From an uncultured Fidelibacterota bacterium (lineage in GTDB: Bacteria > Fidelibacterota > Marinisomatia > Marinisomatales > TCS55), in assembly GCA_902615915.1 (NCBI GenBank), contig CACMQQ010000003.1:1-64000 (forward strand): a DNA stretch of 64,000 nt. Reading direction: 5' to 3'. Each line of letters begins with the position of its first letter. Positions within the stretch are counted from its first letter, which is position 1. The notes under the pieces are model-generated. The model was given only the letters and a program-made list of their open reading frames with translations, was not told the DNA's origin and did no database searches. The translations under genes and the position numbers were made by a program. Positions 1-64,000 of the stretch are shown piece after piece.

Positions 1-545
1 CTTTCAGCATTTTCAGCATCTAGATTACCTGTTGGTTCATCAGCAAAAATAATTCTAGGATTATTCATCAAAGCTCTAGCAACAGCAACTCTCGCTTTTT
101 CACCTCCAGACAATTGACTAGGAAAAGAATTTAATTTGTCAATGATTCGGACATGATCAAGTATGTCCTTTGCCATTGAATAATTGGGGGTTTTTTCAGC
201 AATTAAATTTGGCATAATGACATTGTCTAAAACGTTGAATTCAGGTATAAGATGGTGAAACTGAAATACAAAACCAATCATATTCAATCTAAGATCTGAT
301 AATTGAATATCATTCATTTTAGATAGGTTTTGTCCATCAAATTCAATTGAACCTGTGTCGGGCTTGTCCAATGTTCCAATTATGTTTAATAATGTTGATT
401 TCCCAATGCCGCTTGGACCCACAACTGTAACAAAATCTTTTTCTTTAATTTCAAATGATATTTTTTCTAAAACAGGCAATATATTATTTCCGTTTTTATA
501 ACTTTTATAAATATTTTTTGCTATTATAAGTGAATTTCCAATCAT
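1..545 (-). CDS. lolD: Lipoprotein-releasing ABC transporter ATPase, LolD type (3' end outside window)
   Basis: This is the ATP-hydrolysing subunit of a Lol-type ABC transporter, which in the family powers extraction of lipoproteins from the inner membrane. The frame starts with ATG at 545 and runs off the window at base 1, giving about 181 residues. Visible motifs are Walker A GPSGIGKST, the signature LSGGEKARVAVARAL, and Walker B IIFADEPTGNLD. Its start overlaps the stop of the upstream permease by 4 nt (ATGA), so the genes are probably translationally coupled. Two LolC/E-like permeases directly upstream support the Lol assignment over a MacB-type exporter. The C-terminal end lies outside the window. 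Confidence 0.9.
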   Translation of the reverse strand, partial: MIGNSLIIAKNIYKSYKNGNNILPVLEKISFEIKEKDFVTVVGPSGIGKSTLLNIIGTLDKPDTGSIEFDGQNLSKMNDIQLSDLRLNMIGFVFQFHHLIPEFNVLDNVIMPNLIAEKTPNYSMAKDILDHVRIIDKLNSFPSQLSGGEKARVAVARALMNNPRIIFADEPTGNLDAENAE

Positions 546-1717
546 ACGACCTTTAAAAAATCTGTTTTTCTTATTTTACTAGAGGAAATTTTCGCGGCAA
601 TCATAATCATAAGAAAAATAACAAGGTTAATTAAAAATATATCATTGAAGCTGATTTCCATTGGCAACACATCAACAAAATAAATATCACTCGGTAGCTT
701 AATAATTCCAAATCTAGTTTGAACAAAGACTGTGAGAAGTCCAAAGCTCAAACCTAATAAAGACGATAACCCTCCGATAAGTAAGCTTTGTTTTAAAATC
801 AAGTTTTCCAAAGTTTTATAGCTTGCACCTAAGACTTTTAAAATTGCAAATTGCTTCGTTTTTTGTACAATAATCAATAGTAGGCACGAGATTAGGTTAA
901 GACACGCTACCAAAATAATAAGCAGAAGTGTAATAAATGTTCCAATTTTTTCTAATTTCATAGCCTCAAAAAGCTGGTGATGAGTGTCTTTCCATGATGT
1001 AATATTTAAATATGGAAACTTATCTATTATTTTGTTTTTAACATCTAAAGAGGTTAATCCATCAAGCCTTAAATCGATTCCGTCCGGTATTTTTTTTCTT
1101 ACAAACAGGGAATTGCCAATTTCTTCAGGTATAAAAACAACTTGATTATCAAAATCTAAGACTTTGGTATTAAATACTTGCGAAATTCTACATTGATTTA
1201 CTCTTGGAATTCCAAAAGATAGATTTTGATCTAAAGGACTAGTTATTTTTACTAGATCTCCTTTTTTTACATTTAACTTTTGAGCTGTCATTAGACCAAT
1301 AATTATTTCAGGGATATTGTCTTTTTTTGCTTTGTAATCGTAATCAATATTGTAAAAATTTTTTAAATACCTAAGATCCACTGACTTAAATGTTAACATT
1401 TCTGTCAGTTCATTTTCCGCAATTATTAATCCTTTTCTTTTTTTAAATGGTACGGCGAAAGATATACCGTCCATATATTTAATAATCTCCAATTCTTTTT
1501 CAAAATTCCTAAAACCTGAAATTCTTAAATCGCCCTCAAAGGATATAATTTTTTTTTTAACTATGTCTTCAAATCCATTAAGAATAGAAATAGAAACAAT
1601 TAACGCAATGCAACCTAATGAAAATCCAAGCATTGCTATCCATATATTAAACTTTCCAGGACCTGGCATTTCTTTTGCTCTCAAAAAGCCAAAAGGAAGT
1701 TTAAATTTATTCATCAT
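542..1717 (-). CDS. Lol-type ABC transporter permease (LolC/LolE family), second copy in transcription order
   Basis: This is a 391-residue integral membrane protein of the LolC/LolE (FtsX-like) family. The sequence shows an N-terminal transmembrane helix (about residues 27-47), a large extracytoplasmic domain (about 50-255), and three C-terminal helices (about 260-285, 308-335, 355-378). This is the four-helix layout of lipoprotein-releasing permeases. The start ATG overlaps the stop of the preceding permease by 1 nt (TAATG), and its own stop overlaps the lolD start. Two tandem permeases imply a heterodimeric LolCE-like transporter. Which copy corresponds to LolC and which to LolE cannot be decided here. 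Confidence 0.85.
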   Translation of the reverse strand: MMNKFKLPFGFLRAKEMPGPGKFNIWIAMLGFSLGCIALIVSISILNGFEDIVKKKIISFEGDLRISGFRNFEKELEIIKYMDGISFAVPFKKRKGLIIAENELTEMLTFKSVDLRYLKNFYNIDYDYKAKKDNIPEIIIGLMTAQKLNVKKGDLVKITSPLDQNLSFGIPRVNQCRISQVFNTKVLDFDNQVVFIPEEIGNSLFVRKKIPDGIDLRLDGLTSLDVKNKIIDKFPYLNITSWKDTHHQLFEAMKLEKIGTFITLLLIILVACLNLISCLLLIIVQKTKQFAILKVLGASYKTLENLILKQSLLIGGLSSLLGLSFGLLTVFVQTRFGIIKLPSDIYFVDVLPMEISFNDIFLINLVIFLMIMIAAKISSSKIRKTDFLKVV

Positions 1718-2910
1718 TAATATTTAATTACCTCTGAAGGATTGATTTTGTTTACTTCTCTTAATGGCCACAAAATGGAAATTGTTGAAAACAGAACACT
1801 TGCAATAAAAATGAAAAAAATATATTTAATTTCGATATCTATTGGAAGATAATTCATAAAGTAAACACTTTCAGGTATGGATAAAAATTTAAATTTATTT
1901 TGTAAGGTACCAAAAGTAACAGCTAATAAAATTCCTATTAATGTACCTATTGTGCCTATGATTAACCCGTGATAAATAAATATTTTTTTAATACTATTTT
2001 TTCTCATTCCCAAAGACAGTAATAATCCTATTTGCCCTGCTTTATCAATAATTGTCATTGAAGTACCAGAGATAATATTCACCAAAGAAACGAACGCAAT
2101 TATACCGAATATTAGCAAAATTGGAAGTTTTTGCACTTTTATCCATTTATATAATGAGCTATTCTTATCCTTCCATGTTATATAATTCAAAGGATAAAGC
2201 AAATTTAAATCTAGATATTGCGTTAACTCATCAATGTCTTTTGTATTTTTAATTCTCACATTTAAACCATCAATCGTATTTGCTTCATTTACAAATTGTA
2301 ATAATTGACTTATATTTACAAAAACAATTGATTCATCGTATTCGCTAAACCCAGAATTGAATATTCCTGAGACAAAAAATTTTTCAATTTTGTTTTTTTT
2401 AAACTGTATGGATCCAGTATTCATGATTACCACATCTGAACCAACTGTAAGATTAAGTGCCTTAGCAAGACTATGACTTATAATAATATTTTTATTAATT
2501 AAATCACTTTTACCTTCTGTCAAAAAATCATTAAAAGGAAAGCCATTTACCCTATTTAAACCAACAATTATTACTCCATCATTTTTATTTTTTGAGCGAA
2601 TAATTGCAGGTTCTCTTTTAAAAGAGTCAATCAAAATTCTATCTTTAAACTTAGCTTCTAGAGAATCAGCTATAATTTGACTATCAGTAAATGGCTTATT
2701 AAAAAAATGTTTTATTTGAATGTGCCCGTCAAAATTTGTTATTTTTTCTGATATAACATTTTCAAATCCATTTAGTATGAAAAAAGTTATTAATAATGAC
2801 GATACTCCGAATGAAAGACCAATTATAGATAATAAACTAGCAGTCTTCGTAAAGTTGTTTTTGTAATTTGAAAAAATAAATTGAAATGCTATTCGAAAAG
2901 AAAGATTCAA
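1717..2910 (-). CDS. Lol-type ABC transporter permease (LolC/LolE family), first copy in transcription order
   Basis: This 397-residue membrane protein is a paralogue of the next gene with the same architecture: one N-terminal helix (about 23-46), a periplasmic domain, and three C-terminal helices (about 262-282, 312-335, 360-380). The start codon is TTG, placed immediately after the lysS stop. The N-terminus after it (NLSFRIAFQFIFS) resembles the usual start of LolC/E proteins, so the TTG is probably real. It is expected to pair with the downstream permease and LolD to release lipoproteins for sorting to the outer membrane, which implies a diderm cell envelope. Confidence 0.83.
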   Translation of the reverse strand: MNLSFRIAFQFIFSNYKNNFTKTASLLSIIGLSFGVSSLLITFFILNGFENVISEKITNFDGHIQIKHFFNKPFTDSQIIADSLEAKFKDRILIDSFKREPAIIRSKNKNDGVIIVGLNRVNGFPFNDFLTEGKSDLINKNIIISHSLAKALNLTVGSDVVIMNTGSIQFKKNKIEKFFVSGIFNSGFSEYDESIVFVNISQLLQFVNEANTIDGLNVRIKNTKDIDELTQYLDLNLLYPLNYITWKDKNSSLYKWIKVQKLPILLIFGIIAFVSLVNIISGTSMTIIDKAGQIGLLLSLGMRKNSIKKIFIYHGLIIGTIGTLIGILLAVTFGTLQNKFKFLSIPESVYFMNYLPIDIEIKYIFFIFIASVLFSTISILWPLREVNKINPSEVIKY

Positions 2911-2911
2911 T

Positions 2912-4405
2912 TTATTTTTTTTCTTCTGTTCTCATTGCGGGGAAAAGTATAACGTCTTTAATATTGGTACATCCAGTTAACAACATAACCAACCTATCAA
3001 TTCCGATACCTACACCTCCAGTTGGCGGCATTCCATGTTCAACAGCTTGAAGAAAGTCCTCATCTATGGGGTGAGCTTCCTCATCTCCAAACTCTGATAA
3101 CTTTTCTTGTGATTCAAATCTTGCTCTTTGGTCAATTGGATCATTTAATTCAGAAAATGCATTGGCGAATTCTGCTCCTCCAATAAATAGTTCAAATCTT
3201 TCGACTAAATCTGGATCGTTATTTCTATGTTTTTTTGCTAAGGGGGAGATGGCTTTTGGATAATCAATTACAAAAGTCGGCTCAATTAAATTAGGTTCAA
3301 CTAATTCACTCATCATCTCATCAATTAATTGACCATAATTTTTATTATTAGTGTCAATATTTCTTCTATCACAGATTTTTTTTAAAGAGCTTTCATCTTT
3401 TTGGGAAACATCTTCGCCCACAGCATCTGAAAGAAGTTGCATAATTGGTCGCTTTTTAAATGGCTTTGTAATATCAATTAATGATTTTCCCCATTTGATT
3501 TTTTTTACTGAAATTTTTTTTGCAACCTCTTTTATCATTTCTTCGACTATTAGCATATTATCTTCATAATCAGCATAAGCCCAGTAAAATTCTAGCATAG
3601 TAAATTCAGGATTATGATTTCTATCCATTCCTTCATTTCTAAAATCTTTAGAGATTTCATAAACCCTTTCAAATCCTCCAATAATTAATCTTTTTAAGTA
3701 TAATTCATCTGCAATTCTAAGAAATAGTTTTTGATCCAAAGCATTATGATGAGTAACAAATGGTCTAGCATTTGCTCCTCCATATAAAGGTTGAAGAACA
3801 GGGGTTTCTACCTCTAAGAAATTCCTACTATCTAAAAAGTCTCTTATAGTTTTAATAATTAAAGATCTTTTTATGAAAATTTCTTTTACCTTTGGATTTA
3901 TAATTAAATCTAGATATCGTTTTCTATATCTCTGTTCTTTATTATTAAAAGCATCATAAACTTGACCATCTTTTTCCTTAACGACAGGTAGTGGTCTTAT
4001 CGATTTACTTAGGATTGTAAAGTCATTAGCCCTTACTGATACCTCACCAACTTTAGTTTTAAAAACGATTCCATCAATTCCTATAAAATCGCCAATATCT
4101 AGCAATTTGAATAAATCGTATTTTTTTTCACCGACATTGTCCTTTTTTAAAAAAATTTGCATCCTTCCTTTGTAGTCTTGAATGGAAAAAAAAGAAGCAT
4201 TGCCCATTGCTCTAATTGACATTATTCTTCCAGCTATCGTCACAGCTTTATTTTCAAAATTTATAAAATCAGAAACTATTTCGTTATTATTATGTTTTGG
4301 TTCAAATTTTTGTGGATAGGGATCTACTCCGTGATCATAGACTTTGTTCAATTTATCTAATCTAAATTTAATTATTTGATTTAAACTTTTTTTCGATTCT
4401 GTCAT
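2912..4405 (-). CDS. lysS: Lysyl-tRNA synthetase, class II
   Basis: This enzyme charges tRNA-Lys with lysine in the cytoplasm. The 497-residue length is normal for the bacterial class II enzyme. The N-terminal OB-fold anticodon-binding domain spans about residues 55-165 and the catalytic core about 175-490. The class II motif 2 region (FRNEGMDRNHNPEFTMLE) and the C-terminal motif 3 GGVGIGIDRLVML are intact. The start is ATG at 4405. It lies 8 nt after the prfB stop, and the first Lol permease follows 1 nt after its own stop, so prfB, lysS and the Lol genes appear to share a transcript. Confidence 0.97.
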   Translation of the reverse strand: MTESKKSLNQIIKFRLDKLNKVYDHGVDPYPQKFEPKHNNNEIVSDFINFENKAVTIAGRIMSIRAMGNASFFSIQDYKGRMQIFLKKDNVGEKKYDLFKLLDIGDFIGIDGIVFKTKVGEVSVRANDFTILSKSIRPLPVVKEKDGQVYDAFNNKEQRYRKRYLDLIINPKVKEIFIKRSLIIKTIRDFLDSRNFLEVETPVLQPLYGGANARPFVTHHNALDQKLFLRIADELYLKRLIIGGFERVYEISKDFRNEGMDRNHNPEFTMLEFYWAYADYEDNMLIVEEMIKEVAKKISVKKIKWGKSLIDITKPFKKRPIMQLLSDAVGEDVSQKDESSLKKICDRRNIDTNNKNYGQLIDEMMSELVEPNLIEPTFVIDYPKAISPLAKKHRNNDPDLVERFELFIGGAEFANAFSELNDPIDQRARFESQEKLSEFGDEEAHPIDEDFLQAVEHGMPPTGGVGIGIDRLVMLLTGCTNIKDVILFPAMRTEEKK

Positions 4406-4413
4406 TTAATATC

Positions 4414-5512
4414 CTAATTTTTTAAGTTATTTATTAAAAATGAATTAATGAAATTATCTATTTCACCGTTCATAACTTTAGATATATTTGAAGTTTCTTC
4501 TTTTGTTCTGTGGTCCTTTACCATATTGTAAGGATGAAAAACATATGATCTTATTTGACTGCCCCAAGCAATATCTTTTTTTTCATCCTCTAAGTTTTTC
4601 ATTTGCTCTTTTTCCTTTTCAAGTTCAATTTGATATAGTTTTGCTTTTAAAACTTTCATGGCAGTTGCTTTATTTTTGTGTTGGCTTCTTTCATTTTGAC
4701 ATTGAACAACAACGTTTGAAGGTAAATGAGTAATTCTGATTGCTGAATCAGTTTTATTAACATGTTGACCTCCCGCTCCGCTTGCCCTGTAAGTATCTAT
4801 TCTTAAGTCATTTGGATCTATTTCAATTTCGATATCTTCATCTGAAGCAGGATAGACAAACACGGATGCAAAAGAAGTATGTCTTTTATTATTAGAATCA
4901 AATGGAGAAATTCTAACCAATCGATGAACGCCTGCTTCAGATTTTAAAAATCCGTATGCAAATTCCCCTTCTATTTCAATTGTAATGTCTTTTATGCCAG
5001 CTTCGTCACCAGGTTGGAAATCAAGAATTGATTTTTTAAAATTTTTTTTCTCAATCCATCTATCGTACATCCTAAACAGCATTTCAGCCCAATCTTGACT
5101 TTCTGTTCCTCCGGCTCCTGGATGAATAGTCATTATAGCGCTTTGCTTGTCATGATTATTACTTAATGTTAGCTTTACCTCAATTTCATTGATTTTATTA
5201 CGATATTTTAATAATTCGTTTTCAGCTTCACTCAATGAGACCTCTTGCGAGTCAGCAAATTCTAAAATAATCTTTGTGTCCTCTTTAATATTTTCTAAAT
5301 CTTCCCAAGATTTTATTTCTTTTTCAAGAGCAGAGTTTTCTCTTAGAAGTTTTGATGCTTTGTTATTATCAATCCAAAAGTCAGGCTCCAAAGATGTTTT
5401 TTGGAGCTTAGCTAGCTGTTGTTTTTTTGAATTAAGGTCAAAGATGCCCCCTAATCTTATTGTGTTTAGCGGACAAAATTTTAAATTCTTCTTTAAGCTG
5501 GTATATTTCCAT
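4414..5512 (-). CDS. prfB: Peptide chain release factor 2, expressed by programmed +1 frameshift
   Basis: RF2 recognises UGA and UAA stops and triggers peptide release. The gene is two overlapping frames. A 24-codon first part from ATG at 5512 ends at in-frame TGA (5440-5438). The second part, in the +1 frame, runs to 4414. Joined, they give 365 residues, the same length as E. coli RF2. The catalytic GGQ is at about 247-249 and the stop-recognition SPF at about 202-204. A gene call beginning at the internal TTG (5391) would be wrongly truncated. cdaA lies 11 nt upstream and lysS 8 nt downstream. Confidence 0.97.
5437..5452 (-). promoter_or_regulatory. prfB programmed +1 frameshift site
   Basis: On the minus strand the sequence reads AGG GGG CAT CTT TGA C. 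It contains an internal Shine-Dalgarno-like AGGGGG (5452-5447), a slippery CTT codon, and in-frame TGA followed by C. This is the classic RF2 autoregulatory recoding signal. When RF2 is scarce, ribosomes pause at TGA and slip to CTT-T-GAC; when RF2 is plentiful they terminate. Compared with the E. coli site only the codon before CTT differs (CAT instead of TAT). Confidence 0.97.
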
Positions 5513-5523
5513 AAAGTAACTTA

Positions 5524-6300
5524 CTAATCGCCTGATGAAATAAACATACTATCGTTAAGATATTTTCTTAAACTAATTTCATCTAACCCTACATGAACAA
5601 ACCTACCATTTTCAGCAACAGAAATTTGTGATTTTTCCTCTGAAATTAAAATAACTATTGCATCGGTCTCTTCAGTGATTCCTAAAGCAGCTCTATGCCT
5701 TGTTCCCATTTCAGGATCAATCATTTTACTTTCAGTTAAAGGTAAGATACAAGCTGCTGAATCTATTAAATCATTTTGTATTATTATTGCACCGTCATGT
5801 AGGGGGGAAGAGGGATTGAAAATTGAAATTATCAGAGGAGAAGTAACAAGAGCTTTCAGTTCTGTTCCTTGATCCTTGTAAGATCGTAAACCCGTCTCTC
5901 GCTGAATAACTATTAACCCACCCCATTTTTTTTTTGTTAAAAGTAGGCTTGATTCTACTATTGATAAAATTGTATTTGATGTTCCAACCTTAAAGATTTT
6001 ACTAAAAAAGCGGGTTTGACCTACATAAATCAACAATCTTCTCAATTCAGGTTGAAACAAAATAACAAAAGCTACAACCCATACAGTTTGAAATTGGTTA
6101 ATTAACCACGACGATGTACTAAGTCCAAAAGCATTAAACAAAAATGAACCAAACATTAAAAAGATCATTCCTGCTAACATTAGACCGGCATTTGTTCCTT
6201 TAAAATAAATATAAATCTTGAAAAAAAACCATGTAACAATAGCTATATCAATTAAATCAAAAAGTGTTATAGTCAAAAATCCAATTTGAAATAATACCAT
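5524..6300 (-). CDS. cdaA: Diadenylate cyclase, CdaA type (c-di-AMP synthesis)
   Basis: This 258-residue membrane enzyme makes cyclic di-AMP from two ATP. Three hydrophobic helices lie in the first ~80 residues, followed by a DisA_N cyclase domain. The catalytic DGA motif appears in SPLHDGAIII and the RHR motif in MGTRHRAALGI. This is the CdaA (YbbP) layout rather than the DNA-scanning DisA type. folP lies 4 nt upstream and prfB 11 nt downstream. The usual partner, the YbbR-domain regulator CdaR, is not adjacent; a YbbR-domain gene occurs at 61212-62186 in another operon. Confidence 0.94.
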   Translation of the reverse strand: MVLFQIGFLTITLFDLIDIAIVTWFFFKIYIYFKGTNAGLMLAGMIFLMFGSFLFNAFGLSTSSWLINQFQTVWVVAFVILFQPELRRLLIYVGQTRFFSKIFKVGTSNTILSIVESSLLLTKKKWGGLIVIQRETGLRSYKDQGTELKALVTSPLIISIFNPSSPLHDGAIIIQNDLIDSAACILPLTESKMIDPEMGTRHRAALGITEETDAIVILISEEKSQISVAENGRFVHVGLDEISLRKYLNDSMFISSGD

Positions 6301-6304
6301 AATC

Positions 6305-7141
6305 CTATGCCTTTAATATTTTTTCAAGAATAGTTAAGGCCTTTCTTACCTCTAATACATCATGAACTCTAATAATTTTTACACCTCGAATTATCGCATA
6401 AAGATTTGATGAAATTGTTCCCTCGAGTCTTTTTTCAGGAGGGCATTTTAATAAATCGCCTATAAAAGACTTTCTAGATGTACCAATCAAAGTATGACAA
6501 CCTAAATTACATATAATATCGATATTTTTTAATATTTTTAAATTATGCTGCAAGTTTTTACCAAAGCCAATACCAGGATCCAATATTATTTTACTGAGAG
6601 GAAAGTCTTTTTTATCAAGTTTTTTAACTTGTTGTTTAAAAAACATACTAATTTCATCAATTACATTGTGATAAAACGGGTTTTTCTGCATGGATTTTGG
6701 TGTTCCCTGCATGTGCATCAGAATTACAGGGATATTATTTTTTACTACAAGGTCGATCATATCAGGATCTTGAGATAAGCCTGTTATATCATTAACTATA
6801 TCTGCACCGTACTTAATTGCCTCAGATGCAACATCTGCTTTGTAAGTATCGATTGAAATTAAACACTCAACTTCATTTTTTATTTTTTCGAGTACTGGGA
6901 TAATTCTGTCCATCTCCTCTTGGGAGGAAATAGGGGTTGAGCCAGGCCTGCTAGATTCACCCCCGATGTCAATTATATCACATCCGTCTTCAAGCAATTT
7001 TAATGCTTTGTCAAATGCTTTTTTTGGATTTAAATAAAGACCGCCATCACTAAAGGAATCTGGAGTGATATTTAGTATACCTTGGATTAATACTCGATCC
7101 GGATTTATTAACCATTTCTCAAAATGATGATCTTGGAACAC
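6305..7141 (-). CDS. folP: Dihydropteroate synthase
   Basis: This enzyme condenses p-aminobenzoate with dihydropterin pyrophosphate in folate synthesis. At 278 residues it has normal length. Family signatures are ILNITPDSFSDGG near residue 22, DIGGESSRPGS near 60, and GTSRKSFIG near 220. The start codon is GTG at 7141, 14 nt after the ftsH stop; no upstream ATG is available in frame within that gap. The ftsH-folP-cdaA order is a recurrent arrangement in the FCB group. metF, another folate enzyme, is encoded about 4 kb upstream in the same run. Confidence 0.96.
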   Translation of the reverse strand: MFQDHHFEKWLINPDRVLIQGILNITPDSFSDGGLYLNPKKAFDKALKLLEDGCDIIDIGGESSRPGSTPISSQEEMDRIIPVLEKIKNEVECLISIDTYKADVASEAIKYGADIVNDITGLSQDPDMIDLVVKNNIPVILMHMQGTPKSMQKNPFYHNVIDEISMFFKQQVKKLDKKDFPLSKIILDPGIGFGKNLQHNLKILKNIDIICNLGCHTLIGTSRKSFIGDLLKCPPEKRLEGTISSNLYAIIRGVKIIRVHDVLEVRKALTILEKILKA

Positions 7142-7155
7142 AGAATGTAAGTATT

Positions 7156-9159
7156 TTATTTTTTCGAAGCAGACTTACCCGAGGTTCTTTTTTTCGTAAT
7201 AGTATTTTTTGAAGCATTGTTTAGAATACCATTGGAGGATCTGACAATTGCGTTGCCGTTCATGATGTTTAAGAGATCATCGCCATTAATTGTTTCATAT
7301 TTCAAAAGAGCTTCAGCAATTTGGTGTAAGTATTTGACTTTTGACTTTAGAATACTTTTTGCTTTTCTTTGAGCTTTTCTAACAATTTTGACAACTTCAT
7401 CATCTATTAATTTTGCCGTTTCTTCAGAATAGTCTTTTTGATTTTGAATCTCTCTACCAAGAAAAACTTCTTCATTTTTTTTACCAAAAGACATTGGTCC
7501 TAAAGTATCGCTCATACCCCATTCACAAACCATTTTTCTAGCTAATGATGTAGCTTGTTCAATGTCATTACCTGCGCCAGTAGTCATTTCTTTAAAAATT
7601 AATTCTTCAGCAGCTCTGCCTCCCATCAGTATTGCTAGTCTACCTTCAATATATTTCCTAGCATAGCCGTATTTTTCGTCAATTGGTAATTGCATGGTAA
7701 CACCTAAAGCTCTTCCTCTGGGAATTATCGTAACTTTATGAACTGGATCAGCACCTTTAGTTTCAACAGCAACTAAAGTATGACCAGCTTCATGATATGC
7801 AGTAGTTTTTTTATCTTCATCAGTCAAAACTGCACTTTTTCTTTGTACGCCCATCATAACTTTATCCTTTGCATCCTCAAAGTCCATCATGTCTACAGAT
7901 TTTTTATTTTTTCTTGCTGCTAATAGAGCTGCTTCATTTACTATATTTTCTAAATCTGCGCCTACCATGCCTGGGGTACCTTTAGCAATATCACTTAAAT
8001 TAATATTTTTTTTGTTAAGAACTATTTTTTTTGTGTGTACCTCTAAAATGCCTAACCTGCCCTTTAAATCAGGAACGTCAACTACAATTTGTCTATCAAA
8101 CCTTCCTGGTCTTAACAGTGCGGCATCTAAAACATCGGGGCGATTAGTTGCGGCCATAACAATAATATTTTCGTTTGCTTCAAAACCATCCATTTCGACT
8201 AGCAAAGCATTTAATGTTTGCTCTCTTTCATCGTGACCTCCTCCTAATCCGGCGCCTCTCTGTCTTCCAACAGCGTCTAATTCATCTATAAAAATTATAC
8301 AAGGTTGATTTTGCTTACCCTGTTCAAAAAGGTCTCTAACTCTTGAAGCTCCGACCCCAACGAACATTTCAACAAAATCGGCACCACTGAGATTAAAAAA
8401 AGGGACATTTGCTTCACCTGCTACAGCTCTTGCAAGCAAGGTTTTTCCTGTTCCAGGAGGGCCAACTAATAGAGCACCTCTAGGTATTTTTGCGCCTAGC
8501 TTTTGAAATCTTTTTGGTTTTTTAAGAAATTCAACAACTTCATTTAGCTCTTCTTTGGCTTCAACGCAACCGGCAACATCATCAAATGTAACTTTTGGCA
8601 TATCTGAAGTCCAGATTTTGGCCTTACTTTTACCAAAATTAAATATTGATTTCATGCCATTACCACCTTGCATTCTGCGCATGATAAATATCCAAAAGGC
8701 TAAAATTGCTATCCAGGGTACAAAATTCAAAAAATAACCTGTCCAATCAGGACTTTTCTGTTTGAAAGAGTACTCTAATCCATAGCTATCCCAACTACTC
8801 ATTACTTCTCGATCAATAAATGGGAGCTTCAATCTAAAATATTGAATTTCTTTGGATAATCCATTTGATAAAATTATTGATTGAGGAGTATTAAGTTCGC
8901 CATAAAATACTTCATCCACTATTTTAGCTTTAACAATACTTCTTGAAGAAAGAAAATTTTTGTAATCAGAGTATTCTATTTCTACCTCTCCGTTAGGCTG
9001 AGTAGAAAAGAACCTAGATAAGGAGATTGCAATAATTATTATAAGAATCCAAGCAAAACTAGTTTTTCCAGCTTTTTTCCATTGGAATTGAGGATTATCT
9101 TCGTTTTTATTATCACTTTTATTGTTAGGTTTATTATTATTTTGATTTTTGTTTGCCAT
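7156..9159 (-). CDS. ftsH: ATP-dependent zinc metalloprotease FtsH
   Basis: FtsH is the membrane-anchored AAA+ protease that degrades misfolded membrane proteins and selected regulators. The 667-residue protein has a Lys/Asn-rich cytoplasmic N-terminus. Transmembrane helices at about 34-51 and 143-160 flank a small periplasmic domain. Walker A GPPGTGKT is at 233-240, Walker [12 protein letters not shown] near 288-298, the second region of homology near 340-355, and the zinc-binding HEAGH at 456-460. All catalytic motifs are intact. It starts with ATG 1 nt after hpt and precedes folP. Confidence 0.98.
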
Positions 9160-9160
9160 A

Positions 9161-9691
9161 TTAAATTTCTATCCCCTGATAAATACCCTTCAAATTTCTA
9201 AATTTTTGATTATAATCAAGACCGTAACCTACTACAAATTCATCGGAAATTTCAAATCCTACCCAATCAATTTCAAAATTAAGTTTAGCTTTGTTTGGTT
9301 TTAACAATAAAGCTACTATGGCTACAGAATTGGCTTTATTAATCATTTTATTTCTAATCTTAGTAACTGTATCACCCGTATCAACAATATCTTCAATAAT
9401 TATAATATCTCTACCCTTTATATTATCAAAATCAAAGAAATCAAATTTTATGATGTCGGACTTTTGTTTACCATTGTAGCTACGTGCTTTAATAAAGCTT
9501 ATTTCTACATCAATATCTAAACATCTAACTAAATCAGCGAGAAAAATGAAGCTACCATTTAAGACACCAATACATAAAGGAGATTTTGAGAAATACCTGT
9601 TATTAATGTCATAGGCAATCTCGGCTAATCTCTTATTGATTGCGCCCAATGAAATAACTTTAGTTAAATTGTTCTTCAAAATTTGATTCAT
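9161..9691 (-). CDS. hpt: Hypoxanthine(-guanine) phosphoribosyltransferase
   Basis: This purine-salvage enzyme converts hypoxanthine or guanine plus PRPP to IMP or GMP. The PRPP-binding motif is IIIIEDIVDTGDT. I chose ATG at 9691 (176 residues), the usual family length, rather than TTG at 9709. The chosen start gives a 32-nt overlap with the 3' end of tilS. tilS-hpt-ftsH is a widespread bacterial gene order, which strengthens the call. No upstream spacer is present, so expression probably depends on the tilS transcript. Confidence 0.95.
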   Translation of the reverse strand: MNQILKNNLTKVISLGAINKRLAEIAYDINNRYFSKSPLCIGVLNGSFIFLADLVRCLDIDVEISFIKARSYNGKQKSDIIKFDFFDFDNIKGRDIIIIEDIVDTGDTVTKIRNKMINKANSVAIVALLLKPNKAKLNFEIDWVGFEISDEFVVGYGLDYNQKFRNLKGIYQGIEI

Positions 9692-11039
9692 TTTTAAATC
9701 TTGCAACAAGAGAAAGTTCCAAAAAACTTTCAGTTTTGTTTGTTATTTTTACATTATCACTTAATCTATGATTACATACCCATATAATTTCACCATTTGC
9801 CGTCAACACCAACTGTTTTTCTTTTTCAAAACAATTAATCTTTTGATCAATTAAAAAATCGCTTATTTTTTTTGAATTTTTCATCCCTAAAGGATGAAAA
9901 TAGTCTCCACTCTTCCATAATCTCAAATCTAATTTTTTATTATTGATGTATTTTGCATCAATGTATTCATGATATCCAGAATAATTAATTTGTTTTCTGC
10001 TAACTTTGTTTATTTTTACAAAAATATTCTTATTGAAGAATAATTTTCCTTTTTCATTTAACAATTCTTTTTTTAAGGGGATATTTTTTTTAATTAAAAT
10101 TTCATTTCTATTTTTTAATAAGGTATGATCATTAAGTAGTTTATATCTTGAGCCACTTTTGGATTTTATAATCCAAGCTTCCAAAGAATTAATAAAATTT
10201 CTCCTCCAAGGAGTATAAAAATCATTTACAAGATATTTTATGATAAGGATTTTTTGGCGCGCTGAATACTTGTTTAAAAAATTAGATTTTAATTTTAAAA
10301 TGCCATTTTCAAACTTCACATCATTACATATTAATAATAAGACTGACGATAATTTTTTTTCTATATTTGCTGCTTTTTTTGATATCGAAATAAAATTATC
10401 AATGAGTTTGGGAGCTTGATCTTCCCAAGGTGCTACCAGTTTATGCCTATATAAATTTCTTTTAATTGAAATATCTCTATTTGTTTTATCAAATAAAAAA
10501 TCAATATTCTCATTTTTTTGAAAATCTTCAATTATTTTTTTTTTAAAATATAAAAGAGGACGGTAATAATAGCCATTTCTCTTTGGTATACCTCTAATAC
10601 CAGCTAAACCTACTCCGTCATTTAGTCGCATTAAAATTGTTTCTAAATTGTCATTTGCATGATGAGCTGTCAAAAATACATCACAAGATAATTTTTTTAT
10701 ATATTTTTCAAACGCTAAGTATCTTATTTTTCTTGCATGCATTTCTATGCTTAGATTGCTTGGCTTGACAGCTTGCGATCTAAAGATATATATTGGAATA
10801 TCATAGTTTTTTGATTTATTTATTAAAAATTTTTCTTCTGCAATTGCGCTATTTCTTAAGTTGTGATTTACATATAAACCAAAAACATGAAATTTCTTTG
10901 GAAGCATAGAGCAAAGATGTAGTAAAACAGAAGAATCTTGTCCGCCCGATACGCCTACCAAGATCCTATGATTCTTTAATGAAAGCGATTTTATATCATA
11001 TAAAAAACTTTGAAAAATATCCTTTTTTTCATATATCAT
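9660..11039 (-). CDS. tilS: tRNA(Ile)-lysidine synthase
   Basis: TilS attaches lysine to C34 of the tRNA-Ile2 CAU anticodon, so that it reads AUA instead of AUG. The ATP-pyrophosphatase P-loop SGGQDSSVLLH lies near residue 30. The 459-residue length and the C-terminal region with KSGDYFHPLGMK match the long, E. coli-like form with the TilS C-terminal domain. AUA codons are plentiful in this AT-rich genome, so the function is important here. The start is ATG at 11039, directly after the metF stop. Confidence 0.94.
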   Translation of the reverse strand: MIYEKKDIFQSFLYDIKSLSLKNHRILVGVSGGQDSSVLLHLCSMLPKKFHVFGLYVNHNLRNSAIAEEKFLINKSKNYDIPIYIFRSQAVKPSNLSIEMHARKIRYLAFEKYIKKLSCDVFLTAHHANDNLETILMRLNDGVGLAGIRGIPKRNGYYYRPLLYFKKKIIEDFQKNENIDFLFDKTNRDISIKRNLYRHKLVAPWEDQAPKLIDNFISISKKAANIEKKLSSVLLLICNDVKFENGILKLKSNFLNKYSARQKILIIKYLVNDFYTPWRRNFINSLEAWIIKSKSGSRYKLLNDHTLLKNRNEILIKKNIPLKKELLNEKGKLFFNKNIFVKINKVSRKQINYSGYHEYIDAKYINNKKLDLRLWKSGDYFHPLGMKNSKKISDFLIDQKINCFEKEKQLVLTANGEIIWVCNHRLSDNVKITNKTESFLELSLVARFKNESNFEEQFN

Positions 11040-11984
11040 TCAGAACTCTGATAAAACTTCCACAACGCTTTTAGTAGATGACATGATGTAAAAATGAACA
11101 CAGGGAACACCGAATTCTAATAACTCATGGACCTGATTTTGCGCCCACTTAATTCCTACCTCTCTAATTTCATTTTTGTCTCTCCCTATTACTTGATTTG
11201 ATAGCTCGTTAGGTATATCCAAAAAGAAATATTTTGGCAAATTAGTTAAATGAGCTTCAGATGATAAAATTTTTATTCCAGGAATGATTGGAACTTTAAT
11301 ACCTGCTTGCTTACATTTTTCAACAAAATTAAAAAAGAGTTTATTATCAAAGAACATTTGTGTAACAATATAGTCTGCTCCTTGATCAACTTTCTTTTTT
11401 AAGTTAATTAAATCTCTATCTAAGCTTGAAGACTCAAAGTGTTTTTCAGGATATCCACCTACACCAATACAAAAATTTGACCTGCTGGAGTCTACTAAAC
11501 TTTCAAGATAAATTCCTTTATTCATCCTTGATATTTGAGCCACTAAATCAGATGCATATTGATTTACATTTGGATTATCCGATGCTCTTTTATCAATACG
11601 AAGTTCATCACCTCTCAATGCTAAAATATTGTCTATGCCAAGATAATTGAGCTCAATTAATGCGTCCTCGGTCTCTTCTTTAGTAAATCCATGGCATAAG
11701 ATATGAGGAACGGTCTCAATGTTGAATTTATTCTTGATAGCAGCGCTAATACCTATGGTGCCAGGTCTTTTTTTTCTAATATATTTTTTAAATCTATTGC
11801 CATTGCTCTCTTCAAAGTATACTTCTGCAGATCGACTGGTTAAATCGATAAACGGAGGATCAAAAGGCTTTAATTTTTCAACTAAATTAAAAATCTTTTC
11901 AATCGAACCTCCCCTAAGTGGTGGTATTATTTCATAGCTAAATAATGTTTTGTTTGCTTTTTCTAAGAATTCTATGACTTTCAT
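11040..11984 (-). CDS. metF: Methylenetetrahydrofolate reductase
   Basis: MetF is a flavoprotein reducing 5,10-methylene-THF to 5-methyl-THF for methionine synthesis. At 314 residues it has the typical bacterial length. Visible family features are FSYEIIPPLRGG at the N-terminus, LRGD near residue 120, IGVGGYPEKH near 173, and the substrate/FAD region GADYIVTQMFFDN near 200. The start is ATG at 11984, 10 nt after the metallo-beta-lactamase-fold gene. It abuts tilS without a gap, so they are probably co-transcribed. Confidence 0.96.
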   Translation of the reverse strand: MKVIEFLEKANKTLFSYEIIPPLRGGSIEKIFNLVEKLKPFDPPFIDLTSRSAEVYFEESNGNRFKKYIRKKRPGTIGISAAIKNKFNIETVPHILCHGFTKEETEDALIELNYLGIDNILALRGDELRIDKRASDNPNVNQYASDLVAQISRMNKGIYLESLVDSSRSNFCIGVGGYPEKHFESSSLDRDLINLKKKVDQGADYIVTQMFFDNKLFFNFVEKCKQAGIKVPIIPGIKILSSEAHLTNLPKYFFLDIPNELSNQVIGRDKNEIREVGIKWAQNQVHELLEFGVPCVHFYIMSSTKSVVEVLSEF

Positions 11985-11994
11985 TCTATAATTT

Positions 11995-12633
11995 CTAGTT
12001 TAAAAATTTTAAGTAGGGATTGTTGTGAAATTCTTCATTTAAAGTCGTATCTGGACCATGTCCAGAATGAACAATGGTTTCTTTTGGAAGTAAGGTAGTC
12101 AATCGACGTAGAGAATCTTGAAGAGTTCTATAGTCACCACCAGGCAAATCTGTCCTGCCAACGCTTCCTTGAAATAACGTATCACCAACGAACAAATGAT
12201 TTTTGAATAGAAATGAAACACCTCCAGGTGTGTGCCCTGGGGTGTTTATGGTTGTAAACTTCAAATCATTGAAACCTAGTGATAATTCACTGTCTAGCCA
12301 TTTTGTTACATTTGGCTTAGACTTAGGATTAATACCGAACAATTTGCATGATTCTTCATAATAATCAAGAATTCTTTTTTCATTTAGATGCAAATAGAAA
12401 TCAATGTTGTATTTATTCTGAAAAAAACTAACCGCTCCAATATGGTCCAAATGGGCATGAGTATTTATAACTGCTAATAGAGATAAATTATTATTAACGA
12501 TATAACTATCGATAAGCTCTTCGTTATCACCTGGGTCAATTAATACTGCGTCAAATTTTTCTTTATCGTATATCAGGTAACAATTCTCTTCAAAAGGCCC
12601 TGTAGTAATTTTTTTTATATTGCTATATTTCAT
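11995..12633 (-). CDS. Metallo-beta-lactamase-fold hydrolase, glyoxalase II/YcbL-like
   Basis: This is a small binuclear-zinc hydrolase of about 212 residues. The metal-binding motif THAHLDHIG is complete, and later ligands occur in NTPGHTPGG, FVGDTLF and VHSGHGPDT. The length and the lack of the long C-terminal glyoxalase II domain make it YcbL-like, so the substrate (a thioester such as S-lactoylglutathione or another) is uncertain. I chose ATG at 12633 over GTG at 12648; the 11-nt overlap with the upstream GAPDH-like gene suggests coupling. Any functional link to that neighbour is conjecture. Confidence 0.85.
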   Translation of the reverse strand: MKYSNIKKITTGPFEENCYLIYDKEKFDAVLIDPGDNEELIDSYIVNNNLSLLAVINTHAHLDHIGAVSFFQNKYNIDFYLHLNEKRILDYYEESCKLFGINPKSKPNVTKWLDSELSLGFNDLKFTTINTPGHTPGGVSFLFKNHLFVGDTLFQGSVGRTDLPGGDYRTLQDSLRRLTTLLPKETIVHSGHGPDTTLNEEFHNNPYLKFLN

Positions 12634-13699
12634 TAAAAAATAGTTCACTCAAACATTGAATCTTGTCCTCAAAAGAATGAGGGTATAGGAAATATTCTGC
12701 TGCGGTGATGCTACTTAAAATAGAATTTCCATCCTGTGGTGTAAAACAAAAGCCGTAAACTTCATGATTATTCTTTACATGTAAAGACTGCTCAACAACA
12801 ACTGTTTGATTTAATATTCTTCCAAAATGACCATGATCTCTTCCAAAAGAATAAACGGTGGATGTCATGTTTTTAGAAGTCATTGACACTAAATCATTAT
12901 TGAATAATTTTTCTTTTACATCATTTAAAGTGATTGGCTCACGTGTCTTGAGCGCAAACCAAAGGACATGCATATACTGACTATTTACTTTCATAGCTGA
13001 CGAGAATAAATTTAAATCATACCCTAAAGTTGCAAATAAACCTGATGCATCTTTAGCATGATGAGAGCCAAACATCTCATCTGTATGATTTGAGACAGCA
13101 GGGGATGCAATAAAGCTTCCAGCTTGACTAGTATCGTTAGCTCTTCTTACACAAACATACCTACCATCTATCAAGTTTTCAGGTCCAAAACCATCTATAG
13201 TTATTGTTTTGGTAATGCATGAAATATTATGAGTATTGCATGATACAATTTGAACAAATTGTTCATTCGATTTTTTCTTTAATATATTATCATTTATACC
13301 TCTGGCATACTTCATGCCAAAACCATCCTCACTTCCTTGAGCCATAAAACCATTTACGTCTTTAGAAAATTTTTTGTAATAATGCTCTTTATTCAAATGA
13401 CCAATTCCAGAGGGTGTGCAATCTATGACAACGCTTGACCTTGAAATTGCTTCTTCAGTTTCAAGCTCGGGATCCATTCCAAGTGACTTAAAATCGTCAA
13501 ACTTGTCTTCATTTACTGCTAGTCTTGCACCTCTTTTCAAAAGATTGATGACCTTGGATCTATCACTTTTTAATGCAGAATTTTTATTGAACGTAACTTG
13601 ATCTATTCCAAGCTGCTCAGAATAATCACAAAGCAATCCAATTAAAGGTTCGCCAATAGTTCCGGTTCCAACAACATGTACAATTTTTTTATTACTCAT
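12623..13699 (-). CDS. Divergent class II (archaeal-type) glyceraldehyde-3-phosphate dehydrogenase-like protein
   Basis: This 358-residue protein carries the landmark segments of archaeal-type GAPDH in the right order. There is a Rossmann start GTGTIGEP (11-18), DCTPSGIG (93-100), the catalytic-cysteine motif SCNT with Cys154, VRRAND (184-189) and SHHAKD (212-217). Several otherwise conserved segments differ: MAQGSEDG replaces the usual FQGGEKH, and MHVLWF stands where MHQHN is usual. The fold and an oxidoreductase role are well supported, but the substrate may not be glyceraldehyde-3-phosphate. The start ATG overlaps the ccmD stop, with AAGGAT upstream as a ribosome-binding site. It is not the bacterial GapA family. 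Confidence 0.75.
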   Translation of the reverse strand: MSNKKIVHVVGTGTIGEPLIGLLCDYSEQLGIDQVTFNKNSALKSDRSKVINLLKRGARLAVNEDKFDDFKSLGMDPELETEEAISRSSVVIDCTPSGIGHLNKEHYYKKFSKDVNGFMAQGSEDGFGMKYARGINDNILKKKSNEQFVQIVSCNTHNISCITKTITIDGFGPENLIDGRYVCVRRANDTSQAGSFIASPAVSNHTDEMFGSHHAKDASGLFATLGYDLNLFSSAMKVNSQYMHVLWFALKTREPITLNDVKEKLFNNDLVSMTSKNMTSTVYSFGRDHGHFGRILNQTVVVEQSLHVKNNHEVYGFCFTPQDGNSILSSITAAEYFLYPHSFEDKIQCLSELFFNEI

Positions 13700-13826
13700 C
13701 TATAAGATCCTTTACATTTTTCAATCTTATTTTTTTTTCTAATTTGAGATTATATGAAAACCATAAGATAATACTTAATAAAACAATTAAGTATGTGAAA
13801 AAAAAATAAGTAAAAAAATTATACAT
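13692..13826 (-). CDS. ccmD: CcmD-like small haem exporter subunit (44 residues)
   Basis: This short ATG frame encodes 44 residues with one hydrophobic helix (about residues 4-25, rich in F, L, I, Y) followed by a lysine-rich tail ending in acidic residues. That is the CcmD layout, and the gene sits directly after ccmC, where ccmD is normally found. CcmD helps release holo-CcmE from the CcmABC complex. The start overlaps the ccmC stop by 8 nt, and the stop TAA lies within the start region of the next gene. The call rests on position and topology, because CcmD sequences are poorly conserved. Confidence 0.78.
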   Translation of the reverse strand: MYNFFTYFFFTYLIVLLSIILWFSYNLKLEKKIRLKNVKDLIDE

Positions 13827-14484
13827 TATTTGTGAGATTTTTATTGATTGAGATCACGTATTTGCGATAACTCAGCATAACAAAAAAAATAAAAGAAAAA
13901 ACAAATAACGATATTAAAAAAGGAATGAGAATACCAGTAGGCTGTTGATTCATTTCCACTTGTGGATGAGATTGAAGTTCGGGTGACCAAAACTGAACCG
14001 AAAAAAAAATGATTGGAACATTCAAGAATGCAATAATTGCTATAACAGCAGAGGTTTTTTTAACTCTTTCGATATTACCACCAAAAGACCTCATCATAAA
14101 GTATCCAACATATGTCAAAAATAAAATTAAAGTTGTAGTTAATCTAGGCTCCCAAATCCATGGTTTCCCCCAAATTGGAGTTGCCCATATCGGGCCAGTT
14201 ATTAATACTAAAGACATAAAAAGTGTGCCTATTTCTGCGCACGCAGTGCCAGTGATATCCCATTTATCTTTTTTTGTAGACAAGAATAAAAAGCCTGAAA
14301 TCATAGCAATGAAGTAAGACAAGAATCCTACCCAAGCAGATGGAACATGTAGATAGAAAATTTTTTGAGCCCAATGTTGATCTGGCACCATTGGTGTACC
14401 ATAAAAGATATTCAACGAATTTAAGGCAAATAAAAAAATTGCTACAATCAACAAATATAGATTTTTTTTATTTTCATAGAACAT
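13819..14484 (-). CDS. ccmC: Haem exporter protein CcmC (haem handling for cytochrome c maturation)
   Basis: CcmC loads haem onto CcmE at the periplasmic face. The 221-residue protein has six hydrophobic helices. Its tryptophan-rich segment is WGKPWIWEPRLT (105-116), flanked by the expected haem-ligand histidines His46 (in YLHVPSAW) and His173 (in QSHPQVEM). The usual WWD aspartate is replaced here by glutamate (Glu112), a mild deviation. It lies 3 nt after ccmB and overlaps the small ccmD, all within the ccm run. Confidence 0.93.
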   Translation of the reverse strand: MFYENKKNLYLLIVAIFLFALNSLNIFYGTPMVPDQHWAQKIFYLHVPSAWVGFLSYFIAMISGFLFLSTKKDKWDITGTACAEIGTLFMSLVLITGPIWATPIWGKPWIWEPRLTTTLILFLTYVGYFMMRSFGGNIERVKKTSAVIAIIAFLNVPIIFFSVQFWSPELQSHPQVEMNQQPTGILIPFLISLFVFSFIFFVMLSYRKYVISINKNLTNNV

Positions 14485-14487
14485 CTG

Positions 14488-15153
14488 TTATTCCTCCAAA
14501 ATAAAGTCAAATAAAGCATAACCACTAAGGCCAAAAACAATTAAAATTGAAATTAACAAATAAATCCATACCTGCCATTCTATGTAAGGCACCTGGTTTA
14601 TGATAGAATTTGTAATGTTTGTCGCAGCAATGATCAATGGGCTGATCAATGGAAAAAGTAATACGGGGAATAATATTTCACTTATTCTTGCCCTCATTGA
14701 AATCCCTGAAATCAAATTCGATACAAACATTAGTGTCAAATTTATTAATAATGTTGATAATATCAGTAAAAAGAAATTTACATCAATATCAATAGACAAA
14801 AATGTAAAATAAGGAAATACGATCAGAGCTTGCATTAAGGTTATGAATATAAATCCACTTAATGCTTTAGCTATAAAAATTAAACCGCGATCGATAGGTG
14901 CAGATAAAATCAAATCTATAGCATTAAATTCTTTTTCATAAGCATAAGATCTGTGTACACCCAAAACTGTTACAAACAATATCATCAACCAAAAAAGGCC
15001 AGGAGCATAAGCCTCAATAATTTGCTTTGACAGATTAGAAGTAAACGAAATAATTACGATAATTGATAATCCAAAAGATAGCATTGTAATTATTATTTCT
15101 TTGTTTAAAATTTCAGCACGCAGCTCCTTATGAATTAATTTTAAAAGATCCAT
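14488..15153 (-). CDS. ccmB: Haem exporter membrane subunit CcmB
   Basis: CcmB is the permease partner of the CcmA ATPase in the CcmABCD complex. The 221-residue protein has about six transmembrane helices and the family N-terminus LIHKELRAEILNKEIIITML. I chose ATG at 15153 over the adjacent TTG. The ATG overlaps the ccmA stop by 1 nt (TGATG), a sign of translational coupling. ccmC follows after 3 nt. Confidence 0.92.
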   Translation of the reverse strand: MDLLKLIHKELRAEILNKEIIITMLSFGLSIIVIISFTSNLSKQIIEAYAPGLFWLMILFVTVLGVHRSYAYEKEFNAIDLILSAPIDRGLIFIAKALSGFIFITLMQALIVFPYFTFLSIDIDVNFFLLILSTLLINLTLMFVSNLISGISMRARISEILFPVLLFPLISPLIIAATNITNSIINQVPYIEWQVWIYLLISILIVFGLSGYALFDFILEE

Positions 15154-15782
15154 CAAGAAGATATCTTTTTATTCTTAAGATAGAGAGTATCATATTTACT
15201 ATTAGTAATGTAATCTGTATTGTGCGTAACTAAAAGAACTGATTGCTTGTTTTCTATCCAAAGTTCAATACATTGGTTGAATAATTCAACTCCCTCATCA
15301 TCAAGGCCATTTAAAGGTTCATCTAAAAGCCCTACCTTCCAGTCTAATAAAGAAGCATAAGCAAATTTTAATCTTTGAAGCATACCTTTTGAAAAAATTC
15401 CGACCGATTTGTTTATGTAATTACCTAAATCAAATTTATTCAACGTAAGAATAATTTTTTCTTTTGAAATGTCTGATTTTCTTAAAGAAAGACCTAATTC
15501 AATATTCTGTAAGGGGGATAAGAACTTGTAGAAACCAGGAGCGTCACCTAAATAAAAGATATTTTTTCGTAAAGTGGTTTTTTTACAATTTTCTATATCA
15601 TTGAAAAAAATTCTGCCGCTATTAAAAGACATAAGACTGGCTATAATTTTAAGAAAAGTAGTTTTACCAGAACCATTTTTTCCTCTTAGAATTTTTAATT
15701 CTGAATTTCCAATTTTTAAATTCACGTTATCTAATATGACTTTTCCATCAAAAGTCTTTGAGATTGAATCTATATGGAGCAT
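15153..15782 (-). CDS. ccmA: Cytochrome c maturation ABC ATPase CcmA
   Basis: CcmA hydrolyses ATP to release haem-loaded CcmE from CcmC and CcmD. The 209-residue protein shows Walker A LRGKNGSGKTT near residue 35, a degenerate signature region FSKGMLQRLKFA near 125, and Walker B VGLLDEPLNGLDDEG near 150. The length matches CcmA (about 200). Its ATG overlaps the stop of the preceding CcmI-like gene by 1 nt (TAATG), and ccmB follows with a 1-nt overlap. Confidence 0.93.
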   Translation of the reverse strand: MLHIDSISKTFDGKVILDNVNLKIGNSELKILRGKNGSGKTTFLKIIASLMSFNSGRIFFNDIENCKKTTLRKNIFYLGDAPGFYKFLSPLQNIELGLSLRKSDISKEKIILTLNKFDLGNYINKSVGIFSKGMLQRLKFAYASLLDWKVGLLDEPLNGLDDEGVELFNQCIELWIENKQSVLLVTHNTDYITNSKYDTLYLKNKKISS

Positions 15783-16054
15783 TATTTCTTTTTTAATTTT
15801 TTCAGAATTATTGATACTTCATTTTTAAGTAAATTTCTTCTTTTTTCAAATTCTACTTTGTCGATATTTCCAATATCAAATTCCATTTCAAGCTCTTTAA
15901 TGCTCCTGTACAATATTGTTTTCTCTCTTTTAAGAGATAAATTGGTTTCATCAACTGAATATTTGACTTTCTCTAAAAATAAAGGTTGTATAACATAAAA
16001 AACACTTATTATAGTAAAAAAAAATATAAAACTATAGCCTAAAATAGATGCCAT
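15782..16054 (-). CDS. Short CcmI-N-terminus-like membrane protein in the ccm cluster
   Basis: This 90-residue protein has one N-terminal helix (about 5-25) and a charged, helical, probably coiled-coil tail. The tail carries the pattern seen at the start of CcmI/CcmH-type proteins: about EKTILYRSIKELEMEFDIG followed by an FEKRR...LKNE segment. Full CcmI adds a long TPR region that binds apocytochrome; it is absent here. The gene sits between ccmF and ccmA, 3 nt after ccmF. I read it as a minimal CcmI-like assembly factor. No CcmH-type thioredoxin-fold gene is seen nearby. Confidence 0.65.
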   Translation of the reverse strand: MASILGYSFIFFFTIISVFYVIQPLFLEKVKYSVDETNLSLKREKTILYRSIKELEMEFDIGNIDKVEFEKRRNLLKNEVSIILKKLKKK

Positions 16055-16057
16055 AGA

Positions 16058-18019
16058 TTATAATTCTTTTCTTGGCCATAGTGCAATCATAGTCCCCAGG
16101 ACAAGAACATATCCACCGATCCACACCCATTTAACCAATGGATTAATCATAATTTTTAGAAAAGCAGTTCCATTAGCATCAATGGCTGAAAAAATTGAAT
16201 ATATATCAAGATTCATTGTTGAATGAATATCAATTTCACTATGAGGCTGTCTCTTATTAATATCAGGGTTCTCGTGAAAATACACTCTTTTTTCCGGATA
16301 TAAATCTTCGACAATGTTTCCCTGACTGTCTAACAGCCTTATATGTGATATCCAAGCATAATGATTGGGTCTTTCTTCTTCCGTAATATCAGTTAATAAA
16401 AATTCATAATCACCTACAAACTCGCTAGATCCTTTTTTTAATCCAAATTCTTTTTCTATGTCAAAAGCATTTCCAGTAAAACCAACAAACATTAATACGA
16501 TCCCAACATGAACTATATATCCACCATATCGAGAACGATTTTTTGAAATTATTTTATACAACGCGACAAAGAATGACTCGTTGAATCTGACAATTCTAGA
16601 TTTTGCACCCTTATAAAACTCCATATAAATCGCAATAATAACAAATAGACACAAAGAAAAGGAAATTACTACATATGCATCATAACCAAGGGCCATCAAA
16701 ATAAAAAATAAAATTCCACTAATCAGAGTAGGTAAAAAGAAATTATTCTTTATTTTTTCATTGGATGTTTTTCTCCATGCAAGCAATGGCCCAACGCCTG
16801 TCAAGCCTAATAAAATCAAACCAATAGGTGTATTTATTTGATTAAAAAAAGGAGCACCTACAGTTATTTTAGTTCCTCTTACAGCTTCAGATACTACCGG
16901 AAAGATAGTACCCCAAAAAACAGCGAAACAAAGCACAACAAAAATTACGTTGTTTAGAAGAAACCCTCCCTCCCTTGAAGCAAATGATTCAATTTTCTTA
17001 GCAGATTTCAAATGGTCTTTTCTGATATAAATCAAAGCAAAAGAAACAATTAGAAGAAAAAAGACAAAAGATAAGAAAACAGGCCCCAAAGAAGACTCTG
17101 TAAAGGAATGAACTGAGCTCATTACTCCAGACCTTGTAAGAAAAGTTCCAAATATTGTCAGAGTAAATGTTATGAATATTAAAATCATATTCCAAAAACG
17201 GAGCATGCCGCTTTTTTCTTGAATGATTATGGAATGTAAAAAAGCAGTTAAAGTTAACCAAGGCATAAAACTTGCATTCTCAACAGGGTCCCATGCCCAA
17301 TATCCACCCCATCCGAGCTCTTGATAAGCCCACCATCCGCCAAGTATTATACCAATGCTAAGAAATAGCCAAGAAATTAGAGTCCATCTTCTAATGCTTT
17401 TAATCCACAATGACCCGAGATCTTTATTTACCAAGGCTGAAAATGCAAAAGCAAATGGTACTGTTAGACCTACATATCCTAAATATAACGTTGGTGGATG
17501 GATGGCCATTGTTAAATTTTGCAGTAAAGGATTTAAACCATTACCATTTTGAATAACAAAATCAGTATCCGTAGGTTTAAAAGGATTAGTAATAAAATTG
17601 GTAAGCACTAAAAAGAATATTTGAACTACAGAAATAGATATTACTATCCAGGGCATCAACTTATGATGTTTGGTTTGATTTTGAAGAATAACAATCACAC
17701 TAAAGATAGATAAAATAAAGAGCCAAAATAAAAGAGATCCTGATTGACCAGCCCACAATGCTGAAATTTTATACATTGTTGGAGTTTCAAAACTCGTATA
17801 TCTCGCAACATAATCTATGTCGAAATTGCTTATCATTAGCTGATAAGAGAGAATAAATGTTGAAAGAAAAACTAAAAAAGAGGATGCTAAAGCCGATCTA
17901 TGGCCTAAAAGATTAATTCTTTCATCATTATTGGATGTATAAATAGACAAAGAAACAATGGATATGATACTAAAACCCAGCGCAAGATTTAACGCTACGC
18001 TACCTGCCAATGGTGTCAT
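16058..18019 (-). CDS. ccmF: Cytochrome c haem lyase CcmF
   Basis: CcmF transfers haem from CcmE to apocytochrome c. The 653-residue protein has about 14 or 15 transmembrane helices. The WWD haem-binding segment GGWWAYQELGWGGYWAWD lies at about 227-244. Candidate haem-ligand histidines occur in AIHPPTLYLGYVG (His174) and SSVHSFTESS (near 305). A periplasmic C-terminal region precedes the final helix. The start ATG overlaps the ccmE stop by 4 nt (ATGA). Length and motifs are those of the normal family. Confidence 0.95.
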   Translation of the reverse strand: MTPLAGSVALNLALGFSIISIVSLSIYTSNNDERINLLGHRSALASSFLVFLSTFILSYQLMISNFDIDYVARYTSFETPTMYKISALWAGQSGSLLFWLFILSIFSVIVILQNQTKHHKLMPWIVISISVVQIFFLVLTNFITNPFKPTDTDFVIQNGNGLNPLLQNLTMAIHPPTLYLGYVGLTVPFAFAFSALVNKDLGSLWIKSIRRWTLISWLFLSIGIILGGWWAYQELGWGGYWAWDPVENASFMPWLTLTAFLHSIIIQEKSGMLRFWNMILIFITFTLTIFGTFLTRSGVMSSVHSFTESSLGPVFLSFVFFLLIVSFALIYIRKDHLKSAKKIESFASREGGFLLNNVIFVVLCFAVFWGTIFPVVSEAVRGTKITVGAPFFNQINTPIGLILLGLTGVGPLLAWRKTSNEKIKNNFFLPTLISGILFFILMALGYDAYVVISFSLCLFVIIAIYMEFYKGAKSRIVRFNESFFVALYKIISKNRSRYGGYIVHVGIVLMFVGFTGNAFDIEKEFGLKKGSSEFVGDYEFLLTDITEEERPNHYAWISHIRLLDSQGNIVEDLYPEKRVYFHENPDINKRQPHSEIDIHSTMNLDIYSIFSAIDANGTAFLKIMINPLVKWVWIGGYVLVLGTMIALWPRKEL

Positions 18020-18450
18020 TGAACCAGTTCTGTTAACTTATAATTATTCTCATTTCTAAGGTCACCTTCATATCTGGATGCGCATTTTGTTTGTAGCTCA
18101 TCAGCATAAAAGGTTCCGTTCATTAGTTGGCCAGAAACTATGACTTCGGCTCCATCTTTGAATAGATCTGGACGAGTTTTTGTATATCGGACGGATAATT
18201 CACTTTCACCTTCTTTTAAGATAAAGTCACAATTAAGTTGATTGGATTCAGATATTTGTATAGATCCAGTTTTAACTAGGCCTCCTAGTTTTGTCCTTTT
18301 ACTTATTTGTTTATCAAGCAACTCTTCCACTGAAACAAACATAGACATAGCTGTTTTATCAGATGGAAAAATCGTTACCCAGCTTATCCAAAAAATTGTA
18401 ACACAAACAGCACCGGCAATCATAAGTTTTATTTTGTTTTCTGTATTCAA
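18016..18450 (-). CDS. ccmE: Haem chaperone CcmE, Cys-type (CxxxY)
   Basis: CcmE is a periplasmic, membrane-tethered OB-fold protein that carries haem covalently from CcmC to CcmF. The 144-residue protein has an N-terminal anchor (about 10-28) and the CcmE core. The haem-binding motif is CASRY (Cys123, Tyr127), not the usual HxxxY; the Cys codon is TGC at 18084-18082. Cys-type CcmE is known from archaea and Desulfovibrio in the System I* variant. The TTG start is supported by AGGGGA about 8 nt upstream. The next ATG, ten codons in, would remove the polar N-terminus ahead of the anchor. Confidence 0.92.
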   Translation of the reverse strand: MNTENKIKLMIAGAVCVTIFWISWVTIFPSDKTAMSMFVSVEELLDKQISKRTKLGGLVKTGSIQISESNQLNCDFILKEGESELSVRYTKTRPDLFKDGAEVIVSGQLMNGTFYADELQTKCASRYEGDLRNENNYKLTELVQ

Positions 18451-18463
18451 TTAATTATCCCCT

Positions 18464-20122
18464 TTAAAACGCTGAAGTTTCTTTCCACTCGCCAAACTCA
18501 GCTTTCATAACATCTATAATCTCACCGAGAGTTGCATCTTCCTTCGTAGCGTTGATAATTGATTCCATTATATTGTTATTATTTGCACATGCATTTCTAA
18601 TAGCATTTAGAGATTCCTTAACAAGATTGTTATCTCTTTTGTTCCGAATATTATCGATTCTTTCTTTTTGAATTTTTTCGGTTTCTTCCCCAATCTCAAG
18701 CGTAGGTATTTCTAATTCTTCATTATCTTTAATATATTTGTTAACACCAACATGAATCAAAGAGCCTTCGTCAATTTTCTTTTGGTATTCAGATGCAGAT
18801 TTAGCAATCTCTCTTTGAAAATATCCTTTTTCAATAGCCGGTATTACACCGCCAAGTTCATCTATTTCTTTAAAGTATTCCTCTACTTCCATTTCCATTT
18901 TATCAGTTAATGATTCTACATACCATGAACCTCCCAGAGGGTCGACAACATTAGTAACGCCTGTTTCATGAGCAATTAGCTGTTGGGTTCTTAAAGCAAT
19001 TTCAGCAGCTTTTTCAGTCGGAAGAGAAAGTGTTTCATCCATTGAGTTTGTATGTAATGATTGAGTTCCCCCCAAGACCGCAGACAAGGCTTGAAAACCA
19101 GTCCTAGCAATATTGTTTTCGGGTTGTTGGGCAGTTAAGGAACATCCAGCTGTTTGGGTATGAAATTTTAATTTTAAAGACCTTGGGTCTTTTGCTGAAT
19201 ATTTATACTTGAGTTTATTGGCCCATATTCTTCTAGAAGCTCTAAATTTTGCAATTTCTTCAAAAAAATCTAAATGGGAGTTAAAAAAGAATGAAAGCCT
19301 TGGAGCAAAACTATCAATGTCCAACCCTGCTTCTAAAGCATGTTCAATGTAGGCAAAACCATCAGCAAGTGTAAATGCAAGTTCTTGAGCCGCTGTAGAG
19401 CCAGCCTCTCTAATATGATAGCCTGAAATGGAAATTGTATTAAAATTAGGCATCTCTTTAGTGCAAAAAGAGATCATATCAGTAATTATTCTCATTGATG
19501 GCTTAGGAGGGAAAATCCATTCTTTTTGGGCTGTAAATTCTTTCAATATGTCATTTTGCAATGTTCCTCTTAATTTGCTAAGAGGTATATTTTGCTCCTG
19601 GGCTAAAGCAATGTAAAAAGCTAACAATATAACAGCTGGTCCATTTATGGTTTGAGACACTGAAATTTCAGAAAGGTTTATATTCTTAAACAATCTTCTC
19701 ATATCGTCTAATGAAGAAACTGAAACGCCGCATTTACCAACTTCTCCCAAGGACCAAGGATGATCGGGATCATATCCCATTAAAGTAGGCATGTCATAAG
19801 CAACTGATAATCCCGTTTGACCATTCTTCATCAACTGATGATATCTTTTATTGGTTTCCTCAGGTGTTCCAAAGCCAGAAAATTGTCTCATGGTCCATAG
19901 TCTGCCTCTATACATACTAGAGTGTATTCCTCTCGTGTAGGGAAATTGACCTGGAAATGATAGCTTATCCATAAAATCATTATCAGGTTCATATGGATAG
20001 TAAAGTGGTTCTTGTGACATCCCACTTAAAGTATCGAAACTTTTATCTCTAGATTTGCTCTTAGAGAATTCTTCATTCCAATCTTTTTTAGACTTTTCAA
20101 ATATATCTATTTGTTTTGACAT
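18464..20122 (-). CDS. Methylmalonyl-CoA mutase, catalytic (large) domain only
   Basis: This B12-dependent mutase family member interconverts methylmalonyl-CoA and succinyl-CoA. The 552-residue protein contains the TIM-barrel catalytic part, with [20 protein letters not shown] near residue 85, [14 protein letters not shown] near 114, and [14 protein letters not shown] near 230. It ends without the C-terminal cobalamin-binding domain (no DxHxxG segment), so it needs a separate B12-binding subunit that is not in this window. A cobalamin adenosyltransferase gene at 27197 could supply the cofactor. A related acyl-CoA mutase specificity cannot be excluded. It begins with ATG and precedes ccmE by 13 nt. 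Confidence 0.88.
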
Positions 20123-20139
20123 ATTTAACCTAGAACAAT

Positions 20140-21879
20140 TTACATTGATTTCTTTATTTCTAATACTTTTATTACTCCTTCAATTACCATCCATATAATC
20201 AAAACTAACAAAAATAAGGATATAAGGAATAAAACATTGTTATTTCCAAATTCGTAAATACTTTTTTGAAGTAAAGATACAAATGTAATAATCAGCACTA
20301 TAAACATTGGAATAACCAGTGGTAAAACATTTTTTTTTCTTTTTAAAAAATAGATAGAAATCACCATAAGTGTTAATGCGGCTAACATTTGATTGCTTGC
20401 TCCGAAAATAGGCCAAAGCACAAAACCCGCTGAACGCGTACTATCAGCTGATGATGCAGGATCTGGGACATCCCAAAAAGCTAGAAAAATAGCTGGAATA
20501 ACAGCAATAATGGTGGCGATATATTTATTTGAAAATGATTTTATCTTTAAAGATTGACCAAATTCATTAATTATGAATCTTTGAATTCTGGTTGCGGTAT
20601 CAAGAGTGGTAGCCGCAAAAGATATTACTAGTACAGACATCAATGTGCTTGCAAATTGCTTTGGTATTCCAAGTGATTGTAATAACTCCGATCCGCCTAG
20701 AACAAAAGCTAAAGCTTTATTACCTCTCGCATGCTCCCAAGTATCATAATATAGCTCCCAATTAGATTTATTTTTAACAAGTTCAACTACATGAAAATGT
20801 GGAATATCGCTTTGAGTTACTAAAGAAATGCCTGCAACTGCCGCGATCGTAGAAAACAATGCTAGAGAACCTTCTCCTATCATACCTCCGTAACCAACCA
20901 TTCTAGCATCTTGAAAATTTTCAAGCTGTTTAGAGGAAGTGCCTGAAGAAACCAAACCATGAAAACCACTTATTGCTCCACAAGCAATCGTTACAAAAAG
21001 AAGAGGAAAAATGCTTGGTGTAAATTCATCTTCCAAAGATCTTATTGCTGGAGCTTCTACTAATGGCTGTGCAACAAAAACGCCTAAGAATAGTAAACCT
21101 AAACCGATAAAAAGTTGATGGCTATTAATGTAATCCCTCGGTTGAAGAAGCATCCAAACTGGCAATAAACTAGCGACGCTAGAATAAATAAATAAAGCAA
21201 TAATCCAAAAATTTCTAGATGACAATCCAAAGATTGGTTCATTTATGCTAACAGGAAAATATGTTCCAACAGCCATAAAGAAATAAAGCAAAAAAACTGC
21301 TATTATTGAAGGAGCTATAATTTTTACATTTTTTTTATACATCAAAAACCCGATTGTAATCGCAACCAAAATTTGAACATTTATGGGTATAACTGCTTCC
21401 GGATTTGATACAAAAAGGTCTGCAATAACCATAGCAAAAACTGCTAATACTAGCCATACTAACATTAAGATAAATATTAAGAACATCAGTCTAACGCGCC
21501 TACTTACGGTTGAATAAGCTACATCAGCAATACTTCTACCTTTTTCTTTAACACTAACAACCAAAGCGCCAAAGTCATGAACTGCCCCCATAAATACAGT
21601 TCCAAACAATATCCATATTAAAGCAGGTAACCACCCCCAATATGCAGCAACGCATGGACCAATAATTGGAGCAGCACCAGCTATTGATGTAAAATGGTGA
21701 CCAAAAAGTATATGTTTTTTAGTGGGTAGATAATCGACCCCATCTTGCATTTCCTTAGATGGTGTTATAAAAGAAGGATCGTAAATATTAAAAATTTTTG
21801 TGGCTACGAACTTTGAATAAAATTTATAGCCAAAATAAAAAAAAGCAAAACCAGTGAGTACGATTAAGATCGAACTCAT
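20140..21879 (-). CDS. cstA: CstA-family transporter (carbon starvation protein; peptide or pyruvate uptake)
   Basis: This 579-residue, highly hydrophobic protein has some 15 or more predicted helices. Family landmarks are [19 protein letters not shown] near residue 60, [12 protein letters not shown] near 98, and [15 protein letters not shown] near 300. CstA proteins import peptides or pyruvate under carbon limitation, but the substrate cannot be read from sequence. It is shorter than E. coli CstA (about 700 residues), matching the compact form of the family. It lies 2 nt after dxs and 17 nt before the mutase gene. Confidence 0.9.
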
Positions 21880-21881
21880 TA

Positions 21882-23810
21882 TTAAAACTCAGTTTTTAAG
21901 GACGATTTAAAACTAGTTACAGTTTTTATAATTTGCTCCTTATTAATCCCCCATTTTTCCAGAAGTAAATCTCTTGGTCCATGTTCAACAAATTTATCGG
22001 GTAGTGATATTATACTAGAATTGCCCTTATAATTATTTGATGATAGCCAAGAGAGCACACCTTCACCAAAGCCCCCCGATCTAACGCCTTCTTCAATCGT
22101 TAGGACACTAGAGAATTTTTCTAACATGAATTCCAGATAATTCTCGTCCATTGGTTTTATAAATCTGCAATTTACAACTTCGCAAGATATATCTAATTTT
22201 TTTAATTCTTCTGCAGCCTCTAAAGCAAGGTAGGTCAAAGGACCTACAGCTAAGATTGCTACATCGTTACCATTTTGCAATACTTCCCAACTTCCTATTG
22301 GTAATAATTCACCTTGTAAATTTTGATCGAACTCTTCACTTGACGCTTTTGGATAGCGAATCGCAAATGGCCCGTCTTTATATTCAAGTGCCGTGTATAG
22401 TAGGTTTCTAAGTTCATTCCCATTCCTTGGGGATGAAACAATTAAATCTTGAACGCATTTTAAATATGCTATATCCAATGCACCATGATGAGTTGGGCCG
22501 TCCTCGCCAGCAATTCCAGCTCTGTCAAGACAGAAAATTACAGGCAAGTGCTGAATTGCTGCATCATGGACTAAATGATCAAAAGCCCTTTGTAAAAAAG
22601 TTGAATAAATTGCTACTATTGGGCGAATTTCTTCAGTCACTAAACCAGATGCAAAAGTAACAGCATGACCTTCAGCTATCCCGACGTCATAATACCGTTT
22701 TGGAAATTCCTTAGCATAATTAACTAGCCCTGTTCCTTCTCTCATTGCTGCAGTAATACAAACAGTATCATTTCTATTTCTGGCTATTTCACAAGCTAAA
22801 TGACCAAAAGTATTTTGAAAAATAGGAGGAGGAGAAGGAAGTGATTTAATTGGTTTTTTTTCTTTTATCGAATTTTTGCTGCCTGCTTTAACAGCATGAA
22901 ATTTTACAGCGTCTAAATGATATTCACCGTTTTGAACTTCTGTAGACACCATCCCCTTGCCTTTCTTAGTTAATACATGTAAGAGAACCGGTCTATCGAA
23001 ATCCTTTATCCTATCTAAGGTAGTGATCAATTCAGGTAAATTATGTCCATCAATGGGACCAAAGTATCTAAAACCAAGTTCTTCAAAAAGCATTCCAGGC
23101 ACCAAAAAGGACTTTAAACTATCTTCCACCTTTCCTAATATTTTTTGCATGCTTTTGTTACCAAGTGTTAGCCTATCGCTTACATTCCATATTTCATCTC
23201 TGATTCTATTAAAAGTTGGATTAGTAACAATCTTATTTAAATAATTATTTAATGCACCGACATTTGGGCTTATTGACATTTCGTTGTCGTTCAATATAAC
23301 TAACATAGGAGTTTTTAGATCTCCAGCATTATTCATAGCCTCAAAAGCAAGGCCTCCTGTCATTGATCCATCTCCAATGATGGAAACTACTTTAAAGTCT
23401 TTTTTAGTGAATTTTCTTGATTCAGCAACACCAATTGCAGCGGAAATCGACGTAGATGCATGTCCAGCACCAAATACATCATATTCACTCTCATTTCTTT
23501 TTAAAAACCCGCTTAGGCCCCCCATTTGCCTTATTGATGGAAAGTCTTTGTATCTGCCCGTTAGAAGTTTATGAGCATAAGCCTGATGACCTACGTCCCA
23601 AATGATTTTATCATTTGGAGTATTAAAAACCTTATGTATCGCAACAGTTAGCTCAACAACACCAAGTGTTGGCGCAAGATGACCTCCTATTTCACTTATT
23701 ACATCAATAATATGAAATCTCAGTTCATTTGCTAATTGTTGTAATTTTTTGTCAGAAAAATTGCGTATATCTGCTGGCGATTTAATTTCTGGAAGAATTT
23801 TAATTTGCAC
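21882..23810 (-). CDS. dxs: 1-deoxy-D-xylulose-5-phosphate synthase
   Basis: Dxs makes deoxyxylulose phosphate from pyruvate and glyceraldehyde-3-phosphate, the first step of the MEP isoprenoid pathway. At 642 residues it has full length. The thiamine-diphosphate motif starts at GDGSMTGGLAFEAMNNAG near residue 146, and the transketolase-type Glu occurs in VGIAEGHAVTFASG near 375. The start is GTG at 23810, overlapping pdxT by 11 nt. DXP is also used in thiamine synthesis. ispH, the last MEP enzyme, is encoded 1.5 kb upstream in the same run. Confidence 0.97.
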   Translation of the reverse strand: MQIKILPEIKSPADIRNFSDKKLQQLANELRFHIIDVISEIGGHLAPTLGVVELTVAIHKVFNTPNDKIIWDVGHQAYAHKLLTGRYKDFPSIRQMGGLSGFLKRNESEYDVFGAGHASTSISAAIGVAESRKFTKKDFKVVSIIGDGSMTGGLAFEAMNNAGDLKTPMLVILNDNEMSISPNVGALNNYLNKIVTNPTFNRIRDEIWNVSDRLTLGNKSMQKILGKVEDSLKSFLVPGMLFEELGFRYFGPIDGHNLPELITTLDRIKDFDRPVLLHVLTKKGKGMVSTEVQNGEYHLDAVKFHAVKAGSKNSIKEKKPIKSLPSPPPIFQNTFGHLACEIARNRNDTVCITAAMREGTGLVNYAKEFPKRYYDVGIAEGHAVTFASGLVTEEIRPIVAIYSTFLQRAFDHLVHDAAIQHLPVIFCLDRAGIAGEDGPTHHGALDIAYLKCVQDLIVSSPRNGNELRNLLYTALEYKDGPFAIRYPKASSEEFDQNLQGELLPIGSWEVLQNGNDVAILAVGPLTYLALEAAEELKKLDISCEVVNCRFIKPMDENYLEFMLEKFSSVLTIEEGVRSGGFGEGVLSWLSSNNYKGNSSIISLPDKFVEHGPRDLLLEKWGINKEQIIKTVTSFKSSLKTEF

Positions 23811-24387
23811 TTAACGTATCTACCTTCTTTTTCATTTGAAACAAAAAACTATGGAAAATTGTTTCATTGTTTAGCTCAGGATGAAATGTTAAACCAATAT
23901 GTCTATCGTTTCTGATAGCCACAGGAGTTCCATTATGGGTAGCTAAAACTTCAATGTCATTACCTAATTTAGCAATTTTTGGAGCTCTTATGAAAGAAGC
24001 AACAATACTTGAAGTTGTTCCGTTTAAATCCACTTGAATCGTATCAAAAAAAGAGTGAATTTGCCTACCATAGGCATTTCTGTTTATCTCAATATCAAAA
24101 ATGTTGAGAGGAATGACTCTTGGATCATTTGTTTTTTTTGACATTAGAATAATACCTGCGCAAGTTGCAAGAATTGGTTTAACTCTTGAAAATTCAACAA
24201 TAGGTTCTAACAAATCATTTCTAACTATCAAGTCAGAAATTACGGAAGACTCTCCCCCAGGCAGTACAAGTCCGTCAATATCATTAAACTGATCGGGATA
24301 TCTTACTTCAGTTGAAGATATTCCTAATCTTTTTAAAAGCTCGATATGTTTTGTAAAATTACCCTGTAAAGCCAGTACGCCTATCAT
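23800..24387 (-). CDS. pdxT: Pyridoxal 5'-phosphate synthase glutaminase subunit
   Basis: PdxT hydrolyses glutamine and channels ammonia to PdxS for PLP synthesis. The 195-residue class I amidotransferase has GVLALQGNF at the start, LPGGESSVI near residue 47, the nucleophile Cys in LATCAGIIL near 77, and the His-Glu pair in HPELNNE near 170. The triad is complete. It begins 8 nt after pdxS, the standard pairing for the DXP-independent PLP pathway, and overlaps dxs. Confidence 0.97.
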   Translation of the reverse strand: MIGVLALQGNFTKHIELLKRLGISSTEVRYPDQFNDIDGLVLPGGESSVISDLIVRNDLLEPIVEFSRVKPILATCAGIILMSKKTNDPRVIPLNIFDIEINRNAYGRQIHSFFDTIQVDLNGTTSSIVASFIRAPKIAKLGNDIEVLATHNGTPVAIRNDRHIGLTFHPELNNETIFHSFLFQMKKKVDTLSAN

Positions 24388-24395
24388 CTAATATA

Positions 24396-25280
24396 CTACC
24401 AGCCTCGCTCCTGCAATCTTTCATTTTCAGGAATTTCTGATATCTCAATACCTTTCATTGCAGTTTGTAAATCTGTTGATATTTCAACCATTTTTTTTGG
24501 ATCTTTGTAATAAGTTACGGCATCAACTATCGCTTTTGCTCTGGGGCCAGGATCATCACTCATGAAAATGCCAGAACCCACGAAAACTGTCTCTGAGCCT
24601 AATTGCATCATTAAGGACGCGTCAGCAGGAGTTGCTACACCTCCAGCCGCAAAATTTGGAACAGGTAACTTTCCGATTTTTGCAACTTGCTCAACTAAAG
24701 AAAACGGAGCTCCCATATCTTTGGCAGCTGCCATCATCTCTTCTCTATCCATTGTTGTCAGTTTCTTAATATCGCTTTTAACTTGTCTCATATGCCGAAC
24801 CGCTTCGACGATATTTCCACTACCAGCTTCACCTTTAGTTCTAATCATAGCAGCTCCCTCACCTATTCTCCTCAAGGCCTCACCTAAATTTCTACACCCA
24901 CAAACAAAGGGAACTTTAAAATCGTGTTTCCAAATGTGGTTGTGCTCATCAGCTGGAGTTAGAACTTCGCTTTCATCAATAAAATCAACCTCCATAGCCT
25001 CTAAGATTTGAGCTTCAGCAAAATGACCAATTCTTACTTTTGCCATAACAGGAATCGATACAGAATCTTGAATTTCTCTAATCATTTGAGGATCGCTTGC
25101 TCTTGCTATTCCACCTTCTTCCCTGATCAGCGCAGGTATCCTTTCCAGAGCCATCACAGCTACTGCTCCAGCATCTTCAGCAATTTTGGCTTGATCTACA
25201 TTCATTACATCCATTATTACTCCACCTTTTAGCATTTCCGCAAGACCAACTTTTAAATCAAATGAACCCTTTTTACTCAT
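24396..25280 (-). CDS. pdxS: Pyridoxal 5'-phosphate synthase lyase subunit
   Basis: PdxS condenses ribose 5-phosphate, glyceraldehyde 3-phosphate and ammonia into PLP. It is very highly conserved: [15 protein letters not shown], the catalytic-lysine segment [10 protein letters not shown], and [16 protein letters not shown] chose ATG at 25280 (294 residues) because AAGGAGAC lies 8 nt upstream as a strong ribosome-binding site and the N-terminus then matches the family. The frame also has TTG at 25298, with no comparable signal. The chosen start overlaps ispH by 8 nt. Confidence 0.97.
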
Positions 25281-26133
25281 ATATAGTCTCCTTTTCAACG
25301 CTCGTAATTAACTTAATTTTATCAATTACTTCGTTAATAATATTATCTGGTGTACTGGCACCAGCTGAAATTCCAACGGTCTCTACGTTTTCTAACCAAG
25401 ACTCATCAACATCATTTGCGCATGTAACTTGAAATGATAACTTATTTCTTTCTTTGGCAAGCTGAGTTAATCTTTTTGAATTAGCGCTTGTAAAGGATCC
25501 GATGACAATCATTAAATCACATGCTTCAGCTAACTCTTTAATTTGCTCTTGGTTCCTTTTTGTTGGAAAACAAATTGTATTAACAAATCTTAAATCAAAT
25601 ACTTTTGACATAAGTACATTTATAATCTCTTGAACATTCTCAATGGTTTGTGTTGATTGGCTGACGACACCTGCTTTTTTAGTTTTTCTTAGAGCATTTG
25701 CTTCATCAAGGTTGGCAACAATTACAGCGTTTTTAACTTGACTTGCAATCCCAATAACTTCATCGTGACCATGGTCACCAATGATGATTATTTTTCTTCC
25801 TTCTTTCTCTAAAATCTTAATTTCGTCATGAATTTCTTCCACTAAAGGACAAGTTGCATCGATTATGTTCATGTTTTTTTCTTGGGCTTTTTTCCAAGTA
25901 TCAACATGAGTTCCATGAGCGCGAAAAAGTATTGGTTTGCCATTTGGAACTTGATCGAGCGTTTCAACAACCTTTGCTCCTGCCTTATCAAGCTTCTCAA
26001 CAACATTTTCGTTATGCACAATATGGCCTAACATATATACATCTCCATCATCTTGAGCGGTATCATATGCTAATTGAACAGCATCTCTTACGCCAAAACA
26101 ATACCCTGCGTTTTTTGCTAGGAAAATTTTCAT
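25273..26133 (-). CDS. ispH: 4-hydroxy-3-methylbut-2-enyl diphosphate reductase
   Basis: IspH is the iron-sulfur enzyme that ends the MEP pathway by producing IPP and DMAPP. The 286-residue protein keeps the three cluster cysteines: [11 protein letters not shown] (near 12), DATCPLVEE (near 95) and [11 protein letters not shown] (near 190). The start ATG overlaps the nrnA stop by 4 nt (ATGA). Together with dxs it places two MEP pathway enzymes in one transcript, interleaved with PLP synthesis. Confidence 0.96.
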
Positions 26134-27134
26134 AAATTTGATTGCCTTTGGTTTAGGATTGAACCTATGGTCTCTGAAGTAACCATTGAGATAGTTTCAT
26201 TTATATTTCCTTGGATTTTAGCACCACAGGCAAACTTATGACCTCCTCCGCCAAATTTTTGAGCTATACCATTCAAAACATAGCTACCTTTGGATCTAAA
26301 GTTTATTCTACAATTTTCATTATCTATTTGATAAAACATCAAAGAAACCTCTACTCCCTCAATTGTGCGAACAAAATCTGTAAAACCATCAACATCGCTG
26401 CTATGCGCCTTTGCTTTTATCATCAGATCTTGATCTATAACAAACCATGCAAATTCACCATCAAGTTCAAAATTAAGGTTTTTTGATAATTCTGACAAAA
26501 TACTAACTTGCGCAATAGTTCTATTTTCGTAAATAGATTGATAAACCCTAGAAGAGTTGACTCCTAATTCAATGCATTCCATTGCAATTTTATGACAATT
26601 TGAATTTGTGTTGGAATGACGGAACGAACCCGTGTCAGTCATAATAGCTGTATAAACTCCTATTGCTTCATCTTTAGTAAAATTTATTTCATTCTTTTTA
26701 ATGAATTCATATATCATTTCTCCTGTAGCAGCGGCAGCTGTGTCTACGTAATTTTCATTAAAAGATGAATTTTTCAATGAGGGATGATGATCAATATTAA
26801 ATGTGTAAATTTTATTTTCTATTAAAGCTCGACCAACATCCCTTAGCCTTACAAAATCACCCACGTCAAATATAAAAGCAGCATCAGCATCTTTAATCCA
26901 ATTAAAGTGTATAGAATAATCGTACAATTCAATACAATTATCTTGATTGAGAAAGTTATATTGTTTAGAAAACTTAGTTGCCGTTATAATTTTTGATTCA
27001 ATATTCATTTTTTTTGCAATGTGATGCATCGCATAAGCACAACCGAGCCCATCTCCATCTGGATTTTCATGTGTAGAGAGTACGATTCTGTTCATATCAG
27101 ACAGCTTTTCGTATAGATTTTTCCAATTAATCAT
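26130..27134 (-). CDS. DHH/DHHA1 phosphoesterase, NrnA-like (nanoRNase or pAp/c-di-nucleotide phosphatase)
   Basis: This 334-residue protein has the N-terminal DHH metal-binding core (STHENPDGDGLGCA near 20, FDVGD near 90, the DHH motif in IDHHPSLKN near 115) and the C-terminal DHHA1 substrate domain with GGGHKFACGAKI near 302. NrnA-type enzymes degrade very short RNAs and pAp, and some cleave pApA from c-di-AMP. That would suit a cell carrying CdaA, although specificity cannot be read directly. It is the only gene in this stretch with a sizeable upstream gap (62 nt). Confidence 0.9.
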   Translation of the reverse strand: MINWKNLYEKLSDMNRIVLSTHENPDGDGLGCAYAMHHIAKKMNIESKIITATKFSKQYNFLNQDNCIELYDYSIHFNWIKDADAAFIFDVGDFVRLRDVGRALIENKIYTFNIDHHPSLKNSSFNENYVDTAAAATGEMIYEFIKKNEINFTKDEAIGVYTAIMTDTGSFRHSNTNSNCHKIAMECIELGVNSSRVYQSIYENRTIAQVSILSELSKNLNFELDGEFAWFVIDQDLMIKAKAHSSDVDGFTDFVRTIEGVEVSLMFYQIDNENCRINFRSKGSYVLNGIAQKFGGGGHKFACGAKIQGNINETISMVTSETIGSILNQRQSNL

Positions 27135-27196
27135 ATGATCAAATAAAATATAATCTCAAAAAATTGAAAATCGATCTTAAATACATTGCCTTTTCT

Positions 27197-27739
27197 TTAG
27201 GATCTATCCCAAAGAATTTCTTTGGCACCCTTTTTTGAAGAAACATTTCTAGCAAGAACAAAAAAATAATCACTGAGTCTATTTAAATAGGGAAGCCAAT
27301 TTTTAACACTTACACCCTCACCAGATAAAGCAACACAAGCTCGCTCCACTCTCCTAGATACAGCTCTATTAATATGTAATTGCGCACAAAACTTATTCCC
27401 ACCAGGTAAAATGAACTCTTTTAATGGAGGTAAATTTTCATTGTATTTCTTTATGTTCAATTCAAGAAAATCTAAACGATCATCTTTTAGCAAATTTAGA
27501 TCAGAATTTAAAAGAGATACCTCACCACCAATGTTAAAAAGATCTTGCTGGATAGAAGAAAGTTCTCTAATTAAACTCTCATTTTCACAGAAAGCAATAG
27601 ATAGCCCAATTTGACTATTCAATTCGTCAACCTCTCCCATAAATTCAACCACTGGGTGATCTTTAGCAACTCTTTCACCAGTACCCAAACTGGTTCTACC
27701 TTTATCCCCTTTTCGGGTTGATACCTTTGAAATTCTCAT
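27197..27739 (-). CDS. Cob(I)alamin adenosyltransferase, PduO/MMAB type
   Basis: This enzyme transfers the 5'-deoxyadenosyl group of ATP to cob(I)alamin, making coenzyme B12. The 180-residue protein has the PduO-type N-terminus with TRKGDKGRTSLGTGERV near residue 7 and the ATP-binding/trimer region with INRAVSRRVERACVAL near 125. Its likely client in this window is the methylmalonyl-CoA mutase at 18464-20122. It starts with ATG 1 nt after the nhaD stop. No cobalamin riboswitch can be fitted into the tiny upstream gap. Confidence 0.93.
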   Translation of the reverse strand: MRISKVSTRKGDKGRTSLGTGERVAKDHPVVEFMGEVDELNSQIGLSIAFCENESLIRELSSIQQDLFNIGGEVSLLNSDLNLLKDDRLDFLELNIKKYNENLPPLKEFILPGGNKFCAQLHINRAVSRRVERACVALSGEGVSVKNWLPYLNRLSDYFFVLARNVSSKKGAKEILWDRS

Positions 27740-27740
27740 C

Positions 27741-29138
27741 TTAAAAAAATATAATCCCTACGATAAAAAATAGGGGAAATAAAATTGCTAAAGAGTAAAC
27801 AAAATAGCCAAAAAATGAGGGCATTTTAATCCCTGAAGACTCTGCAATAGATTTGACCATAAAATTAGGAGCATTTCCAATATAAGTGTTAGCACCCATA
27901 AATACGGCGCCAGCAGAAATTGCTAATAATGTATTCGATAGCTCTTCCATTAATACCTGAGCATCTCCCCCTGCAGTATTGAAGAATACTAAATAAGTAG
28001 GAGCGTTATCTAGAAAACTTGATAGTATGCCTGTCAACCAAAAGTACATGCTATTAACTGGACCAGCTTCACTTGAAACAGCATTGATAACTGCAGATAA
28101 AGCACCATCGTTGCCAGCCTTTAAAATAGCAATAGCAGGAATGATAGTAATAAATATTCCTGCAAATAGCTTTGCGACTTCTTGTATTGGGAACCAATTA
28201 AATTCATTTGCTTCTCTAATTTCTGATGGAGTTAGTTTTAAACTTGCAAAGGCTAAAATCAATAACAAAACGTCTCTTGTTAAATTTTGAAGCTCTACGT
28301 GTACATGATATACAGTAAATTCAATCCCCGGTCTCCAAAAACCACTTATTAGAACAGAGCAAACAACACCAGCTATTAATAAAAGATTAAATGAGCCCTT
28401 GATGCCTAACTTTTCATCACCATCAGGCATTGGAGTACTTTCTTCTTTTTTATACATATAAGAATCATATAAATAAAATATGATCATCAAAGAGATAACC
28501 ATAAAAAGCATTGGCATAAACATAGCTTTGGTGGTCCAGAAGAAATCAACCCCTTTCAAAAAGCCTAAAAACAAAGGAGGGTCGCCTAATGGGGTTAGCG
28601 ATCCACCTATGTTTGCCACCAAAAAAATAAAAAATACAACTACATGCACCTTATGCTTCCTATCCTTGTTTGCTCTAAGAAGCGGCCTAATCAAAAGCAT
28701 TGCTGCACCAGTCGTACCCATCCAACTAGCTAAAACTGTGCCAAGAAAAATGATACCTGAATTGACAATTGGGGTGCCTACAAAAGAGCCAGTCAATTGA
28801 ACTCCTCCAGAAATTGTAAACAAAGCAAAAAGTAAAATTATAAATGGGACATACTCCAATAATCCAACATGAAGTACTTCGTATATTACAATTGGAAACC
28901 CAACTTTAAAGACAAACGGTAAAAGTAACAGTATAGCCCAAAAGGCAGATATTTTGCCAAAATTATGATGCCAAAAATCATGTGCTACTAGGGGAAAAAT
29001 TGCAATTGAAAGCAGAATACCTACAAAAGGAATAACCCAAAAGATCGACAAATAACCACCATCCAAATGGGGTGCGCCAGCTTCTGCTGCAAATATGTTC
29101 TGAAAAAGAAGTAAAGATAAAAATATGAATTTTTTCAT
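27741..29138 (-). CDS. nhaD: NhaD-type Na+/H+ antiporter (ion transporter superfamily)
   Basis: This 465-residue membrane protein has some 11 or 12 helices. Conserved NhaD-like segments include VANIGGSLTPLGDPPLFLGF near residue 175, LDNAPTYLVFF near 380, and MGANTYIGNAPNFMVKS near 412. The family exchanges Na+ for H+, fitting a cell that pumps Na+ with NQR. I chose ATG at 29138 over TTG at 29150, because it gives a clean hydrophobic N-terminus (MKKFIFLSLLLFQNIFA), perhaps a signal sequence. Related dicarboxylate carriers of the same superfamily are the alternative. Confidence 0.85.
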   Translation of the reverse strand: MKKFIFLSLLLFQNIFAAEAGAPHLDGGYLSIFWVIPFVGILLSIAIFPLVAHDFWHHNFGKISAFWAILLLLPFVFKVGFPIVIYEVLHVGLLEYVPFIILLFALFTISGGVQLTGSFVGTPIVNSGIIFLGTVLASWMGTTGAAMLLIRPLLRANKDRKHKVHVVVFFIFLVANIGGSLTPLGDPPLFLGFLKGVDFFWTTKAMFMPMLFMVISLMIIFYLYDSYMYKKEESTPMPDGDEKLGIKGSFNLLLIAGVVCSVLISGFWRPGIEFTVYHVHVELQNLTRDVLLLILAFASLKLTPSEIREANEFNWFPIQEVAKLFAGIFITIIPAIAILKAGNDGALSAVINAVSSEAGPVNSMYFWLTGILSSFLDNAPTYLVFFNTAGGDAQVLMEELSNTLLAISAGAVFMGANTYIGNAPNFMVKSIAESSGIKMPSFFGYFVYSLAILFPLFFIVGIIFF

Positions 29139-29255
29139 TTTGTAAACCAAGTTTTTATTTTATCATAAGATTTTGTTCATAAACTTAAACTTGCGTAGTG
29201 TTTCTGGCAAATTTTTGATTTCATTTTTTTAATGTTTTTTTTCTTAATTTCAAGC
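29139..29255. other. Divergent intergenic region between nhaD and nqrM
   Basis: These 117 AT-rich bases separate the minus-strand nhaD run from plus-strand nqrM, so two promoters are expected here. On the minus strand TATGAT (just upstream of nhaD) is a possible -10, but no convincing -35 stands 16 to 18 nt before it. For nqrM I see no confident promoter or ribosome-binding site. No clear inverted repeat was found by eye. Confidence 0.4.
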
Positions 29256-29435
29256 ATGGAGATTATACTAGCAATAGTTGTAATGTGCACTGCAATACTG
29301 GCTATGTCTGTAGGAATTATTTTCAATCGAAAACCTTTGCAAGGTTCTTGTGGGGGAGTAGCTGATAATTGCGTGTGTTTAGATGGCGGTTCCTGCGATG
29401 ACCCTTCTCAAAAACCTGTACAAAAAACTAATTAA
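29256..29435 (+). CDS. nqrM: NqrM, Na+-NQR maturation factor (small Cys-rich membrane protein)
   Basis: NqrM is needed for functional assembly of Na+-NQR, probably by delivering iron for the NqrD/NqrE metal centre. The 59-residue protein has one helix (about 3-23), then FNRKPLQGSCGG and a Cys cluster (Cys32, 39, 41, 47), matching the family pattern of one anchor plus four clustered cysteines. I chose ATG at 29256 over ATG at 29232 because it gives the usual short N-terminus. It is on the opposite strand from the nqr operon and overlaps the apbE 3' end by 8 nt. This tail-to-tail placement is unlike the common nqrF-apbE-nqrM order. Confidence 0.92.
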   Translation: MEIILAIVVMCTAILAMSVGIIFNRKPLQGSCGGVADNCVCLDGGSCDDPSQKPVQKTN

Positions 29436-30489
29436 AAAATGGCATATTGTCGGTTTTTTTTACTATAAAGTCGTTTAGCTTATCAGATAAGATCCAAAGC
29501 GCTTCAGAACCCTCAATAGAATTAATTAATTTAAAACCTTCATCATAGCTTAAAATACTCAATGCTGTAGCCAATGCATCAGCATCCATACAACTTTCAG
29601 CCAGCACTGTAACTGATAGTAAAGATGATTCTACAGATTTACCATTCCTGGGGTCTATGATATGAGAATAGCTTTTGCCATTGTATGTATAAAAATTTCT
29701 ATAATTTCCTGAAGTTGCCATACCTTTATTTGATATATCAACCTTACCAAAGATTTGCTCACCAGGAAGCGTATTTTTTATAGGTGTTTCTATTCCAATG
29801 CTCCATGGCCGATTTAAATTATTCTTGCCACCTACTCTGACTTCACCTCCAATCTCAACCATTAAATTTTCAAAACCTATTTTTTGTAAGAATCTAAAAA
29901 TTTCATCCACTCCCCAACCTTTTGCAATTGCATTTAAATCAATCATTTGACCTTCAATGGTTTTGGATAAAGCATTTCCATTAATATTGATTTTATTATA
30001 GCCTACTTTATTCATTGCAGATAAAATTTCCTCAGTTTTAGGAGGTTCCCAGTTTTCACCCATTTTATTGATTCTACTTCCGGTTCTCCAAAGTTGGACA
30101 ATGGGAAAAACTGTTGGATCAAAAGTACCGCTCGATATTTTGCCCCAATAAATTGAACGCTGTATAACATTCTTAAAGCCAGTTGATATGGATATGCTTT
30201 CTCCGATATTTAAATCATTGAATTGAGTTATTTCACTATTAACAATATAGGTGGACATTTGGCTGTTCACTTCATACAGAACAGAATCTATTCCAAATTG
30301 TAGTTTTACCAAATCAACTTCCTCATTAGGACCGGGTACAAGCAAGATAGAGTAAGTAGTCCCCATGGTATTTCCTTTTAAACTGACATACGGTGTGCGG
30401 AAAGTGCAACTGAAAAAGATTAAAATAAAAAGAAAGCCCAAAAAAAATTGGGCTTTCGAAAAAATTAAAGAAAGATTTTTATTAACCAA
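29428..30489 (-). CDS. apbE: FAD:protein FMN transferase ApbE (predicted lipoprotein)
   Basis: ApbE attaches FMN through a phosphoester bond to threonines of NqrB and NqrC. The 353-residue protein starts at TTG 30489, overlapping the nqrF stop. A hydrophobic signal sequence ends in the lipobox-like FFSC, with Cys28 as the likely lipidated residue. Family segments are MGTTYSI (about 42-48), [12 protein letters not shown] near 170, and the metal-binding [21 protein letters not shown] near 295. The signal-peptide codons contain a perfect 10-bp inverted repeat followed by a T-run (see the terminator entry). No ATG occurs before residue 42, so the TTG start is favoured but not certain. Confidence 0.92.
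30421..30457 (-). terminator. Intrinsic-terminator-like hairpin between nqrF and apbE, inside apbE signal-peptide codons
   Basis: On the minus strand GAAAGCCCAA (30457-30448) and TTGGGCTTTC (30441-30432) form a perfect 10-bp stem around a six-T loop, followed at once by TTTTTATTTTA (30431-30421). This has the form of a rho-independent terminator for transcripts coming out of nqrF. It lies 27 nt past the nqrF stop and within codons of about residues 11-20 of ApbE. Partial termination would lower apbE output relative to nqrA-F. Confidence 0.7.
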
Positions 30490-31717
30490 AGCTATCGTAG
30501 TCTATCATTTCTTTTTCCACTCCAAGATCATATAACATCTTATCACAAGCATCAATCATCATTGGAGGACCACACATGTAGAATTCAATATCAGTTGGAT
30601 CTTCATGGTCTTTTAAATAGCTTTCAAAAGCCACATTATGTATAAAACCTGTTTCACCTTTCCAATTATCTTCAGGCATAGGCTCTGAAAGGCCAACAAC
30701 ATATTTGAAATTAGGATGTTCTTTTTCTAACCTAAGAAAATCATCATGATAAAACATTTCTCGCGCTGATCTTGCACCATAAAAGAAAGTAATTTTGCGT
30801 TTGGATTTTTGAGTATCTAATAGGTCAAACAAATGACTTCTCATCGGTGCCATTCCAGCGCCTCCTCCAAGATAGACCATTTCTCTATCGGTGTCCTTAG
30901 CAAAGAATTCTCCGAATGGACCTGAAACTGTCACTTTATCTCCTGCCTTCAAATTAAAGATATAGGATGAAGCAATGCCAGGAGGGACTTGGCCCCATAG
31001 TGCTGGAGGTGGCGTGGCAATTCTTACATTTAACATAACAATGTTGCCCTCTGCAGGGTGATTTGCCATAGAATAAGCTCTGAAGCAATCTTCATCATTA
31101 TTTGCTACAACATCCCAGATTTTAAATTTGTCCCAATCTGGGTGATATTCTTTATCGATATCAAAATCCTTATATTGAAGATCCTTGTATTTTGGAATGT
31201 CGATCTGGATGTACCCTCCGGCAGTAAAATTTAAATTTTCACCCTCCGGTAATTCTAAAATTAACTCCTTAATAAAAGTAGCTACACTATTATTTGAACG
31301 AACGGTACATTCCCATTTTTGAATATTAAAAAATTCATCGGATACTTGAATTTCCATATCCTCTTTGATTTTAACTTGACAGCCTAATCTCCAATTATCT
31401 TGAGCTTCTTTTCTACCAATGTGACCTTTCTCTGTAGGAAGAAGATCGCCACCGCCAAAACTTACTTGACATTTGCACATTGCACATGTTCCACCCCCTC
31501 CACATGCTGACGGAAGAAAAATATTTTCACCAGCAAGTGCAGATAAAAGAGTAGACCCAGGCCTAGCCTTGATCGTTTTTTCATCATCTCCATTGATTTT
31601 TATATTAACATCTCCTTGGGGCAATAGTTTTGATTCTGCAAAATTCAAAATCAGAACTAAAATCAAAATAACCCCAGTGAAAACTGAAATAGCTAAAATA
31701 CTTGAAGTAGTAATCAT
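30482..31717 (-). CDS. nqrF: Na+-translocating NADH:quinone reductase subunit F (NADH dehydrogenase)
   Basis: NqrF is the entry point of Na+-NQR: it oxidises NADH and passes electrons through FAD and a [2Fe-2S] cluster. The 411-residue protein has an N-terminal helix (about 6-26), a ferredoxin domain with Cys72, Cys78, Cys81 and Cys113, and an FAD/NADH reductase domain with RAYSMANHP near 209 and [14 protein letters not shown] near 282. The C-terminal CGPPMM segment is present. It overlaps nqrE by 4 nt (ATGA) and is the last nqr structural gene before apbE. Confidence 0.98.
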
Positions 31718-32322
31718 AATTGAATGCCCCCAAATGACATAAATGCGATTGATAATAATCCAGTTAACAACATTGTAATTCCCACACCTCTTAAATGAGA
31801 TGGAACATTAGAATAGCGCAAGCGATACCGTATTGAAGCCATTGATACAATAGCTAATAACCATCCAAGACCTGAACCGAAACCAAATACTGTTGATTCA
31901 AGTAAGGTATATTCTCTTTCTACTAAAAATAAGGATCCTCCAAGGATTGAACAATTTACAGCAATGAGAGGTAAGAAAATTCCAAGGCTTTGGTACAGTG
32001 TAGGGGAGAATTTATCGAGTATCATCTCAACTAGTTGTACCATCGCTGCGATAACGGAAATAAAAACTATAAAATTTAAAAAACTCAAATTTACATCAGG
32101 AAACCCTGCCCATGCTAAAGCACCGTCTTGTAAGAAATATTTATTCATAGCCCAATTGGTTGGAGCAGTTATAGTTAATACAAATATAACAGCAAAGCCT
32201 AAACCAATTGACGTGTCTACTTTTTTCGAAATTGCTAAAAAAGAACACATACCTAAGAAATATGCTAATAAAATATTCTCGACAAAAACCGCTTTTGTGA
32301 TTAAACTAAGATAATGTTCCAT
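31714..32322 (-). CDS. nqrE: Na+-NQR subunit E
   Basis: NqrE is a six-helix membrane subunit forming, with NqrD, the ion-conducting core. The 202-residue protein has the N-terminal cysteine in [15 protein letters not shown] near 25 and a second one in [12 protein letters not shown] near 120. In known structures the NqrD and NqrE cysteines ligate an intramembrane iron centre, which is the likely target of NqrM. The downstream nqrF start overlaps its stop. Confidence 0.97.
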
Positions 32323-32324
32323 AT

Positions 32325-32951
32325 TTATTCTTCTTCAATATTTGCAATTAAGCGCTGAGCCCAAACAATCAGGCCCAGTATGATAAAAGCTCCGGGACTA
32401 AGTACCATTAATCCCATATTCTGGTAACCTGCAGCATAGAATGAATCTGGGATAATTTGAATACCATAAAATGTACCACTGCCCAACAATTCTCTGAAAA
32501 AAGCTACACCGATTAAGATGCCTCCATAACCAATGCCGTTTCCTATTCCATCTAACAAAGAACGCCACGGACCATTTTGCATAGCAAATGCTTCGGCTCT
32601 ACCCATGATAATGCAATTGGTGATAATGAGCCCAACAAAAACTGATAATTGTTTACTCATATCATAGAAATAAGCTTTCAAAACCAAGTCAATAAAAACA
32701 ACCATGGATGCAATAACAGAAAGCTGAACGATTATTCTCACTTTACCAGGTATCATCTTTCTCAGAAGAGCAATTACCGTATTAGAGACTGCAAGAACAA
32801 AAATTACGGCTAAACTCATTACAACCGCTGTATCCATTTTAACCGTTACTGCAAGCGCTGAGCATATACCAAGTACCTGCAAACTTATGGGGTTGTTGCT
32901 CATTAAAGGATCAGAAAAAGCTTTTTTTGACTTTTTATCTAATAATGCCAT
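32325..32951 (-). CDS. nqrD: Na+-NQR subunit D
   Basis: NqrD is the pseudo-symmetric partner of NqrE, also with six helices. The 208-residue protein has [17 protein letters not shown] near residue 20 and [13 protein letters not shown] near 108, containing the two half-helix cysteines of the membrane iron site. The start is ATG at 32951, overlapping the nqrC stop by 1 nt; nqrE follows after 2 nt. All features are typical of the family. Confidence 0.97.
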
Positions 32952-33667
32952 TATAAACTCAATGAGCTTCTTATTTTTGATAGATAGGGATCATAGTTTT
33001 TTAAACCTTCATAGAGAAAAGAATTTAAACCATTGGTTGTCATAGTTGCGCCGGAAATACCATCTACTTGATGATATGCCTCAGGAGAGGTTTCATCGAC
33101 GCCACCTTTCATTGCTTGGATTCCTATCAGTTTTCCATTGGGATCAACGAATTTTTTACCAGGAAAATTATTTTGGAACCAAGGCTTGTCAACCTCAGCG
33201 CCAAGACCAGGAGTTTCAATATGTGAATAGAAAGTTATGCCTTTAGCTGTGGCTCCATCTGGCTCAATAGAAAAGTAACCATACATAGTTCCCCATAAGC
33301 CTTTGCCTGATATTGGTATAGAATAACCTTCGACTTGCTCTCCACTAACACGCTTGTAAATGGGAAACTCTTTAAAATCTTTATCAGGGTTTATATCCTT
33401 TGGGTTCTTACCATCAATCACGCTTCCTGCAGAGTCTACTACAAAACCGATTATGGATTCAGAAAAAATTTCTTCTACTCTTTCATTGGTCCATGGACTC
33501 TCTAATGTCTCCTTGAAACCCAAGGAACTAAGAATATTTTTTCTAATATCTGCTTCAATATTCTTTTCTCTCATATCTTTCAGAGAGGAATCCGCAGTTG
33601 ATACGAAAAATCCTAATATTATCGTTAAAACAGCGGTAAATATTAAGGTATACTTGTTACTGTGCAT
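32951..33667 (-). CDS. nqrC: Na+-NQR subunit C (covalent FMN)
   Basis: NqrC has one N-terminal helix (about 8-24) and a periplasmic FMN-binding domain. The flavinylation motif DGISGATMT, with acceptor Thr208, fits the Dxx(S/T)GAT signature recognised by ApbE. At 238 residues it is slightly shorter than Vibrio NqrC. The start overlaps the 3' end of nqrB by 11 nt. The presence of ApbE next to the operon fits this modification. Confidence 0.97.
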   Translation of the reverse strand: MHSNKYTLIFTAVLTIILGFFVSTADSSLKDMREKNIEADIRKNILSSLGFKETLESPWTNERVEEIFSESIIGFVVDSAGSVIDGKNPKDINPDKDFKEFPIYKRVSGEQVEGYSIPISGKGLWGTMYGYFSIEPDGATAKGITFYSHIETPGLGAEVDKPWFQNNFPGKKFVDPNGKLIGIQAMKGGVDETSPEAYHQVDGISGATMTTNGLNSFLYEGLKNYDPYLSKIRSSLSL

Positions 33668-34835
33668 AACGAGCCATTCTCTTTTTTATGTTTGACTGTA
33701 CAACAAACCAATCGATCAAGCCTGCAAAAGCATTTGCAAATAAGATCGACAGCATAACACCTTCAGGATAAGCAGGATTTATAGAACGAATAATAACTGT
33801 GAGAGATCCAACAATAAGACCATAATACCAACGCCCTTTGTCCGTATGACAACCGGTAACAGGTTCAGTTGCCATGAACACAATTCCAAATAAGAAACTA
33901 CCCATCACTAAATGATAATGAGGAGGAATGGTAAACATTGAATTTGAGGAATAGGGTGAGAAAAAATTGGTTATTAAAGCTGTTCCAACTAACCCTAAAA
34001 CAGCACCAACTATCACTCTCCAATTAATGATCTTGATGTAAGAAAGAAAAATTGCGCCAAGGATTATCAAAAGCTTGTTGCTTTCACCTATTGATCCCGG
34101 TATCCAACCCCAAAACATGTTCATCCATGAAAAATCAAATTGTGCAAATTCTGTTAACAAACTTACAGCGTTTTCCCCAGGTTGCGATGCAGGTACTGAT
34201 AAAGCAGTTGCGCCAGAATATCCATCAGGGCCTGCCACCCATACTTTATCACCAGATATATTACTTGGATAGGTAAAAAAGATAAACACTCTTGCCATTA
34301 GCGCTGGATTAAAAATATTCATACCTACACCACCAAAAATTTCTTTACCAATTACTATACCAAATGAAGTTGCGATAGCTACTTGCCAAAGAGGAATAGC
34401 TGGTGGTAAGGTCAATGGAATTAATGCGCATGTTACCAAAAAACCTTCGCTTATAGTGTGCTTTCGTGCAATCGCAAATAGTATTTCCCAAAAAGCACCA
34501 GATGCAAAGGTTACTGCTATGATTGGGAGGATTTGAAATAGTCCAAACAAGAAATTTCCAAAAATACCTCGCTCTAAATTGGAAGAAACCGCATTTTGGT
34601 ATCCAATATTAATAGAGCCAAATATGTACAAAGGTATCAAGGTCAAAACCACAAGAATCATAACGCGTTTTGTGTCGATACTATCTCTAATATGAGGACC
34701 AGAGTTTGTTTTTTCGTCAGTGGAAAAAAGGATAGTGTCTGTAGCCTCGAACAATGGATAGAACCTTTGGAACTTTCCACCTTCTTCAAATTGATCTCTT
34801 ACTTTATCTAGATTATTTTTAATGAATTTTAACAT
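33657..34835 (-). CDS. nqrB: Na+-NQR subunit B (covalent FMN, riboflavin, quinone site)
   Basis: NqrB is the largest membrane subunit, carrying covalent FMN and lying on the Na+ path. The 392-residue protein has about ten helices. The ApbE target motif DGYSGAT is at 204-210, with Thr210 as FMN acceptor. Other family stretches are FGGVGMNIFNPALMARVFIFF near 167 and MATEPVTGCHTDKGRWYYG near 330. The gene starts with ATG directly after nqrA and overlaps nqrC. Confidence 0.97.
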   Translation of the reverse strand: MLKFIKNNLDKVRDQFEEGGKFQRFYPLFEATDTILFSTDEKTNSGPHIRDSIDTKRVMILVVLTLIPLYIFGSINIGYQNAVSSNLERGIFGNFLFGLFQILPIIAVTFASGAFWEILFAIARKHTISEGFLVTCALIPLTLPPAIPLWQVAIATSFGIVIGKEIFGGVGMNIFNPALMARVFIFFTYPSNISGDKVWVAGPDGYSGATALSVPASQPGENAVSLLTEFAQFDFSWMNMFWGWIPGSIGESNKLLIILGAIFLSYIKIINWRVIVGAVLGLVGTALITNFFSPYSSNSMFTIPPHYHLVMGSFLFGIVFMATEPVTGCHTDKGRWYYGLIVGSLTVIIRSINPAYPEGVMLSILFANAFAGLIDWFVVQSNIKKRMARYAQ

Positions 34836-36188
34836 TTACGATTCTTTCTCCATAAGATCTAGTCCTTGCCTAATCGTACCACCTACATCAATCTTACTTG
34901 GACACGCAAAAGAGCACAAAGCAAAATCCTCATCATCACATTCAATAATCCCAAGTTGCTCCATTTCTTCAATATCTTCAACAAGTATGGCTCTGTAAAG
35001 CGGATTAGGCATTATATCCATGGGAAGGACATCCTCCCATGCATTTATCGGAACAACATATCTTTCGCTTCCATTTTTGGAAGTGCTAAAATCAAAACCA
35101 TTGCTTTTAGAGCCAAAAAAAGCCCTAGTAAGACTATAGCGAGTGGTAGAAGATCCAGGCCTAAGCATGCCCAAAAATTCTCTTTCATCATTTTCAGGAA
35201 TAACAGTAATTGTAGTATCGTAGAAATTTGAGTGACCTTCCATTGAGGATGTATTTCCAGTTAGAACGTCCCCAGAGATTAATCTAAAATTCTCATCTTG
35301 TAGGTTATCATGTACTATAGATGTCATTTCATTTCCAATGCGTGATATATAATGTGCAGGTTTTTTTATAGAAGGCCCAACTACTGTTGTAATATTAGAA
35401 ACATCTAACTCACCTGTTAAAAAGAAAGTTCCAATTCTAACTACATCTTGAGCATTTAAAGTCCAAACAATATCTTTTAAGTTCAGTGGTGCTATATGGT
35501 GAATCTGAATACCTATATTGCCAGCAGGATGTGGACCAGAAATAGTATGATGTACAGCTCCCTTGGTTTCTAGCATTGTATCAGATACAGTATCTTCAGA
35601 GTAGGTGATATGCACATTCCCATCGGTCAGCTTGTTCAAAGCAAATATACCAGCTTGAAATTGAGACTGCTTTCTTTGTAATGCTAAGTCAAGATCCACT
35701 GATAGCGGAGCAGTATTGATGCCAGATATAAATATGTCTCTAGGAAATTCTATTTTAGTGGGTATTTTGTTGAAAGGTCTTTGTCTTATAAATGGAAATA
35801 AACATCCTGCGATAAAACTTTCAACTATATCTTCTCTAGAGAGGGTATTGATCTCGTGCAATCTATATGATTTAAAATTCTCGCAATTTTCTTTATCAGA
35901 TAGTTTTATAATTATTTTTTCTATTGATCGCCTAGGTCCAATTTGAATTTTCTCAACTACTCCGCACCCAACAGATGGGAATTTCAGATCAGGATTAGAT
36001 TTATGATAAAAAATAGGAGTACCAATTTTTACCTCATCACCTTCTTTGACCAACAATTTTGGCTTAATACCTCTAAACTCAGATGGTTTTATGGCAACAG
36101 TCTTACTTTTTTGCAAAGGGTAAACAAGTAATTCAGGTTTACCACTAATTTGTATGTCATGCCCTTTTTTTATGTTAATGTCAGCCAA
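34836..36188 (-). CDS. nqrA: Na+-NQR subunit A
   Basis: NqrA is a peripheral cytoplasmic subunit implicated in quinone interaction. The 450-residue protein has the expected INIKKGHDIQISGKP start, GIKPKLLVKEGDEVKIGTPI near 40, and the C-terminal CSFACPSKIDVG near 425. The start is TTG at 36188 with AGGAA about 9 nt upstream; no nearby ATG gives a family-like N-terminus. It follows nuoN after only 20 nt, so nqr appears to be read from the nuo transcript. Confidence 0.97.
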   Translation of the reverse strand: MADINIKKGHDIQISGKPELLVYPLQKSKTVAIKPSEFRGIKPKLLVKEGDEVKIGTPIFYHKSNPDLKFPSVGCGVVEKIQIGPRRSIEKIIIKLSDKENCENFKSYRLHEINTLSREDIVESFIAGCLFPFIRQRPFNKIPTKIEFPRDIFISGINTAPLSVDLDLALQRKQSQFQAGIFALNKLTDGNVHITYSEDTVSDTMLETKGAVHHTISGPHPAGNIGIQIHHIAPLNLKDIVWTLNAQDVVRIGTFFLTGELDVSNITTVVGPSIKKPAHYISRIGNEMTSIVHDNLQDENFRLISGDVLTGNTSSMEGHSNFYDTTITVIPENDEREFLGMLRPGSSTTRYSLTRAFFGSKSNGFDFSTSKNGSERYVVPINAWEDVLPMDIMPNPLYRAILVEDIEEMEQLGIIECDDEDFALCSFACPSKIDVGGTIRQGLDLMEKES

Positions 36189-36208
36189 AGTTTGTATTCC
36201 TGTTACTT

Positions 36209-37702
36209 TTAAATACCCAAAAAGAAATTAAGTGAATTATTAGCCCACTCAACCAGTGGGCTAAAATACCAACCTAAGAAAAAAGTTGGGAGAGCAAGGA
36301 CAAGCACAAGCGATGTTGTTAATTTTGACTCCGGTAATGATACAATATCACTTCTTTCCCCCTCAAAATACATGTGTCTAACGACTTTAATGTAGTAGTA
36401 CAATGAAACAACGCTGTTAATGACACCCACAAATGCTAACCAATAATATTGATTTCCAGCTTCGATAACGGCAGCAAAAATATAAAACTTACCAACAAAA
36501 CCAGATGTTGGTGGAAGTCCGGTAAGCGCAACCATGAACAAAGTCATTGAAATTCCTAACAAAGGCATCTTCCATCCTAAACCATTAAAAGCGTCAAAGT
36601 TTTCACCATCAAATTTATCTTGGACATACATTACAACAAAAAAAGCACCAAGATTCATGAGCATGTACATGAACAAATAAATCATAAGTCCATATATACC
36701 AGATTGAGACATTACTGGAATGGCCATCATCATATATCCAGCGTGAGCGATGCTAGAATATGCCAGCATTCTTTTCACGCTTTGCTGTTGAATTGCAACC
36801 AAATTACCAATTGTCATCGTAGCTGCTGAAAGCAATGCAATTAAAAATGGCCAAGGCAAGCTATTTAACGATGACCACTCATCAGATCCCATCGCACTAT
36901 TTGATCCAAAAGCTATATTGAAAAACCTTATAATAAGGGCAAAACCAGCGGCTTTAGGAGCTACAGAAAGATAAGCAGTAATTGAAGTTGGAGAACCCTC
37001 ATACACATCAGGTGTCCAAAAATGAAATGGGACTGCTGAAATCTTATATCCTAAACCAACCAAGATAAATACGATCGATAAAATTAGTGCAAGATTAGAA
37101 TCCGGACCTAATTGAGAAATAGCGTTCTTGATAGCAAAAAAATTGGTTTCACCAGTAAGTCCAAACAAAATGCTTAATCCATAAAGCATTACACCGGATG
37201 AGAATGCACCATAAATGACGTATTTTAGAGAAGCTTCATTGCTATTTGGATTTCTTTTAAGATATCCAGCCAGAAAAAAGGACATTATCGATACAATTTC
37301 GATTGCAACATAGAACATTAAGACATCTATTGCAGAGGTCATCATGACTAAACCAAAAGCCATAATTGACATGATCGTATAATACTCACCCTTTCTATAA
37401 CCATCAAGCTCAGATGAGTTAAAACTCATTAACATAACAATGATAGTTGATAGAACAATCAGGATCTTAAAAAATTCAGAAAATGGATCTAATGCCATAG
37501 TGCCCATGAATAATCCATTGATAGAACTTCCTCCAAATAATCGTATTGTTATGAATGTCAGTAGTAGACCGCCAATAGCCCAGAAAGAGACCTTATGAGA
37601 GTCTTTCCTTTCGTAAATAAGGTCAGAGAGAATGGCAATTAATGCAGTTGCACTAAGGATTAACTCTGGCCAGAAGAATTTTAAGCTTTCTAAATTGCTC
37701 AT
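36209..37702 (-). CDS. nuoN: Complex I membrane subunit NuoN
   Basis: NuoN is one of three antiporter-like proton-pumping subunits of complex I. The 497-residue protein has about 14 helices. Family stretches are KISAVPFHFWTPDVYEGSPT near residue 218, VKRMLAYSSIAHAGYMMMAI near 305, and GLPPTSGFVGKFYIF near 395, which include the key membrane Lys residues. It starts with ATG 6 nt after nuoM and is the last nuo gene; nqrA begins 20 nt beyond its stop. Confidence 0.96.
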   Translation of the reverse strand: MSNLESLKFFWPELILSATALIAILSDLIYERKDSHKVSFWAIGGLLLTFITIRLFGGSSINGLFMGTMALDPFSEFFKILIVLSTIIVMLMSFNSSELDGYRKGEYYTIMSIMAFGLVMMTSAIDVLMFYVAIEIVSIMSFFLAGYLKRNPNSNEASLKYVIYGAFSSGVMLYGLSILFGLTGETNFFAIKNAISQLGPDSNLALILSIVFILVGLGYKISAVPFHFWTPDVYEGSPTSITAYLSVAPKAAGFALIIRFFNIAFGSNSAMGSDEWSSLNSLPWPFLIALLSAATMTIGNLVAIQQQSVKRMLAYSSIAHAGYMMMAIPVMSQSGIYGLMIYLFMYMLMNLGAFFVVMYVQDKFDGENFDAFNGLGWKMPLLGISMTLFMVALTGLPPTSGFVGKFYIFAAVIEAGNQYYWLAFVGVINSVVSLYYYIKVVRHMYFEGERSDIVSLPESKLTTSLVLVLALPTFFLGWYFSPLVEWANNSLNFFLGI

Positions 37703-37708
37703 ATTATC

Positions 37709-39256
37709 CTAAAGATTGCCTGCATATCCGCCTATGGTTACAACTGACTCTATCAATAGATTCAATGTAGAAGAGACTAGATCAAGGAATGGTCTTGGAT
37801 ACACACCCAAAAATAATGTAATAACTGCAAGCGGGATTACGGTGAAAAGTTCTCTAGAGTTGATTTCGGGTAGATCATTGTATTTTTCATTAGCTGGTCC
37901 AAAGAACATTCTTTGAAAAGCCCACAAAAAATAGGCAGCATTTAACAAAATGCCCAAAGTTGAGATAATTACAATAGTTCTGAAAACAGGAAATGCGCCT
38001 ATAAATATCATTGCTTCACTTACAAACCCGCTAAATCCAGGCAAGCCTAGACCGGCAAAAAAAGCAATAGCAACAAATGCGGTGTAAACAGGCATTTGAG
38101 ATGCCAGCCCTCCAAACCCCTCTATATCTCGATGGTGGGCTCTATCATAAATTACACCAACCAAAATAAAAAGCATTGCAGAGATTGTACCATGATTAAA
38201 CATTTGAAATACTGCTCCACCAACCCCAGCTTGCGCACTTATAAGATTGGATCCATTCATACCGGAGGCTGCAATAACTGCTGACATTCCCAGCAGAGTA
38301 TACCCCATATGATTAACGGATGAATAGGCAACTAGTTTTTTTAAGTCTTTCTGTGCAAGTGCACACATAGCACCCCATATGACATTAATTAGTCCCAAGA
38401 GAGCTAAGGCTCCAGCAAACCAAAAAACGCCATCTGGTAACATTGTGTAATTTATTCTTAAGATACCGTAAACCCCCAATTTCAACAGAACTCCAGCCAA
38501 AATAACAGATATTGCAGTTGGTGCTTCAACATGAGCCAAAGGCAACCATGTATGAAAAGGGAAAACAGGTACTTTGATCGCAAATCCTATGAATAAAAGG
38601 ACCCAAATAACTTTTATTGCGCTCATTCCCCACCATAGCATGCCATTCAATGCAACTGGGGCAGTTTCCATCAGAACTAACATATCAAATGTATTACCGC
38701 AAGTAAAGTAAAGAGCTAAAATTGCAATCAGCATTAAGACTGATCCAGCTAGGGTATATAAAAAGAATTTTATCGCGGCATATTCTCTTTGAGGTCCACC
38801 CCACATTCCAATCAAGAAATACATCGGTAAAAGCATTACTTCCCAAAAAATATAAAAAAGAAAGAAGTCTAGTGCTAAGAATACGCCCATGACACCTGTA
38901 TTTAGTAAAAGAAACAAAGAAAAGTATCCTTTTACAGCTTTATCAATATTCCAGCTGACAAAAATACCAATAAAACCTATAAGTGCCATTAAGAGAACCA
39001 TTGGCAGACTTAGACCATCTACACCTAGAATGTATGTAATATTGAAAGATGGTATCCATTCAACCCTTTCCATAAACTGCATTTCACCTATTGACGAATC
39101 AAAGACTTGCCATAAATAAGTAGCAAGTAATAGCTGGATACCGGATGTAATAGCAGCGATTTGCTTTATAATCTTTGAATTATTTCTTGGAATTAATGAT
39201 ATTACCAACATTCCAATAACTGGTAACCATATTATCCAACTTAGTATATTACTCAT
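37709..39256 (-). CDS. nuoM: Complex I membrane subunit NuoM
   Basis: NuoM is an antiporter-like proton-pumping subunit. The 515-residue protein has about 14 helices and the conserved IKVPVFPFHTWLPLAHVEAP (near 225), DLKKLVAYSSVNHMGYTLLG (near 305), and the membrane Glu region FWEVMLLPMYFLIG (near 136). It begins with ATG 10 nt after nuoL and precedes nuoN by 6 nt. Confidence 0.96.
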   Translation of the reverse strand: MSNILSWIIWLPVIGMLVISLIPRNNSKIIKQIAAITSGIQLLLATYLWQVFDSSIGEMQFMERVEWIPSFNITYILGVDGLSLPMVLLMALIGFIGIFVSWNIDKAVKGYFSLFLLLNTGVMGVFLALDFFLFYIFWEVMLLPMYFLIGMWGGPQREYAAIKFFLYTLAGSVLMLIAILALYFTCGNTFDMLVLMETAPVALNGMLWWGMSAIKVIWVLLFIGFAIKVPVFPFHTWLPLAHVEAPTAISVILAGVLLKLGVYGILRINYTMLPDGVFWFAGALALLGLINVIWGAMCALAQKDLKKLVAYSSVNHMGYTLLGMSAVIAASGMNGSNLISAQAGVGGAVFQMFNHGTISAMLFILVGVIYDRAHHRDIEGFGGLASQMPVYTAFVAIAFFAGLGLPGFSGFVSEAMIFIGAFPVFRTIVIISTLGILLNAAYFLWAFQRMFFGPANEKYNDLPEINSRELFTVIPLAVITLFLGVYPRPFLDLVSSTLNLLIESVVTIGGYAGNL

Positions 39257-39266
39257 ATTTGACCCT

Positions 39267-41333
39267 TTACAATATCACTGAATATTGAACAATCAATATT
39301 ATTATTACACCAATCAAGGCAAAAAGCATGTAATTTTGCAATCGCCCTGTTTGAATATTCTTTAAACCTTTTCCAAGACCACCCGCAGAACGACCAACAC
39401 CGTCCACCAGGGTCTGATCTAAGCCATCATAATCAACTTGGCCAGTTACTTTAGATAATAACTTTGTGACATGACCAAAACCATTGATAAAATATTTGTC
39501 ATACAGATCCCAATCAATAATGGCGACAATATTACAAAACTTCAAGAATGGCTGATAAAAAACTCTATTATAAATTTCATCAAAATAATACTTGTTTAGT
39601 GAGAGTCGATAAAAAGTGCCAAAACGCTTAGCCCAGGATTTTGAAGAAATTGTAGACCTATAATACATTAAGAATGAAAGGCCTATACCAATGGAGGCAA
39701 CAGTTAAAGAAAGTACCAAAGCAAGATCGTGCATATAGTGAACACCATCATAAATTTCTTTTGCAGATGGTGTTCCAGCAACAACTGAGTCTTTAGCTTT
39801 GATAAGCTTGGTAAACCAGCCATAATCCTTCCATGGGATCAAGTTAATAGGAAGTGTGTAAAAAATATAAGTACTCAGTGCAGCCAGTATTACTAGAGGA
39901 GCAGTCATAAGAGAAGGTGACTCATGAATCCCTTCAAATACTTTTGGCATTTTTGGCTCACCGTGAAAGGTTAAAAATATCAATCTAAACATATAAAAGG
40001 CTGTAATTGCAGCAGCTCCAAAGCCAAAGAAAGCTAAAATCATATGTTGTGGGTTCTGATCTACGAAATATAAGGTCCCAGCTAAAATTGCATCTTTTGA
40101 TAAAAAACCAGAGAATAAAGGAACACCTGCGATAGCCAAAGTTGCTAGAGTCATTGTCGTGCTTGTTATAGGCATTTTCTTGTGAAAGCCACCCATATTT
40201 CTCATATCCTGTGGATCGGTATCATGATCATGTAGATTGTGTAACGAATGATGCATCGCATGAATTACTGATCCTGAACCATAGAATAGACAAGCTTTGA
40301 ACATGGCATGAGTCAATAAATGAAAAAATGCTGCTGTGTAATTTCCAACACCAACAGCTAAAATCATGTAACCCAGTTGACTAACCGTTGAATAAGCCAA
40401 TACTTTTTTTATATCATTTTGAGTAATTGCAATTGTTGCCGCAAAGATGGCTGTAAAACCCCCTACGTAAGCAATAGTAACCAATGCATCAGGTGTAAAA
40501 ATTGGAAACAGTCTGACAGTAAGATAAACGCCTGCTGCAACCATAGTAGCTGCATGCATTAATGCAGAAACAGGAGTTGGTCCTTCCATTGCATCCGGAA
40601 GCCAGATATGCAAAGGAAATTGAGAAGACTTTCCCACTGCTCCCATAAAAAGACCAAGACCAGCCAGTGTTAAAAGATTGCCTTTTATTTCTCCATCAGA
40701 GACCCCGGCAAACACATCTTGAAAATTAAATGAACCAATTGCAGTAAACATCAACATAATACCGATAAAAAAACCAATATCGCCTACTCTATTTGTCAAA
40801 AAAGCTTTCTTGCTTGCGTCAGCTGCTGAGTTTTTCTCAAACCAATGACCAATTAACAAATAGGAACTTACCCCAACTAATTCCCAAAAAATATATAATG
40901 ACATTAAGTTGTTAGCTAATACAATACCATTCATTGAGAAAGTGAATAATCCTAAATAAGCATAATATCTATTATATCTAATATCGCCTTTCATATACTC
41001 TAGAGAAAAGATGTGGGTCATGCTTGAGATCAATGCTACGACAAGCAACATAACTATGGTTATGTTATCAACCCAAAATCCAAGCTCAATTTTAAAGGCC
41101 CCCATATCTATCCAAGGCATAATCACTTCATGAGAAAATTTGTAATCCCAATTTTTCAACATAATAGCAAAAAGTATTAATGCTAGAACCAAAGTGGTTA
41201 AAATAGCTGAAATAGATATCCAATCCCCTTGGCGAGGTAATTTTTTACCAAAAAGAATATTGATTACAAAGCCCAAAAGAGGTAAAAATAAGATAACGAG
41301 AGAAGCATCTGTGTAAAAATTGCCGGTTATCAT
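39267..41333 (-). CDS. nuoL: Complex I membrane subunit NuoL
   Basis: NuoL is the distal antiporter-like subunit with a long C-terminal lateral helix. The 688-residue protein is of normal or slightly long length. It shows FWELVGVSSYLLIG near 150, SSQFPLHIWLPDAMEGPTPV near 235, DIKKVLAYSTVSQLGYMILA near 310, and a helical C-terminal extension. The ATG start overlaps the nuoK stop by 4 nt (ATGA). Confidence 0.96.
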   Translation of the reverse strand: MITGNFYTDASLVILFLPLLGFVINILFGKKLPRQGDWISISAILTTLVLALILFAIMLKNWDYKFSHEVIMPWIDMGAFKIELGFWVDNITIVMLLVVALISSMTHIFSLEYMKGDIRYNRYYAYLGLFTFSMNGIVLANNLMSLYIFWELVGVSSYLLIGHWFEKNSAADASKKAFLTNRVGDIGFFIGIMLMFTAIGSFNFQDVFAGVSDGEIKGNLLTLAGLGLFMGAVGKSSQFPLHIWLPDAMEGPTPVSALMHAATMVAAGVYLTVRLFPIFTPDALVTIAYVGGFTAIFAATIAITQNDIKKVLAYSTVSQLGYMILAVGVGNYTAAFFHLLTHAMFKACLFYGSGSVIHAMHHSLHNLHDHDTDPQDMRNMGGFHKKMPITSTTMTLATLAIAGVPLFSGFLSKDAILAGTLYFVDQNPQHMILAFFGFGAAAITAFYMFRLIFLTFHGEPKMPKVFEGIHESPSLMTAPLVILAALSTYIFYTLPINLIPWKDYGWFTKLIKAKDSVVAGTPSAKEIYDGVHYMHDLALVLSLTVASIGIGLSFLMYYRSTISSKSWAKRFGTFYRLSLNKYYFDEIYNRVFYQPFLKFCNIVAIIDWDLYDKYFINGFGHVTKLLSKVTGQVDYDGLDQTLVDGVGRSAGGLGKGLKNIQTGRLQNYMLFALIGVIIILIVQYSVIL

Positions 41334-41635
41334 TGTTTTAACTCACTTACGTCATCAACATTAATGGTTCTAAAGTTATTAAAAATATTTATAATAATTG
41401 CTAAAGCAACAGCAGCCTCAGCTGCTGCCAAAACAATGACAAACAATGCATAGACGTGTCCTGACATATTCATACCGCCAAATCTTGCAAAAGCCAGAAA
41501 ATTTACATTTGCTGAATTGAGAATTAGCTCAACACCCATTAAAACAGCAACTCCGTTCCTTCTGGTTATGACGCCAAAAAGACCCAAAGAAAAAAGAATA
41601 GCGCTGATCAAAACATAATTTGAAAGATTATCCAT
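41330..41635 (-). CDS. nuoK: Complex I membrane subunit NuoK
   Basis: NuoK is a three-helix subunit near the quinone and proton channel. I chose ATG at 41635 (101 residues), the normal NuoK length. Earlier in-frame starts (ATG 41641, TTG 41668) only add residues overlapping nuoJ. The conserved membrane glutamates lie in LMGVELILNSANVNFLAF (near 30) and AAAEAAVALAIIINIF (near 72). The start overlaps the nuoJ stop by 8 nt. Confidence 0.95.
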   Translation of the reverse strand: MDNLSNYVLISAILFSLGLFGVITRRNGVAVLMGVELILNSANVNFLAFARFGGMNMSGHVYALFVIVLAAAEAAVALAIIINIFNNFRTINVDDVSELKQ

Positions 41636-42122
41636 CTTCATCCTTTCTGGACAAAGTTGTTGCTCCAATCAATGCGCCAAGCAATAACAATGAAGCAACT
41701 TCAAAGGGAAGCAAATAATCCATTAATAGTAATCTGCCTATGGAAGCAGTAGTTTCAGCAGGTTCCGTATTGGCTGCTTGAAGCCATGGTGAACTAATTG
41801 CCATGTAACCCAAAGAAGCAATAAATCCAATCGCTACAACAGCACCAACACCTTTTTGCATGGATGAATGACTAATATTGACAGAGGTAATTTTGTTTGT
41901 CAACATAATTCCAAAAATTATCAATACTAATATGCCTCCTATATAGACAACGACTTGAACTACCGCAAGAAAATCTGCCCACAAAAAAATATATAATCCT
42001 GTTACGCCAAGAAAAGTAAACAACAATGAATATGCGGAATAAAGCAGGCTTTTGCTAGTAACTACCATTCCAGCAGAAAAAACAGTTATAAAGGCGACAA
42101 ACCAGAAAACTATATCAGCCAT
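41628..42122 (-). CDS. nuoJ: Complex I membrane subunit NuoJ
   Basis: NuoJ is a five-helix membrane subunit adjoining NuoA and NuoK. The 164-residue protein has the pattern YSLLFTFLGVTGLYIFLWAD near 32 and VQVVVYIGGILVLIIFGIML near 55, the latter containing the glycine-rich bulge region of helix 3. It starts with ATG overlapping the nuoI stop by 1 nt and overlaps nuoK by 8 nt. Confidence 0.95.
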   Translation of the reverse strand: MADIVFWFVAFITVFSAGMVVTSKSLLYSAYSLLFTFLGVTGLYIFLWADFLAVVQVVVYIGGILVLIIFGIMLTNKITSVNISHSSMQKGVGAVVAIGFIASLGYMAISSPWLQAANTEPAETTASIGRLLLMDYLLPFEVASLLLLGALIGATTLSRKDEDG

Positions 42123-42703
42123 TAGGCTTTGGCTTTCTCCTTAGGTTGTTGCAAATCATTTCTTTGCTTAGGTGTTAATTTTTTTGCAAACTGGTAAATT
42201 AGATCATTTCTATCGACTTCGGAAAACTCATAATCAATTGGATGTTTTGAGCTATGCGGACCTCCGACCATAAAAATGCATTCTTCTGGGCATGGATAAG
42301 TGCAAAGGTTGCAGTAACAACACTCAGACATATCGATCGTGAATCTACTTACAACAAAACCTTTCTTAGTCCCATTCGATGTTTCACCAGTGTGTGCGAC
42401 CTCAGGGATATCTTCTCCTCTTCCTGCTTTTATGGTATCTATCTTTATACAATCTACAGGGCAGGCTTTTTCACAACGAAAACACCCAATACAATCATCT
42501 ATGTCAACGTGCAAGCGAGTTCTAATAACGTTATAATCCTCTAGTTCAAACCCTATATCTCTTTCCGGTCTTGGCCACCTTTCTTCAGGGTATTGCAAGG
42601 TAACATTATCTTTTTTAATGTTCATCATGTGGCGAAATGTAATTCTCATCCCAGTCCATAATGTGTTAACTGTATCATATATATTTGTAAAGTATTTAGA
42701 CAT
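42122..42703 (-). CDS. nuoI: Complex I iron-sulfur subunit NuoI
   Basis: NuoI carries clusters N6a and N6b on the path from the peripheral arm to NuoB. Two ferredoxin motifs are visible: CIGCFRCEKACP near 72 and CCYCNLCTYPCP near 128, each with the CxxCxxCxxxCP spacing and with extra cysteines alongside. I chose ATG at 42703 (193 residues) over TTG at 42715, which would overlap nuoH. The C-terminal tail is basic and lysine-rich. Confidence 0.96.
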   Translation of the reverse strand: MSKYFTNIYDTVNTLWTGMRITFRHMMNIKKDNVTLQYPEERWPRPERDIGFELEDYNVIRTRLHVDIDDCIGCFRCEKACPVDCIKIDTIKAGRGEDIPEVAHTGETSNGTKKGFVVSRFTIDMSECCYCNLCTYPCPEECIFMVGGPHSSKHPIDYEFSEVDRNDLIYQFAKKLTPKQRNDLQQPKEKAKA

Positions 42704-42707
42704 ATTT

Positions 42708-43787
42708 TTACCCAAAAATTAATTTCCAAATTCCTACGCCAAAGATGTTTAACATGGCAATAGGTATAAAAACTTTCCAGCAGACATACATCAGCTGATC
42801 TACTCTTAACCGAGGAAAAGTCCATCTAAACCACATCATAACGAAAATCAAAAACGACACTTTTCCAAAGAACCAAAAAAGTCCAAGCACGGGAGAGTTA
42901 AGAAATCCAGGAATCGGGCTTAACCACCCTCCCATAAAACCTGCAACAGCCAAACCGCTTACAACAAACATATTAGCATATTCACTCAAGAAAAAGACTG
43001 CCCAACGAAAACCTGAATATTCTGTCATCCAACCTGCAACAAGCTCTGATTCTGCTTCAGGGATATCAAAGGGCGTTCTATTTGTTTCGGCAACTGCACT
43101 GATAAAAAAAATAAAAAAAGCTAAAAAAGCAAAGGGATTTTGGAACATGATCCAGTTAGGAAAAATACCAAAGATAGACCCACTTTGATACTCAATAAGG
43201 TTTTGAAGATTCATAGTGCCAGACATCATGATTGGCACTATGATCGATAAACCTGCAGGAATTTCGTAACTAATAATTTGAGCTGCTGAACGCATTGCGC
43301 CATACAATGACCATTTGTTATTAGATGCCCATCCAGCCATTACAATTCCAATTACACCGATAGAGCCTGCAGCAATGATGTAAAATACACCTACATTTAA
43401 GTCAACAGCTTGTATGGACGAACTAAATGGTAACGCTGAGAGACCAATTATAGCGCCAATAAAAATAATGAAAGGTGCAACTTTAAAAAGTATTTGATCG
43501 GCTGACTTAGGTATAGTGTCCTCTTTGATAAGCAATTTAATCGCATCCGCAAAAGTCTGCAGAATTCCCCACTTTCCTGCATGAAGACCAGGCCCTTGAC
43601 CCATTGGTCCCAATCTATCCATCATAAATGCAGAGACTTTTCTTTCTACATATACTGCTACCATCGCATTGAGAGCCATCAAAACAAAAAGCAAACCACC
43701 TACTGATGCACAGGCAACTAAAAAAGCGGCAACAGGAAAATTTCCAATAATCTCAGTAAATTGATTTATAATAAAATCAATTGTCAT
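42708..43787 (-). CDS. nuoH: Complex I membrane subunit NuoH
   Basis: NuoH forms the quinone-binding cavity with NuoB and NuoD. The 359-residue protein has about eight helices. Signatures are YVERKVSAFMMDRLGPMGQG near 46, the loop GILQTFADAIKLLIKED near 74, and ETNRTPFDIPEAESELVAG near 232. The ATG start overlaps the nuoD stop by 4 nt. In operons with nuoG that gene would stand between nuoD and nuoH; here the junction is direct, with no room for E, F or G. Confidence 0.97.
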   Translation of the reverse strand: MTIDFIINQFTEIIGNFPVAAFLVACASVGGLLFVLMALNAMVAVYVERKVSAFMMDRLGPMGQGPGLHAGKWGILQTFADAIKLLIKEDTIPKSADQILFKVAPFIIFIGAIIGLSALPFSSSIQAVDLNVGVFYIIAAGSIGVIGIVMAGWASNNKWSLYGAMRSAAQIISYEIPAGLSIIVPIMMSGTMNLQNLIEYQSGSIFGIFPNWIMFQNPFAFLAFFIFFISAVAETNRTPFDIPEAESELVAGWMTEYSGFRWAVFFLSEYANMFVVSGLAVAGFMGGWLSPIPGFLNSPVLGLFWFFGKVSFLIFVMMWFRWTFPRLRVDQLMYVCWKVFIPIAMLNIFGVGIWKLIFG

Positions 43788-44902
43788 CTGTCAATCTCTC
43801 CTAAAACAATATCTAAGCTACCAAGAATACATAAAACATCAGACATCATCCAACCTTGTGAAATTTCATCTAAGCAAGACAGCGCTGTAAATGCTGGAGA
43901 TCTCATCTTAACTCTAGTAGGAACAGGTGATCCATCACTTTCTATGTAATAACCTAAATCGCCTCTTGGACTTTCGGTCCTTCTGTAAATAGATCCTTTA
44001 GGGGGGCGGATTTTTTTTGGCATAGTTTCAAATATATCACCTTCAGGAATTTCCTTAAGTGCTTGACGAACGATTTTAATTGATTCTTTCATCTCAAGGA
44101 TGCGAACCCAATATCTATCAAAACAATCACCCAGTGTACCGAATTTTGCTTCACCTATAGGAATATCAAAATCAAACCTATCGTAAATAGAATATGGCTC
44201 TTCTTTTCTTACGTCCCACTTCACACCTGAGGCTCTTAGATTAGTACCTGATACGCCGTAGCTAATAGCGACATCTGCAGGTAGCACTCCTACATCAGCA
44301 GTTCTTTCAACAAATATTTTATTATAAGTGAGGAGTTGATTGTACTCATCAATTTTTGGTTCAAAATAATCTAAAAATTTGAAGCATATCTTTTTAAAGT
44401 CTTTTGGAAGGTCATGCGAAACGCCACCAACCCACATATAGTTATATAGTAATCTGGCACCACATGTATATTCAAAAATATCAAGAATTCTTTCCCTATC
44501 TCTTAACATATGAACAAAAGGGGTAAAAGCACCTACATCTAAACCATATGCGCCAACACCTAAAAGGTGACTTGCGATTCTATTTAGCTCTGCCATGATT
44601 ACTCTTACATATTCAACTCGCTCACAAACCTTAATATCCATCAATTCTTCCATCGCAACAACATAACCAAAATTGCTATTCATAGAAGCAAGGTAGTCAC
44701 ACCTATCAGTATAAGGAATGACTTGTTCATAGGTTACATTTTCTGAATGCTTTTCAAAACACCTGTGCAGATAGCCAAGATGTGGAGTTATTTTAGAAAC
44801 GATCTCACCATCAGTCATAACTTCTAGTCTCAGAACTCCATGTGTACTGGGATGTTGAGGGCCTATATTTAATACCATTTGATCGCCTTGTATTACTCCC
44901 AT
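43784..44902 (-). CDS. nuoD: Complex I subunit NuoD (49-kDa, quinone site)
   Basis: NuoD is the hydrogenase-like subunit lining the quinone site. The 372-residue protein has MVLNIGPQHPSTHGVLRLEV near residue 10 with the quinone-site histidine, and ASHLLGVGAYGLDVGAFTPF near 110. The C-terminus ends in the typical VLGEIDR. It is a separate gene from nuoC, not a CD fusion. It overlaps nuoC by 10 nt and nuoH by 4 nt. Confidence 0.97.
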   Translation of the reverse strand: MGVIQGDQMVLNIGPQHPSTHGVLRLEVMTDGEIVSKITPHLGYLHRCFEKHSENVTYEQVIPYTDRCDYLASMNSNFGYVVAMEELMDIKVCERVEYVRVIMAELNRIASHLLGVGAYGLDVGAFTPFVHMLRDRERILDIFEYTCGARLLYNYMWVGGVSHDLPKDFKKICFKFLDYFEPKIDEYNQLLTYNKIFVERTADVGVLPADVAISYGVSGTNLRASGVKWDVRKEEPYSIYDRFDFDIPIGEAKFGTLGDCFDRYWVRILEMKESIKIVRQALKEIPEGDIFETMPKKIRPPKGSIYRRTESPRGDLGYYIESDGSPVPTRVKMRSPAFTALSCLDEISQGWMMSDVLCILGSLDIVLGEIDR

Positions 44903-45393
44903 CCTTCCTCCTCTTTAACTTTTGGAACCATTATTCCATGATAGGTCTCTTGAAGTTCATAATCTTTTCTAAGTGGCCAACCTTCCCAATCATCAGGACA
45001 TAGAATTCTTCTCAAGTCACGGTGGCCTTCGTATACAATTCCAAACATATCGTAAGTTTCTCTTTCAAACCAATCGCCAATTCTCCAAATTTGTTCTATG
45101 GACTCTACTGAAGGATTATCACGATCAAGTGAAATTATAACCTCTATTTTATGCCTTAGCTCCATAGAGTGGAGATTGTATCGAGATTGCAAAGGCCCAT
45201 CATCACCTGTATCAATTCCTGTGATACACTCTAATTGATCGAATAATAATTTTGGGTCATTTTTAAGAAACGTTGCTATGTCTTTCCAAAATTGTCCGTC
45301 TATCTCTATTTGATTGCCTTGTAAATTTTCATTAACAATTAATGAATTAGGAAATTTCTCCTCAATTAAAGATTGTATCTCAGAACGATTCAT
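44893..45393 (-). CDS. nuoC: Complex I subunit NuoC (30-kDa)
   Basis: NuoC is a peripheral-arm subunit contacting NuoD. The 166-residue protein has the family motif [36 protein letters not shown] in its C-terminal half (about 112-147; only its beginning and end are needed for the call). The ATG start overlaps the nuoB stop by 4 nt (ATGA), and its 3' end overlaps nuoD by 10 nt. Confidence 0.96.
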
Positions 45394-45881
45394 GCAAGTT
45401 TACGTGTGAGGGGTCTTTCATCAGAAATAAGCTGCTGGAGCTTTAATAAGCCTTCAATAAGTGCTTCAGGTCTTGGTGGACAACCTGGAACATAAACATC
45501 AACTGGAACTACAAGATCAACTCCCTTAAGAACATGATATCCATGTTGCCAATAGGGTCCACCACTAGTAGCGCAACTACCCATAGAAATAACATATTTT
45601 GGATTAGCCATTTGTTCGTAAAGCTTTTTTACTCGCAAAGCCATTTTCATAGTAACAGTTCCAGCGACTATCATTACATCCGCTTGTCTGGGTGATGATC
45701 GAGGCATCATCCCAATTCTTTCAAGATCGTGACGAGCTGCAGCTGTAGCCATCATCTCAATAGCGCAACATGCCAACCCGAATTGGAAAAACCACGGAGA
45801 TGTAGACCTAGACCAGCTTAAAAATTTATCAAGAGAGCCTACGACAATGTTATCATTAAATTTATTTTCAAGTACTCCCAT
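45390..45881 (-). CDS. nuoB: Complex I iron-sulfur subunit NuoB (cluster N2)
   Basis: NuoB carries cluster N2, which reduces quinone. The 163-residue protein has all four ligands: the tandem cysteines in [10 protein letters not shown] near 37, [13 protein letters not shown] near 100, and [11 protein letters not shown] near 132. It starts with ATG overlapping the nuoA stop by 1 nt and overlaps nuoC by 4 nt. Confidence 0.97.
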
Positions 45882-46309
45882 TATGAGCCCTTTATTGTTT
45901 GCGATTTTTTGTACAAGTTAGAATATCTACCGCGACCATACTTAACATTGTATTTTACCCAATCTAGATCCGATCTTCTCCAAACATATGCAAGTCCAAG
46001 CATCAATATGAGCAAAAATATACCCATCTCTACAAAAGCCAATAAGCCAAGCTCATTAAATACAACAGCCCATGGGAACAAGAAAACAACTTCTACATCG
46101 AAAATAAGAAAAATAAGAGCTACAACATAAAACCTGATGTTAAATTGGACCCAAGCTGAACCCTCAGACTCTTCGCCGCACTCGTAAGTTGCTAACTTAT
46201 CTGCATTAGGGTCATTAGGGGCAAGTAATTTTTGAATAACTAATGGGGCATAAATGAGTACTATACCCATAAAAACCAAAAACAATATTGTTCCGAAGTC
46301 GCGATACAT
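45881..46309 (-). CDS. nuoA: Complex I membrane subunit NuoA
   Basis: NuoA is a three-helix subunit near the quinone cavity. The 142-residue protein has helices at about 5-26, 63-85 and 92-112, the loop [20 protein letters not shown] near 42-61, and [15 protein letters not shown] near 70. It is the first gene of the nuo-nqr-apbE block and starts with ATG 149 nt from the divergent proline dehydrogenase gene. A possible promoter lies about 35-60 nt upstream. Confidence 0.96.
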
Positions 46310-46458
46310 AAATCTTATATTTTATTTAAAATTTAGAATTTTAATTTAGCTTATTAATCAAAGCATGGTCAAGGTAAACTTCTAGATAATTATTAAATTT
46401 TTTAAAGAATATCACACATAATTTTTTTGTAATATTTTGATAACAAAATTGTTTTATA
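46310..46458. other. Divergent intergenic region between nuoA and the proline dehydrogenase gene
   Basis: These 149 bases are the longest gene-free stretch in the window. They are very AT-rich and must hold promoters for both directions. A candidate for nuoA is listed separately. For the plus strand, TATAAT occurs at 46455-46460 but overlaps the start codon, and the nearest TTGATA is only 12 nt before it. I see no ribosome-binding site for the plus-strand gene and no strong hairpin. Confidence 0.5.
46343..46372 (-). promoter_or_regulatory. Candidate promoter for the nuo-nqr operon
   Basis: On the minus strand TTGACC (46372-46367) is followed 18 nt later by TAAATT (46348-46343). The -35 matches consensus at five of six positions and the -10 at four. 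A start about 7 nt further on would leave a leader of roughly 27 nt before nuoA. In such AT-rich DNA a -10 match is weak evidence, so this is tentative. Confidence 0.4.
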
Positions 46459-47358
46459 ATGTCATTAATTAACACTTCTATCGCCGCAATTATGCCCTAT
46501 TTTCCAAAATGGATGGTTAAGCCGTTTGCAAATCCTTATGTTGCAGGTGAGAATATTGTTGAAGTTACTAAAATTATTAAAAGCCTAAATCAACAAGGGT
46601 ATAAGTCTACTGTTGACATACTAGGTGAATTTGTTGAAGATGAGAAGCAAGCTAGCAAAGTTTTAAAAAGCTATTCCAAATTAGTCAAAACGATAGCAAA
46701 AGAACAAATGGACAGCACAATCTCAGTTAAGCTAACTCATCTTGGTCTTGGTATTAAATCAAAAATTGCACAGAAAAATTTTTCAAAACTAATTGAAGTC
46801 GGGAAAGAAAACCGCGTAGGTATCACCATAGATATGGAAAATTCTCCATATACTTCTGAAATATTGAGAATATATAAAGAATCATTGGAGATTTTTGATG
46901 GGGTTGGAACTGTCATTCAAGCCTATCTTTTTCGAAGCCTAAATGACCTAAAAGCTCTTGATTCAAATAAGCTGAATCTTAGGATATGCAAAGGCATATA
47001 TAACGAACCAAAGGACATATCCTTTCAAAGCAAAATTGATATAAATAAAAATTTTTTAGAACTTTCAAAATACCTACTCAAAGGAAAAGGATATGCCTGC
47101 TTAGCAACTCATGATTTAGAGCTTATCAACAGCATCGAAGACTTTGTTCAGCTTAACAAAATTGATAAAAGTAAATTTGAATTTCAAGCCTTGCATGGTG
47201 TGCCAATCAAAGAAAAACTTAATGAACTAAAAAATAAGGGATATAGCGTAAGAATATATGTGCCATACGGGCCTGAATGGTTTGAATATTCAATTCGCAG
47301 AATTAAAGAAAATCCTAAGATTGTAAGTTATATATTAAAAAATATGTTCAAACTATGA
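46459..47358 (+). CDS. Proline dehydrogenase (monofunctional PRODH)
   Basis: PRODH is an FAD enzyme oxidising proline to pyrroline-5-carboxylate and feeding electrons to quinone. The 299-residue protein has the TIM-barrel landmarks STISVKLTHLGLG near 92, ITIDMENSPYT near 127, IQAYLFRS near 153, LRICKGIYNEP near 173, and VPYGPEWFEYSIRRIKEN near 273, the last binding proline. It is the short form, without the DNA-binding or P5C dehydrogenase parts of PutA. It is divergent from nuoA and overlaps the next gene by 4 nt. No P5C dehydrogenase is present in the window. Confidence 0.9.
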   Translation: MSLINTSIAAIMPYFPKWMVKPFANPYVAGENIVEVTKIIKSLNQQGYKSTVDILGEFVEDEKQASKVLKSYSKLVKTIAKEQMDSTISVKLTHLGLGIKSKIAQKNFSKLIEVGKENRVGITIDMENSPYTSEILRIYKESLEIFDGVGTVIQAYLFRSLNDLKALDSNKLNLRICKGIYNEPKDISFQSKIDINKNFLELSKYLLKGKGYACLATHDLELINSIEDFVQLNKIDKSKFEFQALHGVPIKEKLNELKNKGYSVRIYVPYGPEWFEYSIRRIKENPKIVSYILKNMFKL

Positions 47359-47762
47359 ATGAAAAAATCCTTTTCAATTCAATTTTTTCTTTAAATAAAA
47401 TTGCTGTGGTTGGAATGAGCGCTAATACTAACAGGCCAAGCTACCAAATCGGATTTTATCTTAAAGAACAAGGTTACAATATCTATCCAGTAAACCCTAA
47501 CTGTGATAAAATTGATGAACTGAAATGCTTTTCAAATTTAAATAAAATCAAAGATAGTATTGATATCATAAATATATTTAGGCATCCTGATCATGTGCTA
47601 CCAATAGTCAATGATTCCATCAAAATTAACCCTAAAGTAATTTGGTTTCAGGATGGAGTTGTAAATTGTGAAGCTATTGATTTAGCGAACAAAAACGGAA
47701 TTCAAACCATTGTTGATGATTGTATTTACAGAAGACATAAAGTATACATAAACTCAAACTAG
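47355..47762 (+). CDS. CoA-binding domain protein (YccU/COG1832 family)
   Basis: This 135-residue Rossmann-fold protein has KIAVVGMSANTNRPSYQIG near residue 14, YPVNPN near 41, and VIWFQDGVVN near 96. YccU-like proteins bind CoA or similar nucleotides, but their cellular role is not established. The ATG overlaps the proline dehydrogenase stop by 4 nt, so the two are co-expressed. Its stop overlaps the convergent nadK stop by 4 nt, leaving no space for a terminator between them. Confidence 0.87.
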   Translation: MNEKILFNSIFSLNKIAVVGMSANTNRPSYQIGFYLKEQGYNIYPVNPNCDKIDELKCFSNLNKIKDSIDIINIFRHPDHVLPIVNDSIKINPKVIWFQDGVVNCEAIDLANKNGIQTIVDDCIYRRHKVYINSN

Positions 47763-48652
47763 ATATCACCTCTTTTGCCCCAACCCATTTTCTTTCTCAG
47801 AGTGCTGAAATAATTTGAATCTTCAAAGTCCAGCATTTTTATAGAATAAGGTGCTTTGCTAATTTTTATTTTTGAATTGTTTTGGAGATAATTCTCTACT
47901 TGCCCATCAACCGCTAAAGCAATATTGGTTGTTTTCGCTTTAGGAAAGCTTATTTCTAAATTACTATCATCTGATAAGACAAGTGGCCTTAAGGTAAGTG
48001 TATGTGGGCTGATTGGGGTAACAACAATAGCGTTTAATTTTGGCCAAACAATAGGACCGCCCGCAGATAGCGAATAAGCAGTAGATCCGGTTGGAGTTGA
48101 AATTATCAATCCATCTGAATCATAATCTGCTATATGTCTATCATCAGAATTAAGTCTCATAGTTAATATTCTATGATATTTTCCTCTGTCAATTACAAAG
48201 TCATTCAAACAATAAAAAATTTTACCCTCTTCACTATTATGAATTTCTGCTTTTAGAAGCATCCTTTCTTGTATTGAAAAACTACCATTAGCAATTTGGT
48301 CCAATCTTTCAAACATATTTTCTACAATAACATCCGCCATAAAACCCAATTCACCCAAGTGAACACCAAAAATAGGGGTCCCTCTACTACCAACAGCTCG
48401 AGCAGCTGACAATATAGTTCCATCTCCGCCCATTGCAATTAAAAAATCTGTTTTTAGAAAGTCATCTGCTTTTTCGATTATTCTGATATTTTCAGGCAAA
48501 ACTTCTTTGGTTTTATCTTTGATTCTTGTTGTTATGAATGTCTCAATCTTATTTTGATTTGCCCATTTGATCAAGGGATCTAAGAGTTGCCAAAATTTCG
48601 GCTTGTCTGTATTACCCCAAATACCTAAAGAATTTATTTTTCTACCATTCAT
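47759..48652 (-). CDS. nadK: NAD kinase
   Basis: NadK phosphorylates NAD to NADP. The 297-residue protein has the GGDGT motif in MGGDGTILSAARAVGSRG near 75, and the second signature ISTPTGSTAYSLSAGGPI near 180. I chose ATG at 48652 over the adjacent TTG. It lies 9 nt after xseB. The 3' end meets the plus-strand CoA-binding gene tail to tail. Confidence 0.96.
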   Translation of the reverse strand: MNGRKINSLGIWGNTDKPKFWQLLDPLIKWANQNKIETFITTRIKDKTKEVLPENIRIIEKADDFLKTDFLIAMGGDGTILSAARAVGSRGTPIFGVHLGELGFMADVIVENMFERLDQIANGSFSIQERMLLKAEIHNSEEGKIFYCLNDFVIDRGKYHRILTMRLNSDDRHIADYDSDGLIISTPTGSTAYSLSAGGPIVWPKLNAIVVTPISPHTLTLRPLVLSDDSNLEISFPKAKTTNIALAVDGQVENYLQNNSKIKISKAPYSIKMLDFEDSNYFSTLRKKMGWGKRGDI

Positions 48653-48661
48653 CAATCAGTC

Positions 48662-48868
48662 TTATGTATTGCTTTCTTTAGAAATATTCATCAATTCACT
48701 AACTTTTTTTTCAGCATTCTTCAATTGATCATTTAATTTTTTTGAAATTTCTACACCCTCTTCAAACAACTGTAAACTTTTTTCTAAATTTTGCTCTCCT
48801 TTTTCTAGTTTTTCAACGATCAGCTCAAGATCTTTCATTGATTCTTCAAAATTGTTATTATCATTCAT
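48662..48868 (-). CDS. xseB: Exodeoxyribonuclease VII small subunit
   Basis: XseB is the short helical subunit of exonuclease VII. The 68-residue protein has the family core FEESMKDLELIVEKLEKGEQ followed by LEKSLQLFEEGVEISKKL, a predicted antiparallel helical pair. It starts with ATG 13 nt after xseA, the usual order. Length and sequence are typical. Confidence 0.94.
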   Translation of the reverse strand: MNDNNNFEESMKDLELIVEKLEKGEQNLEKSLQLFEEGVEISKKLNDQLKNAEKKVSELMNISKESNT

Positions 48869-48881
48869 AGTAGTTTTTTCC

Positions 48882-50075
48882 TTAATTGGATTGCTTAACA
48901 GCTTTTAGATCTCCATTTCCAGTCTTCAATAAAAATTGATCTCCAACATCAATTTGATTAGATTTTTTAATTATTTTTCCACTTGATTCAAATGCAATGC
49001 TATAACCTCTTTGCAAAATGCTTTTTGGATTTAAAGAAAGTAAATTTTTGTGAAACATATCGAATTCTAATTTAATTTTATTCAATCTATTCATGACATG
49101 TGTTGAGAGTGATTTTCTTAAAAACTGAATTTTTTCAATCTTTGTAATGATTTTATTCATGGGGTTTAATTTTTCATACTTGACATTTAAACTATCATAA
49201 GTTTGCCAATTTTTATTAATTATATTTTGAATATTATGTAAAATTTTCAATTCAAGCTGTTCAATCTCATTAATAATTTCTTCAGTGCTTTTAACTGAAA
49301 CCTCTGCTGCTGATGAAGGGGTAGGAGCTCTTACGTCAGCTACCATGTCACATATAGTAAAGTCAGTTTCATGCCCTACACCTGAAACTATAGGTATTTT
49401 ACAATTAAAAATCTCCCTTGCAAGGCCCTCAGAATTAAATGGCCAAAGATCTTCGATTGATCCTCCTCCTCTAGCGATTACAATTACATCAATATCACTA
49501 TTGTTACCAAGTTCATTTACTGCATCTATTAAATCAGCAGATGCTCTTTCGCCTTGAACTAATGATGGTCTCAAGATTAAATCTATATGCTTAGATCTCC
49601 TGTTGAAAATATTTAACATGTCTTGTAATGCAGCACCTGTTGGAGAGGTAATAAGCGCAATTTTCTTTGGAAATTTAGGAATTTGTTTTTTGTGGTTAAT
49701 ATCAAAAAGTCCATCTCTATGCAGTTTTTTCTTCAGCTTTTCAAATTCCTGGAATAAATCTCCAATACCCTCTTGTCTCATTTCACTGACTACAATTTGA
49801 TATTGACCTCTTGCTTCATATAGAGATATTTTGCCTTGCAAGAAAACTTCAACTCCATTAGCTGGTTGAAAATTCAAATTCAGATTTGAACCACGAAACA
49901 TCACAGATTTAATTTCAGAATTTCTGTCTTTAAGAGTGAAATACATATGGCCAGAGCCATGGTGTATAAAATTAGAAATTTCACCTTTAACGAAAACATT
50001 AAAAAAATTATTTTCCAATAAATCTTTAATTTTAACTGTTAATTCAGTTACAGTGATAAAATTTTTACTTTTCAT
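48882..50075 (-). CDS. xseA: Exodeoxyribonuclease VII large subunit
   Basis: XseA is the catalytic subunit that degrades single-stranded DNA. The 397-residue protein has an N-terminal OB domain (about 5-100) with FVKGEISNFIHHGSGHMYFTLKD, and a catalytic domain with ITSPTGAALQDMLNIFNRR near 148, VIARGGGSIEDLWPFN near 200, and GVGHETDFTICDMVADVRAPTP near 233. It starts with ATG, overlapping the upstream nuclease gene by 11 nt. Confidence 0.96.
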   Translation of the reverse strand: MKSKNFITVTELTVKIKDLLENNFFNVFVKGEISNFIHHGSGHMYFTLKDRNSEIKSVMFRGSNLNLNFQPANGVEVFLQGKISLYEARGQYQIVVSEMRQEGIGDLFQEFEKLKKKLHRDGLFDINHKKQIPKFPKKIALITSPTGAALQDMLNIFNRRSKHIDLILRPSLVQGERASADLIDAVNELGNNSDIDVIVIARGGGSIEDLWPFNSEGLAREIFNCKIPIVSGVGHETDFTICDMVADVRAPTPSSAAEVSVKSTEEIINEIEQLELKILHNIQNIINKNWQTYDSLNVKYEKLNPMNKIITKIEKIQFLRKSLSTHVMNRLNKIKLEFDMFHKNLLSLNPKSILQRGYSIAFESSGKIIKKSNQIDVGDQFLLKTGNGDLKAVKQSN

Positions 50076-50931
50076 TTAAATTTGGCTTTCCTGCCATATC
50101 CCAGCAATATTGCCAATATGCAGCTATTCTAACAACAGATTTGCCTAATCTTTCATTAAGTAAATCTATGGTTTCATAGTTTAAAATTTCTAAATATTCA
50201 TTTTCAAAGTTTAAAACATCATATGAGGATAATTTTTTTTGTTGTTCATGAGTTAAAACTTTGCGTGCTTTTGTGTCACCATCAAGAATTCGCTTATGAT
50301 CTTTATAGGATTCACGCACTATATCCATTGCATATCCTACTGGGTTGTCAATTTTTTTTATTTCGCCGATAGGAGTAATGCTTTCAACATATTCATTGAA
50401 TAAACGTACTTCCCATCTAAAATGTACTCCTTTATTTCCAGTGAGTTGCCCGTCATAGTTTAAAATGGTATGTAATGGATTATGAATGTCTGCAACATAG
50501 TGAGCTAAAACACCCATATGAAATATTGCTTCATCCAAGCGAGCATTTTTCAAATAATAGATTATTTCATTGCAAGATTTTTGAATAGCCCAAGGAGCTG
50601 TGCCCATTTTTGTTAATTTTTCAGATCCGTATTTTTCTTTAAATTTTTCAAAGTTCATTGGAATATTCTTGAAAGGATATTCATCATAATAGTCCGCATC
50701 AAAGAAATGTAACGGTTTTTCCTCAGGATAGAATGTTTTTATATAGTCTGGAACTGCTCCATACCATTTCAATGCATTTTTATGTTTATTTGTAAAAAAA
50801 CCTAATTCACCATCTAGTAAAATTGCGGCTTTTTCATTGATCATCCTGTGGCCTTTGTATCCCCAAGCGCTAACGAACGAGTGTAATAAAATAAAATTAA
50901 CCAATAATATAATAAGACTGGTTATCCGCAT
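50065..50931 (-). CDS. Secreted S1/P1-type (zinc-dependent) nuclease or phospholipase C family protein
   Basis: This 288-residue protein has a signal peptide ending at about Ala22, so that the mature protein begins with Trp. The amino group and backbone of an N-terminal Trp is a zinc ligand in P1/S1 nucleases and phospholipase C. Further ligand motifs follow: WGYKGHRM, HYVADIHNPLH near 138, and GVHFRWE near 167. The family hydrolyses single-stranded nucleic acids or phospholipids; a nuclease is more likely from the motif spacing. Its neighbour xseA is also a nuclease gene, but of cytoplasmic type. A nutritional or phosphate-scavenging role is inference. Confidence 0.83.
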   Translation of the reverse strand: MRITSLIILLVNFILLHSFVSAWGYKGHRMINEKAAILLDGELGFFTNKHKNALKWYGAVPDYIKTFYPEEKPLHFFDADYYDEYPFKNIPMNFEKFKEKYGSEKLTKMGTAPWAIQKSCNEIIYYLKNARLDEAIFHMGVLAHYVADIHNPLHTILNYDGQLTGNKGVHFRWEVRLFNEYVESITPIGEIKKIDNPVGYAMDIVRESYKDHKRILDGDTKARKVLTHEQQKKLSSYDVLNFENEYLEILNYETIDLLNERLGKSVVRIAAYWQYCWDMAGKPNLNEK

Positions 50932-50937
50932 TTTAAT

Positions 50938-51033
50938 TTAAACTTTTTTCTTTTTATGTCTGTTTGCGCGAAGACGTTTTTTACGCTTATGCGTATTCAT
51001 TTTACGTCTTTTACGTTTTTTTCCACAGGGCAT
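50938..51033 (-). CDS. AURKAIP1/COX24-domain small basic protein (31 residues, probable ribosome-associated)
   Basis: This tiny ATG frame encodes MPCGKKRKRRKMNTHKRKKR and then 11 more residues, nearly all Lys, Arg or His. It matches the conserved peptide annotated as AURKAIP1/COX24-domain protein in Bacteroidota and relatives, homologous to mitoribosomal mS38 and mycobacterial bS22. GAGG lies about 5 nt upstream, a clear ribosome-binding site inside the 7-nt spacer and end of the HU-type gene. The codons (mostly CGT and AAA) look highly expressed. It is too short for routine gene calling. Confidence 0.85.
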   Translation of the reverse strand: MPCGKKRKRRKMNTHKRKKRLRANRHKKKKV

Positions 51034-51040
51034 GTAACCT

Positions 51041-51328
51041 CTACTTTTTTAAACTGTTATTGACATGTGAACGCATGAATTTCGACGGTTTAAATGTCGG
51101 CACATGGCGCTCAGGTAAATTGATTGGTTCACCGGTTCCAGGATTTCTAGCTTTTTTTGGCATCCTATATTTAACGCCAAACGTTCCAAAGCCTCTTAAT
51201 TCAACTCTTTTGTTCTTACCTAAAGATTCAATGATCGTTGACATAACACCATTCATTACTGCCTCTGTCTCAACTTTTGTAAGACCTGTTGCTTCTGATA
51301 CAGTGTTTACGATTTCTTGTTTTGTCAT
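51041..51328 (-). CDS. HU/IHF-family DNA-binding protein
   Basis: This 95-residue nucleoid protein bends or compacts DNA. Family features are MTKQEIVNTVSEATGLTKVE at the start, the core VELRGFGTFGVKYR near 43, and the DNA-binding arm with RNPGTGEPINLPERHVPTFK near 61, including the intercalating Pro. It starts with ATG only 4 nt after sppA and is followed 7 nt later by the basic-peptide gene. Whether it acts as HU or IHF cannot be decided. Confidence 0.95.
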   Translation of the reverse strand: MTKQEIVNTVSEATGLTKVETEAVMNGVMSTIIESLGKNKRVELRGFGTFGVKYRMPKKARNPGTGEPINLPERHVPTFKPSKFMRSHVNNSLKK

Positions 51329-51332
51329 TTAA

Positions 51333-52226
51333 TTACTCCATTCTCCATCGATATTGTGGTAATTTTTCAAACCAAGTTGTTTGAATTTTGGTTGATAAAT
51401 CGCTAGAAAGAAAATCTTTTACTATATTTGATTTTTTAATGTTTTGAAATATTTGAGGCTTTCCCTCAATTCCTCCCATTTTAGCTGCAATTTCAATTGC
51501 GCTTTCATAGGTACCCAATTCATCAATTAAACCTAATTTCAATGATGTTAAGCCTGTAAATACACGACCATCCGCTAAACTTAAAACATTATTTCTTTCC
51601 ATCAATCTATCTTTAACAATGACATCAATGAATTGATCGTACATATTTAAAATTAGTTTTTCAAAAAAAATTTTATCTTGAGGTGTGGGATTTCTTGAGA
51701 ATGAACCTGAATCCTTCAAATTGCCACTTTTTATTGTTTCAACATCAATTCCAACTTTATCAAATAAATCTTTCATAATTGGGTATGAAATAATCACACC
51801 TATACTTCCTAAAATGGAGCCCTTGTTAGCAAAGATGGAATCAGCAGCAACAGCAATATAATAACCACCTGAAGCAGCAACATTTCCTACGCTAGCAATT
51901 ACTGGTTTAATTTTTTTCACTTTTTTAATTTTTTCATAAATCTCTTCCGTTGGCGCTACAGATCCACCAGGAGAATCGATTCTTAATACAATTGAGACTA
52001 TATCTTCTTTCTCTTCTAATTGATTTAAATCTTCGATGATTTTTTTGGAGGAAATAATGGGTCCTGTAATTTCTACAATGCCAACTTTTTTTACACCCAA
52101 GCTGTTGACAACGATGTTGGTTTGTTTTCCTAAGTTAAATGATATAATGATTATGGCTAAAATTAATATTGTTATCCACAACCATCTAAAGTCAGTTTTA
52201 GGTGGGGTTATCCTTGCTTTATCCAT
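51333..52226 (-). CDS. sppA: Signal peptide peptidase SppA (short form)
   Basis: SppA degrades cleaved signal peptides in the membrane. With ATG at 52226 the protein has 297 residues: a short cytoplasmic N-terminus, one helix (about 15-33), then the peptidase domain. The nucleophile Ser lies in NVAASGGYYIA and the general-base Lys in KSGNLKDSGSF, as in the single-domain SppA of Bacillus. An earlier ATG (52280) would add 18 residues and a 73-nt overlap with the lytic transglycosylase gene; it is possible but less likely. The HU-type gene follows after 4 nt. Confidence 0.9.
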   Translation of the reverse strand: MDKARITPPKTDFRWLWITILILAIIIISFNLGKQTNIVVNSLGVKKVGIVEITGPIISSKKIIEDLNQLEEKEDIVSIVLRIDSPGGSVAPTEEIYEKIKKVKKIKPVIASVGNVAASGGYYIAVAADSIFANKGSILGSIGVIISYPIMKDLFDKVGIDVETIKSGNLKDSGSFSRNPTPQDKIFFEKLILNMYDQFIDVIVKDRLMERNNVLSLADGRVFTGLTSLKLGLIDELGTYESAIEIAAKMGGIEGKPQIFQNIKKSNIVKDFLSSDLSTKIQTTWFEKLPQYRWRME

Positions 52227-53827
52227 AAAGTCAACTTTTGGCCTGGATAGATATTTTGTCCATACTTTAACCCATTCCATTTTCTTATGCTTGCAGCTCT
52301 AGTTCCGTAGTCTTCAGCTATGTGACCAAGGGTATCACCTATTCTTACTTTATAAGTCAATTTATTGTAGCCTTGCATGGAAGATCTTTGTCTGGGTCTT
52401 GTTGCAAGATTCATTCCCGGGACAGGAATGGTTAATTTTTGATTAATTCTAATCATGCTCCTGTTCCTGATTTTATTAACCGCAGTAAGGTCGTAAACAG
52501 ACACTCTATATTTTCTAGCTATTGTCCAAAGGCTTTCTCCATTTCTTACTCTATGAGTAACAAATTGAGGTGCAAAGCGTTCATTTTCAGGTAGAGCATT
52601 ATAATTTTTCAAAAAAACTGATTTTTTCCCAGTTGGAATCTTTAAAGAATATGATTCATTTGGAGTTGCTGATTGTCTTAATTCAGGATTTAATTGTTGT
52701 AAAATTTTAAAGGATGTTTCAGCTGATCTAGCTAAAACCATTAAGTCAGCACTTTTTTCGATTTCTACGATATCATATGAGTAGGGCTTCTTAGTTTTTT
52801 CTTTCTTGTAAAAACCATATTTTTCTGGCTGTTTTGCCATAATAGTAGCAGCAAGAAAATAAGGTATGTAATTCCTTGTTTCTCTGGGCAATGAATGCAT
52901 TTGCCAAAAATCTGTTGTTTGATGTAATTGTCTGGCCCTTCTGATTCTTCCTTCACCAGAATTATATGCTGCTAGTGCAAGATACCAATGATCAAACTCC
53001 TCATAAAGATCACTTAAATAAGCTATTGCTGCTAAGGTAGCTTTTTCAGGATCTCTTCTCTCATCAACATACCAATTTCTATTTAAGCCATATATTTTAC
53101 CTGTGGAATAGATAAACTGCCACAAACCGCTAGCTGCAGCTTTTGAATAAGCTTTAGGATTGAGACCAGATTCAATCATTGCTAAGTATAATAATTCAGG
53201 CGGAAGGTTGTTATCTTCTAATTTTTTTGAAATCATAGGTCCATAAACCTCAACTCTATCAAGCCAAATTTCAAATTGCCTTCTCCCTTTTGATTTGAAA
53301 TAGTCGATAAACTGATTTACTTTTTTGTTAATGACTAAGGGAACATGCCCATCTCTGTCCTCAATAATTGTAAATTGTGTTGCACCCATTTCTACCTCAA
53401 GAGGCTCAGTCATTGATGTAACATCCATTCTCATATTCTCTGCATTTATTCCAGCTTCAACTTTATCTAGCGTAGTAAATTTTTTAGTATAGAGCATTAC
53501 TAGCGATTTCTCAAATCTTTCAAACTCTTCTTTGTCCTCAATATCCATTTCACCATATTGATCCGCTTCAGCTAGCAAATCAAAAATTCTGTTTAAATTA
53601 TATACTACTTCAAATGTATCTGATAAAATATCAGCTATAAAAGCATCAGATAAAAGAACCTTAGCATCGTTTAACAATTCCGGTAATCTATTTTCAGTTG
53701 GACTCGATTGAACACCATGAATAGCAGAGAGTATTGGATCGGACTGTTGTTTGCTAGATTTTTGAGCAATAATATTAGTAAAAATAAAGAAATGGATTAA
53801 AATAATTCTTGTAAGTATCTGTTTCAT
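52208..53827 (-). CDS. MltD-like lytic transglycosylase with two LysM domains
   Basis: This enzyme cleaves peptidoglycan glycan strands. The 539-residue protein has a signal peptide (about 1-21) and an SLT domain (about 195-320) with the catalytic Glu in AMIESGLNPKAYSKAAASGL and the conserved LALAAYNSGEGRIRRA. Two LysM peptidoglycan-binding repeats follow: THRVRNGESLWTIARKYRV near 423 and TYKVRIGDTLGHIAEDYGTR near 490. This is the MltD arrangement. It begins with ATG after a 51-nt spacer that holds a possible promoter, and overlaps sppA. Confidence 0.93.
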   Translation of the reverse strand: MKQILTRIILIHFFIFTNIIAQKSSKQQSDPILSAIHGVQSSPTENRLPELLNDAKVLLSDAFIADILSDTFEVVYNLNRIFDLLAEADQYGEMDIEDKEEFERFEKSLVMLYTKKFTTLDKVEAGINAENMRMDVTSMTEPLEVEMGATQFTIIEDRDGHVPLVINKKVNQFIDYFKSKGRRQFEIWLDRVEVYGPMISKKLEDNNLPPELLYLAMIESGLNPKAYSKAAASGLWQFIYSTGKIYGLNRNWYVDERRDPEKATLAAIAYLSDLYEEFDHWYLALAAYNSGEGRIRRARQLHQTTDFWQMHSLPRETRNYIPYFLAATIMAKQPEKYGFYKKEKTKKPYSYDIVEIEKSADLMVLARSAETSFKILQQLNPELRQSATPNESYSLKIPTGKKSVFLKNYNALPENERFAPQFVTHRVRNGESLWTIARKYRVSVYDLTAVNKIRNRSMIRINQKLTIPVPGMNLATRPRQRSSMQGYNKLTYKVRIGDTLGHIAEDYGTRAASIRKWNGLKYGQNIYPGQKLTLWIKQG

Positions 53828-53853
53828 ATATATTTAGAGTAATCTGATTGGCG

Positions 53854-53882
53854 AAATTAGACGAGTATAAATACCGAGTCAA
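53854..53882 (-). promoter_or_regulatory. Candidate promoter for the lytic transglycosylase-sppA-HU run
   Basis: On the minus strand TTGACT (53882-53877) stands at the end of the rfaE2-like gene, with TAATTT (53859-53854) 17 nt later. The -35 is good and the -10 is weak (three of six). A better -10-like TATACT lies at 53869-53864, but only 7 nt from that -35. A short leader to the ATG at 53827 would result. Confidence 0.3.
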
Positions 53883-54349
53883 GGTTTTTTAGATAAATTA
53901 TTAATTATTTTAGTTGTGCTAAATCCCTCTAGAAATGGAATAAGAACCACTCTTCCATTATTAGATTTGACAATGTCTGATCCAATAATATGCTTATTTT
54001 TATAATCACTACCTTTTGTTAAAATTGAAGGAATAATTTTTTTAATAAGTTTATATGGAGTGGGTTCATCAAAAATTACTACACTATCTACTATTCCATT
54101 AGATAATAGATTTTTTGTTCTGATTTTTTGATTATTTACTGGTCTTTCTTGTCCTTTGAGTAATTTAACAGATCTATCAGAATTTAAACCAACAATAAGA
54201 TGGTCGCCTAATTTTTTGGATTCAAAAAGATAATGCAAATGCCCTTTGTGCAAAATATCAAAACAACCATTTGTAAAAACAATTATTTTTCCTCTCTTTT
54301 TTAAATTATTACATTTAATTATTAAATCTTTAATTTTGTTAAGAGACAT
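53879..54349 (-). CDS. RfaE2-like cytidylyltransferase (ADP-heptose pathway domain)
   Basis: This 156-residue nucleotidyltransferase is of the HxGH type. The motif appears in FTNGCFDILHKGHLHYL near residue 27, with SILTKGSDYKN near 110 and FLEGFSTTKIINNL near the end. It matches the cytidylyltransferase-like half of HldE (RfaE domain II), which activates heptose phosphate for lipopolysaccharide. The kinase half is not in the window. Related cytidylyltransferases are an alternative. It overlaps plsC by 11 nt. Confidence 0.85.
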   Translation of the reverse strand: MSLNKIKDLIIKCNNLKKRGKIIVFTNGCFDILHKGHLHYLFESKKLGDHLIVGLNSDRSVKLLKGQERPVNNQKIRTKNLLSNGIVDSVVIFDEPTPYKLIKKIIPSILTKGSDYKNKHIIGSDIVKSNNGRVVLIPFLEGFSTTKIINNLSKKP

Positions 54350-55058
54350 TTTTTGCTTTCAATAAAATAACTTTTTTTCTTAATTCTTCAACAAAGCTTA
54401 ACAGTTCTTTTTTTTTAATTTTTTTTGTTTGTATTGGTTTTCCTATATTTAATTCAATATTACCGATATTGAGCCCTTTTTTTAGGTTCGATTGAAATTG
54501 ATTTGTCCCAACGATGCCAATAGGAACAATAGGAACGCCTAAATCAATTGCCAATTTCAAGCCTCCTTTTTTAAATCTGCCCACTTTTCCATCTAGCGAG
54601 CGAGTTCCCTCAGGAAATAAAAAAACCGATCTTGGATTTTTATTCATTGAAATTCTGGCTTTTTCTATGGATCTCATCGCTTTTTTATGATTAGATCTAT
54701 CTACAAAAAAATGTCCACCAGCAATCATTGACCAACCAAAAAATGGGATTCTACTGAGCTCAATTTTTGCTACAGAAACAACATGCATTGGAATAGAAGC
54801 AAAAACCAATGGTATGTCTAGTGCAGATTCATGATTTGGAACAAAGAAGTAATTCTTTCTTAAATCAATATTTTTTAAACCATTGATATTAAAATTTATT
54901 TTTCCAACTTTAAGAATTATTTTTGACCAATTGATGGCTATAAATGACATTAACTTGCCTTTTCTTTCAAAAATGGAGCCAATCATGCCAAAGAAAGCAA
55001 AAAAAAATGTGATTATAATAACTTTAAGTACAAACCATCTGTATTTAAAACTAATCAA
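54339..55058 (-). CDS. plsC: 1-acyl-sn-glycerol-3-phosphate acyltransferase, PlsC family
   Basis: PlsC adds the second acyl chain to make phosphatidic acid. The 239-residue protein has an N-terminal helix (about 8-25). The catalytic HX4D is in VPNHESALDIP near 76, and the acceptor-binding FPEGTRS motif lies near 151. The start appears to be TTG at 55058, overlapping the serS stop by 8 nt. The first ATG, at codon 25, would remove the membrane helix, so the TTG is favoured. Confidence 0.92.
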   Translation of the reverse strand: MISFKYRWFVLKVIIITFFFAFFGMIGSIFERKGKLMSFIAINWSKIILKVGKINFNINGLKNIDLRKNYFFVPNHESALDIPLVFASIPMHVVSVAKIELSRIPFFGWSMIAGGHFFVDRSNHKKAMRSIEKARISMNKNPRSVFLFPEGTRSLDGKVGRFKKGGLKLAIDLGVPIVPIGIVGTNQFQSNLKKGLNIGNIELNIGKPIQTKKIKKKELLSFVEELRKKVILLKAKNVS

Positions 55059-56316
55059 TTATATTTGATCCAAAGTATGGCTGAAGTGGCTCAGGAATAT
55101 TTATTGAACCATTTTTATTTTGGTGGCTTTCTAACAAAGCCACTAAAAGCCTTGGAGTTGCAACTCCGCTTCCATTTAGGGTATGTAAAAAATCTGTTTT
55201 TCCATCATTTTTTCTATATTTAATATTTCCCCTTCTAGCTTGAAAAGATTCAAAATTACTACATGATGAAACTTCTAGCCATTTTTCCTCTGCAGGAGAC
55301 CATACTTCAATATCATAACATTTTGCAGCAGAAAAACTTAGATCGCCAGTGCAAAGTTCTATTACCCTATATTTTAGACCCAGACTTTTAAGAACTGCTT
55401 CAGCATTTATAGTCAAAGCTTCTAATTCTTCATATGATTTCTCAGGTTTTACAAATTTTACTAACTCAACTTTATTAAATTGATGCAACCGTAAAAATCC
55501 CCTGGTATCTTTTCCATGCGATCCGGCTTCTCTGCGAAAACAAGCAGAGTAAGACACGTATTTTATGGGCAAGTTTTTCTCAGATATTATTTCGTCTTTA
55601 TGTATATTTGTAATAGGAACTTCAGCAGTAGGAATTAACCACAAATTATCATTTTCAATTTGATACATATCCTCACTAAACTTTGGCAAATTACCAGTTG
55701 TTTTAGGTGATTTTGAATTAACCAGAAAAGGAGGAAAAATTTCAACATATCCAAATTCTAATGAATGTAAGTCTAACATATAGTTAATCAGAGCTCTCTC
55801 TAATTTAGCTCCTCTATTTGTATACAACGGAAATCCAGACCCTGAAATTTTTGCTGCTCTATCAAAATCAAATAAATTGAGATCTCGTCCCAATTCAATA
55901 TGATTTTTAATTTTATAGTCAGTTTTTTTTAATTTACCAAATTCACGAACTAATTTATTATCTTTAGAGCCTATGCCATTAGGAGTTGAATCATGTGGTA
56001 GATTGGGTATGTTGAGTAAAATAGTATCAATTAATTTTTTAATTTTATTTGATTCTTTTTCTATATTTGAAATTGATTCACCAACTTCTTTCATTTGATT
56101 AATTTCAGTTTTAGCAGATAGCCTATCTTTTTTTAAAGAAGCAATTTTTTTTGAAACAATATTTCTTTCAGATCTCAATTCATTAGCGTTTGTAATGAGA
56201 GAGCGGTATTCTTTATCGAGCTCGAGCAAATTATCAATTGAAGATTTATCTCCTTTTTTGGCTAATTTTTTTTTAACTAGACTGGTATTTTTTCGTATTT
56301 CTTCAATCGAAATCAT
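55051..56316 (-). CDS. serS: Seryl-tRNA synthetase
   Basis: SerS charges tRNA-Ser. The 421-residue protein has the N-terminal coiled-coil arm (about 25-100), rich in Lys and Glu, then the class II core with motif 2 YSACFRREAGSHGKDTRGF near 255 and motif 3 NGSGVATPRLLVALLE near 385. Length and motifs are standard. It starts with ATG 8 nt after rfbC. Confidence 0.97.
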   Translation of the reverse strand: MISIEEIRKNTSLVKKKLAKKGDKSSIDNLLELDKEYRSLITNANELRSERNIVSKKIASLKKDRLSAKTEINQMKEVGESISNIEKESNKIKKLIDTILLNIPNLPHDSTPNGIGSKDNKLVREFGKLKKTDYKIKNHIELGRDLNLFDFDRAAKISGSGFPLYTNRGAKLERALINYMLDLHSLEFGYVEIFPPFLVNSKSPKTTGNLPKFSEDMYQIENDNLWLIPTAEVPITNIHKDEIISEKNLPIKYVSYSACFRREAGSHGKDTRGFLRLHQFNKVELVKFVKPEKSYEELEALTINAEAVLKSLGLKYRVIELCTGDLSFSAAKCYDIEVWSPAEEKWLEVSSCSNFESFQARRGNIKYRKNDGKTDFLHTLNGSGVATPRLLVALLESHQNKNGSINIPEPLQPYFGSNIID

Positions 56317-56324
56317 TAAAAATT

Positions 56325-56876
56325 CTACTTTGGTAGGTTTTTTGAAATTACGTTACTTAAGAATGGCAAGTCTAAATCTTTCTTTGAAATATTCTTTTTT
56401 CCTTCAGGTAAATTTATATCCAATGAGGGGTCATCCCATGAAATACCAAACTCGTCGTTTGGATCATAGTAATTTGTACATTTATAATGAAATGTAGCTT
56501 TTTCACTAATAACATAATAACCATGCGCAAAACCAGGAGGAATATATACTCTAGTATGTTTTTTATTATCTAATATTATTGAAAAACATTTGGAAAAAGT
56601 TGGAGAATTCAACCTAATATCTACTGCAATATCCAAAACTGACCCTTGGCTGACCCAAACCAATTTACCTTGTGGAGATTTTAATTGGTAATGTAACCCT
56701 CTGAGAGTACCCTTATATGATTTAACTTGATTTTCTTGTACAAAGCTTACTTTGTAACCAATGTCTTCTAACAATGAATTTCTAAAAGATTCTAAAAAAT
56801 AACCTCTTGAATCATGAAAAACTTTTGGCTCGATAACAACAATGTCTTCTATTGTCGCACGATAAACCTTGGTCAT
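56325..56876 (-). CDS. rfbC: dTDP-4-dehydrorhamnose 3,5-epimerase family protein
   Basis: RfbC is a cupin-fold epimerase in dTDP-L-rhamnose synthesis. The 183-residue protein shows VFHDSRGYFLESF near 19, VQENQVKSYKGTLRGLHYQL near 45 with the catalytic His region, and VYIPPGFAHGYYVIS near 115. The rest of the rhamnose pathway (rfbA, B, D) is not in the window, so another dTDP-sugar epimerase role is possible. Its ATG overlaps the ugd stop by 4 nt. Confidence 0.9.
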   Translation of the reverse strand: MTKVYRATIEDIVVIEPKVFHDSRGYFLESFRNSLLEDIGYKVSFVQENQVKSYKGTLRGLHYQLKSPQGKLVWVSQGSVLDIAVDIRLNSPTFSKCFSIILDNKKHTRVYIPPGFAHGYYVISEKATFHYKCTNYYDPNDEFGISWDDPSLDINLPEGKKNISKKDLDLPFLSNVISKNLPK

Positions 56877-58180
56877 AAGTTTCTGCCGACATTTTCAAAT
56901 AAATAATTTTCAGCTTTTAATTTATCTATACTAAAAATATTTCTAGCATCTACTAAACAAGGTTCTATTAAAAGCTTTTTTAATTCTTTTAGGTCAATTC
57001 CTCTAAATTCATTCCAATCTGTTAAAATAATACAAATGTCTGTATTTAAAACACAATCTTTCCATGAGCTGAAATAATTTATATTTGGAAATTCCTTTTT
57101 AAAATTATCCATCGCAACGGGGTCATAAACATTCACACTAGCACCGTTTTCAACTAGCAATGGAATAATTGTCTTTGCTGGTGATTCTCTTATATCATCA
57201 GTTTCTGGCTTAAACGATAAACCAAGTAAACTAACTGTTTTTTTTTCTAAAATTTCATCACATAATGATTTGATCTTTTCAAAAATCTTTATTTTTTGAT
57301 TGTCATTTGTTTCAATTACTGAATTTATTACCTTTAAAGAAACATCATTTTCTTTACCTAAATATGCTAAGGCTCGTGTGTCTTTTGGAAAACATGAACC
57401 ACCATAACCTGGCCCAGGGTGAAGAAACTTAGGACTTATTCTACCATCTAAACCCATGGCCTTAGACACATGATGCACATCTGCGCCAACTTCATCGCAA
57501 AGGTTGGCAATTTCATTAATAAAACTAATTTTAGTAGCTAAAAAAGCATTGGAAGCATATTTAATCATTTCAGCTGTTTCAATATTTGTAAAAATAATTG
57601 GAGTTTCATTCAAATATAGTGGCCTGTAAACCTCTTTCATGGCGTTTACAGCATTTTCGCTTTCACATCCAATAATAATTCTATCAGGGCGTAAAAAATC
57701 ATCAATAGCTGCGCCCTCTCTCAAAAATTCAGGATTTGATACATATTCAAAATTTTTTGGATTGCATAACTTTTTTATTAATACTTTAATTTTTTTACCT
57801 GTGCCAATGGGTACTGTACTTTTTGTACATATGATTTTAAAATCATTAAGATTTTCTGCTATAGTTTTAGCAACCGATTCAACATATCGTATATCAGCTG
57901 AACCATCGTTGCTTTGCGGTGTACCAACGGCTATAAAAATTATTTCAGAATTTTTAATTGATTTTGATATATTAGATGAAAAGTTCAATAATCCTTTATT
58001 CATGTTCTTTCTTATTAGATTATCTAAACCTGGTTCATAAATTGGAATTTTGAGTTTTTTCAGATTGGCAATCTTTGTTTTGTCAATATCTACACAAGTT
58101 ACATGATTTCCAAACTCAGATAACCCAGCTCCTGAAACTAAGCCTACATAACCAGATCCAATAATTGAAATTTTCTTCAT
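56873..58180 (-). CDS. ugd: UDP-glucose 6-dehydrogenase (UDP-sugar dehydrogenase)
   Basis: Ugd oxidises UDP-glucose to UDP-glucuronate for surface polysaccharide. The 435-residue protein has the NAD motif IIGSGYVGLVSGAGLSEFG near 5, FIAVGTPQSNDGSAD near 80, the catalytic Cys in GPGYGGSCFPKDTRAL near 260, and LGLSFKPETDDIRESPA near 320. It overlaps rfbC and lies 4 nt after the VWA-domain gene. UDP-GlcNAc- or UDP-ManNAc-dehydrogenase activity is less likely from the length. Confidence 0.93.
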   Translation of the reverse strand: MKKISIIGSGYVGLVSGAGLSEFGNHVTCVDIDKTKIANLKKLKIPIYEPGLDNLIRKNMNKGLLNFSSNISKSIKNSEIIFIAVGTPQSNDGSADIRYVESVAKTIAENLNDFKIICTKSTVPIGTGKKIKVLIKKLCNPKNFEYVSNPEFLREGAAIDDFLRPDRIIIGCESENAVNAMKEVYRPLYLNETPIIFTNIETAEMIKYASNAFLATKISFINEIANLCDEVGADVHHVSKAMGLDGRISPKFLHPGPGYGGSCFPKDTRALAYLGKENDVSLKVINSVIETNDNQKIKIFEKIKSLCDEILEKKTVSLLGLSFKPETDDIRESPAKTIIPLLVENGASVNVYDPVAMDNFKKEFPNINYFSSWKDCVLNTDICIILTDWNEFRGIDLKELKKLLIEPCLVDARNIFSIDKLKAENYLFENVGRNL

Positions 58181-58184
58181 AAAA

Positions 58185-60233
58185 TTATAAAAGTCCTTTA
58201 TTTTTTCTTAAGAAAAGTTCGGCAATAAATAATGATAACAAAAAAATAACAACTACAACATTCTCATTAAATTTAGCAGTCATAGATCTCATTTCTTTTT
58301 TTATTTTTGGTGACAAATTAACAACGATACTATCTCTTTCAATCCAATTTTTAAAATTTGCAGATGTATTTAAGGATATATTTTTTAATAAAAACTCATT
58401 CATAAACACATTTGACAGCTCAATTTTACTTTCCAGCACTTCAAATTCGCCTTTTTGTAGTTTACTATAATCATTTTCGAAAAAAATTTCATAATTATAT
58501 TTTCCTGATGAAGGTGGTCTATAATCATATTCCCATCTATTTAAGTCTATATTAAAGTCAAATTCATTATTTTCAATTTCTTTACCTTCTTTAGAAACCT
58601 TTAAATTAAGTGATTCATTGAAATTCTTCAACTCTGACAATCTATTGCCAGATATATTAACAACCTCACCAAGCTGCAATCTTTTTTTGTTTAATCTAAA
58701 ATAGCTTTCTTTTGAGCCGCTAATTTGAAGAAGCCAAGAAATAGATATATTTAATATTAAATCAGAAGGTCTTTCTGAGGAGTCGAGAAAAGCTGTCTTT
58801 AGTTTTAACATTTCTGGTGATAAAAATAGTACTTTTCTTATTTTATTTTTTTCATTTCTTATCCAAAGGGGATTTTGGTTATTGAAGTAAGCTAATGAGT
58901 CGGTATATTTATTTTCTAATCTTATTGTAAATGCATTAATTAGTGGAGGTAAAGATGTAAAATCTTTAATATGTTTAAAATTCCAGTTTTGTTTATTATT
59001 TGTGTCATTATAATTAACTATCTTGAAATCTAATAAAGCTGAAATCTTATTTAAAGAATCATCATTCTGATTTGGTCCAACAATTAAAAAAAAAGATGAA
59101 TTATTTGCAATTATTTTTTTGCCTAAAATCCTAACAAAATCAAAAGATTGGTCTTTAATTGGAAAATTATCAAAAATAATCAATTCATAAGGTTTGCTCC
59201 AAAATGAATTTATTGATGGCCTAAATTCAGAATCAGCAACCTTCACGTAATGATCAAAATTTATTCTTTCATTTTTTTTTAAATTTTCTTTTATCAAATT
59301 TGTATTTTTATTTGGGCTTCCTGTCAAAAGAGCGACTTTATATTTATTTTTTAATATTAAGATATTAAACCTTACTCTATTGTTTTGTATATTGACTTCG
59401 TCCTCAAATGATGAAACCCGCACTTCAAACTGTTGATTTCCAATCTTTTTAGGTTTAAACAAAAAATCAACTTCATTTAAGGATAGCTTATTATTTAAAA
59501 AAATTTCTTTTGAAACAATTAATTCTTTATTTTGATAGAGTGAGATTGTGGCTTTTTTATTCTCAACTCCTTCTGATTTAATAATAGATTTAAAATTTAT
59601 ATCATCATTCATAAATGATACTGTTGGTGCATCTATTGTTTGGATTGAAATATCAACCATCTCATTATTGCTACCAACACCAACCGTATAAACTGGTATC
59701 TTTATATCATCAAAACTTTTTATTGGATTAACACCTTCTGTTGCTACTCCATCAGTAAAAATCAAAGCACCATAAAGATTTTTATTGTTATCGATATTTT
59801 TTGCTACTTCCGAAAGGTTTGTAGTTAAACCATTGCCATTTAAACCTGTTTGATAAAATGGCTTAACATCTCTGTCAAATAAATATGATTCATATGGAAT
59901 ATTCTCTTTTTCAATTTTTTTAAAAAAATTGTTCAAATCTGATTTAAAATTGTTAAATACTGGCTGTTGATGAAGCTTCATACTAGCAGAATTATCCACA
60001 AAAATTCCAAGCATAAGTTTAGTAGTTTCAAATGAGTAGAAATTAAGGATTGGGTTTAAAAGAAGAATAATTAATGATAAAAAAATAAAGTGTCTAAGTA
60101 TTAAAATATTGATATACCATTTTTTATATATTTTCTTTTTTATGTTATAAAAGAAAATAGAAACAGATATTAAAAAAATTAAAAATGATATAGCGGTTAT
60201 TAAATCGATTGAATCTAAAAAATCAATACTCAT
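58185..60233 (-). CDS. Membrane protein with von Willebrand factor A-like domain, function unknown
   Basis: This 682-residue protein has two N-terminal helices (about 11-28 and 46-63), a VWA-like domain with an intact MIDAS start (Asp80, Ser82, Ser84 in FVDNSASM) and GALIFTDGVATEG near 155. A long extracytoplasmic region follows, with a Rossmann-like segment (VALLTGSPNKN near 310) resembling the glutamine-amidotransferase-like part of similar proteins. One C-terminal helix (about 655-674) ends the protein. The layout recalls large VWA membrane proteins of Bacteroidota whose role is unknown. Its 3' end is 4 nt from ugd, and its start overlaps tsaD by 11 nt. Confidence 0.7.
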   Translation of the reverse strand: MSIDFLDSIDLITAISFLIFLISVSIFFYNIKKKIYKKWYINILILRHFIFLSLIILLLNPILNFYSFETTKLMLGIFVDNSASMKLHQQPVFNNFKSDLNNFFKKIEKENIPYESYLFDRDVKPFYQTGLNGNGLTTNLSEVAKNIDNNKNLYGALIFTDGVATEGVNPIKSFDDIKIPVYTVGVGSNNEMVDISIQTIDAPTVSFMNDDINFKSIIKSEGVENKKATISLYQNKELIVSKEIFLNNKLSLNEVDFLFKPKKIGNQQFEVRVSSFEDEVNIQNNRVRFNILILKNKYKVALLTGSPNKNTNLIKENLKKNERINFDHYVKVADSEFRPSINSFWSKPYELIIFDNFPIKDQSFDFVRILGKKIIANNSSFFLIVGPNQNDDSLNKISALLDFKIVNYNDTNNKQNWNFKHIKDFTSLPPLINAFTIRLENKYTDSLAYFNNQNPLWIRNEKNKIRKVLFLSPEMLKLKTAFLDSSERPSDLILNISISWLLQISGSKESYFRLNKKRLQLGEVVNISGNRLSELKNFNESLNLKVSKEGKEIENNEFDFNIDLNRWEYDYRPPSSGKYNYEIFFENDYSKLQKGEFEVLESKIELSNVFMNEFLLKNISLNTSANFKNWIERDSIVVNLSPKIKKEMRSMTAKFNENVVVVIFLLSLFIAELFLRKNKGLL

Positions 60234-61215
60234 TATGATTTATTTTCATGTTTGGGAAAATTTTAAAATCTATATTAGTAAAACTTTTTTCTTTTGAATA
60301 TAAATAAGCTAAAAAAGCTATCATAGCAGCATTATCTGTGCATAAATCCATTCTTGGGAAAATTATTTTTTTTTTGTGTAAGAATTTTTCAGCCAAATTT
60401 CTAAGATGAACATTAGCAGCAACTCCACCAGCAATGACACAAACATTGCAATTTGTTAATTTTAATGCCCATTTTAATTTTTGAAGCAAAGTTTCAATAA
60501 TTGCATTTTGGTAAGATGCAGCAATATCGGAAATATCATTTTCTTTATTTTTTTTACAATAATATAAAAGTGAAGTTTTTAAACCGCTAAAACTAAATTC
60601 TAAATTGCTTTCTTTCATTAAGGCTTTTGGGAAATTTATCTTTTTTGGATTTCCATTTTTTGAACACCTTTCAATTTCAGGCCCACCAGGATATCCTAAG
60701 CCTAAAATTCTTGCTCCTTTGTCAAAAGCCTCTCCTGCTGCATCGTCTCTAGTCTCACCTAAAAGTTTATATTTAGATAACCCTTTTACATACCAAAGCT
60801 GTGTATGGCCTCCTGAAACAAGTAAACATACAAATGGAAAGCTCAATTTTGGATCAGATAAAATATTTGCAAAAATATGAGCCTCTAAATGGTTTATTCC
60901 AATAATCGGAACATTGAGTGCAAGGCTCAAGCCTTTTGCAAATGATGCTCCAGATATTAAAGAACCAGCTAAGCCAGGTCCTTGTGTAACAGCTATAAGA
61001 TCAAGTTCATTTGAAGAAATATCTAGATTTCTAAAACAATCTTTAAAAAGCTGAGGTAAAATCTTATCATGTTCTCTTGACGCTAATTCAGGAACAACTC
61101 CTCCATAATTTTTGTGGATTATATGTCTACTTACCTTTGAATAAAGTAATTTTTCGTTGTCAAACAAAGCTAATGCAGTTTCGTCACACGATGTTTCAAT
61201 TCCTAAAATTTTCAT
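60223..61215 (-). CDS. tsaD: tRNA threonylcarbamoyladenosine synthase subunit TsaD
   Basis: TsaD transfers the threonylcarbamoyl group to A37 of ANN-reading tRNAs. The 330-residue protein has ILGIETSCDETA at the start, the metal-binding HLEAH near 109, VSGGHTQLW near 133, GGPEIERC near 178, and the nucleotide-binding CVIAGGVAAN near 262. All are typical. The ATG overlaps the YbbR-domain gene stop by 4 nt. The partner genes tsaB and tsaE are not in the window. Confidence 0.97.
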   Translation of the reverse strand: MKILGIETSCDETALALFDNEKLLYSKVSRHIIHKNYGGVVPELASREHDKILPQLFKDCFRNLDISSNELDLIAVTQGPGLAGSLISGASFAKGLSLALNVPIIGINHLEAHIFANILSDPKLSFPFVCLLVSGGHTQLWYVKGLSKYKLLGETRDDAAGEAFDKGARILGLGYPGGPEIERCSKNGNPKKINFPKALMKESNLEFSFSGLKTSLLYYCKKNKENDISDIAASYQNAIIETLLQKLKWALKLTNCNVCVIAGGVAANVHLRNLAEKFLHKKKIIFPRMDLCTDNAAMIAFLAYLYSKEKSFTNIDFKIFPNMKINHNEY

Positions 61216-62186
61216 TCGACGCTTTTAGTTACAATTAACTCAATATTTTGCGGAGACAAGTCCATCCATTTAATAATATCACTTGGTGCTTCAACTTGTA
61301 TTGGATAAAATTTTACTGATGGTTTCCACTTCGAAAAATCTACATTTATTTTAATGTCTTTTGGATTTAAGCTGGAAATAAAATCAATACCTCCAACAAC
61401 AGTCAATGAAACAGTTTGTGGACTCAAAAAAACTTGCACTTCATTAATAGCATTTTTTAATTGAACTGGTATTTCGCTAATTATTCTTTCACTGATAACT
61501 TCTATTTTTTGCTTTAAAAGAACTTCTTTTGGAGTTAACTCGATAATGTCTTCAGTGAGAGTTTTCAAGATCATTTTTGTTTGAACCTCATCACTTATAT
61601 CATTTAAATCATATTTAATAGTACTAACTATGTTTATTTCTTCTATTATCTCTTTTGGTCCTGCAATTTTAACTTTTCTTGGAATTATTTCAGGGTTTCC
61701 AACCATGGTATATCCTGGAGCTGGTGAAATATTTGCATTAATGACAACATCAACAATTTTTTCTTTATATTCATCAAGGCTGATCTGTATTGTATTTGGA
61801 TAAACAATCTCAACATATTGAACATCAAAGTTTGATGGAATTGATATTTTTTGGGGATATCTTTCAAAGTAATCATTAAGAATAAAGCTATATTCTTTTG
61901 ATATTCTCTCAAGATCGATTACTAATTTAAAATTTGGGAAAAAAGATTTTAATATATACGATTTAAAAAGAGATCTACCTGTACCTTTAAGTCTAACTTT
62001 AGCAACTTTTGGAACTTCTTTGTTTAAAGCGTGTTGAGCAGATAAATTTCTTGCTTCAATAGGCATATCAACAACCATATTGTATGTATTATTGCTAATT
62101 ATAAATAACCATAGCGAAGTAGCTAGAATTAATGCGCCAAAAGTCATTCTTATTTTAATGAATGGCAAAAAAGGATTGGTGCTCAC
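61212..62186 (-). CDS. YbbR-domain protein (CdaR-like)
   Basis: This 324-residue protein has one N-terminal helix (about 15-32) followed by YbbR-type beta-rich repeats facing outward. Repeat hallmarks include VDMPIEARNLS near 40, a VVINANISPAPGYTMVGNPE segment near 148, and PRKVKIAGPKEIIEEI near 168. In Firmicutes such proteins (CdaR) regulate CdaA, but here the cdaA gene is far away. The start is GTG at 62186 just after a stop; ATG at codon 14 (62147) is an alternative that shortens the cytoplasmic tail. Confidence 0.8.
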   Translation of the reverse strand: MSTNPFLPFIKIRMTFGALILATSLWLFIISNNTYNMVVDMPIEARNLSAQHALNKEVPKVAKVRLKGTGRSLFKSYILKSFFPNFKLVIDLERISKEYSFILNDYFERYPQKISIPSNFDVQYVEIVYPNTIQISLDEYKEKIVDVVINANISPAPGYTMVGNPEIIPRKVKIAGPKEIIEEINIVSTIKYDLNDISDEVQTKMILKTLTEDIIELTPKEVLLKQKIEVISERIISEIPVQLKNAINEVQVFLSPQTVSLTVVGGIDFISSLNPKDIKINVDFSKWKPSVKFYPIQVEAPSDIIKWMDLSPQNIELIVTKSVE

Positions 62187-62241
62187 TTAATAACGGGCTT
62201 TAAAATTTTAATTTAAAAAAATTACAAATTTAAATAGTATG

Positions 62242-64000
62242 TTAATTCTTTACTAAATCATCAGGAATTTGAATTTTTTCACTAGCAGGAGCGTCTTGAT
62301 TCTCAAGAAATTCTCTAATATCATCATTTTTTGAACCTTCATCAGGAGCTAGGCCTTCAACATGCAATACGATTTTTTTATCATCAGGCCTAACATTAAA
62401 AACTGTACCATTTAAAACATCACCTATTTTGTAATTAGCGGATAATGCTTTTCTATCTCTTTTAGGTCTTTTTCCATAGGGAACTATTCCTTCAATTGAA
62501 TGATCTAATTCAAGTATGATGCCTTTATCTAGAATTTTAACAATTTTTCCTTCTATTTCTCTACCTACTTCAAATTCTTTAATTAAATCGGGCCAAGGGT
62601 CATCTTCCAATTGTTTGATACCAAGAGAAATTCTCCTGTTTTCTCTAGAAACCTCAAGAATTTGAACTTTTAATTCCTGACCTTTTTCTAAAAACTCTTT
62701 TGGATGTTTCACAATTTGAGTCCATGACATATCTGATATATGAATCAAGCCATCAACGCCTTCATCGAGCTCAACAAATGCACCAAATTGAGTAAGATTG
62801 ATAACTTTTCCTTTTTTAGTTTCACCAATATTATATTTTTCTTCAATTTTATCCCACGGGTCATCCTCAAGCTGCTTAGAACCGAGACTAATTTTCTTTT
62901 CTTCAGTATCAATAGATAATACTACGGCCTCAACTTCATCACCTAAGGAAAAAACCTCTGACGGGTTTTTGATATGACGTGTCCAAGACATTTCAGAAAC
63001 ATGTATCAATCCCTCAATTCCAGGTTCTAGCTCAACAAATGCACCATAATTGGTCATGCTAACTATTCTACCTTTTATTTTCTGGCCTCTGGGATATCTA
63101 TCCTTAACATTTTCCCAAGGGAATGGTGTAAGCTGCTTAAGACCTAAAGATACTCGTTTTTTTTCAGAATCGAAGTCGATAATCTTGACACTTAAATTAT
63201 CATCAATGTTTACTATTTCAGAAGGGTGATTAACTCTGCCCCAACTTAAGTCGGTAATATGCAAAAGCCCATCAATGCCTCCTAAATCAATAAATACTCC
63301 AAAATCTGTAATATTTTTTACCCTACCTTCCATAATATTACCGACTTTAAGTTTATTAAAAAGCTCACTTCTTTGCTCAGCTAAACTTTCTTCAAGAATC
63401 GCCTTGTGTGAAACGACAATATTTTTTCTGAACTCATTAAATTTTACAACCTTAAGATCCATTTCGGTTTCAATATATTTATCAAAATCTTTTACAGGTC
63501 TAACGTCAATTTGAGAACCTGGCAAGAAAGCCTGAACACCGTCAAGGTCAACCACCATACCCCCTTTGATTCTTTTTATTATCTTGCCTGAAATAATTTC
63601 TTGAGTTTCAAAGATGTCTTTCAGCTCCTGCCATCTTTGCAAAAAAACAGCTTTTTCTTTTGATAGAACCGTTTTTCCACTTTCATCCTCCATCTTTTCA
63701 AGGTAAACATTTATTTTCTCACCAATATCAGGTAGTGCATTTTCATTAAATTCTTCTCTACTAATTATTCCTTCTGACTTAAATCCAATATCAACTAAGA
63801 TTTCCTTTTCATTCATTCCTATGACTCTGCCAGAAATAATTTTCTTTTCGCTTATATCAGAAAAGGTTGAAGTATATCTAGAATCATCAATCACTTCGAA
63901 ACTTTCTGACTCGTCTTTTAATAGCTGATCAATCAAAACTTCTTTAGTATCATCAAAAATTGAATTAGACAAATAATCAATATTATCAAAATTATTTTGA
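62242..64000 (-). CDS. rpsA: 30S ribosomal protein S1 (5' end probably outside window)
   Basis: S1 helps bind mRNA to the 30S subunit, which matters in genomes with weak ribosome-binding sites such as this one. Six S1 RNA-binding repeats are visible: the first begins about SGRVIGMNEKEILVDIGFK, and repeats 3 to 5 share the FGVFIDL/YGAFVEL/FGAFVEL and LIHxSxMSW pattern. From TTG 63972 the protein would have 576 residues, but the frame stays open without a stop to the window edge, and no ATG lies in between. The real start is therefore likely beyond base 64000, as FCB-group S1 proteins have a longer N-terminus. Confidence 0.95.
   Translation of the reverse strand, partial: QNNFDNIDYLSNSIFDDTKEVLIDQLLKDESESFEVIDDSRYTSTFSDISEKKIISGRVIGMNEKEILVDIGFKSEGIISREEFNENALPDIGEKINVYLEKMEDESGKTVLSKEKAVFLQRWQELKDIFETQEIISGKIIKRIKGGMVVDLDGVQAFLPGSQIDVRPVKDFDKYIETEMDLKVVKFNEFRKNIVVSHKAILEESLAEQRSELFNKLKVGNIMEGRVKNITDFGVFIDLGGIDGLLHITDLSWGRVNHPSEIVNIDDNLSVKIIDFDSEKKRVSLGLKQLTPFPWENVKDRYPRGQKIKGRIVSMTNYGAFVELEPGIEGLIHVSEMSWTRHIKNPSEVFSLGDEVEAVVLSIDTEEKKISLGSKQLEDDPWDKIEEKYNIGETKKGKVINLTQFGAFVELDEGVDGLIHISDMSWTQIVKHPKEFLEKGQELKVQILEVSRENRRISLGIKQLEDDPWPDLIKEFEVGREIEGKIVKILDKGIILELDHSIEGIVPYGKRPKRDRKALSANYKIGDVLNGTVFNVRPDDKKIVLHVEGLAPDEGSKNDDIREFLENQDAPASEKIQIPDDLVKN

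Follow-up and report, generated by a model that had tools for sequence, protein, structure and literature searches.

The locus raises the question of whether a protein with the landmarks of class II GAPDH works as a GAPDH in a bacterium and, if so, in which metabolic direction. The gene lies in a window, the whole stretch of DNA analysed, of 64,000 nucleotides from an uncultured Fidelibacterota bacterium (assembly GCA_902615915.1, contig CACMQQ010000003.1), the genome of which is 1.8 Mb in size and 87% complete and, going by the names of its relatives, is a MAG of Candidatus Neomarinimicrobiota (Marinimicrobia, a mainly marine bacterial phylum). We use Q as shorthand for the protein in the first row of Table 1 and for its family. 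The evidence set out below makes it probable that Q is a phosphorylating GAPDH, that its subfamily stands apart as the sister of canonical class II, and that it most likely runs in the reductive, sugar-building direction.

Table 1. Position of Q, of its putative active-site codons and of neighbouring genes in the window
Feature	Position	Strand	Remark
Q, divergent class II-type GAPDH, 358 aa	12623..13699	-	open ORF, ATG start
Cys154 codon (VSCNT)	13238..13240	-	aligned with 1cf2 Cys140; invariant in family
His244 codon (QYMH)	12968..12970	-	aligned with 1cf2 His219; invariant in family
Arg185-Arg186 codons (VRRAND)	13142..13147	-	two arginines shared by most class II GAPDHs
Metallo-beta-lactamase-fold hydrolase (MBL)	11995..12648	-	glyoxalase II-like, under that model's cut-off
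44-aa ORF in ccmD position	13692..13826	-	overlaps start of Q by 8 bases
ccm block	13819..18450	-	CcmC-like (PF01578), CcmF-like (TIGR00353, under its cut-off)
Methylmalonyl-CoA mutase (MCM) large-subunit domain	18464..20122	-	upstream neighbour of Q, also without ccm
TilS	9660..11039	-	conserved downstream neighbour of Q

The kinship with class II GAPDH, proposed in the earlier note from four motifs, is borne out by profile searches, by PDB sequences and by the predicted fold. The motifs are all present in the reading frame, as IDCTPSGIG (residues 92-100), VSCNT (152-156), VRRAND (184-189) and SHHAKD (212-217). Window Q is matched by the NCBIfam type II GAPDH model NF003251 (E 3.3e-26, 92.1 bits) and by the archaeal GAPDH-II model TIGR01546 (E 2.1e-19, 69.9 bits), in neither case reaching the cut-off (185 and 232.9 bits, respectively). 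Two further members of the family score 71 and 86 bits with NF003251, whereas four bacterial type II GAPDHs score 311-454 bits and pass. None of 245 phylum genomes holds a match over this cut-off; matches of any strength to the model occur in 206 of the 245, some of them class I GAPDHs. The class II chains 1cf2, 1b7g, 2yyy and 2czc, to which the good PDB matches of Q are limited, match the window protein with E-values from 2.4e-12 to 8.3e-9 and the family profile with E-values from 5.9e-21 to 1.6e-15. An AlphaFold model of window Q built from 57 sequences (pLDDT 93.2, pTM 0.92) aligns with the same four entries at Z-scores of 35.7-37.0, with an rmsd of 2.1-2.2 over 323-328 residues and 21-22% identity in the structural alignment; class I GAPDHs are the next-best entries, at Z 26.9 and below. 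Class I enzymes (GapA, GapB, Gap2, E4PDH) would have their reaction chemistry and overall fold in common with Q, whereas the Pfam class I models miss the window protein. A Pfam search up to E 10 returned as its sole match an insignificant APAF-1-like one (E 0.2), and PF00044, PF02800, TIGR01532 and TIGR01534 gave no class I GAPDH or erythrose 4-phosphate dehydrogenase match over cut-off. PF02800 does match weakly in six of the seven members of family set A2. Judged by sequence, Q is best described as a class II GAPDH in kind; because its score falls short of the curated cut-off, we do not file it as a canonical member.

The objection foreseen in the earlier note, that Q might be an unrelated dehydrogenase lacking the active-site cysteine and histidine, is answered by the alignment with 1cf2, in which Cys154 and His244 fall on Cys140 and His219. 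We take these 1cf2 residues to be the catalytic nucleophile and the catalytic base, and the Q pair is predicted to serve likewise. Together with Arg185, Arg186, Asn155, Gln121 and Asp217, both are invariant in 161 of 161 distinct proteins longer than 330 residues (106 of 106 cellular and 55 of 55 from uncultured phages), a count that leaves out identical copies and proteins shorter than 331 residues. Asp189 is likewise kept in the rows examined (62 cellular, 68 viral). The arginine pair is the probable phosphate contact. The Q gene of one genome (G043) contains three TGA codons in frame; recoding of TGA as tryptophan was considered there and rejected, local frame errors of the assembly being suggested instead.

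For comparison with canonical class II we used seven sequences, three archaeal stretches and four bacterial plasmid proteins. Q retains QGxE, SCNT, the arginine pair, the aspartate, the catalytic histidine, SHHxxD and a near-full-length fold. The first arginine is present in all seven canonical rows and the second in six, whereas both are invariant in Q. The earlier note had also pointed to altered segments near the phosphate and nicotinamide sites, and these are real. Canonical QGGE is replaced by QGSE outside clade f29, which differs again. In every row examined, 62 cellular and 68 viral, a glutamine replaces the threonine three residues before the catalytic histidine (QYMH against TxxH), and the GPIN/GIMN stretch is shorter by about six residues, being short in every one of those rows. 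Between Asp189 and Pro200 there are 11-12 residues in Q, compared with 18 in three of the canonical bacterial proteins and 12 in that of Bradyrhizobium; as this accepted type II protein is equally short, we rejected the short stretch as the mark of a new family. Motifs peculiar to Q, such as GEPLIGLL, THN, SFGRDxG and FTPQDGNS, further set it apart. Clade f29 has lost both histidines of SHH (TYQ) and its function may have drifted. The bacterial plasmid proteins, which unlike Q score over the curated cut-off, come from Methylocystis, Bradyrhizobium, Meiothermus and Croceicoccus, the last two with pfkA and a CBS-domain gene, respectively, as neighbour. A plasmid collection yielded eight weak matches to Q, 22-28% identical, of which seven are annotated as type II GAPDH and one is without annotation. 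Searches of the open-access literature on Marinimicrobia or SAR406 GAPDH, bacterial class II GAPDH, viral AMG GAPDH and Marinimicrobia RuBisCO with PRK yielded no description of the Q family, and the main text of two Marinimicrobia papers (PMC6143742 and PMC11652737) makes no mention of glyceraldehyde or GAPDH.

Q is a common gene in its phylum. The family profile (A1) matches in 185 of 244 Marinimicrobia genomes and in 76 of 94 near-complete ones, of which we keep 75 after dropping one weak match (G200, E 4.8e-7); one genome (G037) holds a partial Q (E 4e-46). Median identity to the window protein over 20 distant loci is 60%, about that of FtsH and RF2 and well above that of CcmA, CcmB and TilS. 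A search of genome contigs with window Q peptides returned records named Neomarinimicrobiota or Marinimicrobia, together with a few from FCB or unnamed bacteria. One further locus, labelled Thaumarchaeota (L021), has the same gene order as the Q loci and is probably a mislabelled bin. The Q tree largely follows the taxonomy codes, with 18 of its 46 inner branches weak and with the rows of family f1, and likewise those of f19, split over more than one clade; canonical class II is separated from Q by a saturated branch (5 + 5 changes per column). The earlier note suggested a transferred gene. As a recent event, transfer from archaea is not supported, given the presence of Q through most of the phylum, the conserved gene order and the taxonomy-like tree that stands apart from canonical class II. 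The best reading is that Q is old in Marinimicrobia.

The strongest evidence for GAPDH identity and for a reductive direction comes from two Calvin-cycle operons. One genome (G022) holds a second Q, 51% identical to window Q, on a 5.8-kb contig (L178) that encodes in turn a sigma54-activator-like ORF, form II RuBisCO, PRK, a CBS-domain ORF, the Q paralogue and a ferredoxin-NADP reductase (FNR). The RuBisCO large subunit matches 6ius with E 4e-256, PRK and FNR were assigned with E 4e-98 and 7e-73, and the activator-like and CBS ORFs were assigned by inspection. The same six genes in the same sequence recur in a genome of another family of the same order (G134, locus L335), on a 61-kb contig, with identities between the two of 72% for the activator, 86% for RuBisCO, 77% for PRK, 87% for the CBS ORF, 79% for Q and 73% for FNR. 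This second operon continues after FNR with ribulose-phosphate 3-epimerase (E 1.5e-62), transketolase (E 8e-169) and, by inspection, an RpiB-like ORF. The Q paralogue occupies the GAPDH slot of the operon, beside a possible source of NADPH in FNR. All 22 residues checked are equal in window Q, both operon paralogues and one viral copy, and the GAPDH identity and direction suggested by the operons would carry over to the window copy by homology. The CBS-domain neighbour recalls the plasmid GAPDH of Croceicoccus. Occurrence of the same operon in two uncultured MAGs makes mis-binning less likely. Q has in this way drawn attention to a Calvin-cycle operon present in both of these Marinimicrobia MAGs. 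We considered whether L178 might be a viral contig, which is unlikely as its Q paralogue alone matched phage ORFs and the same operon is present in G134.

The GAPDH complement of the genomes bears on the role of the window copy. The check for a second GAPDH suggested in the earlier note turned up a divergent class I GAPDH in the source genome (L053) and a normal one in its sister genome G001. Matches to PF02800 occur in 204 of 244 genomes; because Q itself matches this model weakly, we counted class I GAPDH at E<1e-20 only and dropped weaker matches. PGK is present in all 94 near-complete genomes. Q and class I GAPDH occur together in 62 of these, Q only in 13, class I only in 18 and neither in one (G214), and Q is present in 13 of the 14 that lack class I at this threshold. 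Complementarity of the two over the 94 genomes is not significant (Fisher p 0.29), and incomplete genomes may explain some of the absences. When the 13 Q-only genomes are taken together with G163, which stands outside the 94 at 6% contamination, TIM is found in 14 of 14 and the aldehyde:ferredoxin oxidoreductase family in none. Eight near-complete genomes of the small-genome family f15 have PGK and TIM, with class I GAPDH only as weak matches. The two ALDHs of the f15 genome G060 are a P5C dehydrogenase, scoring over its cut-off, and an enzyme that resembles MdlD without reaching the MdlD cut-off. Neither is taken for a GAPN, the latter reaching 144 bits as against 780 for archaeal GAPN. PFK was found in 188 genomes, none of them from f15, which fits a purely gluconeogenic route in this family. 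Five of the 13 Q-only genomes do hold PFK (G012, G032, G158, G166 and G173, with 3 to 8 ALDH matches each). Over the 94 genomes, of which 84 have PFK when G107, absent from the list, is counted as PFK-less, loss of PFK is linked with loss of class I GAPDH (p 1e-6). Eight of the ten PFK-less genomes come from one family, so that this amounts to about one event, and the PFK link comes mainly from that family. In small-genome Marinimicrobia Q takes the place of a missing GAPDH, a gap left unnamed by the family libraries searched, in which Q has no Pfam match over cut-off, NCBIfam scores under cut-off and no PHROG.

In the reaction that we propose, PGK would deliver 1,3-bisphosphoglycerate, which would acylate Cys154 as phosphate leaves. 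The thioester would then be reduced by NAD(P)H, probably NADPH, with His244 as acid/base, and glyceraldehyde 3-phosphate would pass on to TIM and aldolase. Most Marinimicrobia would use Q for gluconeogenesis beside a class I GAPDH for glycolysis. The analogy is with Haloferax volcanii, where GapII is gluconeogenic and GapI glycolytic according to a passage of PMC10817205 that cites Tastensen and Schonheit 2018. In f15 Q would act as the sole GAPDH found, and in two genomes its paralogue would serve the Calvin-cycle operon. Counting against this explanation are the curated cut-off that Q falls short of, the glutamine in place of threonine, the QGSE motif, the modest identity to the operon paralogues (49-51%), the possible drift of clade f29, the PFK of five Q-only genomes and the want of significant complementarity with class I GAPDH.

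Gene order had suggested other roles. The earlier note described Q as coupled to the hydrolase and to ccmD in a ccm neighbourhood. The overlaps are real: the metallo-beta-lactamase-fold gene shares 26 bases with the 3' end of Q and adjoins Q often, if not always, in relatives, and the ORF in ccmD position overlaps the start. A Pfam search of that ORF gave no match confirming ccmD, and CcmB, CcmA and CcmE of the block are named by position and inspection only. Coupling to ccm does not stand. The recurrent order, which spans families and classes, is MCM - (ccm) - Q - (MBL) - (MTHFR) - TilS - Hpt - FtsH - FolP - CdaA; contig ends truncate some loci, bracketed genes are missing from some, and clade f29 keeps the downstream half. 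In 12 of 51 loci of relatives Q is flanked by MCM and TilS and the stretch from MCM to Q contains no ccm match, and ccm is likewise missing there in loci L122-L126. It is thus a dispensable neighbour, and the coupling is incidental. That Q is functionally part of a cytochrome c maturation operon, as the 8-base overlap in the window might lead one to think, is contradicted by these gene orders and can be set aside as extremely improbable. The mutase is a frequent neighbour of Q and invites a different reading, namely that Q has kept the GAPDH mechanism and serves as a dehydrogenase for some other phosphorylated or activated aldehyde. Examples would be erythrose 4-phosphate in PLP synthesis, or an acyl-CoA or semialdehyde tied to the mutase. 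The long saturated branch to canonical class II, the family-specific invariant motifs and the strong conservation within the family, at a median of 60% to the window protein over the 20 distant loci, would suit such a substrate. However, conservation of the TilS-Hpt-FtsH side is at least that of the mutase side, which makes neighbour order weak evidence, and no NCBIfam E4PD match to Q was found up to E 10. The paralogue with the same checked residues stands in the GAPDH position of the Calvin operon in two genomes, and several genomes have PGK and TIM with no other GAPDH found. We therefore regard another aldehyde as unlikely, and the same operons and genomes disfavour the new substrate proposed in the earlier note.

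It might also be supposed that the operon paralogues and phage copies are GAPDHs while the widespread window copy, relieved by a class I GAPDH that does the work in most genomes, has drifted to a regulatory or other non-GAPDH role. The 62 near-complete genomes with both proteins and the distance of the window copy from the operon paralogues would be expected on such a view. Against it, the window copy and operon paralogues are equal at all 22 checked residues, and the eight f15 genomes with PGK and TIM would be left with class I GAPDH only as weak matches. Drift of this kind seems to us very unlikely, and a reductive phosphorylating GAPDH remains the preferred reading of the window copy.

Relatives of Q are also found in uncultured phages. 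A scan of IMG/VR with the Q family profile gave 76 contigs with relatives, 41-56% identical where long. Scanning with a viral Q profile confirmed 82 stretches, of which 80 were kept as 78 loci, on the same 76 contigs and two more; the contigs reach 284 kb and some are near-duplicates. Among 50,697 GenBank phage records neither viral nor window Q as query found a match at E 1e-3, and a PHROG search returned no family matching viral Q. For annotation of neighbours, 82 of 92 cluster representatives were scanned and families pooled over contigs. ORFs near viral Q include PhoH, DNA polymerases, UvsX, DnaB helicase, topoisomerase II, ribonucleotide reductase and GroEL, as well as a PurZ-like adenylosuccinate synthetase. 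PhuZ tubulin is matched weakly, and inspection adds an ORF resembling a tail sheath protein. The commonest neighbour clusters are a protease-like ORF (51 of 78 loci) and PhoH (48 of 78). Cys154, His244, both arginines and both SHH histidines are retained in all 68 long viral copies. The two marks of a phage auxiliary metabolic gene (AMG), a place beside phage genes and intact active-site residues, are both found. A model of a viral copy (pLDDT 91.9) has the class II GAPDH fold at Z 34.4-35.7; a fold search of BFVD with phage Q gave no full-length GAPDH-like match, the best having a TMq of 0.41.

Three viral contigs (L306, L307 and L311) carry malate synthase and isocitrate lyase near Q. Two of these, L306 and L307, differ by one base in 21,065 and represent one phage, and L311 is a second, distinct phage with enzymes that are 58% and 82% identical. 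PDB matches of the L307 malate synthase and isocitrate lyase have E-values of 8.5e-153 and 1.1e-177. The joint presence of Q and these two enzymes in two distinct phages would fit a gluconeogenic programme, in which Q relatives probably channel carbon of the host towards hexose and pentose phosphates. A broader picture, which we offer as plausible while stopping short of calling it probable, is that Q represents a third phosphorylating GAPDH lineage, reductive and sister to class II. This lineage would serve gluconeogenesis in Marinimicrobia, alone in small-genome lineages, and through a paralogue a Calvin cycle with form II RuBisCO. It would have been captured by a large undescribed set of phages, some with the glyoxylate shunt, which would supply phage nucleotide synthesis with hexose and pentose phosphates made from host acetyl-CoA and 3-phosphoglycerate.

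Virus-borne central carbon genes have precedents. Cyanophages carry talC, zwf, gnd and cp12, which like viral Q are virus-borne genes of central carbon metabolism; a review (PMC5083919) states that proteins of the Calvin cycle went undetected there, the inhibitor CP12 alone being present. GAPDH has been reported in giant-virus MAGs, in a section of PMC9270025, and excerpts of a 2025 soil-virus study present it as new among viral AMGs (PMC12615777). These GAPDHs are virus-borne like viral Q, and the portions of the three sources cited here name no class II-type protein. Viral Q reveals a central-carbon gene of phages that would escape annotation based on families already described. Should the activity be borne out, phages other than cyanophages may also steer host carbon, here upward via gluconeogenesis, and two of them carry glyoxylate-shunt genes as well. 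Of the 35 viral rows in the tree, 34 cluster with the Calvin paralogue of G022 (support 88, not starred), and the remaining row (L181) is placed among cellular copies.

The genome to which the window belongs encodes a divergent class I GAPDH-like protein that scores below the cut-off (table), and its gene is adjoined by HAD-like ORFs and by ORFs that appear by inspection to be surface-polysaccharide-like. Neither a normal class I GAPDH nor PFK was found in this genome, which is 87% complete; both are present in the sister genome, G001.

A Calvin-cycle operon containing a paralogue of Q, the divergent class II-type GAPDH-like protein, occurs in two MAGs, which are Marinimicrobia of one order. 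Common to both operons are a sigma54-activator-like ORF, form II RuBisCO, PRK, a CBS ORF, Q and FNR, and that of G134 additionally carries RPE, transketolase and an RpiB-like ORF. In several families a YbdK-family gene is placed between the methylmalonyl-CoA mutase gene and Q, and ORFs resembling that of L122 were seen by inspection in L127, L130 and L336. Q copies of clade f29 (L138-L141; identity 42-48%) carry the changes SHH to TYQ, SCNT to SCNA and Lys39 to Pro, and possibly have an altered function. The in-frame stops of the G043 copy are most likely local frame errors of assembly.

Among the uncultured phage contigs, the tags of the three tmRNAs predicted in L257, L261 and L265 begin ANDN, and these predictions may hint at the host. 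L306/L307, a single phage with glyoxylate-shunt genes, also carries an IMPDH-like ORF and, by inspection, a deformylase-like ORF. In L313, part of a 177-kb contig, the 21 kb surrounding the Q copy contain a predicted tmRNA together with 29 predicted tRNAs, one of which has no clear anticodon.

Coordinates of GAPDH-like genes and associated features
Feature	Location	Remark
Divergent class I GAPDH-like protein	L053:1432-2472	Own genome, contig C2; 253 bits vs cut-off 367
Q copy	G043:C14:143960-145018	Three in-frame TGA
Predicted tmRNA	L257:9195-9503	Upstream of phage GAPDH-like gene
Predicted tmRNA	L261:8241-8623	Upstream of phage GAPDH-like gene
Predicted tmRNA	L265:8839-9249	Upstream of phage GAPDH-like gene
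Malate synthase and isocitrate lyase, adjacent	L306/L307:14412-17236	Near GAPDH-like gene; uncultured phage contigs
Malate synthase and isocitrate lyase, adjacent	L311:12306-15114	Near GAPDH-like gene; uncultured phage contig
YbdK-family carboxylate-amine ligase gene	L122:10251-11378	NCBIfam
Calvin-cycle operon with GAPDH-like Q	L335:1991-11327	G134:C28
Calvin-cycle operon with GAPDH-like Q	L178	G022:C34
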